Shown here piece by piece: positions 1 to 64,000 of a stretch of 64,000 nucleotides of DNA; within the stretch, counting starts at the first letter, position 1; each line of letters starts with the position of its first letter. Made by a program: the position numbers and the translations under genes. This stretch comes from Nannochloropsis oceanica (Eukaryota; Sar; Eustigmatophyceae; Eustigmatales; Monodopsidaceae), in assembly GCA_004519485.1 (NCBI GenBank), contig CP038112.1:434001-498000 (forward strand), in the 5' to 3' direction. Under the pieces are notes generated by a model, which ran no database searches, was not told the origin of the DNA, and worked only from the letters and a program-made list of their open reading frames with translations.

Positions 1-45
1 GACGAGACCCACAAGATTTCAAGGACAAGTCATCACGCACACACG

Positions 46-1846
46 ATGAGTACCTTGAGCATGCAAGCGGCCCCCTCGCTGGGCCACCCCATGGAGAAAC
101 TACTGGACAACTACATGATGGCCGAGCGCGGGGGAGGAGCCGAGGAGGGGGGAGCAGGTGCGACCTTCATGGTGGAAGATGGGGGCATGATTTCTTACAC
201 GGGTGTCTTTATGGACGACGATGAGGATTTAGATGACGACGCCAGCGCCTCGTCGACTGAAGCCGAAGTCATGGCCCACCTACACGCCGCCTTGGGGGGC
301 AGCGTCTCCAGCACCAAAGCGAGCGGCAGCAACAGCAGCTCGTCGAGCTCCGGGAGCACCAGCACGAGCGGTGGCACCGTCAGCGCGGCGCCGGAAGGGG
401 ACAAAGGAGAAGGATGTAAGTAAGGAGTGTTGATCTTGACAGGGCCGAGGGGTAGATGGATATTTTTAATAGCACATGTTCTTTCCTTCCGTGTCTCGTC
501 ATGTTGCATCTTTTTCGTCTCACATGGTGGCTTTTTGCATGCTGGGAAATTGTGCCCGCATAATCCAGCCGTTATTCGTGTGGGTAAATCAGTTGTCGCG
601 TCTCCCTAGTCACGATATTCTGTGAAGTGATATCTGGAATGACGGTTTAACAAAGGGGGCGCCGCTGAGGGGTGGGACAAATGCAAGGAAGCCACATGTA
701 TAGCTTCACCCATTTATCTATCCAGAACTTATTTCCCCACTCCCTTTCGTCACAGGGAAAATGGCCCTGCTGGAAGGTTTGGAAGACTTTTTGAAAGTTG
801 AAGGCGCTGTGCCGGCGGGCGCTGCCGGGAGTGGGGGCAGCCGCCGTTTTTCGTTTGACCTGTCCAACCTAGACATGCAGACCCTGGAGCAGCTGGCGGC
901 TGGCGCCACCTCGGGCCTGTCCTCGCGCCGAGGCTCTTTTAGCTTGACGATGCTGGAGGCGGAGGGACTGATGGCCAAGGGCTCTCTTCCTGTCGGCACT
1001 GCGGCCCCATTTCCAAGCAGCGGCCCACGCGGCAACTGCAACGGCAGTGGCTTGCCTTTGGGCAACATGCGGGTCAAGCAGGAAATGCCTGTGGATACAG
1101 CGAGCAGGAGCAATAGCGTATCTTCTCTGGGCACCACCGCTAGCAATAGCACCAGTGCTAGCAGCACCGACATCAGCGATCCCGTCAGCAACCGCAGCAT
1201 GAGTGGCGCCACCACCACCAGCAAAAACAAGGCCGTCAAGAAGGAGACGTCCATCACTACCAGCGCCTCGCAGGCCACATCCAAGTCTCAGCCTAAGAAG
1301 GGAGGATCTTCTCCGACGGGCGCAGTCACCGGTGGCACCAGCAGCCTCAGGACAACGTCCAGCGGGCTCATCTCCGCGGCCTCCCTCCTGCCCACGCCAC
1401 AGACGCCGCATAAGGCTATCTTGACCCCAAGTATGCCGACAACCACCAGCACCACCAGCAGCAGCAATGGTTGCACTAACGCGACTATGGTCAACAGTCC
1501 GAACGGGAATGGGGGCACGCTAGTGCTGCCGATCATCCCCAAGGACGGCATCGCGCGCATCGGTATCTACACGCTGGAGGAGCGGAAGGTGCGCGTAGCC
1601 CGTTTCCAGGCGAAGCGCGGGCGTCGCGTATGGCGGAAGAAGATTAAGTACGACTGCCGGAAGAAGCTTGCGGATAACCGCCCTCGCGTCAAAGGCCGCT
1701 TTGTCCGCCGCGACGAAGAGATCGATATTATTGTCGGGGGGGCTGTTGCCGCGGCAGAGGCGGCCGCGGCTGACGGCGTAGCGGATGGGGGCTCATCGGC
1801 TTTGCTTACTCAGTTGATGGATCTGGACGAGCTTCTCGAGGACTAG
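46..1846 (+). CDS. CCT-domain (CONSTANS/TOC1-like) nuclear regulator, two exons
   Basis: Two exons: 46-415 and 756-1846. The donor GTAAGT at 416 and acceptor CACAG at 751-755 join in frame, giving about 486 residues. The C-terminal third (about residues 391-442) is a CCT motif: RIGIYTLEERKVRVARFQ, then a basic stretch with WRKKIKYDCRKKLADNRPR and KGRFVRR. In plants and algae CCT domains bind DNA or NF-Y subunits and act in light, clock or nutrient regulation. The rest is low-complexity: an acidic Asp/Glu patch and Ser/Thr-rich linkers with short basic VKKE segments. The tail is acidic (MDLDELLED) and could activate transcription. No B-box or receiver domain is visible. The start has only 45 bases of upstream sequence in the window, so a more 5' exon cannot be excluded. 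The domain is certain; the regulatory target is unknown. Confidence 0.88.
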
Positions 1847-3236
1847 GGAAACGCGATGGAGAGGGGGAAGGGAGTAGGGAAGAGACGGAGGAGGGGCAGA
1901 ATTGCATGTCCACTATTGTGAAGCTTCCTCCTTGTTTTTCGGTGAGAAACTGAAGGTGGCAGATGAGGAGGAAATGACGCGAAGATGCGGGAAAGGAGAC
2001 TTTCACATTCCCCTCGTCGTCTGCTTGTTTTTAATATCTTATTTTTGAGGTAATTGTGTCGTCGTGGTGATCGAAGGAACCTGCGAGTAATATCAAAGAG
2101 AAGAAATGTTTGTTTGGTGATGAGAGAATTAGAAGAAGCAGAGAATTAAAAGAAACAGGAAAGAGGCACAAGAAGAACAGGAAGGGCAATAATAAGATAT
2201 GATGAAAGACTAGAAAGGAGCGGTAAGAAGCGAGAACGCATTTTTGTACTACTACTACTTACGGCAAGCTTAAAGGCCATGACCCGCATCACATGAAATA
2301 ATGACGAAGAGATGAGAAAGAGGATCAAGTTATGGGTAGGATTTGACGGCAGATTCCAGGAAACCCGTCTTGGGAGAGTTCGGAAGGAGAAGAGCGGGCA
2401 GTCAAACTGGAAAAAATGAGGACTTGGCAAGGACAAACTCCCAGGGTCGCATAGACAGCGATAGAGGGACGAGGAAGAGCGGGACCCTCAAAAATCCCTT
2501 TATTCTTTCCTTGAGGATTATCTCTCTCAGATATATTGGGAAGCAAACATGAAGTCACCCCCTGGTCCGCAACCCATTCCCCCTCTTTCCCTTAAAGCAG
2601 GTGTAGCGCTGAGGGGGAGGAGGTCGGTGGGACGACATGGGAGACCGAAACTAGCGAAAGCACAACACCGACCAAATAAGACCTCCCAGGCTGAGCGGGG
2701 GATTGATTGGGTGGGAGGAAGGAGAAGGACGAAGAGAGAATATAAATTACTTTTGTAAAATGACTATTCAGTCCTCTCACTTATCCATTCATGCGCGCTC
2801 CACCCCACCCCGCCAATAATTTCACTGTCTGGCGCGATTAAGCGAATTATCGGTCGGTCATAAAAGAGACTTTTCCCTCCATAGTATTCTACGCAATCCC
2901 CGAGCTAAACTTAAAGCAACCATATGCAGAAAAGAAAGAAGCAACAGACATGAAGCAATATCATTTCTCATTTCACTAAATTTGGAAAAGAGAGGAAGGG
3001 GTCATAAGGCTCATATTCACTTTATCTAGCTTTGTGCCTGGGGTCGGTACATCTTATTTACAGTCTCGTATGCCCCGGGTGTGTCAAACCCGTGCCCTGT
3101 CCTCGATTCCAGCCTTGTCCAACTCTTGCCTATTCCCTCCCACTTTGTATAACTCATGCTATTAATAACAAAAACAACGCACATCTTCCCCCATCCATAA
3201 GCTTTCTTGTATTGGAAATGGTTCCCTTAGCCTTCC
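1847..3236. other. Intergenic region between convergent genes
   Basis: This 1.4-kb stretch lies between the 3' ends of the CCT gene and the WD40-TPR gene. It is purine-rich on the plus strand for its first 800 bases. Short open frames are present but none has family features or good splice context. It probably holds the two 3' UTRs. No RNA gene or repeat was recognised. Confidence 0.6.
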
Positions 3237-5783
3237 TCAACATTCTCCCTGTCTTGCTCCGCTCATATCCTCTTCCTCTTCATCTGGTGCCAACGAAAAG
3301 AAGGTGGCATAAGCTCGGAACTCGCGGGCTTGCTGCGCCTTGAGCAGCCGCCTCGCCTCAGCCAGCTTGCGAGCGATGAGTGCGTCCCCAGGCGCTAGAT
3401 CACGAGCCTTCACGAGGTCCTGGACAGTAGTTTCGAAATTCTCCGCCAGCTCCAATGCCGCGACACCCCTGAGATAGAACGCCTTGGCTTCCCGTGGTTT
3501 GATTCGGATGACAGAGGTGCACAAAGAAATAGCAGCCAGGTGGTGTCCAAGTGCCCGGGCCGTCATGGCCATATTCAAGTGAACTGTCACAAGCAGATTA
3601 AGCAGACGTGCGAACATAACGTCTTTCACTTCCTCGCCTGTTCTATCCTCCGCTAATGCTTCCCCGCCCACAGGTCCAGATGTCCCCTTCAGGTGCTTGG
3701 CTACCACAGCCTGACACCGTGTGTGCTGCTGCACCGACGGCGACAACGTCGACTCCACCGGAAATTCAAGCCGATCAAACTGGTCCCTTTCTCCCAAAGC
3801 AGACGCTTCCACCTGCATCTTATAAATCTTCACTCTCATCCCAGCCAAAGAATAGAGCCACATTTGAATCTTCTTGTAACAGCGCGAAGCACGTCCGTAT
3901 TGTTTGGCTTTGAAGAAGAAATTCCCCATTTCCTTTACCTGCAGGAGCAAGCCCTCTAGCTCATCTAAAGTAAAAGAATTGCTACAGTCAGTCGGGTAAT
4001 CAGGCAGATGGTCGCAGGGCTCGGACATAAATTGACGGATGCGCTTGACGTGCTGGCGATAGCGCTCGTGATCATAGACCATCCTGGGCTTTCCAGGATT
4101 GCTGAACACCCCCATTGCCATCCCAGTCTCCAGAACGGTCCCAAAATATATACTCGGAAGCGACTGCAACCATTCCATATCCCATGGATGTGCTTGTCGT
4201 TCTCCTCCCCCTCGTTCTTCATTTCCTCCTCTTCCCCTCCGCAGCCTCCGCCGCACCATTCCCTGTCGTGTTGTACATGTATCCGCTGCGCTATCATCTT
4301 CTTCCAGCGCTTTGTCCACACTCTCATCCTTTTTGAAAGAAGAATAACGACCCCCCACAGCCAAAACTTTGACCGTGTCATCTATCCCCCAGCAAGCTAG
4401 CATGGGCAAAAAGGGATGAGACACACACCCATTCGCGACCGACATGTCAGTGCAGACCAAATTCACGAGCATCCCGCTTCTCCGGTCCCAAATCCACGTG
4501 TGCGCCAAATCATCGCCACACACAATGTACTCTTCACGCGGTCCGAAATAGGTGACAGACTTGAGGAACGTTTGCGAATTGATGTGGCCACCTACAGACC
4601 AGGCTTCGTGTGTCTCCCCTCCCTCGCCACAGGCAGCGTCAGCAGTGTTGAAGCCATATATCTGGTCACCTTGAAAAGATACCAGAATTTCTCCGCGGTC
4701 CTTGGAATAAGCCAGGCCACTTACGCTCACCTCTTCCTCCATCCCGAGGTGTGTCTGACTCAGGAATTCTGGTAGGCCCTGCGGGCGGTACATCTGGAGT
4801 GGCTTGGCTGCCATGCAGGGCAGACGACGTAGGTCGTAGACTTCTAGAGTAGGACCGTGACCACCCAAGCACATCATGAAAGGCGAGATACCCTTGGCGG
4901 TGTTGTAAATGTCGGGCGTGACGACGGCCTTCACGGACAGCTGCTGGCCGCTTGGCGATCCACGACGATACATAGCTTGGCCAGCGCTACTTGCCTCCCG
5001 CAAGTCGTATTTCACCACAATACCATTGCCCTGTGCCGTTAAGACAACTTGACCCACTCCTCCGCTGCAGCCTCCGTCCCAGAAACAAAATCCGTGCATC
5101 ACTGCGTGAGGATCACAGGTCCCCACTAAGCGCTCGGACCCGCGAGAAGAAATATCGTGAATCCGTAGCGTTCCGTCCGCTGAATTTGTCAGCAGGAGCT
5201 CAGGATGGCCAGGGACGACTTGAACGCCAAATATATTTCCTTCGTGGAGTGTATTAATTTCTCGTAGATGCTTGAATCCCCGAGTGACGTCCCATGATTG
5301 GACTAGCCTGTCGTCGCCCGCTGTGTAGAGAAATTGGCCATTCTCGCTCCAACAAGCAGCATTGACGCAGCCCTCGTGCCGCAGTGGAGAGGCACGACCA
5401 ACACAGTCGAAGCTTTTCGTCACGAAGGCCAACTGATGGCGCATTTCAAAAGGCGTAAAGCCCGGAGTGTAGTAGGATGCGGGAGCGGGGACCGTGGTGC
5501 GGGTTCGCAGCCGGCCATGTTCCTCGCGCTGCCGGAGGAGATGGGCGGGGTGATGGTGCGGCTGAAAGAGGGTGGCAGGAGAATCGACAAACGCCTCCCA
5601 TGTCCGGATTGTGGGCGTTCCATCGCCGTCCATGGCCTGGCCAACGTCACCTCTCCTGTGTGTGTGAGTAGCAGGGGTCTTCGTCCTGTCTGATATGGCA
5701 GCGACGATCGCTTCAATCCCCTTTTTGATGCCCCCGACAAGGCCACATCTTCGGACTGGTTGTTGCTGTCTGGTCTGATGCAT
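3237..5783 (-). CDS. WD40-TPR protein, WDTC1/DCAF-like CUL4 substrate-receptor candidate
   Basis: A single exon of about 848 residues from the ATG at 5783. A later ATG at 5633 would give 798 residues. After an unstructured leader comes a run of WD40 repeats; the first contains HEGCVNAACWSENGQFLYTAGDD followed by a WD dipeptide. The C-terminal 130 residues form TPR helices (NMAMTARALGHHLAAISLC, then AFYLRGVAALELAENFE). WD40 plus C-terminal TPR is the WDTC1/DCAF9 layout. Members of that family recruit substrates to CUL4-DDB1 ubiquitin ligases, and in animals WDTC1 also affects lipid storage. An acidic, Arg-rich insert splits the last propeller blades. The longest open frame begins at a GTG inside a 167-bp tandem duplication (about 5684-6017), so the true start is uncertain. 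The gene is divergent to the PLP-homeostasis gene. Confidence 0.8.
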   Translation of the reverse strand: MHQTRQQQPVRRCGLVGGIKKGIEAIVAAISDRTKTPATHTHRRGDVGQAMDGDGTPTIRTWEAFVDSPATLFQPHHHPAHLLRQREEHGRLRTRTTVPAPASYYTPGFTPFEMRHQLAFVTKSFDCVGRASPLRHEGCVNAACWSENGQFLYTAGDDRLVQSWDVTRGFKHLREINTLHEGNIFGVQVVPGHPELLLTNSADGTLRIHDISSRGSERLVGTCDPHAVMHGFCFWDGGCSGGVGQVVLTAQGNGIVVKYDLREASSAGQAMYRRGSPSGQQLSVKAVVTPDIYNTAKGISPFMMCLGGHGPTLEVYDLRRLPCMAAKPLQMYRPQGLPEFLSQTHLGMEEEVSVSGLAYSKDRGEILVSFQGDQIYGFNTADAACGEGGETHEAWSVGGHINSQTFLKSVTYFGPREEYIVCGDDLAHTWIWDRRSGMLVNLVCTDMSVANGCVSHPFLPMLACWGIDDTVKVLAVGGRYSSFKKDESVDKALEEDDSAADTCTTRQGMVRRRLRRGRGGNEERGGGERQAHPWDMEWLQSLPSIYFGTVLETGMAMGVFSNPGKPRMVYDHERYRQHVKRIRQFMSEPCDHLPDYPTDCSNSFTLDELEGLLLQVKEMGNFFFKAKQYGRASRCYKKIQMWLYSLAGMRVKIYKMQVEASALGERDQFDRLEFPVESTLSPSVQQHTRCQAVVAKHLKGTSGPVGGEALAEDRTGEEVKDVMFARLLNLLVTVHLNMAMTARALGHHLAAISLCTSVIRIKPREAKAFYLRGVAALELAENFETTVQDLVKARDLAPGDALIARKLAEARRLLKAQQAREFRAYATFFSLAPDEEEEDMSGARQGEC

Positions 5784-6017
5784 CCAATAGCCTGTGGTGG
5801 GCACCACACGTTTAATCCAAACAGAGCCCGACCTGACCTCCCCACCCCCCACCTGTCTGAGATGGCAGCGACGATCGCTTCAATCCCCTTTTTGATGCCC
5901 CCGACAAGGCCACATCTTCGGACTGGTTGTTGCTGTCTGGTCTGATGCATCCAATAGCCTGTGGTGGGCACCACACGTTTAATCCAAACAGAGCCCGACC
6001 TGACCTCCCCACCCCCC
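5684..6017. repeat. 167-bp near-perfect tandem duplication in a divergent promoter
   Basis: Two head-to-tail copies, about 5684-5850 and 5851-6017. Each runs from CCTGTCTGA through GGCAGCGACGATCGCTTCAA to CCCCACCCCCC. Only one or two differences are visible (TGATATGG in the first copy, TGAGATGG in the second), so the duplication looks recent. The period, 167, is not a multiple of three. The unit covers the 5' end of the WD40-TPR gene and the space to the divergent PLP-homeostasis gene, so both promoters may contain doubled elements. Confidence 0.92.
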
Positions 6018-6060
6018 AACCCCTACGTCACCACATAGGTCTCGCCTCTCTACCTGGTAC

Positions 6061-7047
6061 ATGCCAACAAAGCGAACCTTGACGACCACGGTTACGACCA
6101 CATCGACATCTACCGGTTTGAATTTCGTATTCTTGCTGTTACTCTCCCCTGTCTTGCGCACCTCTTGCATGGTGAGGCCCCCCACGGCTTTCCTTCAAAG
6201 TAGTGAATTGCTGCGCGGACTCGGGCGAACTGCCTTTCCCCGAAACCCACGACGACGACAAGGAATCACATTCGCCACCATGAACGGCAAAAACGTGGCG
6301 GAGAACCTGGCGATGATCCGCCTTCGAGTGGAGGAGGCGGCCAAGGGCGCGGAAATGGTCCCTCTCCCCCGCCTAGTGGCCGTGAGTAAGACCAAGCCGG
6401 GCGAGGCCTTGCAAGAGGCATACAACGCGGGCCAGCGTCACTTTGGCGAGAACTATGTGAACGAGGTGTTGGAAAAGGCGCGGGAGCTACCCAAAGACAT
6501 TAAGTGGCATTTTATAGGACACTTGCAATCCAACAAGGTCAAACCTTTGGTGGCCCAGGTCGCCAACTTGTGGATGGTAGAGGCGGTGGACTCGTCTAAG
6601 CTCGCCGACCGTCTCCAGGCTGCCGCAGCCACCGTCCTCGAAACGGAACGCAAAGGTGAGCCTCTCAAAGTACTGGTTCAAGTGGACACGAGCGGAGAAG
6701 ACACCAAGTCAGGCGTGGCGGCCGACGAGGCGGTGGAGATTGCGCAGCATATCCTAGCCAACTGCCCGGCCCTCAGCTTTGCGGGTGTCATGACTATCGG
6801 CGCCCCGGGAGACCTGACATGCTTTGACAAGTTAGTGGAGACCCGACAACGTGTTGCGAGCGCTACGGGCTTGGAGGCGGCGTCACTAGAACTGAGTATG
6901 GGCATGTCGGGCGACTTTGAGGAGGCTATTGCCCGCGGCAGCACCAACGTGCGTGTGGGCAGCTTAATTTTTGGAGAGCGGTCTTATCCGCCGAGGAAGG
7001 GTACATCAGAAAGCTCACCGACAGCGACAACGACGACATTGAAGTAG
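6061..7047 (+). CDS. PLPBP: Pyridoxal-phosphate homeostasis protein (YggS/PROSC family)
   Basis: A single exon of 328 residues. The core (about residues 75-315) is a complete YggS/PROSC fold-III PLP-binding barrel. The PLP-anchoring lysine is K110 in LVAVSKTKP. Family motifs HFGENYVNE, WHFIGHLQSNK and LSMGMSGDFEEAI follow, and VRVGSLIFGER closes the barrel. Bacterial and animal members buffer free PLP and have no known catalytic turnover. Typical length is 230-275; here an extra 70 residues precede the core. They contain a hydrophobic run (NFVFLLLLSPVL) and then PTAFLQ, which resembles a signal peptide plus a plastid transit start. Translation from M74 would give a cytosolic form. The gene is divergent to the WD40-TPR gene. 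Confidence 0.93.
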   Translation: MPTKRTLTTTVTTTSTSTGLNFVFLLLLSPVLRTSCMVRPPTAFLQSSELLRGLGRTAFPRNPRRRQGITFATMNGKNVAENLAMIRLRVEEAAKGAEMVPLPRLVAVSKTKPGEALQEAYNAGQRHFGENYVNEVLEKARELPKDIKWHFIGHLQSNKVKPLVAQVANLWMVEAVDSSKLADRLQAAAATVLETERKGEPLKVLVQVDTSGEDTKSGVAADEAVEIAQHILANCPALSFAGVMTIGAPGDLTCFDKLVETRQRVASATGLEAASLELSMGMSGDFEEAIARGSTNVRVGSLIFGERSYPPRKGTSESSPTATTTTLK

Positions 7048-7315
7048 AAAAAGATATTGCCATAATCATCATAGTCATTTGCAATAGCCCGTAAAATCAA
7101 AACGAATGGTTGGTAGATGATAAATTCTTTCTTCTAGTTATGGAAAACTTCGTCTCTCAGCTTATTCACGCAATGTTGTGGGGAGATTCCCTCCTGATCA
7201 TTGCCTCTGCTTTTTCGAATGAACGTACTACAGCTTCAGACAGCGTCTCTTTACCGACCCCCCGTAGTTACTCCTGCGTCTTGTCTTAGTTTTCCCCACC
7301 ACTTTCTATACTATT

Positions 7316-8065
7316 TCAGTGCTCTTCACTCAAGCGCAAACGGTAGGGCCCTCGCAGAGATGGTGAAATTCCCGTCGTGGTAGGCGTGGCATTGCTCTGC
7401 ATTGGTACGCGTGTCCAGATGTCCGTGACAGGGGGAGAGACGAAGTGCTCCAGCAGCACTCCAATCTGTCGATCCTGCGTGACCATAAAGCCTGCACAAC
7501 GATTGTCACGGCGGCAGGCATCGGCTACCAAATGCGGCGGCAGGGGATAATTCGCCTTAGCATTGTAAAAGGTGTCCAGGTTGCCCCGGTCGTCGTGGCA
7601 GTGCACAAACTGTGAATTTGGCTTCAGGCAGCTTCCTTCCGTCAGGTTCGCCTTGCCATGCACACCGCAGTGTGTCTTGGAGATGTAGGTGTCCACAGAC
7701 TCGTTGCGGGGAAAGGCCTTGAGAAAACCTTTGTTGTTGAACGCCACGCAGCGAGGAATCTCCTCACAAACGGCACTCCACACATCAGGAGGCAGAATCA
7801 TATCCGATGCATCGAATATGATTTCATCTGCTGTAGCATCAACCTCATGATAGTGGAGAAAGCCGTCAAAATCATCGTAAATAGCATGGGTTGGGCAGAG
7901 GAGAATGAGCATGGTCAAGGAGCACGTAGCGGCGGCGGTCGCAAACATAAAGCGCCTCATGCTTTTGCGTGGCGAACTAGATGCGATAGATTCTGAATGT
8001 AAAATGTGGGGCTCAAATTTTGGTAAGGGAAAGGAGTGAAAAATGAGGGCGCTCGTACTACTCAT
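7316..8065 (-). CDS. Secreted or lumenal Cys-rich protein with two related modules, unknown function
   Basis: A single exon of 249 residues from the ATG at 8065. An inner ATG at 7960 (MRRFMFATAAAT) gives 214 residues and puts a clear signal peptide at the N-terminus, with a hydrophobic core LTMLILLCPTHA and predicted cleavage after it. The mature part holds two related blocks, LPPDVWSAVCEEIPRCVAF and LPPHLVADACRRDNRCAGF, each with paired cysteines, and a further His/Cys-rich section between them. The spacing resembles PAN/apple-like modules, but the match is too weak to assign. I do not recognise the family. The inner start is preferred because it exposes the signal peptide. Confidence 0.6.
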   Translation of the reverse strand: MSSTSALIFHSFPLPKFEPHILHSESIASSSPRKSMRRFMFATAAATCSLTMLILLCPTHAIYDDFDGFLHYHEVDATADEIIFDASDMILPPDVWSAVCEEIPRCVAFNNKGFLKAFPRNESVDTYISKTHCGVHGKANLTEGSCLKPNSQFVHCHDDRGNLDTFYNAKANYPLPPHLVADACRRDNRCAGFMVTQDRQIGVLLEHFVSPPVTDIWTRVPMQSNATPTTTGISPSLRGPYRLRLSEEH

Positions 8066-9031
8066 AAACAGTACCTATGCTCCAGCTTTGCCCATTCCGA
8101 TTCCGGGGATAAAGCATCAGACGTTGGCATGATAAAGACGAGTGGCTGCCTCTCATAGCAGTGCGCAGCGGTAGGAATGATGTTTGGTTCTCGTTCCAAA
8201 ATTAATAGGGGCGTTGCAAGTCAGGTAGGAGGGGGATGACAAAGGAATCGACCGTCATATTTCAGGTGAATGGTCATTAGGGGTGACAACGCCTCGTGAG
8301 ACGTCTCCAAGAACCTTACTAGCGCCTGTGATCCTCATAATATCAGTCTCTATGTCATCATATCTGCCTTTCCGAGCCTTCCTATCTCATCGCGGGCACA
8401 CTTAAGGGCCGGGGCGGCGGCGGGGTCCGCAAAAGAACAACTTGGAAGGGTGTGTGAGGGGCTTTCACGGTGCTAAAGTCATATTTGTGTCATCCCTCCC
8501 CCCCCCCCCCCTCCCATGCAGACTATGATAGTGCATTCATGTGACATTTTGGTACTTGGAAACGCAAAAAATAGTTCAAAGAACCACCTGGAATGTTCCC
8601 AAGGCGTCATGTGTAATCTGTTCCATGGAGGAGATTTTGAAAAAAAAAATCATGTTCGTCAAAAGCGTTGAATCGAGATGTGGTGGACATCCCTGGCCCA
8701 CAGTCGAGAGTGCGAACATGTACATTTACCCTCCTGCTCCCGTAATGTAACTCTGTGCTGTGTGTTCGTAAAGTTTCTATTTCTTGGTTCCTTTGGGCGT
8801 CAAGACACGGGTGTCTCGCCGGCAGAGCGCCTTGGGTCCTTCATGCATTTCAGGCCCATCCCTCAAGGAACACGCACGCATCAAACGACCAGTCCTCAGC
8901 TCTTCTCTGGCCTGAAGACGAACGAGAAAGGAACCCTACCCTTGATCCTGACTAGCCAAAAGCTTAAAGCATGTTTTGGGCGCCACACTCACGCACACCC
9001 CTTCACCCATATTACACATACCACAGTGATA
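8066..9031. other. Divergent intergenic region with a poly-C tract
   Basis: About 970 bases between the secreted-protein gene (-) and the ABCG gene (+), so it should carry both promoters. A C-only run lies near 8496-8510, and a GC-rich patch (GGGGCGGCGGCGGGG) near 8409. No RNA gene or coding exon was recognised. Confidence 0.5.
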
Positions 9032-11159
9032 ATGGCAGGTCTTGAACTCAAGGCTCCGCCTGCGGCGGAGGTGACGTCTATGCCTCTGCCCAATTGCAAG
9101 GGCAACGGCGACAAAAAATATTCCATCGACATGGGTGCCCATTCCCTCGAGTGGAATGTGACAAGCTTTCAAGTCGGCAACGGCAAGAGCAAGAAGAACA
9201 TCCTCAACCTCGTTGGTACGTCTATATGCGGATTGTTTGATTAAGGGTGGGGGGGTCATGCGTATCCCATGAGATATAAGAACCTCCAAAACCTCGTTGG
9301 TACGTCTATATGTGGAGTGTCTGATGGAGGGGGGGGGGGGGTATATGCGTATCACCTGAGATATGTACCCCTTCCCTTCCACCGTCAACACAAGGTGCCG
9401 ATGCGGGTCACTCCCTTCTCTCTTCTTCTTTTAATTCCACTCGCTCAAACACGACGCTCCCATCTGCTCCGCCTTCTCACTCCTATCTTTTCTCTCTCCC
9501 TCCCCTATAGCCGGAAAGACCCGCAGCGGCGAGCTGACGGCCATCATGGGCCCCTCAGGTGCAGGCAAGACGACACTCTTAGAGTGTATCTCCCTCCGCA
9601 ACCGCAAATTTGAGGGAGCCGTGCACTACGACAATCGCGACCCCACGGGGGAGTTCTTCACATTATCCGTGCTCGTCCACCAGAAGGAGCTGTTGTTTGG
9701 GTTCATGACCCCCCGGGAGCACTTGCTCTTCCACGCCATTGCCCGCATGAATAGGACACACACCAGCAAGCAGATTCACGACCGTGTCGAGGAGGTCCTG
9801 AAGGACGTCAAGCTTGAGAAATGCGCAGACACAATCGTTGGTGGCACCGACCCTATCTATATGCGCAAAGGCCTGTCGGGCGGGGAGCGAAAGCGCCTCT
9901 CCATCGCTGCCGAGCTTCTGCTTGCCCCCCTCCTTATCTTTTTGGATGAGCCTTCATCCGGCCTGGACTCTGTGATGTCAGATTCTATCTTTGCGACCAT
10001 GAAGGACCTGACCCAGCAGGGGCGGATCGTCATGGCCTCGGTGCATTGCCCGTCCTCGGAAATGTGCCAGCAGTTCACTCACATTCTCCTCCTCACCTGC
10101 GACGGCCGTCTCGCCTATCATGGCCGGCAGGACGCGGCCATCAAGTACTTCAATTCTATGGGTTACCGGTGCCCCGACAACTACAACCCAGCCGACTTCT
10201 ACCTCAAGCTCATCTCGGCCACCCCCGGCGCAGACCCTGTCGAGGAGAAGATGCGCATGAACAATCTGGTGGTGACCTACAACGCCTCGGACATGGTCCG
10301 CAAGAACCCCCTGGCGGCCGACGAGAGCCATAAACAGTTTCAGATGGTATTCAGCCAAGTCAGCAGCTGGACACTTTTCAAGATCAATCTGTGGCGGGCA
10401 TTCATTCAGCTGCAGCGCGATTGGGTCACATTTATCTTGTGGGGCGTGGTTTCGGCTATCGTTGGCGGACTATTCGGCGTGTTGTACTGGCAGCAGGCCC
10501 GCACCAATTGGCGCAACCTGCTTGGTTTGCTCTTCTCGGTGGTGGTGGCAAACCTGTTCACTGCCTCCTTGGCCGTGATGATGCGCTTCCCGCTGGACTG
10601 GGCGATTGTCGTGAGGGAGTACTTCTCAGGTTCGAATGCCATCGGCCCCTACCTGTGCGCACGCTTTATCGTGGACGCCCCCATGGCCTACGGACCCTTT
10701 CTACTTATCACCCTATTGTACTGGATGACGGGCATGGATTCGGACATCCGCAAGTTTATCATCTTCGCGCTCACCTTCATCTCGGGCAACTGGGCCGCCT
10801 CCTCCATGGGGATGTTCGTCTCCTCCTTCTCTGCCAATCCCTTCATCGGTCTGACCATCCTCCCCGCCTTTGTCGCGCCCATGATCATGTTCTCTGGTAT
10901 TCTGTACGAACGATCTTCTGTGCCGGATTGGTTGAGCTGGCTGCAGACCCTGTCCCTCGTCAACTACACGTTTTCTGCACTCATGATCCAGCAGATCCAC
11001 ATCCTGCCCAAGCCTTTGGCTCTCCTCGTCATGCAATTCGTGGAGCTCAATCCCGGTGACATGGGCTGGGACATTGCCATGCTATGGATCATGAACTTCG
11101 GTTTCCAGGTCCTCACCTACATCAATCTCTCACTCCGCCTCCGATTCGCCACAGGATAA
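9032..11159 (+). CDS. ABCG-type (White/WBC) half ABC transporter, two exons
   Basis: Exons 9032-9215 and 9511-11159 join in frame (donor GTACGT, acceptor CCCTATAG) to give 610 residues. The nucleotide-binding domain comes first: Walker A GPSGAGKTTL (about residues 75-84), signature LSGGERKRLS (about 182), Walker B LLIFLDEPSSGLDS (about 201) and switch His in ASVHCPSSEM. The C-terminal half is an ABC2-type membrane domain with about six hydrophobic segments (for example AIVGGLFGVLYW and FIIFALTFISGNWAASSMG). NBD-before-TMD order and half size define ABCG. These dimerise and export lipids, sterols or xenobiotics, but the substrate cannot be read here. The exon-1 end and its donor are tandemly duplicated in the intron; the second donor would add a stop, so the first is used. 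Confidence 0.95.
9194..9361 (+). repeat. 84-bp tandem duplication carrying a second copy of a splice donor
   Basis: AAGAAC...ACCTCGTTGGTACGTCTATATG occurs at 9194 and again at 9278, a period of 84. The second copy has diverged by several substitutions and a longer G-run. It places an identical exon-end plus donor (GTTG|GTACGT) inside the ABCG intron, with the donors at 9216 and 9300. The inserted segment has an in-frame TAA just after 9239, so use of the second donor would truncate the protein. Confidence 0.85.
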
Positions 11160-12566
11160 AGCTAGACGGTTGGAAAGAAGGGGAAAGAGGAATCGAGGGA
11201 TGAAGGACACTATAGTAGCAGCAGCGTGTTAAATGGACAAGTGAGAAGGCTAGAGAAGGCTAAGGCACCAATCAAATCCGAAGGGGTGCAGGAGAGTGGT
11301 ACGAGGGGTTAGAATTCAGTTTCAAAAAGGATTAGTGTGAGAAGAAAGAGGTGTGTGAGGAGAAAGAGGAAAAGAGAATCGGACAAAGAGAGAGCGAGAG
11401 GAGGAGAAAGAGAGGGAGGGAGGGGGCGGGGGCTGGAAGTTTGGAAATGTGAAAAGAGATAGCGACACATTTTCCCTCCTTGATCAGCAGCAGCAGTCCC
11501 TTCTATTTCATCATCAAGGATAGATTCAACATCATCACCATGTCACCCACAAAGTATATTAAATGCAAAGCAAGGAGAATTATAAGACGCCGCATCTCAT
11601 CTTATCTTCTGCGCATTTCTAAATCATTCTCCATGCAGTTGTAGCAGGAGCTCCCGGGATCCTCATAGCCCCAAGGTGGGGCTATTCCTGTCCAATGAAG
11701 CAGCGAATTACTCCACTTGATAAGTGGACAAAGAGAGGAAGGGAATTTGGGGGAAAAGGAAGCATGCAAACGGCAAACAAACTTCTTGTGGAATGCAAGA
11801 TGTAAAGAAACAACAGTACCCAGCGAATATGTCTTTTCCTTCGGCGTGCTCTTTGCGATCCCAAAAAAAACAAAAGAGAATCTCACAATTAATGAGAACA
11901 GTGGCCGGAAGACAAGACCCCTCCCTGTCGTGTTGGACAAGGTGATCAATATACACTCCAGCGATGGCTGCAGCTTTTTTACACCTATGTCAGTGTATTG
12001 ATTCTGTGTGACGATACGCACAAACGCTCTGCAGCATGTGGTCACGTACTTCGTTGGAAGAAAATATTGATACCCACCCTCCTTTTAGACAGACATCGGT
12101 GCCATTTTCACCCATTCCTTTCTTTTTGATAGTGCGCGACTGCAAGCCTCATCTGTGGAGACACAACTAACCGTAGACAAATGAAATGCTGTGAACACAG
12201 GCATTAAAAAACGTCACACTCGCACACGACGTGTGGTAACGATCGATCGATCATCAAGCCGTTAAGCCGAGGAAAGAGACCCAAACTAATAAACATCAAC
12301 TATAGTAAAAAGGCGCGTTCCTGACTACTGCAGGCTTATAAAATACAATGCTTAACCTCTTTGTGGCCTGAAGGTGTCTCTAAGAGTTATATGCACCTTC
12401 TCATGCAAACAGGTCCATATTTATCCCTCTTTTCTTTTTTGCTTCCAGTTCCTCTTTGTCTGCTAGGCGCGCACTTTTCATGCATTATTTTCGCCAAAAG
12501 AAAGGCTAGGGAAATAACAGTATTATAATTACTCATCATCTCTATACCATAGCAAAGCCACGCTCG
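11160..12566. other. Intergenic region, ABCG 3' side to CNBD-RGS 5' side
   Basis: About 1.4 kb. The first 300 bases are purine-rich (GAGAGAGAG-type) and probably the ABCG 3' UTR. An open frame on the minus strand around 11602-12045 lacks an upstream ATG and shows no family features. A GATC repeat (CGATCGATCGATC) lies near 12240. No RNA gene was recognised. Confidence 0.5.
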
Positions 12567-15053
12567 ATGGGCAACGGGGCGAGTAGCGTCATGAAAGCCA
12601 CGGGCGGTGGCGTCCTGTCGCAAGCTAGCTGCCTGGGTGGGGAGAACTTCCAGACCAAATTGAGCATGCTCAAAGAGACACCCTTGGGCAAGGTCTTGTC
12701 TGAGACTGACCTTGCTTATTTCTCTTCATTTTTTAGTCTCGAGACCTTGGTTCCACATTGCCACGTGCCAATGTGTGCAGGGGAGTTGCTGGTCGTGGGG
12801 GAGGGAGAAGTCCAAGTGTACGTCATCCAAGCCGGCCTCGATGCCAAGACAAAAGAGCAAAGTTTTGTCTTATGTACCAAGCGTAAAGGTGATCTGATTT
12901 GGGTTCCCAGTGTGACGCGTCTGGCCAAGCAAAAGTCCTCTTCGGATGATGGCAGCAGCGGCGCAAACTACTCTCTACCGGGTGCAGTCGTCGAGCAGGG
13001 CGCGGGTGTAATGATTACCAACACTACCACGGACATCTCATTCAAAAATTCCATCTCAGGCAAGCACAAAGAATTGCACAACATCATGGATACTACATAC
13101 ATTGACTCGGGTGCAGGTGCAAGGACAAAGAACACCACCAACAGCAACACGGAAGTAGAACTTAGGAAGTCCCATTCAGGCAAGCACAAAGACTTGTACA
13201 ACATCATGGATACTACGTATATTGATTCCCTGTACGGTGCCATCCTGCTCAAGGTAACAAGTCAATGGTGGGCCTCCTTTGATGCTATTTTTGTGTAATG
13301 CTGTCCTTTTCCCCTGCTCATCGTGCCCCTATCAACCACTCAACTATTTGACACACGCTTGCTGTATTCATTGGTGCCACTGCTTTACTTCCTGTTCTTT
13401 GCAGCTTGACCGTGGACGGTATGAGGAATTAACATCCGGTATCATCGAAGAAGATGATGAGCACGTCCCCGCTCGCCTCGACCTGAAAGCGCTCCGCCGC
13501 GTTATTGACTGCAATATGGAGGACTATCTCCGCAAGGTGCCTTTATTTCGGGATATATCGGCGGCCAAGCTTGCCGTGCTTGGAGAGATGTGCAACTATG
13601 AGTTCATCAAGACGGGCCACCGAGTGTGCTCGGAGGGCGATGCCGGCAACGAGATATTTATCGTCTTGGACGGCCACCTCGATGTCTTCACCAGTGGCAA
13701 CGGTGAAGTGCTGCCTTTGGCGACGCTGGGTCCAGGCGACTATTTTGGGGAGCTGGCTGCCCTCATCCGTATCAAGCGCATCGCTACTGTCCTCTCCACA
13801 GAGGATACGTTGCTCGCTTCCATCAAACGTCACGATTTCCGCTCTTTCATGACCATCATGCCCGACGTGCGCACCGCCATGGACAAGGTCGTCAAAGAGC
13901 ACCTCCTCTACAAATATGCTAAGATTGGCAACCGCTTCTTTCCCACAACCCCCCCCCCTACAACTCTTAACTCTGTATCGTCCTCGTCATCATCATTATC
14001 TTCCTCCTCCACCTCCCCTTCCCCCTACTTCTCCACCCTCTCTTCCTTACTGTCCCCAACCGAAATCAACAACCGACGCATGGCCTTATACAATCTATGT
14101 GAGGTAGAAGACGTAGATCCGGATAGTATTCTGCTCTATGAGCATGATGGCCCTGGTGATATATATTTTTTGAGCGAGGGCCAGGTCCGACTCGTGCGCC
14201 GGGAGGAGGACGGCTCAGGCACCAGCATCGTCCTGACGGCAGGCTCCATTCTGGGTGCACGCGCTGCTGTGCTCAAGGCCCCGCAGCAGTACACGGCCGT
14301 GACGGAGCAGGTGTGCGTCTTCCTTAAGCTGGGCCCGGCCGCTATTGCGCAGCACTTTGCCGATCATCCAGAGGTCAAGGCTACTCTCGAGGTCCTATTC
14401 AAACGGCGAGGCACCCCTTTGGCAACACTGCTTGCATGTCCCGACGCTCACCAAGCTTTTGAGGCCCACTTGAAAGAGGAGTTTACTTTGGAGCATCTCA
14501 GCTTTTACGACGACGTACTTGATTTCCAGCGGTTTATGGATGAATTTGGGAGATCAGAAGCTATATGCACAGCTGGGAAGAGCAGCAGTGAACGACTCCC
14601 CACGAGTGCACATGTGCAAGCTGCAGTGGCTAAACTGGCTGAGATACATCACCTATATCTGGGCATTGACGCACCTAGCCCAATAAATATCCCCGATGCC
14701 CAGCGCCAGCGTTTCCTCGCAGCCTACTACGTCCACGTTGGTAATAGTGGGGCTAATCCGGAGCTCGAGCGACTGCGACGCCTGGCCAAGCAGCTGGAGG
14801 AGATGAAGCGGGAGGTTTTGGCACTACTGGAACGAGATAACTATTCCCGATTTAAGGTAGGAAAGAAAGACGAAGGCCCGTCAGCTGCGCGAAAAGACCG
14901 CGCATGGAATTTCAAGCTTATTTATGAGCGCGACTTTGACTCTGACCTCCTACCCTTTCCTCATCCCCACAGAACACAGTTGCATTTCCCCAGCTCCTTG
15001 CTAGCCTGGCGGCGCACCTGCCCACGGAGCCAGCGGTGCCCAGTCTAGCGTAA
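12567..15053 (+). CDS. Cyclic-nucleotide-binding-like protein with C-terminal RGS domain, three exons
   Basis: Exons 12567-13253, 13405-14856 and 14973-15053 keep frame and encode about 739 residues. A degenerate CNB-like fold (about 30-115) comes first. A better one follows (about 268-385), with the phosphate-binding cassette FGELAALIRIKRIATV; the cassette Glu and Arg are kept but the usual Pro before Arg is Lys. A third, poor CNB-like block lies at about 455-540. From about 574 to the end is an RGS domain: FEAHLKEEFTLEHLSFYDDV at its start, and LLERDNYSRFK joined across the last intron to NTVAFPQLLASL. RGS domains speed GTP hydrolysis on G-alpha. N-terminal MGNG could be myristoylated. Exon 1 also holds a tandem peptide repeat (SGKHKELHNIMDTTYIDS and a near copy). 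The role is inferred: linking cyclic nucleotide to G-protein signalling. Confidence 0.85.
13042..13226 (+). repeat. Internal coding repeat in CNBD-RGS exon 1
   Basis: Two copies of a block encoding SGKHKELHNIMDTTYIDS (first, near 13051-13110) and SGKHKDLYNIMDTTYIDS (second, near 13171-13230), 120 bases apart. Both are preceded by a Thr/Asn-rich linker, so the repeat unit is about 40 residues. It sits between the first two CNB-like modules and looks like a recent in-frame duplication. Confidence 0.8.
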
Positions 15054-16128
15054 CTCAACAATGGCGGTAGTGATAACACTAGCCCCGCAGCAACCTGTCA
15101 AAAGCCAAGAAAGCGGTGTTTGAGACCTCTTTTGGCAGTAGCAGCACCAGCAGTACCAGCAACAGCGCGAAGGCCGAAAAATTGTTAAGTAGTGTGTGAG
15201 AAGATGGGAATCAAGCAACAAGGTAAATATTCAACATTATGTTGCCAGGTTTTTCATTCCACGTTTCATCGTACATTTTTACTATTTGGGGCTATCGAAC
15301 AATTTTGCGACTCAAATACCCCCACCGCAAAAGTAAGGGTGGAAGAAGTGAGGAGATTTTTCGAGATTTCTGATTTGCCAACTTTGACAGTGCTGGGGAA
15401 TTTCAAGCAGCCTTTCTGCAAGAGAAACTATCATGTGGAGGAATAAAGAAGCACTGTTTGGTGAGGCAACATGTGAACGGGGGATCTAGAATTACCTTGA
15501 TTGATATCTCAAATGAGAAGCTATTTTAGGAGGCTTTCCCGCAAGCCGCGAAGTTTAACGACCACAGTAAAGGCCTGACACCATCCGGGGCCACACTCAC
15601 CAAGGTTTCACTTTGTGACACTATAAAGGCTAAGGGGAGGTACAGTACAAGTATAAAAATTCAATTGACGGTTGCATATAATTTTAGAAAGGATAAAAAT
15701 GTCGATCGGGAGAAGTGCAAATGGGATTTGGCCTTGCAAAGGGAGACAGAGCTTTTATTTCAAGGCAGACCGAAGCATCGAACTTTCTGATTTCATAATG
15801 GTCAATGACGGGCACCCATGTGTCAGAGTTATACAAGCCCCGTTATTCTTATGTTCACAAGACTTAAGCGCCCTGCCCATGATGGTGGGATGCCTTACAC
15901 AGTAAAGTTTCAGCCTGTTTTCGGCACGTGCCATATAATAAGTACTTCCCCGGAGGTTGTAAGAGCACCGATATAGTGATACCCCCAGCAAGTACGTTGC
16001 GTGCCATCAACAAATGACAGAGAAAACTTCCTATTATGCCAGGGCCGCAAGGCTAATCTTGGGACGAAAGAAAAAAAGCTAGCACCCCAGTAAGCAGCAT
16101 CCAGCATCAGTTCGGCAGTTTGGGGTCA
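15054..16128. other. Intergenic region before TRAPPC5
   Basis: About 1.07 kb. It probably holds the CNBD-RGS 3' UTR and the TRAPPC5 promoter. Open frames at 15192-15446 and 15672-15905 start with or near ATG but show no family features, and their base use does not resemble the flanking exons. Nothing else was recognised. Confidence 0.45.
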
Positions 16129-17271
16129 ATGATGATGCACCGACACCGAGACCGAGACAAAGCCACTTCACATCCCTCAAACACTGTCCACATCCATATG
16201 AGCTTGTTACAGATGACAGACGGCAAACGAGGTACATCTTCGGGGGTGGGGGGCCCACGGGTGCTCAGTATTCTCGATCGTCCTCTTGCTGCCAAGAAGG
16301 GGAGTGGAGGTGGTGGGAGTGGGGGAGAAGTGAGTCTCAGTGCGTTCAGCTTCCTGTTTTCCGAAATGGTGCAGTACTACCAGAGCCGCGTCCTGAGCAT
16401 CGCAGACTTGGAGCGCAAGTAAGTAATGAGGTGGACAGGCTCTGCGCGTGATCTCGAGGTGTGCGCGGCTCAATCCATTACAATTCTCTTCATCCATCGA
16501 GCATGATGCCCTTCAGCCATGACTCAATCTCCTCTCCACTGTCAACGCCACGTCATCCGTCCCGTCACAGGTTGGAAGAGGCTGGATATGGCGTGGGTCA
16601 CCGGATGCTAGAGCTGCTGGCTCTCCGAGAACGACAGTACAGGCGTGAAACCAAGCTGATAGGGGTGCTACAGTTCGTGTCTTCGACAGTGTGGAAGGCC
16701 CTCTTTAACAAGGTGGCGGACTCGCTCGAGCGGTCTACAGAAAACGAGGACGAGTACATGATACATGAGCGGGAACCAATTACCAATGCTTTTGTGTCGG
16801 CCCCAGCTGACATAAGTCAATTGAATTGTGCAGCTTACATTGCGGGCATCATCTCCGGCGTCCTGAACGGCGCATCATTCGTAAGTCTGCACTGGGCGGT
16901 AAACTAGTTGGGAAGGCCTCTGTGCTTGGAGAAAGAGTTTGTCTGTATTGCCAGGATAATTCTGGCTTCGCAAATGCGGACAAAGGGCCTGGGGAGGACT
17001 ATTTTACTACACACTGGAGGGCGTATGTATGTATCAGTTTCTTTCTTTCGGAGTCTTTCTTTTATGTGTTCTCATGGCGTACTTATAGCCTACAAGAAGC
17101 TGATTCGCCCATGTTCATCCCCCTTCTCCTCTCACATGATCTCTCATTTCACAGCCTGCTGGGGTGACGGCCCATCACGTGGCGATTGGGGATGGGCAGC
17201 GAGATAAGACTGTATTTCTCATCAAGTTTCGACAGGACGTTTTGCGGAGAGAAGCTGCGTTATCTGCTTGA
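16129..17271 (+). CDS. TRAPPC5: TRAPP complex subunit 5 (Trs31 homologue), three exons
   Basis: Exons 16129-16418, 16571-16880 and 17155-17271 join in frame to about 238 residues. A start at 16198 (MSLLQMTDG) would shorten the leader. Family signatures run throughout: ILDRPL near the start, EVSLSAFSFLFSEMVQYYQS, GHRMLELLALRERQYRRETK, FVSSTVWKALFNKVADSLE, EREPITNAFVS, LNCAAYIAGIISGVLNGASF and VFLIKFRQDVL near the end. TRAPPC5 is a core Bet3-type subunit of the TRAPP tethering complex, which activates Rab1/Ypt1 in ER-Golgi traffic. The typical size is 188-200 residues; the extra length is an N-terminal leader and a Gly/Ser insert (GSGGGGSGGE) after the first motif. All introns are GT-AG and 150-280 bases. 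Confidence 0.95.
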
Positions 17272-17633
17272 CAGTGAATCGTCTGAGGCAGTGAAAGCCT
17301 CGTGATCGAAGTTTTAAAGGAAAGAAAAAAGGCTTGTGCAGAGACTCGGAGATGTTGGCCGCGACAGGCCCAATAATTATCCGCTTTTTGGTTGAGACGA
17401 TGAAACTGTTGTTTCGATTCTTCAGACTACTTTGAACTTCTCGTTTTTTTAATGTTTGAGATACGACAGCAGTCGAATCGTGTTTTTTTAGCCCTCCACG
17501 TAAACGAGGTCTGGAGCATTTGAGAGTCACTTTGTTCCAAATGCCGAACCCCAAAGGTGCTTGATTTTCTGCAAACGCCGAACACACGATTCATACATCA
17601 TACACTCACCCCCCATTAAAATACGTTCTTCCT

Positions 17634-17879
17634 TCAATAAATGGGGAGAAGGAAAGAACGAGAAGAAGAAGTAGAAGAAGAGCGAGGACTTGCGAATGAT
17701 CTGGCGTTGGATATGAAAAACAGTGCTTGACTGTTTCTGTCGCCAGTATTGAATAACTTGCCAATTTCCTCTAGACTTTTGGTGTTCAGATTGGCGACCA
17801 TGTCGGTGAGAAATTCATTGGAAGATTCCATGTATTGTTGGTAGTTGTTTTGTGGTTGTCGGGAAATTTGGTTGCCCAT
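17634..17879 (-). CDS. Small AT-rich ORF with a possible myristoylation start, unknown
   Basis: 81 residues from the ATG at 17879, beginning MGNQISRQPQNNYQQYMESS, then a predicted helix (EFLTDMVANLNTKSLEEIGK) and a Ser/Arg-rich tail. The reading frame and the region upstream of it (to about 18000) are clearly more AT-rich than neighbouring host exons, with Asn and Gln codons abundant. It lies just outside the large palindrome. Gly2 and Ser6 would suit N-myristoylation. I recognise no family. It may be a remnant brought in with the mobile-element island, or chance. Confidence 0.3.
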   Translation of the reverse strand: MGNQISRQPQNNYQQYMESSNEFLTDMVANLNTKSLEEIGKLFNTGDRNSQALFFISNARSFASPRSSSTSSSRSFLLPIY

Positions 17880-18012
17880 TCTTCGTTTGTGTGAGAATTT
17901 GTTGTTATTATAGTGAACAGAAAAAAAACTCTTAGATGTCCTTGATCCCTAACCCAATAAAATAAAGCGCGGAGCGCGTTATAAGAATCAATAATAATTA
18001 ACATGATCCCTA

Positions 18013-18478
18013 CGGACTATACAGAAAGTTATGTACGTTTTTTGCTTATGGGATTTTAAACCACTATCACGAGCCTTGTTCTCCGACATGATGGCATCTA
18101 CTTCTATCATTATGCGAGCACCAAATTAAGCCCGCCCCGGGTGACAGGGTAGCTGCCGGCATCAGTCCCAATCGTTGGCGCGGGATGACCGGCAGCCAAA
18201 GGAGCGGAAGCCGACAAGGTCACTGGCATTTTCGCGGGACGATGGCGCCATCCCGCTCTGAACCTTGTCGGCTTCCGCTCCTTTGGCTGCCAGTCATCCC
18301 GCGCCAACGATTGGGACTGATGCCGGCAGCTACCCTGTCACCCGGGGCGGGCTTAATTTGGTGCTCGCATAATGATAGAAGTAGATGCCATCATGTCGGA
18401 GACAAGGCTCGTGATAGTGGTTAAAAATCCCATAAAATAAAAAGAGCAAAAACGTACATAACTTTCTGTATAGTCCGG
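18013..18478. mobile_element. 466-bp fold-back palindrome (MITE-like)
   Basis: Two arms of about 208 and 217 bases (18013-18220 and 18262-18478) are near-perfect reverse complements, around a 41-base loop that itself contains GATGGCGCCATC. The ends are CGGACTATACAGAAAGTTAT and its complement. A few single-base differences and small indels separate the arms. No transposase is encoded. Obvious target-site duplications are not visible. Long inverted arms with a short loop are typical of fold-back or MITE-type non-autonomous DNA elements; the superfamily cannot be assigned. Confidence 0.9.
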
Positions 18479-18731
18479 TCGAACTTGAAGCAACAAATGC
18501 GATCAAAGAGGCGCAAAATCGATGGTCGTTGTATGCAACCCCTCCTTCTGGCACGTGAAAATCGATGCAATTTTTCTCCTCATCAGTATAGTTCCTATCA
18601 TGAAAGAGCACCTCCCAAGTCGGCTCAAAAGTGGGAGAACAGGACGTGGGAGAACGACAGACGAGTGACGTTGCGCTCTCGCTTTTGAATCTTATGGTCC
18701 TTGCCCTGTTGTCATCGTTTCTGCGGCTGTA

Positions 18732-18969
18732 CGGACTATACAGAAAGTTATGTAAGTTTTTGCTATTTTTACTCTTTTGTTGTTTTAATCACCATAACGA
18801 GACTTGTCACCGGCATAAAGACATCTCCTTCTATCATATTTTGAGCACCAAAATAAGCCCGCCCCGCATGACGGGGAAGCTGCCGGCATCAGGCCACTGG
18901 CGTTTTCGCGGGACGATGACGCCATCCCGCTCTAAACAAACCGCTCCTTTGGCTGCCGGTCATCCCGCA
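18732..18969. mobile_element. Diverged partial copy of the fold-back element
   Basis: Starts with the same terminal sequence (CGGACTATACAGAAAGTTAT) 253 bases after the first element. It follows the left arm (AAGCCCGCCCCG, GCTGCCGGCATCAG) and the loop (GGCGTTTTCGCGGGACGATG). It then keeps only the first part of the right arm (CTCCTTTGGCTGCCGGTCATCCCGC) before homology stops. It is clearly more diverged than the intact copy, so the family has been present for some time. Confidence 0.85.
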
Positions 18970-19930
18970 CGAAGGCGTCTTTCTCATTATACCCTCTTCG
19001 CTTAGAGATTCTACGCGCCGTCCAACCATAGGTTGTATGTGATAGTCGCAGTTTTGGTGTTGGTGCCTTCGCCTTGGCTGTTTTTTTTTTTAAATGCATT
19101 TTCCAGAAGGGCTTTTCACCGCGCGCGCTTAACGCAGGCCTATACTGTATGTGTGGAGCATCCCACTCCATTTGAATTCAAAAGCACAATACATAAATCA
19201 ATATCATCAGGAAGTTATTTCTTTTTTGCGGACTTATTAGTGCTATTGCGGGTCGGTTTCGCTATCCGTACCGCCTTGCTTCCTGTTGCATCTCCAGTCC
19301 GTTTACTCGCTGCAGGATATGAATTCCCCGTCGTCTCCAAACCCGTGCCCGGACAACGGCATGTATGAGGATTGAGGATCGCAGGCAGTATGAACGGCTT
19401 CACGAGCCTCGTGAACTTGATGCAGGTGAAACAAAGGACTTGCCGAGGGTAGGCTTTTTCGTCATCTCCTGGTGTATGCAAGCTTGAAAATACATCTGAG
19501 TATCATCCACCAGAGAATGCGTCGACTGTGGTCGCACGTCCAGAAGGGCCTGTCATGTGGCTTGGGTCTCTTGTCGCTGCTGTTTCAGATACGTCTTAAT
19601 TTCCATATTTAATTGGCGCTTCTTTTCGTCTTGCGCCTGTTGGTGCCGGGCTCCTCTGTCCACACCTCGAGCTGTCGTTAAGTGGCGTCGCGATACGTCT
19701 GCTCAAAGGCTTCCTTCTGCAGCTTTTGTTGCTGCATGTCTTCTAACAGCGCAGCTCGTTTGAGACGTTGTGCTTGGAGTCGTGCAGCCCCACCTCGTCC
19801 TTTTCGCGCCCTTCTTGAGCGTATTTCTCACTTCGTAGTTTGTCTTGCGTGCCAGGTCGGTGCACGCCTGCGGTTTAGTTGGGTTGATTTCCTAAATATA
19901 CATCATGTAACGGCGAGAAAACTTGACTTC
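18970..19930. other. Decayed coding-like region, minus strand
   Basis: No intact gene. On the minus strand, short blocks read like a Gln/Lys/Arg-rich coiled coil (for example RLQAQRLKRAALLEDMQQQK, then DEKKRQLNMEIKTYLKQQRQ). They are interrupted by stops and lie in different frames. The pattern suggests an old broken gene for a helical protein, but the identity is not recognisable by eye. It lies between the fold-back copies and the CT-rich tract. Confidence 0.35.
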
Positions 19931-19947
19931 GAATTAAAATTTATTTC

Positions 19948-20465
19948 CCTTCTCCTCCTCCCCCTTCTCCTCCTCCTCCTCCTCCTGCTGCTTCTCCTTC
20001 CCCTCTGCTTCCACCGCCTCCTCCTCCTCCTCCTCCCCTTCCCCTTCCACCCCCTTCTCGTCGCCCTCCTCCTCCCCCTCCTCCTCCTCCTCCTCCTCCT
20101 CCTCCTTCTTCTTTTTCTTCTTCCTCTTCCTCTTCATCTCCTTCCTCTTCATCTTCTCCCTCTTCCTCTTCTTGTTCTTCCTCTCCTTCTTCTTGTTCGT
20201 CTTCTTGTTCGTCTTCTTTTTCCTCTTCATCCTCTTCTTCTTCCTCTTCTTCTTCTTTCTCTTCTTCTCCTCGTCTCCCTCCTCGTCCACCTCCTTCTCG
20301 TCCACTTCCTCCTCGTCCACCTCCTCCTTCCCCTCCTTCCCCTCCTCCCCCTCCTCCCCCTCCTCCCCCTCCTCTTCCTCCTCTTCCTCCTCTTCCTCCT
20401 CTTCCTCCCCCTCCTCCCCCTCATCCTCCCCCTCCTTCTCCTCCTTCCCCTCCCCCTCTTCCACC
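19948..20465. repeat. Long pyrimidine (CTC/CTT) tract
   Basis: More than 500 bases in which the plus strand is almost only C and T, built from CTC, CTT and CCT units with slight higher-order repeats (CCTCCCCCTCCTCCC, CTCGTCCACCTCCT). Open frames crossing it read as poly-Leu/Pro/Ser, or Glu/Gly/Arg on the other strand, and are not credible genes. A mirror-like polypurine/polypyrimidine tract of this size can form triplex DNA and is prone to slippage. Confidence 0.9.
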
Positions 20466-20929
20466 TCGTCGAAGCGCTCCTACTATGTTTCTCTTTCCCT
20501 TCTCCCTTCTCCCTTTCCCTTGCAAGTGCTGCACGAATTCTAGCAATGGTTGCAAGTGCTCGTGTTGCCTTTTCTCCGGGTAAAGAGAGCAAAGTAGGGA
20601 TTCCTCTCGTTCCCTCTCCTCCTCCTACTCTTACTGCTTCGTCCGCCCCGACTCCCCCCACTCCTACCACTCCCCCCACTCCTACCCTTCCAGGATCCCC
20701 TCCTGTATCCATCCTGCTATCCCTTCCCCCTCCTCCTCCTCCTGCAGCTGCCTGGGCTCGTGCTTCTGCGACTGCCACCCGTATGGTCAGCTGCGTGCCG
20801 GCGGCTGCTGCCGCTTCCGCAGCCCGGGTTCTTTTCCCTCTTCTTCCTCCCCCTCCTCCCTTCCCTCCTCCCACTGCCGGTGTTGGTGCTGGTGCTGATG
20901 TTGCACTGGCTCCCGCATATTCCCTCCCT

Positions 20930-21140
20930 CCCACTTCCGTTCCTCCCCCAGCTTTCTTGCCTTGGCCTCTTCCTCCCCCTCCTCCTCCTCCTCCTCCTCC
21001 TCCTCCTCCACCTTCTTCTTCTCGTCTTCCGCCGCCTCCTCCCCCTCCTTCTCGTCCTCCTCCTCCTCCTCCTCCTCCTTCTTCTTCCCTTCCTCCTCCT
21101 CCTGCAACTGATCCTCCTTCTCCTCCTGCCCTTCTTGCAA
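20930..21140. repeat. Second CTC-type tract downstream of the Fanzor core
   Basis: CTCCTCCTCCTCCTC blocks separated by short TTCTTC or CCGCC interruptions. On the minus strand, in the Fanzor frame, this reads as Gly/Glu/Arg runs directly after the RuvC-II block, where the zinc ribbon and third RuvC motif should be. It looks like a simple-repeat expansion that replaced the gene's 3' end. Confidence 0.8.
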
Positions 21141-23230
21141 TTGGGGTTAGACGCTGCCCACAATCGAGTTGTACCTTTGTCGTCAGGTGCTCGGGTACAT
21201 ACACTGTTCTGTAGTGCTTTTTGCACACCCGGAGCACCCTATTGACCGGAACGCTCATCTCTTCCTTGCCTGTGTGCGAGAAAATCCCCGCTCCATACGC
21301 GATAATAGGCTTCGCCTGCCCTGGCCCCGTCAAGCCCGCAAAAAAGCCATCCAAAACCTTCTGCTTTCCCGCATACACCGCCATATGCGCACGCGCCCGT
21401 TTCTTTTCGCACCTGGCATCCCACAATCGGTGGTAATGCTGTACGATCAGCTCCCTGTGAGCGCTACGCAAGTCGGGACATCAGGTCTTCATCGTGGTCC
21501 TCGAAAAGGCGGTATTGATGTCATCGAGTGAGTCCTCCCAAGAGCTAAACTTTCTCTTGCACTCGTTGATCCGCCCCTTTTCGTAGTACGCACGACGCGT
21601 CAAGGTCTTGATCTTGCCCGTCTGCGAGTCCAACGCCGTGACCAGGTTGACGCGACCGGGATCGATCGCGACAATGCGTCGCTCTCTGACTGGCTGCAGG
21701 TTTTCCTGCCCCTGCTGACGTTCCAGCATCTCCTTCTCTTCGTCCTCCTTCTCCACTCTGACCCTCTCCGCTTTCTCCCTCTCCAGTCTCTCCTTCGCCA
21801 CGTGGAAGAAGACCGACACCAAGACACCATCCGTGGAAACCCGATTGTGAAACACCCGCTGGTTTCGTAGGCCCCCCACCCGGAAAGTCTCGTCCCACAT
21901 CTCCTTCACCGAAACCGCATCCCGGCAAAACCTTTTAGGGCCCATCCCTCCCAGTCGCCTCAACCAATCGGGGCATGATTCGCTCCATGCCTCCTTGGTC
22001 ATCGCTGTGGGTCTGCGTCGCACCACGTTCTTCAGCAGATCACTGAGAGCTCTGGTACTGAGCGTCATGAAATGGCGCTTGATACTGCAGATTGGAGCGA
22101 TGGTGAACGCCCGATAGCCAGGATTCCCTCCGTGCTCGGCCTGCATCTCAGGGCTGTCCCCCATCCCTTCTTGTACCGCCAGTACCCCCGATGCTTTTGG
22201 TGATATTGGTACAAAATGTGGTACAGATACGGGAGGAGGGCCCTTCCACTGGGGTCTTCTCATTCACGTCCAAACGGGCGGAACCGTCCAGCCTAAGAAC
22301 GCGCCGTTCCTCGTTGATGAAATCCTGGACCTCATCCGGGATCTGCCCCACAGGGCCTCCACCACCTGCCCCCCCTCCACCTCCCTTCCCACTCTTCCCT
22401 CCTGCCGATGCTCGTGCTCGTGCCTCTTCTCTTGCTCTAGCTGCTGCCACTCTTGCTGCTGCTCGTGCCGCTGCTGCTGTTGCTGCTGTGCTTGCTGTCG
22501 TGGCTGCTGCTCCCGCTCTTGCAGTTGCTGTCGCTTTTAGAGGTCCTCCTCCTCCTCCTCCTCCTCCTCCTCCTCCTCCTCCTCCTCCTCCTCCTCCTCC
22601 TCCTCCTCCTCCTCCTCCTCCTCCTCCTGCGCCCGCCTGGTTGTCGGTGCGCGGTCTAATCCAGCCATTGATGAGGCATTGCACACGCTTTGCTGAAACG
22701 TCCGGGGACTCCAATCTATGCTCTCGTAGCCAGAATCGCACGTAATCGAGTTGTCTCCCCACAAACGAGGTCATGTCGACGCTGCTATATTTGTGACGTA
22801 AAACTGTGCCGCCATGGTGATGGATTGGTAGTCGCCCGGGCTAACGGATAATTTGTAAATTTATCCTGAAACATCTCCTCGATGACCCCGCGGTATCCCT
22901 CGTTCCATGCTCGGCCGGGTCGAACCTCTAGCCCACGAGTGAAGCAGACTGTGACTAAGCTTTGATCCAGCTTCGGAAGAGCCACCTGTTCCTCGACTGG
23001 ACGACTGAGGTACCAATTCAACACCTCATTCACCAGGAGTGATCCTCGTACGACAATCTCGGACGTGCTCCGAATCTGTCGCTCCAGGGTTTCTAGCAGG
23101 ACAGTTTTCACTGTCGGATGCCAACCTGGCGCCAGTCGCTTAGACAACACTTTACACATTGCATCTCCAGTGTTTTCTGCAGCTCCTTCCGCGCGGCCAC
23201 ATCCGGTCGTGTGGCTTTAGCAGTCTCGGT
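21130..23230 (-). pseudogene. Decayed Fanzor (eukaryotic TnpB-like RNA-guided nuclease) gene
   Basis: Four minus-strand segments in three frames match the Fanzor order. The N-terminal helical part runs from about 23230 (KELQKTLEM, then SKRLAPGWHPTVKTVLLETL and VNEVLNWYLSR). VDMTSFVGRQLDYVRFWLR follows at about 22770. Next is the central part (FTIAPICSIKRHFMTLST, FHNRVSTDGVLVSVFFHVA). RuvC-I is AIDPGRVNLVTALD with the catalytic Asp at 21661-21663, and RuvC-II is VPEHLTTK with Glu at 21190-21192. About three frame changes (near 23155, 22790 and 22255) and one in-frame TGA (21481-21483) interrupt it. Poly-Gly expansion splits the N-terminal half. After RuvC-II only one of the zinc-ribbon Cys pair remains (QLDCG), and no RuvC-III is seen. 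Fanzor proteins are carried by DNA transposons. This copy is almost surely dead. Confidence 0.85.
22543..22630. repeat. (CTC)n microsatellite inside the Fanzor remnant
   Basis: About 28 uninterrupted CCT/CTC units, encoding poly-Gly on the minus strand in the frame of the flanking Fanzor segment. It is followed on the minus strand by an Ala/Thr/Arg-rich expansion (GCT/GCA-type repeats, about 22430-22540). Together they insert about 100 residues of low complexity between two conserved Fanzor blocks. Confidence 0.92.
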
Positions 23231-24556
23231 TGACGAGGATATTTCTGTGATTTGAGGAGGAGGGGGGGGGGGGGGATGGAGAGGAAGGTTGACGGCTATA
23301 ATGGAGGGTGTGGTGTTGTCCTTGGCACAATGGCCAAATGTAAGTTGCAGTCGCGGTGCTGATCGGACCGGGAAAGGATGGCAGAAGGCAGATGTGGCGC
23401 AGGAAGGAAATGCTTTGTAAAACAGCCGCGTGCCACGCACGCTTGCCTCAGCGCCCCCCAGTCCCTTTGGTGTGGCCTCGGTACTGTCGTTTACCTCCAG
23501 GCTGACGCCCCGGGGGGATCAGCTGTTGGCGTGTGGGTGTGTGGTGTGTGGCGCGGTGAATGGGTGGGTAGGAAGGAGGGAAGGGAGGGGGGGTGGTAGG
23601 TGGGTGCGGAGGCAGTAAACAAAACAGCAAGCGTGCCACGCACGCTTGCCTCGGCTCTTGGGAGGAGGGAAAAGCATTCTACTGCACCTTGTAATCTACC
23701 ATCATGGTAGTGTAGCAGCTGTTGTCCATCATGTAACAACTGGCCTGGAGGAGCCTGAAGCCAATGCCCTAGTACGCATGCCTCGTCCAAGAATGTCCCA
23801 AAAAGCTTGTCAAAATATTTTTTGGACAAGAAGAGAGGAGGAGTCAACGAATGCAATTCCCTTGGGGGAAGCTCAGCGACTCGTTCGGATTTGGGGCGAG
23901 ATGTGCTTACAATATCTGACGCACAGGCCAGATTTCATACCATGCTTTGTTTCTGCTTGGCTTTCATCCAAGGCCGTATACGTGGATTGTTGACTTTAAA
24001 GACGACGGGACTTTCCTTTCTAGGACTTTCGGGTAGCGCCTGCCTTGCCGAGGGCGCACATACCACCCAACGGAAAACCAGATGCACGCACGCGCTGGAT
24101 TCACCGAAAGATTCGACAACTTCGAGCCTCGCCTTTCCGTTTTCCCCAAGGGATCGTGAGAATGTGCGGTCTGAAAAGCAAGATACCTACTTTTGCGTCC
24201 AAATATATCGTCTTTTGGTATATTTCCAACACAATGTATGCGCCCGTTGCAGGGAACGGGCACATACCAAAATATTCACGGTTTTCACCTTTGTGTTTTT
24301 CCCAAGCCCCACCCCGCCACTTGCCCTGTCGCACAAAAGATGAAGGAAAATCAGATCTACATATTTCAATGGGTTACTTGGTGTGTCTCTTTCCTCTGTG
24401 TTGTGCATTTGGCGTTCCCAAGTAATTTCTTCCCAGGTGGTCGTCGCCTCGCGGGTCCACACAAACAGGTCCCTCTCCCTCCCTCCTCATCGCCAAGTTT
24501 TCAGAGCCCGTATGGACGTTTGCACAACATAGAAGCCCTTTGCACCCCATACATGA

Positions 24557-24608
<52 letters not shown>

Positions 24609-24817
24609 TCCCCTCAAGTCTCCGTAAAGCCGTCATCCACGCCAATACAGCTTTTTTTTTTGCCTTCCATTTCTTCCGGCTCGTATCATTCTTGATCCAT
24701 TTTATTCATCACTGATAATTACACGATTCACCTCGACACTCGTCTATCGCATTTTGGTATTTTCCCCTCGTTTGTCTTCTCTCTCTTATCCAGTCCAGAC
24801 TCACCTCCACTTCTTGG
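23231..24817. other. Non-coding flank with a 35-base direct repeat and (AT)n
   Basis: About 1.6 kb with no recognisable gene. A direct repeat (AAAACAGC...GCGTGCCACGCACGCTTGCCTC) occurs at 23419-23452 and 23620-23655, 201 bases apart. The second copy contains the inverted pair GCAAGCGTG/CACGCTTGC. A poly-C/G run lies near 23265. An (AT)n microsatellite of about 40 bases lies at 24563-24604. A short hairpin (CCCGTTGCAGGGAACGGG) lies near 24244. Long open frames here have no family features. Confidence 0.5.
24563..24604. repeat. (AT)n microsatellite
   Basis: About 21 uninterrupted AT dinucleotides following ACATAC. A simple repeat with no gene function proposed; useful as a polymorphic marker. 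Confidence 0.95.
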
Positions 24818-25135
24818 ATGCAGGTGTCGCGGCTACATTGCCCTGCGCCTCACGGCCAGGACTCCCGTCGTTTCCTCTCATCCAGCACACCCATGCAGGC
24901 CGTCGCGAACCTTCGGCAAGAATAATCGGCTTCGGGGCTGGAGGAGGATGAAGTGCCCTCCGAACCTATGACCCTCTTTCGACATTGGCTCGACGAGGCC
25001 GTCGCCGCGAAAGTCGTCGAGCCCGACGCCATGTGTTTGTCTACAGTCAGCGCGGATGGGAAACCGTCGGGCCGGTATGTGTTGCTCAAGGGACTGGATG
25101 ACCGAGGCTTTGTCTGGTATACAACAACATCATAT
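24818..25135 (+). pseudogene. 5' fragment of pyridoxamine 5'-phosphate oxidase with an early stop
   Basis: From the ATG at 24818 the frame gives a Ser/Arg/Gln-rich leader that resembles a mitochondrial presequence and ends VANLRQE. A TAA follows at 24923-24925. The same frame then continues as a clear PNPO N-terminal domain: SEPMTLFRHWLDEAVAAKVV, EPDAMCLSTVSADGKPSGRY, VLLKGLDDRGFVWYT. Family members normally have a Tyr before the acidic linker (RxEY), where the stop now is, so TAT to TAA is the likely change. Homology ends abruptly near 25135. The FMN-binding second half is absent downstream, where an opposite-strand ORF and then a fibrillin gene follow. A duplicated, truncated copy is more likely than the working gene. 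Intact PNPO makes PLP from pyridoxine or pyridoxamine phosphate. Confidence 0.8.
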
Positions 25136-25166
25136 AGGTCGGCATACCGCTGCGCAGACCGCAAGG

Positions 25167-25490
25167 CTATTGTCCGAGCATCAATCCCTTCGCCCGTGCC
25201 AAAGTGGCCTCCGTTTCCAAACGTTCCAATTCTGCCTCCTCAGCATCGACCTGCTCTCTCTCCATCTCAAGTGCCTCCTGTCTTTCAGCCTTGGCGTGTA
25301 GCTTCTTTTCCCATTTGTCTTCCATCGTGTCGGCCCAGCCCGCTATTCGTGCATCGGAGCATTGCTTGAGGGCCCAGCGGTGTGCATCGATGAAGATGGA
25401 TGAAGTGGAAGGCAAAGCGAACGACGACGGAGAGGTGGTAGCTGCGGCAGTGTTATTACGAAGCCTCACAAGTTCATAGGTAGGCAACAT
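25167..25490 (-). CDS. Small coiled-coil protein, possibly the 3' exon of a longer gene, unknown
   Basis: 107 residues from the ATG at 25490. A Thr/Ser-rich start leads to HRWALKQCSDARIAGWADTM and then a charged helix (EDKWEKKLHAKAERQEALEM, EAELERLETEATLARAK) ending at a stop at 25167-25169. Just upstream on the same strand is a pyrimidine-rich tract with an acceptor-like CCTTGACCTCAG near 25507-25518, so this may be the last exon of a spliced gene whose first exon lies in 25550-25990. It begins about 30 bases from where the PNPO fragment ends, on the opposite strand. No family is recognised. Confidence 0.45.
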   Translation of the reverse strand: MLPTYELVRLRNNTAAATTSPSSFALPSTSSIFIDAHRWALKQCSDARIAGWADTMEDKWEKKLHAKAERQEALEMEREQVDAEEAELERLETEATLARAKGLMLGQ

Positions 25491-25999
25491 GCAGAGGGAG
25501 ATGAAACGACCTGAGGTCAAGGAAAAAAAGAAAAATGAGAGAAGAAGGAAAGGACGGAAGAGGAATGAGACATTTAATATTTTTTGATAGACCTCAACAG
25601 AATCTCAAGTGAGAAATTTTTCTTTGGCTGTCTTCCCACTACTTTTTGAGGCTACGAAAACGAGCACTTTGGGAGCCAGCCGTTTCAACCTAGTTGGTGT
25701 TGCTGCTCTCGGTGGTGCTGAGGATAGTGCTAGTGATATCAATGATGAGGATGACACTGATTGCTGCCTATTCCGGAGGGGAAAAATGAGCACCGTCAGT
25801 TGCACAAATAGAGTACTCACAACAGGAATAGGAAAATTTAAGGGAAAGAACAGTACCCGGAGGAGACAGGGGAGGAGAACAGACCACCTCAGCACGGAAG
25901 AAGAGATCAGCGCAATTACTGACGACAAACCATCAAAATCATCACGCACACAGACCACAGCATTGTCTGGCGGTGTCACAAGCGGAACCAGCCGAAGCG

Positions 26000-26977
26000 A
26001 TGATCCCGAAGTTGTTGCTCGTGGCATGCTGTCTCGCCTCGCCTACCCAACTTGGGGCCTTCGTTCCCAGGCCTAGTAAGCAAGGTGCAGGTGCCACGCA
26101 CACTATCGCAAGCCAAAATCGGGGTGGCACATATTTTAGCAGCAGCAGTAGCAGCAGCAGCGGCGGTAGTACCAGCCGCAGCCATTACGGGCCGCGTTCG
26201 AGCAAGGCTCGCAGCAACCGCCGCCGTCGCCCTTCCCACCTCGCTTCAACTGCGACCGTGATCGACGGGCCTTCAGACGTAGATGACACGCAAAGCAACA
26301 GTGCCTCTGTTGTAGACGACGAAAACCTTGAGGATACATTGATTGTTGCATCTGATCCTATTTACGGGGGTAGCCCCAAGGAAGAGCTGATCAACCTCGT
26401 CACTGGCGGCTTCCTGGATTCATCTTCTCCAATGAAGCGCGCGTCAGTCAACGAATTGTTGCTGCGCCTAGAAGCTCTAAATCCGACGCCGATACCCGCA
26501 TACTCGCCTTTGCTTAATGGGGCATGGGAGTTCTTGTGGACGGGTGGCATATCACCCGGTGTTCTGGGTTTGCAACTTGCATCGAGATTGTCTAGCTACG
26601 CTAGCGGTGCAGTCGAGGTAGGGGAAACCACGCTCACGATCAGCCGGGCCCAACCAAGAGTAGAGGTGAAGACGTCGATCAAAGTGTTTGGAAGGGAGAA
26701 CGCAATTACGATTCGCACGAACCTGGAACCGGCAACAGAATTGCGCCTGGATGAGACGTACACGGAGGCCAGCATGGGCAGTCTCCGGGTACCCTTTCCT
26801 GACCAAAAGCAACTCTTTCGACGCCCTCTTTTTATTTCGTACTTGGATAATGACCTGCTTGTGGTACGTGATAGTTTTGGTGCGCCCGACGTGTTAGTAA
26901 GGAAGGACAAGGCCTTCGTGAGCAACACGGGCGTGCCGTCTGCGACTGACGACGATACGTCTCCTGGTGCAGGGTGA
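26000..26977 (+). CDS. Plastid-lipid-associated protein / fibrillin (PAP) family
   Basis: A single exon of 325 residues from the ATG at 26000. The leader MIPKLLLVACCLASPTQLGAFVPRPS is a signal peptide followed by an Ala-Phe site, the bipartite plastid pre-sequence of algae with complex red plastids. A Ser/Gly- and Arg-rich linker follows. The PAP/fibrillin domain starts near KEELINLVTGG and continues through VNELLLRLEALNPTPIPAYS, LLNGAWEFLWTGG, VEVKTSIKVFGREN and RLDETYTEASMGSLRVP, ending with LFISYLDNDLLVVRD. Fibrillins are lipocalin-like proteins of plastoglobules and thylakoids that bind isoprenoid lipids. Length is normal. The upstream 500 bases may serve as a divergent promoter with the small coiled-coil ORF. 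Confidence 0.88.
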   Translation: MIPKLLLVACCLASPTQLGAFVPRPSKQGAGATHTIASQNRGGTYFSSSSSSSSGGSTSRSHYGPRSSKARSNRRRRPSHLASTATVIDGPSDVDDTQSNSASVVDDENLEDTLIVASDPIYGGSPKEELINLVTGGFLDSSSPMKRASVNELLLRLEALNPTPIPAYSPLLNGAWEFLWTGGISPGVLGLQLASRLSSYASGAVEVGETTLTISRAQPRVEVKTSIKVFGRENAITIRTNLEPATELRLDETYTEASMGSLRVPFPDQKQLFRRPLFISYLDNDLLVVRDSFGAPDVLVRKDKAFVSNTGVPSATDDDTSPGAG

Positions 26978-28387
26978 AGGAGCGAGGGATTGCAAATTCA
27001 AACGAAAGAGAGGGAGAGCCATACCATGAGACGGCGAGATTTTTTTCACAAGGATAACAGAAATCGAGGCTGATGCCACATGCATTTTTATTTCTCACTT
27101 GGAGGGAAATAAGCGAGAAGGACACAGTTTATCGTTTATGAGGCAGAGCAGGCCATGGCAATGCGGTCCGGAACTGGAAAGAAGGTCTACAAGTTAGAAA
27201 ACAGGCATCAGAGGTTCATTTCCAAACCAAAAAAAACACTCGAAAGAATAATGCGCCCGTGCTCGATCCGATCTTCCTATATCGAAGTATTTTTTTTGGC
27301 GCATTTTGCCCACCAGGCGCTTGTACGACGTACACCTCGCTCACTTCTTGACAGGGTTGACCAGACTCTATTCCGTTTATTCTGGTTCTGTCGTGCAGCA
27401 CGTACCATAACACAGTGACCTTAATTTTTCATGACGTGGCATTCGTTATACAAAGTTGACATGGTGCATAGCCAAGCCACCCCCTCTTCGGGCTCCCTCC
27501 TCGTGCTCGGTCTTCTCGACGTTGATTTTGGCGGCCTGTTTTAGCGGAGTGCGCCTCAAAAAAAACGACGAGATGTGTGGTGCGTTTGACTGCCCTTCTT
27601 GAGCTTTCCAACCGCATGCCTGGCCCCTTCCGCGGGCCAATTTTCTCTGTCCAGTCGTGTAGGCAGTGTCTAGGCCAGGAGTTTTTAAAAGCACGTTGCT
27701 GCGCTTTCATCTTGGCACTGTTTTGCCCGCATGACCGCTTCACTTTTCCAGACAACGGGTCCAAACTGCGGAGGACACCCGACGGACGCCGGGCCAATAA
27801 AAGCGCCCGTGTGACCGTCATGGGAGATGAAAGGCACACGCATGCCATGGCTATAGTATCGCTAGCGGCTTTGCATTTTTGGTTTTTTGTTTGACTTTCT
27901 GTTAGCCACCCGCGGCGTCGAGGCCTCAAGCACGTGAGCAGAAGAGAAGAATCCATGCATACACGACCCGCGGAGCAAACATACTAGGTCACAGTACACC
28001 AGCTTAAGGGCCCGTCCACCCACCGCGACAGGAAACACTTCCGGACAACATTGTCTGGACCACACACCTACTCATACATTCGTTTCTGGCTCCCACGCTT
28101 CCAACCCGGACACAGCAACTCCCGGCGGCTTCCTCGCGCAAGACAGCCTGGTGGCGTGTGAGCGGCTTTCCCTTGACACGTAGCGGCAACACCTGCTGCG
28201 TCACACCCCTCTTGTAAAGAAACTGCACGCCATTCCCTGAACAAGGGGGCAGATTGTTGTGGAGTGACGTGTGAGGGTACTGGGAAATCCCTCGGCACGA
28301 GATCACCGTCTGAGCGACGGGGTGGTGTTGGGTGTGCCCCGGGCCGGTATGCTCTGAGCAGTAACACACCAACCAGCAGCACATACC
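26978..28387. other. Intergenic region, fibrillin to poly-Q protein
   Basis: About 1.4 kb. It holds the fibrillin 3' end and the promoter of the large poly-Q protein. Open frames on both strands (for example 27429-27956 minus) show no family features and no credible ATG or splice context. Nothing else was recognised. Confidence 0.45.
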
Positions 28388-29145
28388 ATGGACAACAACC
28401 AGATGCAACAGGACCAGCAGCAGCTGGCAGGACAGCTGGAGCAGGAAGCGCCGGCCCTCTCATCTTCACAGGAGTCTGGCATGGACTTTGGCGACAACTC
28501 TATCAACGACATGGCGCACATGGACCCCTTGGGAGGCGCAAGTAATGGGGGCGGGGAGGGTGAGAGGGTTGGTGATGGAGTTAGGGAGGGAGGGGGAGGG
28601 GGAGGTAAGGGTGGTCGAGGGCGTGGGCAAGCGGTTTTCTTGGACTTGCCTTCAGCGCCGTTCAGTGCCCCGTCTTTGGAGCCGCCAGGGGGCGTGCCCC
28701 TGACCATCGGTGGGGGTAGTGGCATCACGCTCGAGGCGCCAGCAGTACAGAATGGGAGTGGGGCGGTTCTATTGCCGACACTGGACGAAGGCGCTGCCGG
28801 CAGCAATGTCAACGGGAACGAGGTGTGGGAGCCCATCCCCATCCAAGCCCCGGGCTTTGTGCCTGAAAGCAGCAGCAGCGGCAGCAGCGGCAGCACTGGA
28901 GGTAGCCTACCCGTTGACTCTATTGGGACGATCTCCATCAGTATTTCCGGTGGTGGTGGTGCAACTTCCTCTCCTCCTCCACCTCCCCCCCCACCACCTC
29001 CTCCTACCGCGATGACCTTTGGGGAAGAACCGAGTTCGCACCACACCCCGCTTATCGCCAAGTCCTCTACTGAGATGGAAAGGGACACGATTCAGACATA
29101 TGATCTGCAGCAGGAGGAGCAGCGACACGAACAGAAGCTGCAGCT

Positions 29146-29211
<66 letters not shown>

Positions 29212-32200
29212 GCAGCAGCAGCAAGAGCAGTACTACCCACCCACGTCCCATTCGTCGCCCCTTCCTCCGACTCCACCACAACCACAGCAGCAGCCGCCCC
29301 AGCACGCCCAAGTCGAGACCGCCACAATCCATTCCCAACCCCACCAACAGCAGCTCTCCCCATCTATCCCTTCGAAAAGTCCTCAAGAAACCAATCCTAC
29401 TACTACCACTGCTACTGCTGCTACTGCTGCTACTGCTGCTGTTTCTTCCTCACCATCCATGGCAGCAGTACCCCCCCCCCTTCAAGGCCCCACCCGCCTT
29501 TTGAACGAGGAGGAGGAGGCGGAATGGGAAGAGGCTCGAAAGAGCAGCAGCAACGACAGCAGCCTCCCTCCCTCCAAAAAGCATCTGCGGAAGCAAAAAA
29601 GGTTCCTGGCGCAAGTTCGGCGGTTTAAAGGCGTTCGCTCTTTGCCCTCGGGACTGATGGGGGTACAGACTTTGAGCCAAGAGGAGTTTACCCTCGATCG
29701 TCAGGAGATGGCGAAGGTGGCAACTAGGAAACCTTTGGGATATGCATCTTCTTTGACGGCGGGGTCTTCAGAGGGGGAGAGTTTGAGTGAGGGGGAGATG
29801 GAGGGAGGGGAGGATGGATTAATGATGGTAGGGGGGATGGGAGGGAAGGAGGGAAGGAGGGGGAAGGATTGGAGGGATGGGTGTGGGGGTCAGCGACGGC
29901 GAGGAGGGAGGGGGGGCGGGGGTGGGTGGAGGGGGAGGGGTGGGGGGTATGAGGATGACAGCGGAGAGAGTGGGGAGGAGGAGGAAATGATAGATTCTCT
30001 GCATGTGGGAGGGGGGGAGGAGCAGGGAGAGGACAAGGACAGTGTGATTCAGCCGCTACCGGTGGAGTTCGTCGTGGCGGAGGCGGAGAGGCAGAATTTG
30101 GATGCGCTGTACCGATCGTTGAGGGGGACGATGGTCAAGGTATTGCAGGAGAGAGAGAAAGAGAGAAAGGTCAAGACGCATGCAGTCAGGGCGGTGCAGA
30201 GCCTGTGTGAGAAGGAGGCGTGGGTGTTGGGAGCAAGGAGGCGGAAGATCAGGGTCTTGCATGATATTGTTTTGGCGTTCCGGAAGCGGCATGCGCTGGT
30301 GCACACCATGCAGGAGATGGCTGTGTGGATGAAGGAAAAAATTCAGAAGAAAAAAGGGACATTAAAAGCAGCCGGAGGAGAAGGAGAAGCGGAGTCCGAG
30401 AAGGAGATGGAAGAGAGCGACGAGGAGGAGGAGGAGGAGGACTCGGAAGAGGAGGAGGAAGAGCTGGTCTTGAAGTTTGAAGATGAACCGTTGGAAGCTA
30501 ATGAAGTGGTGCTGACACCAGAAGGAGCAGAAGGGGTGATAGAAGGCATCAGACGAGGAAACGTAGTGGTCAAAACAGATGCGGGCCTGGAGACTTTCAA
30601 ATTGGAGGAGGTGAAACGAAAGCATATCGCCCCACCCGGATACGTGAAACCTGTGCCAAAGACGAGGGCCGGGGGAAGGGGAAGGGGGGAGGGAGGGGCC
30701 GCAGCGATTGTGAATAAGGACTTGTTGGACTCGTGGGAAGCGTTGGAGGAACGGATGGTGAAGGTGGAGAAAGACGCGGAGAGAGGGATGCGAGATAAGC
30801 TCGAAATTCTGTACCAGGAATCGGGGTTGGAGCAACACTTGCACAGAGGGGCAGGAAATGTGGAGCCTGAGGAGATGGATGCTCATCCTTTCAGTGCAGG
30901 CGGGAGTAGTAGTGCGGGCTTTGGTGGGGGAGGAGGGAGCGGCCTCCGGGCCAAGCGACGGGGGGAGGGATGTGCATCTGTGCGGCCAATATTATTTATG
31001 AGCGCGCCGAGAGGGGTCGTGCCTTTCGAGGTGCCCTTGTTGGTTTCGCCAGTAGTGGACTTGCCGGACCACACCCTGGCTATCTGTCACGTGACGTTTG
31101 ATGCCCGGAAAGAAGGAGGGAGGGAGGGAGGGGAGGCGTTGACGGTGGCGGAACGAGTGGCGAGTGCGAGGGCGAGGACCTTTTCGAAAGGTTTCCAGGC
31201 GTGGGAGGAGGAGAAGAGGGAGCACAGCACTCTGAAGGCTGAGGTGGTGAAGCTTGAGACGATTGTCCGGCGGCAGAAGCAGCAGACAGACGAGATTACC
31301 CGGTGGTTGAATGTCGATTCATCAGGGCCGACAGCAACAAAATTGAAGAACCAGCTGGCGTGCCTGGAGGGGGATATGCACAATTTGAGGTTTCGACATC
31401 GGATTGAGTGTCAGATTGCCAATATTCCCGTGCCAGAAGGAGAAGAATTTTTGTTACCTTCTGGGGTACTGAAATCTGTTGATCTTCCTGCGATGCTCCA
31501 TGAGGCTGCAGAGCTGGGGGCAGGCCTGGAGGAGGAGGACGAGGAAGAGCAGGAGGAGCAGGAGAAGCGACGGAGACTCGCCGAGGAGGAGGCGGAGGAA
31601 GAGGCGGAGATTCTGGCGGCGCAGAAAGAGGAGGAGATGGAGGGGGAGGAGGGGGGGGATGGAGGAGGGGGGGCTCCGCCGGGGCATATGAGGTCGAGAT
31701 CGTCGAGTTTGAGGGGAAGGGGGGCGGGAGGGATTATGGTGGAAGATCTGGTGGATGCGTATGAGGCTGATGCGGTTGATGCTCTGCTGGCTAGCAGTGG
31801 GGGAGGGATCACAAGGACGACTCGCTCTCGGAGTGCTGGCAGTGGCAGTGGTGGACGAGGAGGGGGCGGGAGAAGAGGAGAGGAGGGAGGGGTGGGGACA
31901 GGCACAGATGACACGGGAGGGGAGATGGACGATGATGATGATGATGACGAGGAGGAGGATGATGAGGAGTATCAGGACGAGGATGATGATGAGGAGGAAG
32001 AAGATGAAGACGGTGATGAGGAAGGGGACCCAGACATGGAGGCGGCGGAGGCATTATTGGCGAGTGTGAGGGGGCCGGGGCCGATGGCGATGAGAGCGGA
32101 ATCGGAGGAGGGGTATGGGGGAGATGAGATCTCGTCGCAGAAATCGGTCTCGGTGGAGGAGATGGAAGGAGAAGGAGGAGGAGGAAGGGGAGGAGCTGGA

Positions 32201-32584
32201 GGGGGAGGAAGAGGAGGTAGTACTCGCGGGAGGAGAAGGCGGACTGCGCCACCCTCGACCTCGTCTTCGGATAATGGTGGTTGCTCGGGAGGGGGTGGGG
32301 GAAAGAGGGGAGGAGGGGCGGCGGGCAAGCTTCGAGCGGCAGCAGCGGCATCGGGCAGAAGAAAATCATCGGGGCGGGCGCTGATGGAAGAGGAGGAGGA
32401 AAGCGATGAGGGGGCTTCTGTGACGTCTTGTCAGTCAGGAGGGATTAATAACAAGAGAAGTGTCGAGAATATTTTGTCTCTGCCATCCGCGGCGCCGATG
32501 GAGGGAGAGGATGGGGGAGGAGGGGAAGAGGCGGCAGTCAAAGGCAAGGGAAGTGCAGCGAAGGCCAAGAGAAGAAAACGCTGA
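28388..32584 (+). CDS. Large acidic, poly-Q, low-complexity protein with a KOW/Tudor-like segment
   Basis: A single exon of 1398 residues, preceded by ACC ATG. Gly-rich and poly-Pro stretches are followed by a long Gln run (about residues 250-280, with one Lys) and a Pro/Gln linker. The first ordered block (about 560-660) is helical: EFVVAEAERQNLDALYRSL, then TMVKVLQEREKERKVKT and VLHDIVLAFRKRHALV. An acidic EEEEEDSEEEEEE run precedes a small beta-type segment (about 708-740; NEVVLTPEGAEGVIEGI), which looks KOW/Tudor-like. A coiled region (KAEVVKLETIVRRQKQQTDE) and Asp/Glu-rich and Gly-rich tails follow, ending with a basic KAKRRKR that could be a nuclear signal. I do not recognise the family. 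Composition suggests a chromatin or transcription-linked nuclear protein. Confidence 0.75.
29148..29226 (+). repeat. (CAG)n repeat encoding poly-Gln
   Basis: About 20 CAG units, an AAG, then five or six more CAG, in frame in the large acidic protein. The near-pure codon use (CAG only, no CAA) indicates an actively changing microsatellite and not selection for glutamine alone. Confidence 0.92.
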
Positions 32585-33666
32585 GTTAAGAAGTGAAGGA
32601 GAGGAGATTTGGATAGAAAGAGGCTGGCAGACGTGAGAGAGCGGAAGCATAGAAGATGTGTGTCTGTGTCTGTGTGTCTGTGTCTGTGTGTGTGTGTCTG
32701 TGTATATCAGACAAATAGGATCATCCCGGTGGTGATGATAGTCATGGTAGTAGTGTTTGCTGCGAGTGAGATAGCTTCCTAGTTTTGGTCGTTGTTGTTG
32801 TCCTTGGCTTTAGAGCGGGAAACAGAAAGGAAAAGCACGATCTACTCAATTCCCAGCACAAATGATAATGGAGAGATGTATCAATCATCGGGGGATAAAT
32901 GAGGGGGGGACTCTTGATTTGAGCAGAGAAAGAGACAGTCAGACAGGAGGGTAAATAGAAAAAAAATAAAAAATGTGCCCTGCTGACACAAGTGCGGGGA
33001 GAGAGTTCAATCAACTAGCAAAAACAAATTGGAAAACAAAAATTCAAGACACAAAAGAAGAATCAATCAGGCTAAGCATCAGGGGCAACATCACAAGCAG
33101 GAGTACCAGGACGCTAAGGAACCACGAAAATTTGGCTTCGCTTTCCGACACATAAATCGCTCGTGCCTTCTTTCTTCCTTGCTCTCTTTCCTTCTTGTTC
33201 TCGTTCTTCGTGCTGGATTGGCTTTCTTCTTTTTCCACATTTGATTTGCTGACAGTGGCAGAGCAGGTCCTCTTTTGTCCCTTCTGTTATTTCTCCTCTC
33301 CTCCCTCAAACCTTTTTCACGTGTAACTTACACAATTACCACTGCATTCATTCTCCCTTCTGAGCTGATTTTTTCACAAACTTTCCCCCCACTCCTGGCT
33401 AGCCGGTCTATCGATACACCCACATTTAGGCGGTGTGGGCCATTGCCACATTTACATTCTCTTTCTCTTCTTCACTCCCTACTCTGTGTTCGATTTCATT
33501 TTCCACACAATTTCTCGCATACATCCGTACTCAAGGGATCTCTTACTTTTGTTTGACTGAGTCTCATCTCTCTCCTCCTTTATTCTCCTCGCTCGATTCT
33601 TTGCATACAATACGTCTCGACTGCGTGTTCCTCCTGTCATCACTTTCCTCCCTCTCCCTCCCTCCG
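32585..33666. other. Intergenic region between convergent genes, GT repeat
   Basis: About 1.08 kb between the 3' ends of the poly-Q gene and the kinase gene. A GTGTGTCTGTGTCTG repeat lies at 32657-32706. The last 400 bases are pyrimidine-rich. No gene was recognised. Confidence 0.55.
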
Positions 33667-35730
33667 TCACGTGGAAAAGGACCGCAGCGGGGGGGCGTTG
33701 TGGCGCTGATATTGGTGCGAGGACGAGAATGAAAGGGAAGATGAGGAGGGATTCAAGGAAGACGAAGACCGCGCCCGTAGAGGTAACGGTGGGGCTAATG
33801 CGACCACTCTTCCCCCTCCTCCCACCGCTCCTCCTATTGTAGAGCGCATCCCCTGCCGCAAGGACGACGAGGACAGAGATGATAGGCTTGGAGCTCCTCC
33901 TCCAGAGACGGTCGACTGCCCAGGCATTGGCATGGGTGGCGCGGAGCAGATAACCGACCCCGCACCCACCGATGTATGAACGGTCGCCGCCGCAGCAGCC
34001 GCCGGAGCCGCCGCCGCACTATTACTTCTTCGTGAGTTTGAAGCGCTGCTGCTGCTGCTGCAGCTGCAGCTGACAGTACTGCGCCCTCCCCTATTACCAC
34101 TGCCTCCCTCCCTTCTCTCTTCCTCAGTGCCTCCTGTTCGCACCAAATTATCACTTCCATAATCCTTCCTCCCCGGCACTGCTTCGTGATGAATCCAATG
34201 CCTGGTATTCCGCACAGCCTCCGCCAGTGACACTGCCCCCGACTGCCTCAGCCACGGGGCCCCGAGTAAAATCTCGGGTGGCAGCCGTCGCCTCGGGTCC
34301 TTCTGCAATAAATTGTCCAAGAACGCATGAAACTCCGGGGAGAATTTCGGGCCCGCAGGTAAGGTAGGAGGGTCGCTCTCCGTTATCGCTTGAATCATCT
34401 CAATACAACTGCTACTCCGGCTTCTGCTTTTATTCCGCAACTTTTTCAAAGACGTCGCCGCTGCTGCTGCTGTTGTAGCTGCTGCCGGGTCTACTCTGCC
34501 ATCCTTGTCCTCCTCCTCGTCTCCCTCCCCCGCCATGCCGGACTGCAAGTACGGATAGCGGCCCGTAGCGCACTCTATGAGGGTCAACCCCAGGCTCCAG
34601 ATATCCGAGGCATAATCATATGGCTGGTTGCGAATCCGTTCCGGGGACATATATTTAAAGGTGCCCACAAAAGTCCCGCACATCGCCAGGGAGCTCTGCA
34701 ATTCGGCAGAAAGGCCGAAATCTGAAACTTTGACCTCACCGTGACTGTTGATCAGGAGGTTGGAGGGCTTGACGTCGCGATGCACCCGCTTGTCGTGTTT
34801 CAGGTACGCGAGCGCCCAAAGGATTTGAAAGACCATGTTAGCGAGAGGGCGTTCGGGGATGGGGCCCAGTTGGGCTATCAGGTTCGCGAGAGCGCCGCCG
34901 TCCATCATCTCCAAGGCAAGAGTGATGCAGCCTTCCCGATAGAAGGCTCCATAAAAAGAGATGAGGGACGGGCAGGCGGCGTCATACAACGTGCATATCT
35001 CCCGTATCAACTGCGAACGACGAGATTTATCAAACATGTTAATCACCTTTAAAGCCAACCTGGTCCCCGTGGGTTTGTGCACGGCTTCCAGTACTGCGCC
35101 AGTCGCGCCTTTGCCGATAACAGCGCCAATTTCCAGGTCTTCATAAGCCACAGTGAACATCTTGGGATGATCTCGCATGGCCAATCCACGGGCTCCAATC
35201 GCAAGCCCGACCCGATTGTGTGCCCCGCTTCCGCGCAAAAAAACGTTGTCTAGCTCGTCGTTGAAATCAAAGGACTCTTCGATGGTCGAGGCGGCGCCGG
35301 GGATTTCCTCGTCCGTGAGGGTAAGGGAGAGCGACAAGCATGAAGACCGGTCTGAGGCGGCGGACATGGTGCGTTGAAGGTGTAACGACGGGGTAACCGA
35401 AGGCAGGCTCACTGTGCGAGACCCCAGTGATGGTGGGGGTGGCATGGATAGGTGGTGGTTGTCGCGGGTGCCCGGAGGAGACATGAGCGCGAGGGCCCCG
35501 TTGGCGGTCGTCGTGCTCAAAGGAGACACGGATGACAGGGAGTTAGACGAGGCGTCGGCACCACTGTCGGACCAAGCGCTGCTGTCAGCCGTCCTATAGG
35601 ACGACGACGTGCAACGCAAAGGAGGCAGCCACGCCAACGTTCCCAAAGCTACTTGTTCTTGGCGGAGGCGGGACTGTGTGCGTATTGCTTGCCGCCTTGG
35701 CCCTTGCCTATCAAACCAGAGCCTCAACAC
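33667..35730 (-). CDS. MAP kinase kinase (STE7-like), 5' end uncertain
   Basis: The open frame from 35730 has 687 codons but begins at a non-ATG codon. The first in-frame ATG is at 35484 (about 605 residues). An acceptor-like TGGTTTCTAG sits just upstream on the minus strand, so a 5' exon is likely. The kinase domain shows the Gly loop IGKGATGAVLEA, the VAIK-type lysine in LALKVINMFDK, catalytic VHRDVKPSNLLIN, DFGLSAEL, a GTFKYMSPERI activation segment and DIWSLGLTLIECATGRYPY. GTFxYMSPER and SNxLIN are typical of MAPKKs, and the segment SSLAMCGTFVGT has Ser/Thr residues in the usual activation sites. The long N-terminus is Ser-rich; the C-terminus is Ser/Ala/Gly-rich low complexity. The role is the middle tier of a MAPK cascade; the partner MAPK is unknown. 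Confidence 0.9.
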   Translation of the reverse strand: MLRLWFDRQGPRRQAIRTQSRLRQEQVALGTLAWLPPLRCTSSSYRTADSSAWSDSGADASSNSLSSVSPLSTTTANGALALMSPPGTRDNHHLSMPPPPSLGSRTVSLPSVTPSLHLQRTMSAASDRSSCLSLSLTLTDEEIPGAASTIEESFDFNDELDNVFLRGSGAHNRVGLAIGARGLAMRDHPKMFTVAYEDLEIGAVIGKGATGAVLEAVHKPTGTRLALKVINMFDKSRRSQLIREICTLYDAACPSLISFYGAFYREGCITLALEMMDGGALANLIAQLGPIPERPLANMVFQILWALAYLKHDKRVHRDVKPSNLLINSHGEVKVSDFGLSAELQSSLAMCGTFVGTFKYMSPERIRNQPYDYASDIWSLGLTLIECATGRYPYLQSGMAGEGDEEEDKDGRVDPAAATTAAAAATSLKKLRNKSRSRSSSCIEMIQAITESDPPTLPAGPKFSPEFHAFLDNLLQKDPRRRLPPEILLGAPWLRQSGAVSLAEAVRNTRHWIHHEAVPGRKDYGSDNLVRTGGTEEERREGGSGNRGGRSTVSCSCSSSSSASNSRRSNSAAAAPAAAAAATVHTSVGAGSVICSAPPMPMPGQSTVSGGGAPSLSSLSSSSLRQGMRSTIGGAVGGGGRVVALAPPLPLRARSSSSLNPSSSSLSFSSSHQYQRHNAPPLRSFST

Positions 35731-37619
35731 GTGCTAGAAACCAGCCCTGGAGATATGGAGGAGTGAGAAAAATGAACGCGTGAGTACGGTGCACTGGCAA
35801 GATGTGTTCTGCAGCTTGATTCTGCTGCTCTGCCCATCAAATCAACATGCGATGCAAGTGGCAAGCCCCCAACAGCATCTTCCCCCTTCCCAGACTATGG
35901 GCGCCTGCGCTGCCACAGCTTTGGCACAGAACTTCTTATTCGGGAGACCCAGTGGTCGTCTAATGTGAGTGCGTGACGTGCAAACATGAGGATCCAAAGA
36001 TGCTGCCCCGTCGACTGTGAGTTATGTGCTGCGGGAGGCCAACAAAAGTGGGCGATGAAATCCGTCATCGAGGGGACCAGCGAGCGGAACAAGAAAGTCT
36101 TTATTCCCCATCAATGCTTATATGCCCTGCGCGTGGGCGGCTTCGCAAGAAGCAGGGAAAAAAGAGTGCGCGGAGGACGAGGAAGTGCGTGTGTGTATTG
36201 AAATGGGGTATGGAAGGTCAACGAGCCGTGGTGCCGAGAGAAGCCGAGAAGCGCCGGTGCCGCACCGTGCCGTGCTGGCCCATAGTCAAGGCAAGTCCCA
36301 TGTGATATGTGTGTTACACGCCTATCGGACGAAGAAAGGTGGTTGTTGGGTCTGAAGATGGGAATACATACTACATTTTCCCCGATGGTCCTGTGGAGTA
36401 ATGGCGCCTCGACTTGACTTATTTTAAAGTGTTCACTCCGGAACGGGACGTGACCGGGGGGGGAAGAGAAATCACAAATGAGAAGAATCACGAGCTCGTG
36501 CTTTGCAACTGGTTTCATTTAAGTGCGAGAAGCTCATACCTCAATGGAATGAATGAAATGGGTAGTAGGGTGTCTGACGAAATGGCTTAGAGGGAACCGA
36601 AGCCAGGGGTCGAGAGCCGATCTGCCCCCTCCCAGGCCAAAATCCCCCGAATTGTGGAGGCCTCAAATCAAGTCAAATGATAGCGATGATGGATATACAA
36701 ATAAAGATGTCATGATACACAGAATGAGGTGAACATTTTCTTTCTTGTGGACATCCTTGTCGTGCCAGAACGTGTCCGCATAAGAAATCCCCCAATTCGG
36801 AGGGGCGAGGATTCAGTCATATCCCAACACACCCTAAAACTTGCTCATGTGATCAAGAAACGTCTTATATACACGGGCCTTGGAGATAAGAATAAGTTTC
36901 TCCAACCCCAACTCTAATGACATGCGAAGGTTGGTGTCCACACTCGGAAAGGTACTCTCATGAGGAGGAGTGAGAGAAGAGCGAAATAATGCCAATTTTC
37001 GCCATTTCGCCATATCGAACAATCAATTGTTTTTCAATCCTTGGCACTTTTAATTTGAATATTAATGTATCCAGTGTGCTTGCACTCCACGAGTCCAGCT
37101 TTTCCGCACAGTTCTCTTCCAGATTCTTACCGATAGACGTACCCAAGTTGAAATAGCTTGGAGTAAATGGTGGGCTGCGGCTACCTTCCCAAAAGAAACC
37201 TTCGTCACAACCCTGGCTACAAGTGGTTGTGATTTGAGCGGTAAATCACCCATAGATATCGCCTTTACATACACACCTGCGGACGAAACTCAAAAAGGCT
37301 ATCAACGCAATTTTCAGGTTGCTCTCCAGTTCGTTGTCTATTGGTCGCCTCTTGCTAACGGTGTCCATTGACAGGGCGAGTCCTCTCAATCTCTTGCCCT
37401 TCCTTCTTTTGCCTCCTCCTCCTCCTCCTCCTCCTCCTCCTCCTCCTCCTCCATTTCCTCTTCCTACTGCTTCTATTGTCCCTGCTGCTGCTGCTGCTGC
37501 CGCTGCCGCTTCTGCTACTGCTGATGCTGCTGCTGCTCCTCCTTCGTCTCCTGGTTTTTGCTCTTGTAATTCTTGTTCATCATCATCATCATCTTTTTCT
37601 TCAGCTCTCCCCGAACTGC
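35731..37619. other. Long region without a firm gene, CCT and CTG repeats near its end
   Basis: About 1.9 kb. A short plus-strand frame at 35897 (MGACAATALAQNFLFGRPSG) ends at a good donor (AAT|GTGAGT). It could splice to a Cys-rich frame starting near 36000 (CCPVDCELCAAGGQQKW), but this model has no family support. The kinase gene's missing 5' exon may also lie here. At 37417-37451 there is a (CCT)n run and at 37477-37540 a CTG/CTT-rich stretch. The frames crossing them are poly-Leu or poly-Pro artefacts. Confidence 0.4.
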
Positions 37620-38339
37620 TCAAACAGCCAATATTTCCAAGCTCCTGGCGCTGGACCGTCGCTCCTCACTCACCACTGGCTGCTCCTGGGGTGTCCTCAC
37701 AAAGTGTTGCAACCACAAAAAGGAGGCAAACACAGAGGTCATATATATGATAAAACCTAAGCTCTGCCAATCAGCCAAGGATGCGGGGCCCGAAATGAAT
37801 TGCGGCGGTCTCATTTGTAGCATGGCTTCATCCTCCGATGATGTTGCTGCTAACACTGATGGCGATGAAGCGGCAGCGGCAGCAGCTGTAGGTGTCGTGG
37901 GTCCCCAGATGGCCAAAGCGCTGTAGACAAGCATTGCCCACCCTAGCAAATGACAGCAGCCTATTACACCAAAGAAGATAAGAGGCATCCATACCTTCTG
38001 AGCGAAGATGACTACCTCTTTAAACCATTCGAATGCGTCGGAGAGGAGGTGGGAGAGGGAGTATGGCGAGGCAGCCGAAGAAGAGAAAGGTGGAGGAGCG
38101 TTATGTCGGCGGAGCGTGCCTTCCTCCACCTGGACGTACGATGATAGTGGAGACTGACGATAGTAGTGGTTGCGACATGGTAGCGACGACACAGAAACAT
38201 TGGAGGGGGAGATATGAGGGGAAAGCGACGAGGAGGAGGAGTAAGAGGGGGAGGATGAGGAGGATGATATGGAGGAGGGAGCGGTGGGCAGCGAGAAGGA
38301 GGAGGGCAAAAAGGGTACCAGCGCCTCTGGGTCGTCCAT
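37620..38339 (-). CDS. Small membrane protein with Ser-rich N-terminus, unknown
   Basis: 239 residues from the ATG at 38339. The first 80 residues are Ser/Pro-rich and disordered. An amphipathic helix (SHLLSDAFEWFKEVVIFAQK) leads into the first hydrophobic stretch (WMPLIFFGVIGCCHLLGWAML with VYSALAIW). An Ala/Thr/Ser linker follows, then a second stretch (GFIIYMTSVFASFLWL). Two or three membrane passes are likely. The C-terminus is Ser/Arg-rich and short. No family is recognised. The CTG/CCT repeats beyond its stop may have altered or extended an older 3' end. Confidence 0.55.
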   Translation of the reverse strand: MDDPEALVPFLPSSFSLPTAPSSISSSSSSPSYSSSSSLSPHISPSNVSVSSLPCRNHYYRQSPLSSYVQVEEGTLRRHNAPPPFSSSAASPYSLSHLLSDAFEWFKEVVIFAQKVWMPLIFFGVIGCCHLLGWAMLVYSALAIWGPTTPTAAAAAASSPSVLAATSSEDEAMLQMRPPQFISGPASLADWQSLGFIIYMTSVFASFLWLQHFVRTPQEQPVVSEERRSSARSLEILAV

Positions 38340-38853
38340 TGCGTCTTATGCTAGTGTGTGGTGTGTACTGTGCTGGTGTAGGCGGGAAGGGGCAGGTTTT
38401 GAGTCGTATGTGTGTGTGCGACATAACGGTTAGTTCTTGATGACGCGCTGATGATATGCATCGCGATAGGGGAGCCTGCGGGGTCGCATGATCTGAGGCA
38501 CCAGAGGGCAATACCAGCCCAGCCCCTCCACATGTAAGTGCGTCGAAAATGATTTCGTGGCATTGTGCGTGACATCTCGTGCCAGGCACACGATGCAATC
38601 AATCATCAACTCACACAGCTTGACGTTGAAGCCGGCATGTTCCCTTGGCCCATACCATGTATCAATTTTCTCCTCTTGGCCAACAAGAAAGCAAAGATGC
38701 GCAATCGCCATATCAAAATCTAGAGATGAATACTAGACTTTTGCTTTTTGATATGGGCGTGTCCCCATGGCTTCACTCAATTTAATTCTTTAGGGTGTAC
38801 ACAAACGCCTATGATCTCTCCCCTTCTCCACAACCCCCTCTCCCCTTCCAAAA
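38340..38853. other. Intergenic region with one weak small ORF
   Basis: About 510 bases between two minus-strand genes. A minus-strand frame at 38430-38711 (93 residues from an ATG, starting MAIAHLCFLVGQEEKIDTWY) contains several Cys and His residues but no family features. It may be a small gene or chance. Confidence 0.3.
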
Positions 38854-40092
38854 TCAACAAAAGTACCGCCCCGCCACAATGCTCCCAAACACCACCCCGC
38901 CGACCCATTTATTTGATTCAAATCGTGCTGCCAGATTTACCGGATTATTGAGCTCTGCCGTCCCAAGCTGCCACAACAAAGAACACGCCGTCAGACCTGT
39001 GCCCACATTAAAAGGCCATGCCAAATCCGCCTGCACCCCCGTTACCAGCAATCCTCCGATCATCACCGCCGAGAAACCCGCTAGAATAGGCTTAGTTCTG
39101 TCCTCACCGAATGTCAAGGCAGTCGAATGCAGCCCCAGGCGGGCATCATCCTTTTTATCTTGATGCGCGTACAAAGTATCATAAACCATGGTCCAAGCGA
39201 CTGCCGAGGTATACAACGGCAAGATCACCGGCCAATCACATGAGCCATGCGTGGCCGCCCACCCCATCAAAACACCCCAATTAAAGGTAACCCCGAGAAA
39301 AAGCTGAGGATAGTTCGTCCAACGCTTCATCAAAGGGTAAGTCAAAACCAAGGGGACCGAGGCCATGCCCAGGTAAATACTATATTCATTCAACTGCACC
39401 AACACCCCCAATCCCGCCAACAGCTGCGCCCCCAAAAACACAACACCACTCGTTACTGAGATCTCTCCCGAAGTGATGGGCCGGTTCTTGGTCCGCTCTA
39501 CATTCTTGTCTATATCCCGATCCCACAAATCATTGACCGTGCACCCAGCCGAGCGCATCACCACTGTACCCACCCCAACCGCCGTCAAAAGTCCCCAATC
39601 CGGTAAAGTTCCCGGCGCTGCTGCAAGAGCAAGACCCCAGTAGCCTGGCCAGAGCAGGAGGTAGGTGCCGATGGGTTTGTCAACGCGGGCCAGGCGCAGG
39701 TAGGGTTGCATGGCTTTGGGGAAGCGATCGACAAAGGAAGAAGAGGGTGGGGCTGGAGACGATTTTGATGGTGGCGATGGTGCTGCTTGGGGGGACGTGG
39801 AAAATTTGCAATGAAGAGCGGCGAGCAATGAGTTACAGGAGGGCTGATAATAAGAGAGAGGCAGCGTAGTGGCGAGCGCAGGATCGAATGATGGTGGCCT
39901 CCTTCTTCTCTTTTTGCTTCTGTTGCCCCTGTCGCAATCCTTTTTGCCGGTCCAGTTGACAAGCCGATGCACTGGAAAAGACGTTGAAGCATTCGTTGTC
40001 CTGAGCAGCCGCCGGATGCTTGCGTTGCTTGTCATGCAGGCCCTGGATGTTTTCCATGTGCTTATCAATAACCTCCTACATCTTGGCATCAT
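38854..40092 (-). CDS. COQ2: 4-hydroxybenzoate polyprenyltransferase, mitochondrial (ubiquinone pathway)
   Basis: A single exon of 412 residues. The first 125 residues are Arg/Lys/Ser-rich with few acids, as expected for a mitochondrial presequence. The UbiA core begins at YLRLARVDKPIGTYLLLWPG (about 131-150). The first Asp-rich motif is NDLWDRDIDKNVERTKNRP (about 187-205). The second is in YAHQDKKDDARLGLHSTAL. Eight or nine hydrophobic helices follow the family pattern. COQ2 attaches the polyprenyl chain to 4-hydroxybenzoate, the committed membrane step of ubiquinone synthesis in the inner mitochondrial membrane. Length and both metal-binding motifs are normal. The gene is divergent to the carotenoid-isomerase-like gene, with about 250 bases between starts. 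Confidence 0.95.
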   Translation of the reverse strand: MMPRCRRLLISTWKTSRACMTSNASIRRLLRTTNASTSFPVHRLVNWTGKKDCDRGNRSKKRRRRPPSFDPALATTLPLSYYQPSCNSLLAALHCKFSTSPQAAPSPPSKSSPAPPSSSFVDRFPKAMQPYLRLARVDKPIGTYLLLWPGYWGLALAAAPGTLPDWGLLTAVGVGTVVMRSAGCTVNDLWDRDIDKNVERTKNRPITSGEISVTSGVVFLGAQLLAGLGVLVQLNEYSIYLGMASVPLVLTYPLMKRWTNYPQLFLGVTFNWGVLMGWAATHGSCDWPVILPLYTSAVAWTMVYDTLYAHQDKKDDARLGLHSTALTFGEDRTKPILAGFSAVMIGGLLVTGVQADLAWPFNVGTGLTACSLLWQLGTAELNNPVNLAARFESNKWVGGVVFGSIVAGRYFC

Positions 40093-40346
40093 TCTTGAAA
40101 GCGTGCGTGAAACTACAAAGTTGCAAGACCCTCCGCGTCAGCGGGTCCCTTCAGAAAATCTCCTGTGTAGGTGTGAGTGGGTTGATGAGTGAATTGAATG
40201 TATATATGTGTGTGTATGCGTGTGTACAGTCTAGAAAGCGAACGGCAGACGCCATCATCGCTGCAAAAAATTGCTGAAATAAATGCGTGCGTGGCGCATT
40301 TGGACATCCTTAATCCTATTTCCAACCCAAAAACATAGAACAAATT

Positions 40347-43114
40347 ATGTGCCGACCGCGATTGCTGCTCTTGGCATACTTGACGGCGGCTGCCTTGCCA
40401 TTAACTTCGAGTTTCTTCCTCCGCCAGCAGCCTCTTCCCACCCTGCCCCAACGTTCTTCCTCCTACACACCGCCCCTAACACGGACCCGCTCCCGTCTCC
40501 AAGCCACCTCCAACACGCGATCGCGGCCTCAAAACACGTTGGAGGAGGAATATGACGTTGTTGTCATTGGCTCAGGCATCGGTGGCTTGTGTTGTGCTTC
40601 TCTTTGCTCGGCCACGTACGGACTTGACGTCGCTGTCGTCGAGTCTCATTACCATTGTGGCGGCGCCGCCCACGCTTTCGAGATCGATGGGTTCCATTTT
40701 GATTCAGGCCCCTCACTGTTCAGTGGCTTATCTGCAGAGGTGAGTCCAAATCCCCTGCTGCACATTTTCCAGGCCATAGACGAGAAGGTCGATTGGTTGA
40801 CCTACAACACCTGGGGCGTCTCCTTAGCGTCCTACGGCTCGTTCGCCGCCACTATTGGCCCGGAGCCATTCCAAGATATACTGAAGAAGCACGGAGGTCC
40901 CGACGCTCAGGAACAATGGGAGCGATTCATGAATTTGATTAATCCTTTATCCGAGGCAGCGATGGCTTTGCCCCCGTCTGTACTTCGCAACGACCCGGGT
41001 GTCCTCCTTACCATGGCCCGGTTCTGGCGCGCCGTCATTAAAACCATCCCAAAAGGCCCACAGCTTCAGCAGCCTTTTTCCACCATCCTTGCTAGAGCCA
41101 ATGTGACCGATCCATTTATTTTGGACTGGTTGAAGCTGTTGTGCTTCTTGCTGCAGGTGAGTACTCCGGCGGATCTTCCTTTTCCCCCTTTCCCTCCCTC
41201 TTTCCTCTGATTTCCTCCCGTATCTCTTGATTAAGTTTGCAAAGCGTGGTTTAATTTTCCTATCAATCTCTTCACCGACCATCTCTTCTTCATTGATTTT
41301 TTTCAACCTATCGCTTCCTCTCTTTTCCCCTCCTTCCCTCCCTCTCCGAATTCATGTTTTCCTCCCCTCCTTTTCTCCCTCCCCCTTCCCTATTAGGGCA
41401 TGAACGAAGAAGGAACGAAGAAGGAACCATGACCGCCGTGATGGCATATATGCTAGCCGACTGGTATAGACCCAACGTGAAACTGGACTACCCCAAAGGA
41501 GGAACCGGCGCGGTCATCGACGCCCTCGTTCGCGGCGTCACAAAGACAGGCGGCAAAGTCATCACCAGCGCCCACGTCGATCAGATTTTAGTGGAAGGAA
41601 ACCGAGCCGTGGGCGTGTGTCTCAAGAGCGGCAAGGTTTTACGAGCCCGCAAGGGGGTGGTTTCTAATGCATCTATCTGGAATACCGCTCGTCTACTCCC
41701 TCCGGACGCGCTGCGTAAGTGCCGGCAGGAAATGGAGAGCATCCCTCAGACAGAGAGCTTTTTGCATCTTCACGTTGGGATTGATGCGAAGGACCTCCCG
41801 GCCGACTTACAGTGCCATTATGCCGTAGTGAACGATTTCAAGCAGCCGATCAATAGCCCGGGGAATGTGATTATCATCTCAATTCCCTCGTTGCTCGATC
41901 CCTCCTTGGCCCCAGCAGGCTCTCACACTATCCATGGTACGTCGAGGCGGAGGGAGGGAGGAAGAGAAGCAGGAAGGAAGCAGCCATCTTTCATATCGTT
42001 GCTGCCATATTACTCACATTTGTATTTACACACCATATCGCCACCATAGTTTTAACAAAAAAAAACATTGTTGCCCCCAAAAGCTTATGGTGGGGATAAG
42101 AGCAAAGCAAGAGGATAAAACTTATACCCCTGCCCCAAAACAATAAAAAAATCACGACCAGCCGCACCTACTTACATTTCTAAACCCACACATGCACATC
42201 CCACACATGCACATATATGAACACCCACTCAAACCCACCGGTATATACACTGTACACAGGCAAGCGGCCCCCCTTCCCCCCCACCCTCCCAACAAACCCA
42301 TTGACCCCTTTCCACATACACTTACTTATACACACACAGCGTATACGGCAGGAAATGAACCCTATGCCTACTGGGAGGGCTTGGATCGAAATGGACCTGA
42401 GTACAAGAGACTGAAAGAAGAACGGAGTCAGATTCTGTGGCGGGCGATTGAGAAGGCCATTCCGGATGTACGGGCAAGGGTGAAGGTGTCCTTGGCAGGG
42501 ACGCCCTTGACGCACGCACGGTTTTTGAGAAGAGACAAGGTGTGTGCTGTTTCCGGGTAGCACATATATGGGCGATATATTATTCCTCCTTTCTGGTCCC
42601 TTTCTTCGGGTTCAGTTGAAGGAAGGAGGATCTTTCTCAGTGTCTTGTGTCCTTCCTTACTCTATTCCTCATATTGTCCCTCCCGTCTGCTCATTCCATT
42701 TCTCCTTCTCACCATCACCATTCATAGGGGACATATGGTCCTGCAATTCGTGCGGGGCAGGATACCTACCCCTCGGCGATGCCCATGTCGGGCTTATTGC
42801 TCTGTGGGGACAGCGTCTTTCCCGGGATCGGCAAGTGCTGGAGACAGTTTAGGGAGCGTTTGATTGACCGGTTGAATGTGGGGTTATCACTTTCTGCCCG
42901 CGCTTTCCTTTCTCTGTTCTACTCACATCACATTGCCACTTCGAATTTCCCCCATTTCCACTTAAAATGATTTCTCACTATGCATTTGTCGGTATACACA
43001 CGCGTTTTTCCACTCACAGGCATGCCCGCAGTGGCGGCTTCGGGTAATATCGCCGCGAACAACCTGGTCTCCGTCCGAAAGCACTTAGAAATGCTAGATA
43101 AGATCAAGATGTGA
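40347..43114 (+). CDS. Carotenoid isomerase-like / phytoene-desaturase-family flavoprotein, five exons
   Basis: Exons 40347-41156, 41397-41936, 42340-42539, 42728-42830 and 43020-43114. The leader (LLLLAYLTAAALPLTSSFF) suits plastid import. The Rossmann motif is YDVVVIGSGIGGLCCASLC (about 69-87), followed by FDSGPSLFSGLS. LDYPKGGTGAVIDALVRG lies in exon 2 and SGLLLCGDSVFPGIG at the C-terminal FAD site. The CrtISO/CrtI-type family isomerises or desaturates carotenoids or related polyenes; the exact substrate is unknown. Intron 4 is GC-AG (ATCG|GCAAGT...CACAG|GC). At the start of exon 2 an 11-bp unit is repeated (41402-41423). One copy would read GMNEEGTMT in frame from exon 1, as the family expects; two copies shift the frame. 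A donor 4 bases downstream (41161) would restore frame, giving LQVRHERRRNEEGTM. Confidence 0.85.
41402..41423 (+). repeat. 11-bp tandem duplication at the start of exon 2
   Basis: GAACGAAGAAG occurs twice head to tail, followed by GAACC. The copies are identical, so the duplication is recent, allelic or a sequencing artefact. Eleven bases shift the carotenoid-isomerase-like frame unless a different donor is used. Confidence 0.9.
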
Positions 43115-43352
43115 TGACGAAAAGACAAAAGAAAAAAAGAACGAGAAATGTACCCAAGCAATCCAACCGCATCATTCTGTAGAAGAAGGCTGCTGGCTAG
43201 CTCTCATCTCTGCTGGAAAAACATGTATTATATTGTATATGTAAATATCGTTGTCTTTTCTTCCTCTGTCATCGTAATCTTGTAAATTCTCTTCGTACAC
43301 GGATTTCAACTCTTGTTCATCCCATCCAACCTCCTACCCCATAGCATTGCAC

Positions 43353-44233
43353 TCAATCGTCGGGATTCAACGTGTTGCTAAAAAACTTCTCGGCCACGGT
43401 CTTCTTGTTCTTGTACTTACGCGGGGTCTCTGTGTCTGCGGCCAGCAACCGAAGCAAATGCGTTTTCTGTTTCCATTGCATTAACGTTTCTTCTAATTCC
43501 ATATAACCCTTTTTGACCAGCATGTCCACAATCACCGGGTCGCCCACGTGGGAGTTCTTGCGGAAGAGATTTTGGACTTTGGCGCGCGCCTGCGAAGGGT
43601 GTGAGTATTTGGATATGGGGTAGCAGAGAAAGTGATTAATAAGAGAATCGATCTGAACAACCGATTGAAAGCCGTATGAGAGGTATTTGATGCGCGAAAG
43701 AGGATAGAATGCGGTTGGTGGTGCGCCTCCGATAGGAAGTGCACCTGTCGGTCGTGTTGCTCGAGTGGAAGAAATGCACAGCGCTGCGCGGCCACGCCAA
43801 GCCCGCGGGCAGGTATTCTCGACTCTACAGCGACCTTCAAACATACACAGCTCTATAAGAAACATCTCCCCTCCCAATGCACACGACACACCATCGTCGT
43901 TATTCATTCTATCCCGCCCCGCCTCACGCAGGCCTTCAGACGTACCTCAGCAGGGGCCAGGTCCGCATCGTAGATGGTGAGCACACGGGGCAACTCCTTA
44001 GAGATGGTGCGGTACAGCTGTACCACCGGATTTCTGTATAAATATGCACGTCCGTAGAAGCATGTGAGTCGGGGCTACGCTTACCAGACCAAAGAGGGCC
44101 GTAACGATGACGATGCCGTTGCTCCAAGCTCTCTACCCCACCATAGATGATTCCTCCCACCCACACACTCGATATCCACCTACTTGGGCGTCTTATCCTT
44201 GCCCATGTAGCTTGCCACTGCCTTGAAAGCCAT
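43353..44233 (-). CDS. NDUFA6: NADH dehydrogenase 1 alpha subcomplex subunit 6 (complex I B14, LYR protein), three exons
   Basis: Minus-strand exons 44233-44184, 44033-43946 and 43589-43353 join in frame (GTAGGT and GTACGT donors; ATACAG and CGCAG acceptors) to 124 residues. The sequence starts MAFKAVASYMGKDKTPK. Then comes the LYR-type helix PVVQLYRTISKELPRVLTIY, followed by RKNSHVGDPVIVDMLVKKGY and MELEETLMQWKQKTHLL, which are diagnostic for NDUFA6/LYRM6. The subunit sits on the matrix arm of mitochondrial complex I, binds the acyl carrier protein and is needed for ubiquinone reduction. Length equals the family's 120-150. None of the open frames alone shows the gene; it appears only after splicing. 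It is divergent to the TM9 gene. Confidence 0.93.
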
Positions 44234-44901
44234 GGCTGCGGCCTGTAGTAGTGTGGCGGCATGGCGAGGTTGGAGTGAGTGATCTATTCGCATCTCTTGC
44301 TGCTCAAGACTTGTCTTGTTGATACTTCGCTGGCAGACCCCCGCGTTAAACCTCAGGGTTCCCCATGTCAAACACTGCAGATGATACATGGCCGCCAAGC
44401 TCACATGCTTTATCAAAGATGCCTGGTTGACTGGTTGGGGAGTAGCAACGGCGCCAAAAGCATCACATGCCTTATCATCCCCTTTTCCCAAAAAGAGTCT
44501 TCGCACACCCGACACACCAACGTCGCTCGAGAGAGAAGAAGGACCGTGTTCCGCTTCCTCACCCCACATCAAGCTGCCACCCACAACTCACCGTAGCGGG
44601 GGATATTCCATGTCGGGGCACATGTGCGCTTTATGGTGGAGCGGACCTCTGCGGTGTCGCCATGTTTTTCTAAGCCACTACTCTCGCTTCCAACACATCA
44701 CTGAACCAAGCCTACCACCCCACTTCTTGCTCTCTCTCTTACACAACGCACCAGTCCCATCACACGCCTCGACTAGAAGAATGCCTCGACGACGCTGTAC
44801 ACAAGGGGCTGTCCCCGGCCCTGGCTTTTCGCCCATCATCCCTTTCGTAAGCCCTCATTACACACCCACCCCCCACTCCACTCCTCCCCCACATACAGGC
44901 C
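44234..44901. other. Divergent promoter region, NDUFA6 and TM9
   Basis: About 670 bases between the start codons of two divergent genes. It is CA-rich near the TM9 start (CATTACACACCCACCCCCCAC). Open frames crossing it are not supported. No RNA gene was recognised. Confidence 0.5.
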
Positions 44902-47112
44902 ATGACGACCGTGCACAGAAGAGCGGCGCTGCTGCTGGCCGTGTTAGTCCTGCCTTCTCCGACAGCGTCTATCTTCTACCTGCCAGGTGTGGCGCCCAAC
45001 TCGTACGAAAAGGGCGAAAATGTACGTTGAAGGGTGTGGGGTTGCCGAGCCCAGTGACTGTGACTTTGGCATGATTCTGTCTGTTGCGCTGGAGGAAGAA
45101 ATGAGGACGTCAGCTAGCTGCTCAAGAAGAGCTCATGATACCAAGCCGTCGCGAAGGGGCATATACCTCTCAGAGAAGATAGTGCTCCTTTCCGCAGCGA
45201 GGCCCCATTGCCAGACGAAGTCCAAACTCACTCCTCTCCCCTCCTCCCCTCTGTACTCCCAACCCCCCAGGTGCTCCTCAAGGTTAACAAGTTGACATCC
45301 ACCAAAACCCAGATTCCCTACGACTACTACTCTTTGCCCTATTGCCACCCCAACAAAATTCAGGGTGAGTCGGAGAATTTGGGGGAGGTGCTGGCAGGAG
45401 ACCGGATTGAGAAAAACACGGACGTGGAGTTGAATTTCAAAGTGAACGCGTATTGTCAGACGTCGTGCCGGGTGCTGCTGGACGAGAAGAAGAAGAAACA
45501 GTTCATCAAGGCGATTGATCAGGACTACCGCGTCCACTGGATCGTCGACAATTTGCCCGTGGCGACCAAAGTCAGGAGTGATTTGCGGCCGGATGACGTG
45601 TACTACTCTCGTGGCTTCCCTGTAGGCGGGCTCTTGGATGACAAGCACTTCCTATTCAACCACATGCGTTTAATTATACGTTATCACGAGGAAAAGAATG
45701 ACACCCCGACGGAGGGCGGGGGAGGTATTCGCCGCTCACATAGCTCGCGGATTGTGGGTTTCTTGGTGGAACCATACAGCATTAAGCATGTCTACACGGG
45801 GACCTGGCCGACGACGGCGGCGGATGCGAAGAAGATGGAGTACAGCACGTGCTCATTGGCATCGCCTGCGAGCTTTGGTCCGCGTGACTTCCTGACGCTG
45901 GAGGATAATGACGAGATAATTTTTACGTACGATGTGGAATGGGAGGAGGACCCGAAGACCCCTTGGGCGCACCGGTGGGATGTGTATTTGAAGGGGAACC
46001 CGGACGATAAGATCCATTGGTTCTCCATCACTAATAGCACGATGATTGTCTTCTTTCTGGCCGGAATGGTGGCGATGATTCTGGTGCGGGCCTTGCACAG
46101 GGACATAAGTCGCTATAACGACTCAGCGGCTGCCGAGGACGCGAAGGAGGAGTACGGGTGGAAGTTGGTGCATGCGGATGTCTTCCGCCCTCCTACCGTC
46201 ATGCCTATGGTGTTTGCGGCGCTGGTAGGATCAGGAGTGCATTTGTTGGTGATGACATTCACAACCTTGATATTTGCCTTGCTAGGGTTCTTGTCCCCTG
46301 CGAATCGCGGGTCGCTTGTGACGGCGTTTGTGTTGTTGTTCGTATTTTTGAGTTCATTCGCCGGGTATACCTCATCAAGGATTTACAAGATGTTTAGAGG
46401 CACGGACTTCAAGCGCAACACGCTGATGACGGCATTCCTGTTCCCAGGTATTGTGTTCTCGATTTTCTTGGCCCTGAACGCCGCAGTGGCTGCCCGAGGA
46501 TCGACCTTGGCCTTGCCAGTCGGGTACTTCTTCCTGCTGGTCTTCTTGTGGTTTGGGGTGTCGGTGCCGTTGGTGTTTGTGGGGTCTTATTTTGGCTACA
46601 AGAAGCCGGCGATTGAGCATCCCGTTCGCACGAATATCATTGCCCGAGGCGTGCCTCCTCAGCCTTGGTACATGCATCCGTTGCTGGTGATTGTGTTGAG
46701 TGGTATCTTGCCCTTTGGCGCGGTGAGTGTGGAGTTGTTTTTTATCATGTCGGCCTTGTGGCTGCATCAGTTTTACTACATCTTTGGGTTCCTGTTTTTG
46801 GCAGTGTTGATCCTGGTGGCCACGTGCGCGGAGATGACGATCGTCATGACGTACTTCCAGCTGTGCAATGAGGATTATCGGTGGTGGTGGAGGAGCTTCT
46901 TGTCGTCCGGGTCCTGTGCGCTGTATATCTTTTTGTACTCTGTGTGGTACCTGAATAGGGAGTTGAATATCGACGGGGGGGTTGGGATGATGCTTTACTT
47001 CGGGCATATGACCGTCTTTACGTTTACCTTTTTTTTGTTGACCGGCGCGATCGGGTTCTATTCGGCGTTCTGGTTCAACCACCGGATTTATTCGTCGATC
47101 AAGGTGGATTAG
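44902..47112 (+). CDS. TM9SF: Transmembrane 9 superfamily (nonaspanin, EMP70) protein, two exons
   Basis: Exons 44902-45021 and 45271-47112 join in frame (GTACGT donor, CCCCCCAG acceptor) to 653 residues. A signal peptide (ALLLAVLVLPSPTAS) precedes FYLPGVAPNSYEKGE and VLLKVNKLTSTKTQIPYDYY, the hallmark lumenal start of EMP70 proteins. LPYCHPNKIQGESENLGEVL follows. The lumenal domain ends near WFSITNSTMIVFFLAGM, where the first of nine membrane helices begins. The C-terminus, SSIKVD, fits the KxD/E retention signal of this family, which binds COPI and holds the protein in the Golgi. TM9 proteins sort membrane proteins with Gly-rich transmembrane segments. Length is typical (590-690). All conserved helices are present. 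Confidence 0.96.
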
Positions 47113-47916
47113 GGGGAAGGATGGAGGGAGGGTGAAGGTGTGTTAACATTTCTCCCCATGTTCGCCGGTTGATGCCATTGACTTAAACTGCCGCGGTTGG
47201 ACCAGCCATTGGATGCTTTCGTCGATTCAGCTTATTCAGAGGGAGGGAGCGACGGAAGGGGTATTGAAGAAGCAAAATTGAGAGGATGGAAGAAAAATGC
47301 AGGGTGAATGGTGCATTCTTTGTTAGAGTAGTAGGAAGAAAGGGCAGTGAAATGGCAATTACAAAGCAAGGTCAAGAGATAGAAAAGGAAAAAGAGAAAA
47401 ATACAAACGTAGACCATCGAGTCTTTGTAGAGCAGAATAAACCGCAATTCGAGGGGCAATAGAGTTATGGGGCAAAAAATGAAAAAGAATGAAAAACTAT
47501 ACACCCTTCTACATCAAAAAAGAATAAGGAAAACAACAGAAGCAAGGAAGCTTTTGGACTTGGGACAGAAATCAGACACGAGGGCGTGTGAATTGGAGCA
47601 GCTTCAACTGTAGAACCAAAGACACTTCCGAATAATAAACACCCCTTAAGCTCGATGATCTTGAACGCAATTCTAAGGGTTTCTCTCCTTTTTGCAGTTG
47701 TGTGAGATTCTTCTTGCCATGTGGATCGCGCACACATGCATTCAAAGACTCACATACAGAACGGATAGTCTCGAACAGGGTTTACTTTGCGTGGGTGTAC
47801 CATTTCGCCTCACTCTACCTGTGTACTCCATGACCGTATTTCTTACATTTCTCGTTTTTCTTGCCTCCCTCTTCCCTTTCATGTTATTCGCTTCCCATTT
47901 CACTTCCCTTCCGATC
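47113..47916. other. Intergenic region between convergent TM9 and DONSON genes
   Basis: About 800 bases that should hold two 3' UTRs. It is AT-richer than the exons, with A-rich runs near 47270-47530. Open frames here are short and unsupported. Confidence 0.55.
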
Positions 47917-50307
47917 CTAACATGTGGTAATAACAGCAAACATTTCCTTCTCCGCGCTCCACCTCACCTCCTTCAAACTCCGCATTCGCGTCCGACCCAA
48001 TTCTCCTCCCCTTCCTCCTCCCCCTACCTCTCCCTCCCTCCCTCCCTCCTGCAAGTTAAACGCCTCGGTTCCATTCAACGGCTCCATTACCAAGCTCCAA
48101 TCCCCTCCCGACCCCGATGTCTTCTGCTTCTTCCACCTATTCTTCCCCACCCCTACTTCCTTCCCTTTTCGATCCTGCTGCAAAAAATGCACCACCCCCG
48201 CCAACCGCCTAAGCTGCCCAGGCAACACCGGACCACACAACTTAAGCTGATACACAGTCTCCATCCCCCCCATCCCTTTCTCCTCCCCCTCATCCTCCTC
48301 CCCCTCATCCGCAAAATACCTCCCACGCTTTCCCCTCGCATCGCCACCACTTCCCTGGAGCAGCGTCCGTTGCACCTGTCCATTGAACGCCACCTGTAGC
48401 CTTTGCATGCTCCCATGCATAAAAGGCCGATCTGCCAACAAACGAGGGACATCCGCAACAGAACTGGGACCCAAGCCATTCTCCAAATTCAGCAAGAAAT
48501 TAAACAAGCCATGTACAGCCTCATGCCCCTTGAGCACCAACTGTGATCGTTGCCGAGGTAAGTCATTCAGGTGCTTGGGTCGACGTCGGCTCTGCATCTC
48601 CACCATCCCCATCCCTCCAGCCATCTGGCCCGTCACGGATGACAACAGTTCTTGCAACTCTTCCTCCGCTCCTACCTTGCCTCTCGGTATCCTGTCACTA
48701 TTACCACCACCGGCCATAACAGTGATATGTGGGAGGGTTGCCTCTTCGTTGTCACGAGCCTCGGCGTCCGGCGCTAGGGGGACAGAAAAAGGGATATCCG
48801 CCTCACGAAGCCGTGCCCGCAGCCAGCGTCTGGAATGCGAAATAACCACCTTCAGCTGCGACACTTCCTTCGTCCCTCCTTTTCCCCTCTCCTCTTTAAC
48901 ACCATCATACTCCATGCCATCCCCAACTTCGTCCCTCCCGCCCCCCCCATCCTCCTCCCTCGTCCAAACTACCGTGAAGTCCGGGGCTTGCGAATAAAAT
49001 GTGAGCGAAGGATCATGCCTGTAAAGAGTGTACAAGTGTCTAAAGGCCTCCTCCCACTGCCTTAATCTCTTATACAGCATCAACGCCGGATCTGGCTGTC
49101 GCGTCTGCTTGTTGTTCCCTCCCCCCCCTCCCCCATTCGCTCCCTCATCCACCCCTACCACCGGGGCAGGATCACGAGCAAAAGCGTTTTCCATCGTTTT
49201 CCGCACCATTTGTAATGGCAAATGCATGGATGCCGCTAGAGGTTCGGCAGGATGGGCATAGGATAAAGAAGCAGCAACCCATATCTCGAGCGCCTCATCG
49301 AAAGAAGCAGGAGGCCTGGCACAGGGAACAGCTGAACCATCGTCTTCTTGCGGCTGAGGAGAGGGGGGAGAGGGGGGATCAATGCTCTCTCGAAGGTGGC
49401 GGAGCATGCCCTTGGCTTCCGCAGAACCAGGAATGGGCCGACACCAATTGAATGGCTGGGCGGATTCGAAGCATAGGCTGGACTTGAGCGAAAAGTCGTG
49501 GGGAAGGCGACGGCGGGTGCCGTACCCTTCGTTAAAAGGAGAAGCAGGGACCATCTCATTAACCCCATCACCATGTGTGTGACGCTCTGGGCTTGAGTCT
49601 TGAAGCTCCAACCGCATGCCGGCCAGGCTGCCGAGGCGGGCTATGAAGTTGCTATCGTCCATGCTCGGGCCCCCGGCAGGAGCAGAGTTGCCCAACAGTC
49701 CAAACCCACCAAAAAGGGCACTGCCCAGCCCCATAATACCACCACCACTGCCACCACCCGTCATTTTCACGGATGAAGCCGTTGCGGCAGAATTTGCTTC
49801 CCTTGTGGGCTTAAGCCCGGGGTAAAACGCTGGACGGGGCAAGGTTGCTGCTGCTGATGCTGTTGGCGAGACATCTTCGTTTTCGTGCGATGACGGCCCT
49901 ACATCAAACTCGCCATTCCCGTCTTGGATAGGCCGGCAGACTCGCTGCCTGTTGGTGTTGTGCTTGCCACCGAACGACACGACGGACAAAGCCGCCGTGG
50001 CAGCCGCTGCTTTGAAGGAGTGGCCGAGGGACCCCTTGTGGGAGGCAGATGATGAGGCAGGGGGCGTGCTGCTCGACCGCACTAAGGCCCGTCGCTTGGA
50101 GAGAAAGCCTGGCTTCAAGGACAGTGCGGTTCCTCCGGCGATACTGGTGCTCAAGAGCGTGTTTGTGGCAGAGGTCTCCAGCTTATGCGTGGTGCTTGTG
50201 TTCTCCTTGTCCCCAAGAACCGCGCGCCGCGTGCTGCTTTGTTTAACGACGGTGGAGGAAATGGTAGTTCCAGAATCGGGCAGCGGGGCGGCCACAGAGA
50301 GATCCAT
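47917..50307 (-). CDS. DONSON: DONSON (Downstream neighbour of Son / Humpty dumpty) replication-fork protein
   Basis: A single exon of 796 residues with ATG at 50307. The N-terminal third is Ser/Ala/Gly-rich. The conserved part begins at LPHDFSLKSSLCFESAQPFN followed by WCRP. LWVAASL-type helices follow, then ALMLYKRLRQWEEAFRHLYT and LYRHDPSLTFYSQAPDFTVV. Later blocks are VVISHSRRWLRARLREADIP, LVLKGHEAVHGLFNFLLNLE and YQLKLCGPVLPGQLRRL. DONSON stabilises forks and helps load the GINS complex onto MCM during origin firing; fly humpty dumpty is needed for amplification and proliferation. Gly/Glu inserts (GGGGGGNN, DEGEEDEGEE) expand loops. Divergence from animal members is high, but motif order is kept. 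Confidence 0.88.
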   Translation of the reverse strand: MDLSVAAPLPDSGTTISSTVVKQSSTRRAVLGDKENTSTTHKLETSATNTLLSTSIAGGTALSLKPGFLSKRRALVRSSSTPPASSSASHKGSLGHSFKAAAATAALSVVSFGGKHNTNRQRVCRPIQDGNGEFDVGPSSHENEDVSPTASAAATLPRPAFYPGLKPTREANSAATASSVKMTGGGSGGGIMGLGSALFGGFGLLGNSAPAGGPSMDDSNFIARLGSLAGMRLELQDSSPERHTHGDGVNEMVPASPFNEGYGTRRRLPHDFSLKSSLCFESAQPFNWCRPIPGSAEAKGMLRHLRESIDPPSPPSPQPQEDDGSAVPCARPPASFDEALEIWVAASLSYAHPAEPLAASMHLPLQMVRKTMENAFARDPAPVVGVDEGANGGGGGGNNKQTRQPDPALMLYKRLRQWEEAFRHLYTLYRHDPSLTFYSQAPDFTVVWTREEDGGGGRDEVGDGMEYDGVKEERGKGGTKEVSQLKVVISHSRRWLRARLREADIPFSVPLAPDAEARDNEEATLPHITVMAGGGNSDRIPRGKVGAEEELQELLSSVTGQMAGGMGMVEMQSRRRPKHLNDLPRQRSQLVLKGHEAVHGLFNFLLNLENGLGPSSVADVPRLLADRPFMHGSMQRLQVAFNGQVQRTLLQGSGGDARGKRGRYFADEGEEDEGEEKGMGGMETVYQLKLCGPVLPGQLRRLAGVVHFLQQDRKGKEVGVGKNRWKKQKTSGSGGDWSLVMEPLNGTEAFNLQEGGREGEVGGGGRGGELGRTRMRSLKEVRWSAEKEMFAVITTC

Positions 50308-50811
50308 GTCTGTAGCCGCAAGTCGACGGCACTGAGTGGGGCTGTGTATATGTACAAAGCGTGGTGAGTAATATGCGAGAAGGGAGTGTCGGAATGGGGA
50401 GGTAAAAAAGACGCGGGAGAGGGAAGCAAAATTCTAGGGGAAATTGTCGTGATCAGGAGAGCTGTCACAGTATGTGGAGGCATTCGAAGCGAAGTTCCAT
50501 TGCGACACAAAAGAGAAAGAAGCAAAGCAGGAACAATATGACATATATAATAACACCCTTCCATTCCTTTTACCCGCCTTCTGCCGTGTTCATCACACGA
50601 GCTCTCTTGCATTTCAAAAAGGCGGGACATGTTGGAAACAAACATGGCTCCAGAAGTAGCTTTATTTCTTTTGATTCTGGAGTACCTACTTCACTTACAC
50701 ACATGTATCAAACGCACAGAGCTCTCTTAAACTTTAATTACATGTTTATATTCATCAATTTGACCGCGCCGATATCAACAAAGCTTTCCCCCCTTGCACC
50801 AAACCAATTAC
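50308..50811. other. Intergenic region, INPP4-like 3' side to DONSON 5' side
   Basis: About 500 bases. It should carry the DONSON promoter and the INPP4-like 3' UTR. No gene, RNA or repeat was recognised. Confidence 0.55.
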
Positions 50812-53800
50812 CTAAGTCGTATCCCTGTTCATGATCGAATCAAATAAATGCTCCACTGTCTCCGTCGGGGGCTTGTACAATGCCGGCATAAATTGAAGCT
50901 GCAAATTATTGAAAGCAAACTTGAAACGCCCCGTGTTCTTGTCACAGAGCAATAACCGCGTTCCATGCAAACGCATCACATTCGCATCCCGCACCAACCT
51001 CTCCACGCCCCCACTCCCCACCTCTCCGCACCCATGTTTCTCAGCCAGCAATCTCGCTTGATACAGGGTTACCGCCATGCCCGTCCGGTCCTTGCCGGAT
51101 TTGCAAAAGATCACCTGCCCACCCCCAACTTCTAAAGTCACCCGCTCTTGCTCCCTCAATAAATCCACGTTTTTATGCATACCGTTATCGCGTTTCAACG
51201 CTTTTTTCAACCCCTCACAAAGCGGATGCACGAGAATCTTGTCCACTGATCTGATAAAATCCTCGGTCGAACCATGTACTAGTGATTTTTTCGCCACGTC
51301 CAGCCTCTCTGCCACAAAGCGGTCAAACGGACGGTACACCCTCGGAGGAGGCACCACACAAGGATAGCAACGATGGCAGTAATCATTCAAGATCCTTGTC
51401 GATCGTCGATTAATCTGTTGTTGAATCGTCGATTCTCCTCGCACTCTTTTGGTGGCCGCTTTGGTTCTGCTGCTGGAGAGGGTGTCATCGTCGTTGTCTT
51501 CCATGTCTTGGTCCTTTTTAAGTTGGTTAGAGAAATTGGCGAGGGACTGCTTGGCATCGATGCCCTGGGTAAAGAGCACTGCCACTAAAGGCACCACCAA
51601 TCCACCTGCGGCTTCTCCCGCTGATTGCTGCTGCTGACAGCCATGCTGGCGCAAGATACCGGGAAGACGTTCATATGCCACGGGATCCAAAAAGAGGCGG
51701 ACACGTCTTTGTGCTTCGTCAAACTCAATGTCCAATGCAAGAAGGGAGGCTTTGCTGCCATCCACAGGCTCTGTCGGTGCAGGACCTCTAGTTGCCAATG
51801 GAATAATGGAAGGAGAGGAAGGGGGAGGAGAAGGGTGGGGGAAGGGAGAGGAAGAAGGTATGCCAAAGTCCAAGAGCAGGTCCTGGGTGTTATGATCGAG
51901 GGGCGTTGGAGCAGGGGCGGGGCTGTGGGCTTGTGGTGACTGCAAGGACGAAGAGGAGCAGGAGGGGGACGCGGCTGATTTGGGACGGATCTCGAAGGAG
52001 AAAAGGGACGCCATCTCCATGGCCACGGCTACGTCTTCAAGCATCCCACGCTCTTTGCCAATCGTTGATATTAGCCCTTGGAAGCACACCAAAAACCCGA
52101 CTTTGGTCATGTTTTCCGCGGTGCGGATGATGAGGGAGGGATTGGCATCTTCAGTGAGCATGATGTCCAGCTTTGTCGCGAGGGAAGTTGTGGCGATTCC
52201 AAGGGCTTGAGAGAGTACAAGGGCGCGACGGACGGCGATTTTGCTTGACATGGCTTCAAATTTTAGAAGTTTACGTAGTAGGTCGTTGCTTAGTAAGCCT
52301 GTGGGCCCGGTGGGGAGGATGGAGAGGGAAGGAAAGGGCTGGTTTTGCCGCTTGAGGGGGAGGAAAAGGGATTGATCGAGACCGAGGATGTCTTTCTGGA
52401 GGGAGGCTAGTTGAAGGTCGTGGGTGAGGAGGCCACCACCTCGGAAGCCGAGAGCGTGGGCGGTTGGGGCGCCGGTCGAGACGACGTCGTAATAAAAAAT
52501 TTTGGGAGAAAAGGAGGGGGAAGGAGACTGTGAAGGGGCGGTGATAGGGATATTTGAAAGCAACTCTTGGACGATGCTGGACCCAGCAGAGGTGGAGGAG
52601 GAGGAGGGGGAGGAGGAACAGGAGGAGGAGGAGATAGAGGAGGAGGAACAAGGAGCGGGAATAGGGGAGAAGCGAGACCCTGTAAAAGAGCACATGTTAG
52701 TGACTGAAAATGTCTGGGAATGGACGTTGGTAGGGACGCCCTGTAGCTCCTTGGTCATTTTGTGCTCTGAGCTGCGGAAGCCTCTTCCGTCATTGGCTGC
52801 TTCCTCCCAGAGGCGTAGGGAGGTCTGTAGCACCGCTAGCTCTTGAGCAAGCGAAGTGATGTGACGCTGAATCCACTCTAGGGGGTACGAGAGCTGTATC
52901 TTGTCGCTGGTGCTGTTGATACTGCTGGTGGTGCTGGTATTGTACGTGCTGGTGCCGGAAGAGGAAGGGACAGAGAAGAAGTCGCCTTCCCGAGGAGGGC
53001 GGCCAGAGAAGCCCGCTTGCTTCATCCACTCGTAGCATGCCCGTTGGATCGTCTCAAAAGGAGGCTGCACCACACAAGGATCCTGTACTGTTTCGCCAAC
53101 GCCGAAGTCAAAATCATCCATCACCGGTGGTGCTGCTGCTGTGTCTGCTGCTCCAGCGCTAGCAAAAATGGCGACTCGGACCAAAAGCCTCCCGGCGGGG
53201 TTTCCCTCCTTGTCGAGCAACGGCAACCAAACCTCTGCATCCTCCGAAGTCTGCGGACTCTCTTCCATTGACCCTACCTTCTGGTACCGCCCATCGAGCA
53301 ATAGCACCGCCGAGGCACTCAACACTGCCCCTCCCTCCCTCCCTCCCTCCTGAAATACCTCAAAACACAAACTCGCCTTGTTCACCTCCTCCTTTCCATG
53401 AACATAAAAAAGAAACGCCGGCGCTTGTGAAGATGGTTGAGGATACGGTTGAGGATAAAGACGAGCAGCACCATATGCAGAAAACATCTCTCGGGGACGC
53501 CCGCTATGAGGACAGAGTTTCGAGTTGACGAGGCTACCAAAGAGAGGAGACCGCGTGCCATACTCTGTATTGGTATGTCCGATCAACTGCCCCACTCTCG
53601 GAAAGGGTTTTTCAAGACTGATAGCCACGAATGGGTGGCAAGGTAGGGATTTAATTTTGTCTTGCACTGCTCTGTTCCCTCCCATGGCAGCGAGCTTTTG
53701 GGCACGTTGGGAGACGTTGGGAAGCTTTACTCGATCCTTTCCGCCCTTCGCACCACCGCCTAAGCCAGCATAGTCAGTGGCAGGTTCATCTCCCTTCAAC

Positions 53801-55113
53801 AAAGGCAAATCTTTAGCCTCCACCACTGAGAGACGGACCAATAATCGTCCATGCTTGAGAGCTTCGGCGTCTGAGGCAAAAAAGCCCTGCGCCAGCCGCT
53901 CATGCTCGTATCGCTGCTTCCACCCGGCCACTGCCTCCTCCATCCGCTCGACCAACGGACGAAAAATTAAAGCGGCCAGATGATACGGAAAGCGACTTTC
54001 CAATGCTGTTTCCCTGGCCAAAAGCAAATCCTCTCCCGTCCGCTCGTTGTCATCACCGCTGCTGCCCAGCGCTTGCGGATGCTGGTGGTGCTGGAGGTGC
54101 TTCTTTCCAGTCGCCGTCGCCCTGGTAGTCTCCTGTCGTCGAAAAAGGTATGGCACCGAGTAGGATATATGTTGTCGGTGAGATGCCAAACCCACATACG
54201 GAGAACGAGGTGACCGAAGGTCATCAAAGGGCAAACGCCACAACATGGCCCTGCTCCCCTTGGGACAAGCGGGGGATGTCATGGCAAAGATCACAGGCTT
54301 CACATCAGCAGTCGCTCGCCAGAGCTCCGAAAACCTCGTGATATGCCTCCCCAACAATGCCACTTCTCCACCCACCCCCATATTGCTTTGGGAACATACG
54401 ACTGACACCCGCACAATGCAGTCCATCTCTTGCCGGCACACTACGCGGACGGGCAAAGCAAACGTCGAGTTAGGATCGTCATAAGACATGTCCGTCCGCC
54501 CGACCTCCACAAATTCTCCCACCGCTCCACTAGCGCCTCGAAACTCAGGTGAAACCTCCACTACTATCTGCCTCTTCTCTCGGCCCTTGGTTGGGGCGCT
54601 GCTAGCAAGCTTCGTCACGAAACGCATAAATTTACTCTCCACCAGCTTTGGTCGATCCACTTGACAATTGACAAGCTCCCCGCCTAGCATCATGGCAAGA
54701 TAATCGGTAGTGATACTCTCAGCCCTCAGCATTTGCCCAAGCACCGTGCCCTTGGCGTCCAAGTCCGACAAGCTTGCGCCTTGCGGGCGGCTGCCAATCC
54801 AAGCGCCTCCTGCTACACCTCTCTCTTTTGCCACCGTGTATATCTCATCGTCTTCGTCATCATCCTCGTCCTCCAGACGAGCACTGAATCCACCCCCCCC
54901 CCAGTACTCAATGTTTCTCGTCATGGAATGGGCTTGTGGTCGTGTACGTGCGCGCTTATTCTCTGCTGCAGACTGGATGACGGGAGCCCCGATAACGAAA
55001 GGAGACGGTCTGCTCCTGCTGCTGCCGCTGGTGCTGATACTGCTGCTGCACGGAGACGAGCCGCGTGAGCCAACGCCTGTGGAGTGTGAGAGGTGGCGAG
55101 GCATTTCATTCAT
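50812..55113 (-). CDS. INPP4-type phosphoinositide 4-phosphatase with C2 domain
   Basis: A single exon of 1433 residues with ATG at 55113. A Ser-rich start leads to beta-rich segments and a C2-type domain (about 430-700; it begins GRLLVRLSVVEAKDLPLL and has a long insert). The C-terminal third carries the phosphatase region: LFTQGIDAKQSLANFSNQL, then the CX5R loop CKSGKDRT with catalytic Cys1337 and Arg1343. Animal INPP4A/B use CKSAKDRT and remove the 4-phosphate from PI(3,4)P2. The Lys, Asp and Arg around the Cys are kept, so activity on a phosphoinositide is likely. Size (animal enzymes about 930-980) is larger because of Ser-rich and acidic inserts. It acts at endosomal or plasma membranes by inference from the family. 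Confidence 0.88.
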   Translation of the reverse strand: MNEMPRHLSHSTGVGSRGSSPCSSSISTSGSSRSRPSPFVIGAPVIQSAAENKRARTRPQAHSMTRNIEYWGGGGFSARLEDEDDDEDDEIYTVAKERGVAGGAWIGSRPQGASLSDLDAKGTVLGQMLRAESITTDYLAMMLGGELVNCQVDRPKLVESKFMRFVTKLASSAPTKGREKRQIVVEVSPEFRGASGAVGEFVEVGRTDMSYDDPNSTFALPVRVVCRQEMDCIVRVSVVCSQSNMGVGGEVALLGRHITRFSELWRATADVKPVIFAMTSPACPKGSRAMLWRLPFDDLRSPRSPYVGLASHRQHISYSVPYLFRRQETTRATATGKKHLQHHQHPQALGSSGDDNERTGEDLLLARETALESRFPYHLAALIFRPLVERMEEAVAGWKQRYEHERLAQGFFASDAEALKHGRLLVRLSVVEAKDLPLLKGDEPATDYAGLGGGAKGGKDRVKLPNVSQRAQKLAAMGGNRAVQDKIKSLPCHPFVAISLEKPFPRVGQLIGHTNTEYGTRSPLFGSLVNSKLCPHSGRPREMFSAYGAARLYPQPYPQPSSQAPAFLFYVHGKEEVNKASLCFEVFQEGGREGGAVLSASAVLLLDGRYQKVGSMEESPQTSEDAEVWLPLLDKEGNPAGRLLVRVAIFASAGAADTAAAPPVMDDFDFGVGETVQDPCVVQPPFETIQRACYEWMKQAGFSGRPPREGDFFSVPSSSGTSTYNTSTTSSINSTSDKIQLSYPLEWIQRHITSLAQELAVLQTSLRLWEEAANDGRGFRSSEHKMTKELQGVPTNVHSQTFSVTNMCSFTGSRFSPIPAPCSSSSISSSSCSSSPSSSSTSAGSSIVQELLSNIPITAPSQSPSPSFSPKIFYYDVVSTGAPTAHALGFRGGGLLTHDLQLASLQKDILGLDQSLFLPLKRQNQPFPSLSILPTGPTGLLSNDLLRKLLKFEAMSSKIAVRRALVLSQALGIATTSLATKLDIMLTEDANPSLIIRTAENMTKVGFLVCFQGLISTIGKERGMLEDVAVAMEMASLFSFEIRPKSAASPSCSSSSLQSPQAHSPAPAPTPLDHNTQDLLLDFGIPSSSPFPHPSPPPSSPSIIPLATRGPAPTEPVDGSKASLLALDIEFDEAQRRVRLFLDPVAYERLPGILRQHGCQQQQSAGEAAGGLVVPLVAVLFTQGIDAKQSLANFSNQLKKDQDMEDNDDDTLSSSRTKAATKRVRGESTIQQQINRRSTRILNDYCHRCYPCVVPPPRVYRPFDRFVAERLDVAKKSLVHGSTEDFIRSVDKILVHPLCEGLKKALKRDNGMHKNVDLLREQERVTLEVGGGQVIFCKSGKDRTGMAVTLYQARLLAEKHGCGEVGSGGVERLVRDANVMRLHGTRLLLCDKNTGRFKFAFNNLQLQFMPALYKPPTETVEHLFDSIMNRDTT

Positions 55114-55786
55114 ATGGCTTACGGGATGCAGGGTATGGCATATATTACTATGTCGTCATCAACGGAAGGCGTTTCCGGATTTCACTACCGTTGATATGCT
55201 CCAACAAGGCGACGCGAAGGCGAAGATGAGAGTAAGACAAGACAGTCGATGAATTCTTTTTCGTTCTTCTTGCTCATTAAATCGTTTCGCATATTGTTCT
55301 CTTAGGCTCGTTCCTTTTCGTCGCTTGATGCTGTTGATATTCGTTGTCGTCCCGTGGTTGTCCGTTTGCTATGTTGTTACTTGCTGCTACTGCTACTGCT
55401 GCTACCACTGTAGTTGCTTGCGACTTCAATAAGTAGGATACACTTATAGGTAACACCCATTATACATGTATATTTTAAATGCCAGGGGTTCCTGTTGGCT
55501 CCTGCGAGCGCTACTTTGTTTCGCTCTTCCCGCCTGATATTCTGAATTTGTCATTCAACTCTCATACTGTCATCTCCCATTGCATATTTTCTCTCTCTTT
55601 CTCGCACGATGCTTTCTAGATCACTCTCATCGATAGATTTTACATACATAATCCACTCTCTCATTCATACACTCACTCACTAACGTTCTTTCTGGGGCCA
55701 AATATGCTTGTATTATAATGTTTCCAACATATGGCCAGTACCTCATACCCTCAGGCTGCCTCTCACCCTTTCCAGATTATGTCCCT
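55114..55786. other. Intergenic region, SMCHD1-like 3' side to INPP4-like 5' side
   Basis: About 670 bases. A CTGCTACTGCTACTG-type stretch lies near 55382. No gene was recognised; it probably contains the INPP4-like promoter and the SMCHD1-like 3' UTR. Confidence 0.55.
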
Positions 55787-58700
55787 CTAGACACGGTTGC
55801 CCAGGATATTCTTCAGCTCCAGCTCCATCGCCGACACACGCTTCTGCAATTCCAACATACGGACATCTTGCTTCTTCGCCTGCATCTGCCCCCTTATCAC
55901 ATCCAACTCCTGGTACACCACAAAGAGCTCGTCCACCTTGTCCTTCGCCATCAACTGCGCCTTGAACGCTTCTGTCTCCTGCGGGTCCTGCCCGCCAAAC
56001 ACAAACTCAAGCCTCCTCGCCTCCGACGACCCAAACTTATCCTCCCCATCCAAAGGGCCTGACGCTCGCAAGCGGCGCCCGTCTTGATAACAGAGAATGG
56101 TCGGCCGGCGGATACCACGATGTTTGCAATACTCTCGATAGGCAAGAGCATCATCCTCCGTCCCCAAAATGACAGTGTTGGAGAACATTGACCAAAATAC
56201 CGACTGCCGCAAGTGCTCGTCCTCCTCCCGCAGTACAATCATATTCACCGCATGGCCCCTGTAATTAAATTTGGCATCAATAGGAGGCAATGGCAGTCGC
56301 TTGTCCTTCAAGATCTGCTCCCGCGTCTTATCGCGAGACCGGAACTCCTCCGTGTCCTGCAACGAGTATACGGTCACATCCCGCTGCAACAGTTTCACCC
56401 GCTTGTAATCCGCGTTGGTTTGACAGATAACTGCCTTCATATTCCTCGTTGTCGCGTACCACGAAAGCAACTCCGCCAGCCTCCGATCAGGGACCATCCC
56501 CACAGTCACGACCTCTTTGAATCCCTGCGACAATACAGCCGGCACGAGATAGCCCGGCCGCTTCCTCAACACTGCCACCTCCTGACTTCGCAACGCCCGA
56601 ATTCCATTCTCCAAATGGGCCTTCGCCTCCCTCAGCTCCTGAGAGGTGGGTAATTCTCCCTGGGGCGTGCGGGGAAATAAACCCGCTTGTGCGTGCAGGT
56701 ATCGCAGCTCCCCGTGAAGTCGACCGGTCAACTCGTGCGCCTGTCCCTCCATCCCTTGCACCTCATGCTTCCAGGCCATCACTTCCTGCCGCAAAGGGTT
56801 CAGCTCCTGGTTCAACCTCCTTATCTTCAGCTGCCGTTCCAAATCCGTAGTAAAATCAAACGTCTTAAAATAAGGCTCCAAACCAGGCGAGTCAAACTTG
56901 AGACGATAACTTCCACTCTCTGTCCCCACGTCCTTCTCCAAGCTTATCTCTGGAATCAAGTAAGTGGTCAACCCCGTCTTGATGTCCTGCCGAGGCTCAG
57001 CCGTGACTCGCCCGCGAACAATGCAAGGCCCTTGACCAGCAGGAGGCACCTCCGGCGGGCCTGGTGGCCCCGTCACAACCGTGACAATCAGATTACTCTC
57101 GTGCCGGGTCCGCTTCCCCTGCTGATCAATGGGGTAGAAACGGGCTTCGCGCAAGATTTGTCGCGCGCTAGGATCATCACGGTTGTTGGAGGCGGAAAGA
57201 GCAATTGCCTCCAAGGTGCTATCCTCGGAGCGGAGGCCGACAGCGCGCCCGTGCTGAATGTAGACTATTGCAGGCTTGTCCAGCTGCCAGTCCTTTTTGT
57301 TGGGGGTGACGCGCTTGATATGCTCCCGCTGTTCTAGGTAGCTTAACCGAATCTGAAAGTTGCCCGGGTCGCCCATTGTGCAATCCGTAGAGGGCGCCAG
57401 GACAAAGACCCGCTTTCCATCCTCAGTCAGCACGCCCTCCTCCACTTCCACCCCCTTATACCAGTCCTCATTGTGCACGCGCGTCGTTCCCTCCCTCTCG
57501 ACTCTTACACGGAACACGCCTGCATTCAAGGCCAAATTCAAATTGGTCGGATCCTCCTTATCCTCCGTCTCAAGCACAATCCCCAAAGCCGGTGGCCCCG
57601 TATCAACATCCCACCGATCCTGAGGCTTAAACTGTAATAGCCCTTTCTCCAACATCGGGCTCGTCAAAGCCCTCTGGTCATTCACTCCCCTCTCCTCAGG
57701 GTAAGAAATACGCGTCGCCTCTCCCACCACCACGCGCATGCCCACTACCCGATTGACCAAGTAGGTCTTCACCACCATCTCACCCGTACAGAGCACCTCC
57801 CCTCCCTCCTGTCCCCTACCCGGTGCTTTGAGCTCCACGCGCAACACGCGTTCCCTCCGCTCATTGAAGACAAAGGTCGGCAAGGCTAGAAGGTCCGGGG
57901 GGATGAAATTATCAGGATCGCCCGTCTGATGCTCCTTCCCGATTACTACCTTCGAAATCAGCTCGCTGGGGCTGGGATTCGTGAGGGACGGACGGGAGGC
58001 AGCCGTGCTCGTCCGCGAGGAGACACGGTCATTCCAGAAGAGAGAGAGGACGCCGTCTGTGGGGGGGTTGACACGATTCCCGCACTCGTCGAGGAAGGCG
58101 ATGGAAAGTGATTCGAGCTTCTCACCTCGGCAGAGGTTGATAGCAGGCTTGTCCGACAGTACCTCCACCCCGTGTTTGGGGGCGACCAGCTTCAAAGCAT
58201 GTGCGGGTCCCGGCAAGAGCTTAACCATACTCTTCATCGGCGTAAACTTAGGGGCCGTCACCCTCAGCTTGATCTCCCTTGCCTTGCCCCACAGCGTCAC
58301 ATCCGTTGGCAAGTGATACGCCCCATCCTCCCCCAACACCGTCTTCAGCGGCCCCTCCGGCTCCTGTTTCATGGGGATATTCTTATCGCTCGACGTCCAC
58401 TGCAGCTCCGGGCAAGGTAAGGCATGTGCCGGATCGACGACCAAGAAGTTCTTGAACTTATCACGGTAATGAATGAGGGACTTCTGCTTATTAAAAGATA
58501 CCCCACAACGAACCGGGCCGGCCAAATCGCGAGTAAAAGAAATGTGATCAGGCTCCCCAGGAATAGGGTGGATGTCGGCCTCAAGCAAAAATGCAGGTGC
58601 CACGCTCCGGCCCATGCTGCTGGCAGTCTGCTTGGCGTGGAACACCTGAACCTGGATCTTGATCACCTTGTCCGTGGGACCGGGGAGGGTCGGAAGCTCC

Positions 58701-61700
58701 GCAGCATCGCTCAACTCCTTGGTGTGACTCCAGGAAGTAGCAGTCGCCTTGACCTTCATCCCAACTTTCGCAGGGTCCAAATGCATACCTGTCTCATCCA
58801 CCACCACCACCGTTGGCTTCAACACAGTCGAGCCTGCAGGCAACAAAACCTTCATCTTCCTCCCAGCCTTCACACGCACCATCCCCACTTCCTCCCCCTC
58901 ACCCTCCTCCTCCACCTCTTCATCATCCGCCTCCTCGGCAGTCGACGCAATCATCCCGTCATTCAAAATTCCCTCCCCCTTCATTTCCAGCCAGGCCCGC
59001 TTCGGCACACCTTTTTGCGCCTCAACAGCCAAATGAACGGGAGACGCCGAAAAGCTCTCCTCCCCCGCCGTGCCCGTCACCTCCAAAGTCACCATCTTCC
59101 TCCCCTTATCCTCCTTTTTAAACGTCACATTCAAACTCAAGCCATCCAGTAAGACCTCCCCCAAGGGACTCACTTTCCAACCAGGATCATTCCTCCTCGT
59201 CGCCGGCTCAACTAACCTTACCCCCTTCTCATCCATGGCTAATTCCACCCCCCACCGTTGCGTCCTCCCCGGGGCCGTCACATTTCCACCCACATCCAAC
59301 GCCTTGAACCTCAATGTTGGCAAGACCTGTGTCTCACTCGATATCTTGAGTGCTGTCTCCGGAGTGGTGCTCCCCGCCCGTCCCTTCAACTCAGGCTCCA
59401 CCAGCTCTAAGCTCACAGGCAAACCCGGCTCGATGACCAATTCACGTTTCAATCGCTGGTTCTGCAGCTTTTCCCCTGCCGAGATCACTACAATGGTAAT
59501 AGCCTTCTTCAGGGTCTCGGGCGTTTCTCCCCCAAGGATAGGACCCTTGCTCAAATTAGGTAACAACACCCAATCACCCGTCTCAAAGATTATCCCTTCC
59601 TCCGCCGCCTCCGCATTCATCTTGAAGCAGATGTTGGAAGAGAACGAGGAAAGCGCCACTGTCGACACTGCTGCTGCTACTGCAGCAGCGCCTTGTCCGC
59701 GCTTCTTGATGCTGCGCCCAGTACTGGCCTGCTCTATTGCCCCATCGCCTTGTACGCGCTTCCCCTTCTTCCCCCGGTACTCGATGCTAAAATTATCCTT
59801 CTCCAATTCCAAGCACAATGTCACGCTCTCCGTTGTCGTCGACCGGTTCCGATGGTCCTTCAATAAGAGACTAAAAGCTGGCAAAGGCATTTCCTCCGAG
59901 AATACTAATGTCGCCCCCCGTGAGCCCGACCTCAATCCATCCAGCTCCGCTTCTGTCGGTTCTCCTGCCGGCTCCTCATTGACAGTCACATTGAAGTTGT
60001 TCGTGCCGCCGATCTTTTCACACCCCGGCGCTGGCCCCACTATCGAAAACGCCAGCAAATACCTTCCAGCTACCAGTGAGGGGGGCAACCGAAAAGAATA
60101 ACAAGGCCCATCCACATCGACCGTCTTCATTTCCGAGCATGATGCTCCCTCCACCACTACTGCTTCTCCTTCCCCCCTTCGCTTCACCTCCAATTGAACG
60201 CTGTACATGCCCTTGATTACACTCGTAAGCTCCGACAGGGCCTGACCTCGTCCATCTTTGACCATCACCAGCATATTTTCATACTTCCTTGCCCGCTGAT
60301 CCACCGCCCCTGCAATCCAATCAACACTTTTCGGCATCTTCTCCTTACTCCCCTTATCCACCCCGTCCCAATAGAACACTTCACTTTTTCGAGCCAAACG
60401 ATCCCTTACCTCCTTCTCTATCCCCGCAGCCTGCTCCGGCTTCAGCTTACACTTCACCGGGTCCAGGCTCGACAGGTCTTCCCATCCCATGTTCTCCCTT
60501 CCAAACACATCTTCAGGCAGTCGCGTGTAATAAACCCTGGCTGACGTTGCCATGTTTAAGTCGTCTCCCTCGTCCACCTCGAAATGCGAAATCCGCACCA
60601 CAAATTCTTTCAACGGTACTGCTGTTCCCCCCACCTCGCCCCCCATTGAAGATGTCGCCCCACTCCCAGAACTCGCCCTACTAGACCTCTTCCCTCCTCC
60701 CCCTCCGCCACTTCCCCGCCCCAAGATCTTTACCACCTCATCCTTCTTCCATGTCCCATCCTCCCCACTTCCGAAGCGAACCCGTTGAAAGTATAACACT
60801 CCACTCCTGCTGGAGGCTCCCTGCGGCCGCTGCCCCGCGGGGTACGGAGCTTCCATCGCGTTCTCCCGATCATACATCTTGTGACACCGCTGTAACCACT
60901 CCGTGAACCTCGTCGGCAGGTCCCTGGGCTCCATCGAAATACATTTCTTCGGGTCCTTCAACAACTCCGCAAAGTCCCCCTGAACATTCAGCTTGTTATT
61001 GCTCACCCCGAAATACCAGTCCTTGATGAACAACGTGACGTGGACCCGCTTCTGCCACTGCTTTCCACATAGCTCCAACTCCGCCTTGTTCGCTGCCGTC
61101 TTTTTCTCAGATGGGAAAAAGTACAGACGCTGGTACATGGCGTTGGGCAACTTTCGCGCCATCCACCGAACGTCCACCACCGGCTCCACTACCCCTGTCC
61201 CTCGGTCCTCTGCACCGCCCTCATCTTGGATGTTGTAGCGATCCGCATATTTGGGCCTACTTTCCTCATAGGCAGAAAAGGGATAGTACCGCGCAAGCAT
61301 GTTAACATCCACCTTCTGCTGCGGCTGCAATGCACAATGATCCTCCAGCGGGACAAACCGCGGGTCGTCCACTTGAAAAGTGGCCGTGAACACATCCTCC
61401 TCCTCCGTTTCCTCCCAATACTTCCCCTCCAAGCACTCTTTGAGCACCTCATCCTTCAACACCGTCCTGACCTCCCTCGTCGAATTCTCCTTAAAATAAG
61501 CCACGCTCATCTCAACCGCTCTTTCCCTCTCCCCGTCGTCCCCTACGTTCCCATTTTCCCGAATTCCTCCACTACCCTCCCCACCAGAAACACAACTGCT
61601 ACTCCTCCCCCCAACCGCCACTGCCGCCGCCGATCCCACCGATTGACCCGACCTCGTCTTCGCCCTCTTTTCCGCTAAAGTAGAAACAACTGCATCTTTG

Positions 61701-62617
61701 CCCAATGCGATGAGATTGGGGCGCTTGTTCGCGCGTTCGGGGAACGAGGGAAACGCGTCAGGCTTAAGATAGTAGTAGAAAACATCTGCCAAATCATAAA
61801 GAATTTTCGAGCCTTGCGTCTCAAAAATCTCTCGCTTATGGATGTCTTGAAGCCGAATCAAGACACAAGTGAAGTGAGGGAGCTCGTCCCATTGTTGTAG
61901 GTGCTGCACCAGCTGTGTGCGGCGTTCAACTTCCTCCAAGGCCTTCTCCGCCGTCTCTACTACCCTGACAGCACCCTTAAACACGGAGTCTCGCCCGTGG
62001 CTCTCCTCCTTCTGCTTGAAATAATCCTTATCGATCTTGTAGTATCTGACTTTTCCTTCCTCCTTATCCTTCGTAATCACCTTCAGCTGCGTGCCCAGGT
62101 AGGCAAAGGACTGCAAGGCACCCACACCGAACTTGGACAAGTTCCCTGCCAAGTGCGCCATCCGCGCAGTCGCCTCCCCCTTGCCCTTGGGCTCCAAGCC
62201 GCGCGTCTCCCGTCCGAGCGCTGCCGTGAAGTAGGCCTCGAGCTGCTTGGTCGTCATCCCACCTGCATTGTCCCAGATGGCCAGGTAGATGGGCTCGGCA
62301 TCATACAAGCCTTTAGCCGGCACGTGAATCTGCACCTCGACCTTGCGCTCGTACTCAGGAGGCAGAATTTTGAAGGCCGTGATGGAGTTGTCAATATGCT
62401 CGAAGATGGCGGCCGAGACGGAATCAAAATGCGTCGCCCCTTCTTTGACGAGAACCTCGTAGTGAGGGGTGTAGTCAATCATCTGCTGTTCGGGCTCCCC
62501 AACCCCATTGCTGTTGCCGCTGCAGTTCTCATCACCCACAGGGCGATTGTCACGCATACTTTTTGAGGCCACGCCAGAGGCCGCCGTCTTGCGTTTCTTG
62601 CCCCCGACTGACGACAT
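55787..62617 (-). CDS. SMCHD1-like GHKL ATPase with C-terminal SMC hinge domain
   Basis: A single exon of 2276 residues from the ATG at 62617; the open frame extends 25 codons further to a TTG. A basic start (GGKKRKTA) could be a nuclear signal. The GHKL ATPase follows. Its Bergerat motifs are IFEHIDNSI (catalytic Glu73, Asp76-Asn77) and WDNAGGM (116-121), with the Gly-rich lid HLAGNLSKFGVGALQSFAYLG. A long series of Ig-like beta domains fills the middle. A coiled coil (QLKIRRLNQELNPLRQEVMA) leads to the hinge: VGMVPDRRLAELLSWYATT, NADYKRVKLLQRDVTVYSLQ and AVNMIVLREEDEH. The last helix is a second coil. This is the SMCHD1 layout (about 2005 residues in human); plant GMI1/DMS11 and DMS3 are relatives. 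SMCHD1 silences chromatin through hinge dimers; a silencing or repair role here is inferred. Confidence 0.93.
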   Translation of the reverse strand: MSSVGGKKRKTAASGVASKSMRDNRPVGDENCSGNSNGVGEPEQQMIDYTPHYEVLVKEGATHFDSVSAAIFEHIDNSITAFKILPPEYERKVEVQIHVPAKGLYDAEPIYLAIWDNAGGMTTKQLEAYFTAALGRETRGLEPKGKGEATARMAHLAGNLSKFGVGALQSFAYLGTQLKVITKDKEEGKVRYYKIDKDYFKQKEESHGRDSVFKGAVRVVETAEKALEEVERRTQLVQHLQQWDELPHFTCVLIRLQDIHKREIFETQGSKILYDLADVFYYYLKPDAFPSFPERANKRPNLIALGKDAVVSTLAEKRAKTRSGQSVGSAAAVAVGGRSSSCVSGGEGSGGIRENGNVGDDGERERAVEMSVAYFKENSTREVRTVLKDEVLKECLEGKYWEETEEEDVFTATFQVDDPRFVPLEDHCALQPQQKVDVNMLARYYPFSAYEESRPKYADRYNIQDEGGAEDRGTGVVEPVVDVRWMARKLPNAMYQRLYFFPSEKKTAANKAELELCGKQWQKRVHVTLFIKDWYFGVSNNKLNVQGDFAELLKDPKKCISMEPRDLPTRFTEWLQRCHKMYDRENAMEAPYPAGQRPQGASSRSGVLYFQRVRFGSGEDGTWKKDEVVKILGRGSGGGGGGKRSSRASSGSGATSSMGGEVGGTAVPLKEFVVRISHFEVDEGDDLNMATSARVYYTRLPEDVFGRENMGWEDLSSLDPVKCKLKPEQAAGIEKEVRDRLARKSEVFYWDGVDKGSKEKMPKSVDWIAGAVDQRARKYENMLVMVKDGRGQALSELTSVIKGMYSVQLEVKRRGEGEAVVVEGASCSEMKTVDVDGPCYSFRLPPSLVAGRYLLAFSIVGPAPGCEKIGGTNNFNVTVNEEPAGEPTEAELDGLRSGSRGATLVFSEEMPLPAFSLLLKDHRNRSTTTESVTLCLELEKDNFSIEYRGKKGKRVQGDGAIEQASTGRSIKKRGQGAAAVAAAVSTVALSSFSSNICFKMNAEAAEEGIIFETGDWVLLPNLSKGPILGGETPETLKKAITIVVISAGEKLQNQRLKRELVIEPGLPVSLELVEPELKGRAGSTTPETALKISSETQVLPTLRFKALDVGGNVTAPGRTQRWGVELAMDEKGVRLVEPATRRNDPGWKVSPLGEVLLDGLSLNVTFKKEDKGRKMVTLEVTGTAGEESFSASPVHLAVEAQKGVPKRAWLEMKGEGILNDGMIASTAEEADDEEVEEEGEGEEVGMVRVKAGRKMKVLLPAGSTVLKPTVVVVDETGMHLDPAKVGMKVKATATSWSHTKELSDAAELPTLPGPTDKVIKIQVQVFHAKQTASSMGRSVAPAFLLEADIHPIPGEPDHISFTRDLAGPVRCGVSFNKQKSLIHYRDKFKNFLVVDPAHALPCPELQWTSSDKNIPMKQEPEGPLKTVLGEDGAYHLPTDVTLWGKAREIKLRVTAPKFTPMKSMVKLLPGPAHALKLVAPKHGVEVLSDKPAINLCRGEKLESLSIAFLDECGNRVNPPTDGVLSLFWNDRVSSRTSTAASRPSLTNPSPSELISKVVIGKEHQTGDPDNFIPPDLLALPTFVFNERRERVLRVELKAPGRGQEGGEVLCTGEMVVKTYLVNRVVGMRVVVGEATRISYPEERGVNDQRALTSPMLEKGLLQFKPQDRWDVDTGPPALGIVLETEDKEDPTNLNLALNAGVFRVRVEREGTTRVHNEDWYKGVEVEEGVLTEDGKRVFVLAPSTDCTMGDPGNFQIRLSYLEQREHIKRVTPNKKDWQLDKPAIVYIQHGRAVGLRSEDSTLEAIALSASNNRDDPSARQILREARFYPIDQQGKRTRHESNLIVTVVTGPPGPPEVPPAGQGPCIVRGRVTAEPRQDIKTGLTTYLIPEISLEKDVGTESGSYRLKFDSPGLEPYFKTFDFTTDLERQLKIRRLNQELNPLRQEVMAWKHEVQGMEGQAHELTGRLHGELRYLHAQAGLFPRTPQGELPTSQELREAKAHLENGIRALRSQEVAVLRKRPGYLVPAVLSQGFKEVVTVGMVPDRRLAELLSWYATTRNMKAVICQTNADYKRVKLLQRDVTVYSLQDTEEFRSRDKTREQILKDKRLPLPPIDAKFNYRGHAVNMIVLREEDEHLRQSVFWSMFSNTVILGTEDDALAYREYCKHRGIRRPTILCYQDGRRLRASGPLDGEDKFGSSEARRLEFVFGGQDPQETEAFKAQLMAKDKVDELFVVYQELDVIRGQMQAKKQDVRMLELQKRVSAMELELKNILGNRV

Positions 62618-64000
62618 GACGTTGCTGGACGGCCAGGGGGGGGCTTGTGTTGGTGGGCGATTGCTCTGGTTGCTCGCTCCCCGCCTTCTCAAATTATGTC
62701 CTGTGGGGGGAAACTGGGGTTAGGGGTCCATTCAGCGCATTCCCTTGTAAGGCAGGTCACCCATCGTGCACGAAGTGCGGGGGCGAGTGCGGGGGCGCGT
62801 GCATGCTGCATGCGAGAAATGCATCGTGGGTTTTGATAGGTAAGTCATTTCAAACCGAGGCGGGCAGGGCACCACGCTCGCTCGCCGTTTCCTCGCCGAC
62901 GAAAAAAGGCGATGCCGAGCGGCATTGCAGAGCTGAGGATGAGCGCGTACACCTAGTGCACATATGTGAACAAAGGTGCACAAGTCTATACGATATGGTG
63001 ATAAAGAAAAGTGTGATGGGAATTCAAATGATGGACGAAGAAAGACTTTACTTTGGGAGCTGGGGTTGGCCGGCCTGCTTCTTCGCGCCACCATCACCGA
63101 CCATCACCACTGCTGAGCCCATGGGAGTGACCGAGGGCGAAGACGGGCTCAGTTAAAATAAATCTAAAGAATTCTTATGGTTTTCAGTCCAAAGTCAAGC
63201 CAAAATTCTGAGAGGTTGGGGGATGGGTCTTCCGAGGACGGATAATTTATGTGAAAATGGTTGTATCAAGTCCCCTCGATGTTCATTCGTGGTCGCAGGC
63301 CCGCCGATCGCTCTTGAGTGCCCAGCTTTTGATCACGATCCCTTTTTATACACGTTTGACGATTTCCAACAATCCTTGGTCAGTCGTGAGTCGTCTTGTC
63401 ATGCGATTGTGCATGAATATCAGTCGTCACAGTCGTCGAAGATCGAGATGATCGAGATGATGCAAGTCCTAAAGGACGTGAGGTTGCATGCGATAGTTCT
63501 ATAGGAATGTAGGAACGGCAGAACTAATGGTCGTTCACTCTTGCGGTGCGGTTTTCCTCTACTAGGACTGCCGGCTTTCGCGTCTTTCTGAATGTTTGTT
63601 TTAAGTTACCAACGATGATGCACGACTACGACGACTTTCACGACTATTTCCGGATAAAATGTCTCTAACAGTTCCTGTGGGATACCAGACTTATTATGGG
63701 TGAATAATAGAAGAAAAAACTCGTATAGCTTTACGACTGAACTTCGGTCTGGGAGAGAGCAAAGTCAAATTCACAAAGGAAAGAAGGAAATAATTAAAAT
63801 TTAATTACACACAGGGGTTCAAGAACGGCAAACCAGCAAAAATATAAGTTGACTACTTTCTTTCCCTGTCACATCTCTATCCCTTCCTCCTTCTTTCTTT
63901 CCTCCCTGTCCCTCCCTCTTTCAATTCGCCATTTATGCTTACGCATCACCATCATCGTCATCATCATCATCATAATCCGTCAATCTCATCGTCATCAGGA
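62618..64000. other. Terminal region without a firm gene
   Basis: About 1.4 kb upstream of the SMCHD1-like gene. A minus-strand frame ending at the stop near 63050 (MGSAVVMVGDGGAKKQAGQP) could be the last exon of a gene, but an in-frame stop lies close upstream and no family is recognised. A plus-strand frame at 62647-63156 starts at GTG and is not credible. The window ends in a CATCATCAT-type repeat. Confidence 0.4.

Follow-up and report, generated by a model that had tools for sequence, protein, structure and literature searches.

The stretch analysed here, a window of 64,000 nucleotides (434001-498000 of contig 15), contains a dead, decayed copy of a mobile element coding for a Fanzor protein, with relatives throughout the 29.26-Mb assembly of 32 contigs that was searched. 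We directly observed homology between copies, Fanzor signatures, decay, selection at the level of the family, a precise and well-folding right end and copies cut at their 5′ side. It is very probable that the Fanzor gene, most likely of the Fanzor1 group, was the sole recognised protein of an element whose living copies use it together with a right-end RNA. In these living copies, a structured 3′ region of about 190 nt at the right end of the element would supply an RNA that binds the protein and takes its guide from flanking DNA, and the protein-RNA complex would cut matching DNA through the RuvC site, while the element may itself be mobilised in trans by Helitron-type rolling-circle machinery. 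A sequence-only reading of the window had already recognised a broken Fanzor in an algal genome, and 36 matches to the chlorophyll a/b-binding family in the assembly indeed indicate a photosynthetic eukaryote.

The remnant proved longer than the 21130-23230 originally proposed, and both of its limits (Table 1) are approximate. Four successive open pieces are found on the minus strand (22785-23216, 22148-22840, 21484-22263 and 20227-21480), the third and fourth in the same frame and separated by a single TGA. Congruent with the earlier reading, the RuvC-I block AIDPGRVNLVTALD and the RuvC-II block VPEHLTTK (E codon 21190-21192) follow each other in the right order in this one minus-strand frame, and when 21127-22263 is read with translation table 4 a 379-residue protein is obtained, containing AIDPGRVNLVTALD and VPEHLTTKVQLDCG. 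The region has a strong GC skew (-0.49 in window 20001-22000) and long purine (GGA/GAA) tracts, at 19940-21126 and at about 22550-22640, that differ in length among copies. An (AT)n microsatellite (about 24563-24612) lies directly outside the left limit of the element, and two open frames flanking the element match PNPOx_N and PAP_fibrillin.

Table 1. Parts of the element remnant in window coordinates.
Feature	Position	Strand	Basis
Whole element remnant, without 3′ end	19940..24559	-	Homology to other copies up to 24559; right side fades in purine repeat at ~19940
Left-end sequence, common to other copies and Helitron-like C1a/C1b	24301..24559	-	259 bp at 90% to C1a
5′ noncoding element part	23243..24300	-	Common to 6 of 7 short internal-deletion copies
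Former start codon, ATA in window copy, ATG in C19 and C22	23240..23242	-	Comparison of copies
N-terminal coding piece, 143 aa	22785..23216	-	4-base and 10-base gaps versus C19/C22; matches in own genome
N-terminal to middle piece, 230 aa, containing a glycine run and an alanine-rich stretch	22148..22840	-	
Middle piece, 260 aa, containing RuvC-I and the FHNRVSTDGV block	21484..22263	-	
DPG of RuvC-I	21655..21663	-	D codon 21661-21663
In-frame TGA	21481..21483	-	C9, C27, C8 and C4 read Cys in the region
RuvC-II with alternative E at 21190-21192, and first zinc-ribbon half with Gln at first ligand position	21127..21480	-	
Purine tract inside zinc ribbon; glycine-, glutamate- or arginine-rich by frame	19940..21126	-	Conserved island 20500-20625, 74%

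The copy has clearly decayed, as previously claimed. Compared with C19 and C22, its start codon has changed from ATG to ATA and it shows gaps of 4, 10, 1, 1 and 1 bases; compared with C9, it has the TGA after RuvC-I and a Gln for His in the ribbon. RuvC-III is absent from the window (none of 23 tblastn rows falls there), and the searched part of the window holds no copy of the element's right end. Thus, with the start lost, five indels, the TGA and no RuvC-III, no open frame with the D-E-D triad is present. The zinc ribbon had been regarded as lost together with RuvC-III; this holds for RuvC-III and the second ribbon half, whereas the first half is retained as KVQLDCGQRL.

The identification relies on signatures described in the accessible part of PMC10711439: DPG in RuvC-I, a RuvC-II glutamate that precedes the zinc finger by six residues and follows the DPG by 120-160, a CxxC-x(12,18)-CxxC finger, and, 4-8 residues past the second CxxC, the D of RuvC-III. 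The alternative-glutamate form of RuvC-II typifies Fanzors and differs from the canonical TnpB position (PMC10711439). AIDPG is present in the window copy, C9, C27, C8, C4 and C19, and the window copy, C4 and C9 share DPG-x154-E-x6-[H/Q]xxC, a DPG-to-alternative-E spacing of 154 residues that counts His or Gln as first ligand. VPEHLTTK stands as RuvC-II in its Fanzor alternative-glutamate form, not at the canonical TnpB position (PMC10711439). The finger expression is matched neither by the window copy, which has Gln as first ligand and no second half, nor by C4, with HxxC and a long spacing. The RuvC-III D is missing from the window copy and present in its relative C4 (CNTC-EQFVSR-D), which after the alternative E reads CxxC-x6-D and deviates from the published expression in the first ligand and the knuckle spacing. 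An earlier Fanzor motif, D-X(125,275)-[TS][TS]-XX-[C4]-X(5,50)-RD, given in the portion of PMC3627910 available, agrees with C4 in the distance from D to TT (159) and in the EQFVS before RD, the finger of C4 being HCCC rather than C4-type. With stops allowed, DPG-x(120,160)-E-x6-[CHQ]-xx-C occurs once in the window, and of 60 random 64-kb sequences from a first-order Markov model 7 contain it as well; the pattern alone is therefore not decisive, and conservation was taken as the test.

Such conservation is extensive. With itself counted, the middle piece (257 residues) matches its own genome at least 32 times at E <= 0.1, the matches falling at no fewer than 16 loci besides the window (35-94% identity), 13 of 16 of them covering RuvC-I, in line with the suggestion that the lineage carries or carried Fanzor elements. 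At least 31 matches were found for the RuvC-II piece and at least 33 for the N-terminal piece, again with the queries included, the best other N-terminal hit among the matches listed being 85% identical over 127 aa. Relatives are thus many, as anticipated, but among the seven long copies that were read (C9, C27, C8:718k, C4, C19, C11 and C22:184k) none has an uninterrupted frame between its start and stop codons. The frame of C9 runs from QDKFTN beyond the first zinc knuckle and ends before RuvC-III, with a one-base gap upstream. C22 has kept the ATG and the N-terminal half, and C4, of which the N-terminal half is gone, reads without a break across RuvC-I, RuvC-II, the two zinc knuckles and RuvC-III up to the stop. 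The start of C8:718k falls inside the middle piece, and a stretch reading N prevents an assessment of its end; C19, C11 and C27 show other breaks or truncations.

Selection was estimated by the Nei-Gojobori method over the segment bounded by the MQAEHGG block and the first zinc knuckle, wherever both copies are open. The dN/dS of the window copy against five close copies is 0.34-0.58, and the 15 pairs of the six close copies, with few changes per pair, range over 0.24-0.58, while six pairs against a diverged copy (55% identical to C4) give 0.32-0.40. Values below 0.6 indicate that the family was retained as a protein for a long time. It would be highly improbable that an unrelated nuclease, or GC-rich DNA with frames left open by chance, accounts for the remnant, even considering the motif hits in random sequence and the window pieces that match no family. 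Chance alone is already refuted by the genome-wide conservation and the dN/dS, and both versions are contradicted by the conservation over many copies, the dN/dS below 0.6, and the match of C4 to a TNB model with its motifs in order.

Profile searches had been named as the check on the Fanzor assignment, and their outcome is divided. Taken literally they spoke against it, as the four window pieces matched 0 Pfam families and yielded no meaningful match in NCBIfam, PHROGs or the PDB, because the part needed by the model is the part that was lost. A 12-row family profile from RuvC-I to RuvC-II, lacking the second ribbon half, retrieved no PDB chain of a Fanzor (best E 0.79), and an AlphaFold model of the window protein alone was unusable (pLDDT 38.9) and did not serve for a fold search. 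C4 with its linker kept matched PF07282 (Cas12f1-like_TNB; E 0.058, 14.0 bits), guided_TnpB (0.025) and the phrog_506 transposase (0.014), each at the RuvC-III end. When the glycine linker was removed by hand, a 112-aa piece reached PF07282 at 26.3 bits (E 8.2e-6; gathering cut-off 26.3), a 230-aa piece reached 24.2 bits, and guided_TnpB gave 4.3e-4 and 0.0024. In the PDB, the linker-less 230-aa piece matches best to 9b0l, TnpB-like protein L79 (E 0.0077), which we take to be a mimivirus Fanzor2, with VPEHLTTK aligned under VNEYLTTK. A single scan of viral contigs for relatives returned 31 pattern-matching stretches, none of which was confirmed.

Aggregated, the published signatures, together with the TNB model and the TnpB-like PDB chain reached through linker-less C4, support the window stretch as a Fanzor remnant at the level of sequence. 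The protein could instead belong elsewhere among the TnpB-like proteins, as a Fanzor2 or a recent bacterial TnpB, as hinted at by the name of the best PDB match. We regard this as quite unlikely: the combination of DPG and alternative E disfavours an ordinary TnpB by the criterion in the available text of PMC10711439, and the proteins carry long N-terminal and ribbon insertions and no N-terminal HTH match in Pfam (window pieces, C4 and C9, the latter two without the extreme N-terminus). Fanzor1 represents the most likely assignment.

The zinc ribbon of the family is unusual. Among 21 loci covering the first ligand position, His is present in 17 (among which seven have a deletion in common and do not count as independent), Gln in two (window and C8:317k), Tyr in one, Pro in one and Cys in none. 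Moreover, in C4 the HxxCG and CxxC are separated by 76 glycine-rich residues; the insert, encoded by the purine tract, comprises about 60 residues in C4 and over 300 in the open frame of C9. Interpretation of the purine tract as an intron is not favoured because C4 reads open through it. We consider the His in place of the first ribbon Cys and the glycine-rich insert splitting the ribbon as mildly new features, neither being mentioned in the excerpts of the Fanzor literature that a narrow search covered. If translated, the insertion would test how much of the zinc-ribbon module a Fanzor needs. Another Fanzor/TnpB-like family, in which the zinc ribbon is of the ordinary C4 type (as in EEHGTSITCSSC...KCERCGHDEDRD), was observed at C1:1034208, C8:749907, C4:174104, C8:721866 and C11:980306 (L001-L005). 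All five listed places exceed the PF07282 cut-off and L003 has ALDPG; three of the five matched stretches contain an internal stop, and the surrounding frames are broken.

The right end of the element is precise. Of 19 right ends compared, 17 stop at ...AAAAGAACTA, one at GAAGTA and one at GAATTA, with small variation just before and differing DNA after. A right-end query gave at least 41 matches, with the best 40 of 179 first-look candidates scored, as opposed to 33 for a left-end query (window included) that differs from it in length and conservation; 3′ ends are accordingly overabundant and combined with 5′ truncation. Twelve right-end copies, chosen from the best matches outside the already known long or short copies, were traced upstream, and as read all 12 are without most of the element's 5′ part. 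Their BLAST starts differ, although those of L109, L116 and L117 cluster within six bases; L110 and L113 are internally deleted and have left-part sequence further upstream, and L111 starts inside repeats, its true start being further up. Seven short copies share one common internal deletion that fuses the 5′ leader to the first zinc knuckle. As copies without a complete gene have multiplied, they presumably needed help in trans. Two inverted arrangements were also seen: in L067 (C11:850154-850547), 12 bases separate a pair of right ends that stand tail to tail and form a long near-palindrome, and at C27:183186-186684 two inverted right ends flank 3.5 kb of sequence, the RuvC-III end being present there in a second, inverted copy.

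A shared 3′ end with differing 5′ starts is also what a LINE-like retroelement would leave behind, through target-primed reverse transcription. However, the 12 right-end copies show no convincing target-site duplication, with exact matches of 7 (L107) and 6 (L114) bases; L110, L111 and L113 do not represent fair tests since the start read is not the outer end. The same pattern is moreover known for the Helitron2-borne Fanzors of Chlamydomonas, as described in the part of PMC3627910 at hand, and the left end is common to Helitron-like elements. A retroelement therefore appears unlikely, and one-ended mobilisation of the Helitron type is the most likely, yet unproven, mode.

The left parts are of no fewer than four kinds. 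The Fanzor elements C9 and C21 (L120, L121) have in common, at 96%, a left part of 1.37 kb that includes an Alba-domain gene (PF01918, E 1.3e-17), which looks like a captured host gene, and another left part is common to the elements C1a, C1b and C7. L118, L119 and L127 (C1:529.9-532.1k, C1:904-907k and C7:331-334k) are Helitron-like elements of about 2.3 kb. The left end of C1a and C1b carries CTAG adjoining a hairpin-forming stretch, and CTAG with a hairpin forms the canonical 3′ end of Helitrons. On the opposite strand, C1a, C1b and C7 have a decayed frame with GQLYVALSRV or similar, presumably a helicase-like motif, and C7, which shares the left end alone with the Fanzor element, contains a Pif1-type remnant (PF05970, E 1.8e-5). 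No transposase was recognised inside the element, and the Helitron_like_N model (PF14214) found no match, its control likewise matching nowhere. Clusters of Pif1-family helicase matches at C17:631880-664281 (32 kb) and C18:823959-837049 (13 kb) are possibly autonomous Helitrons or other mobile elements.

We then turn to the fold of the right end. The 193-base composite has a folding energy of -70.4 kcal/mol (z -4.45), a value reached by none of 200 shuffles. Of 39 distinct right ends found with a length of about 120 bases or more, 38 were aligned after removal of the inverted second stretch in L062, and 93.4% of 2238 cells are paired. Two-sided changes occur in 11 of 63 pairs (shuffle mean 3.9; reached by 0 of 500 shuffles), while further pair types are not above shuffles (38 versus 36.8, reached by 152 of 500). 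As the structure was taken from one member, the test favours that structure; structures slid by 1-3 columns still give 4-10 pairs with two-sided changes, though merely 34-48% of their cells are paired. RNAalifold alone produced a weak consensus (covariation term -0.09; two-sided changes in 6 of 29 pairs). Five of the 11 pairs fall in the stem of columns 134-151/157-171, and the best supported stem, 134-142/164-171, is paired via G-U and two-sided changes in most diverged copies. Rfam yielded at most sub-gathering matches for three loci with right ends, and no convincing E-value at the right end. The search for a guide-RNA-like end, as had been advised, hence met with partial success: a precise, well-folding end exists, with at least 41 matches and limited covariation support, and is absent from the searched part of the window, and the right end is a candidate guide-RNA scaffold, no more. 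It is doubtful that the family constitutes a Fanzor variant in which an HCCC ribbon split by a glycine-rich insert is accompanied by dozens, perhaps up to 179, right ends acting in trans as guide-RNA loci, many of these on elements whose protein gene is incomplete or absent.

Taken by itself, the dead copy adds little to what is known. The family could nevertheless provide a compact case, in a probably small and transformable alga, of a Fanzor spread by right ends during loss of the protein gene, and could show whether gene-less copies still make guide RNAs; transformation of Nannochloropsis oceanica has reportedly been the subject of a published study.

A Fanzor in this species is already known, and the window family is largely a known kind of element. 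One Fanzor1 family of Nannochloropsis oceanica, NOc, is listed in Table 1 of the 2013 survey by Bao and Jurka (PMC3627910) and is possibly identical to the window family. Among the systems described in the accessible portion of the same source, CRe-1, CRe-2 and CRe-3, Helitron2-borne Fanzor1 families of Chlamydomonas reinhardtii, likewise show 5′-truncated and internally deleted copies, an intact 3′ end and 3′ overabundance, with a left ~200 bp at ~90% to Helitron-type elements (PMC3627910). In contrast to our 12 copies, those of CRe often have target-site duplications of 7-19 bp beside TTTT, and the CRe genes comprise 5-10 exons, whereas the long frames of the window family are readable without an intron (PMC3627910). 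MCi-2, a Fanzor1 of Mucor circinelloides, similarly combines a constant 3′ region with several 5′ regions, and has 11-12 bp target-site duplications, not found in the 12 copies here, along with a partial Crypton transposase (PMC3627910). Finally, L79 (9b0l) shares with the window family the TNB zinc ribbon, an NEYLTTK that aligns to PEHLTTK and an RDxNxAxNIL-like RuvC-III end, but has Cys where the window family has His, and its zinc knuckles are joined without a glycine insert.
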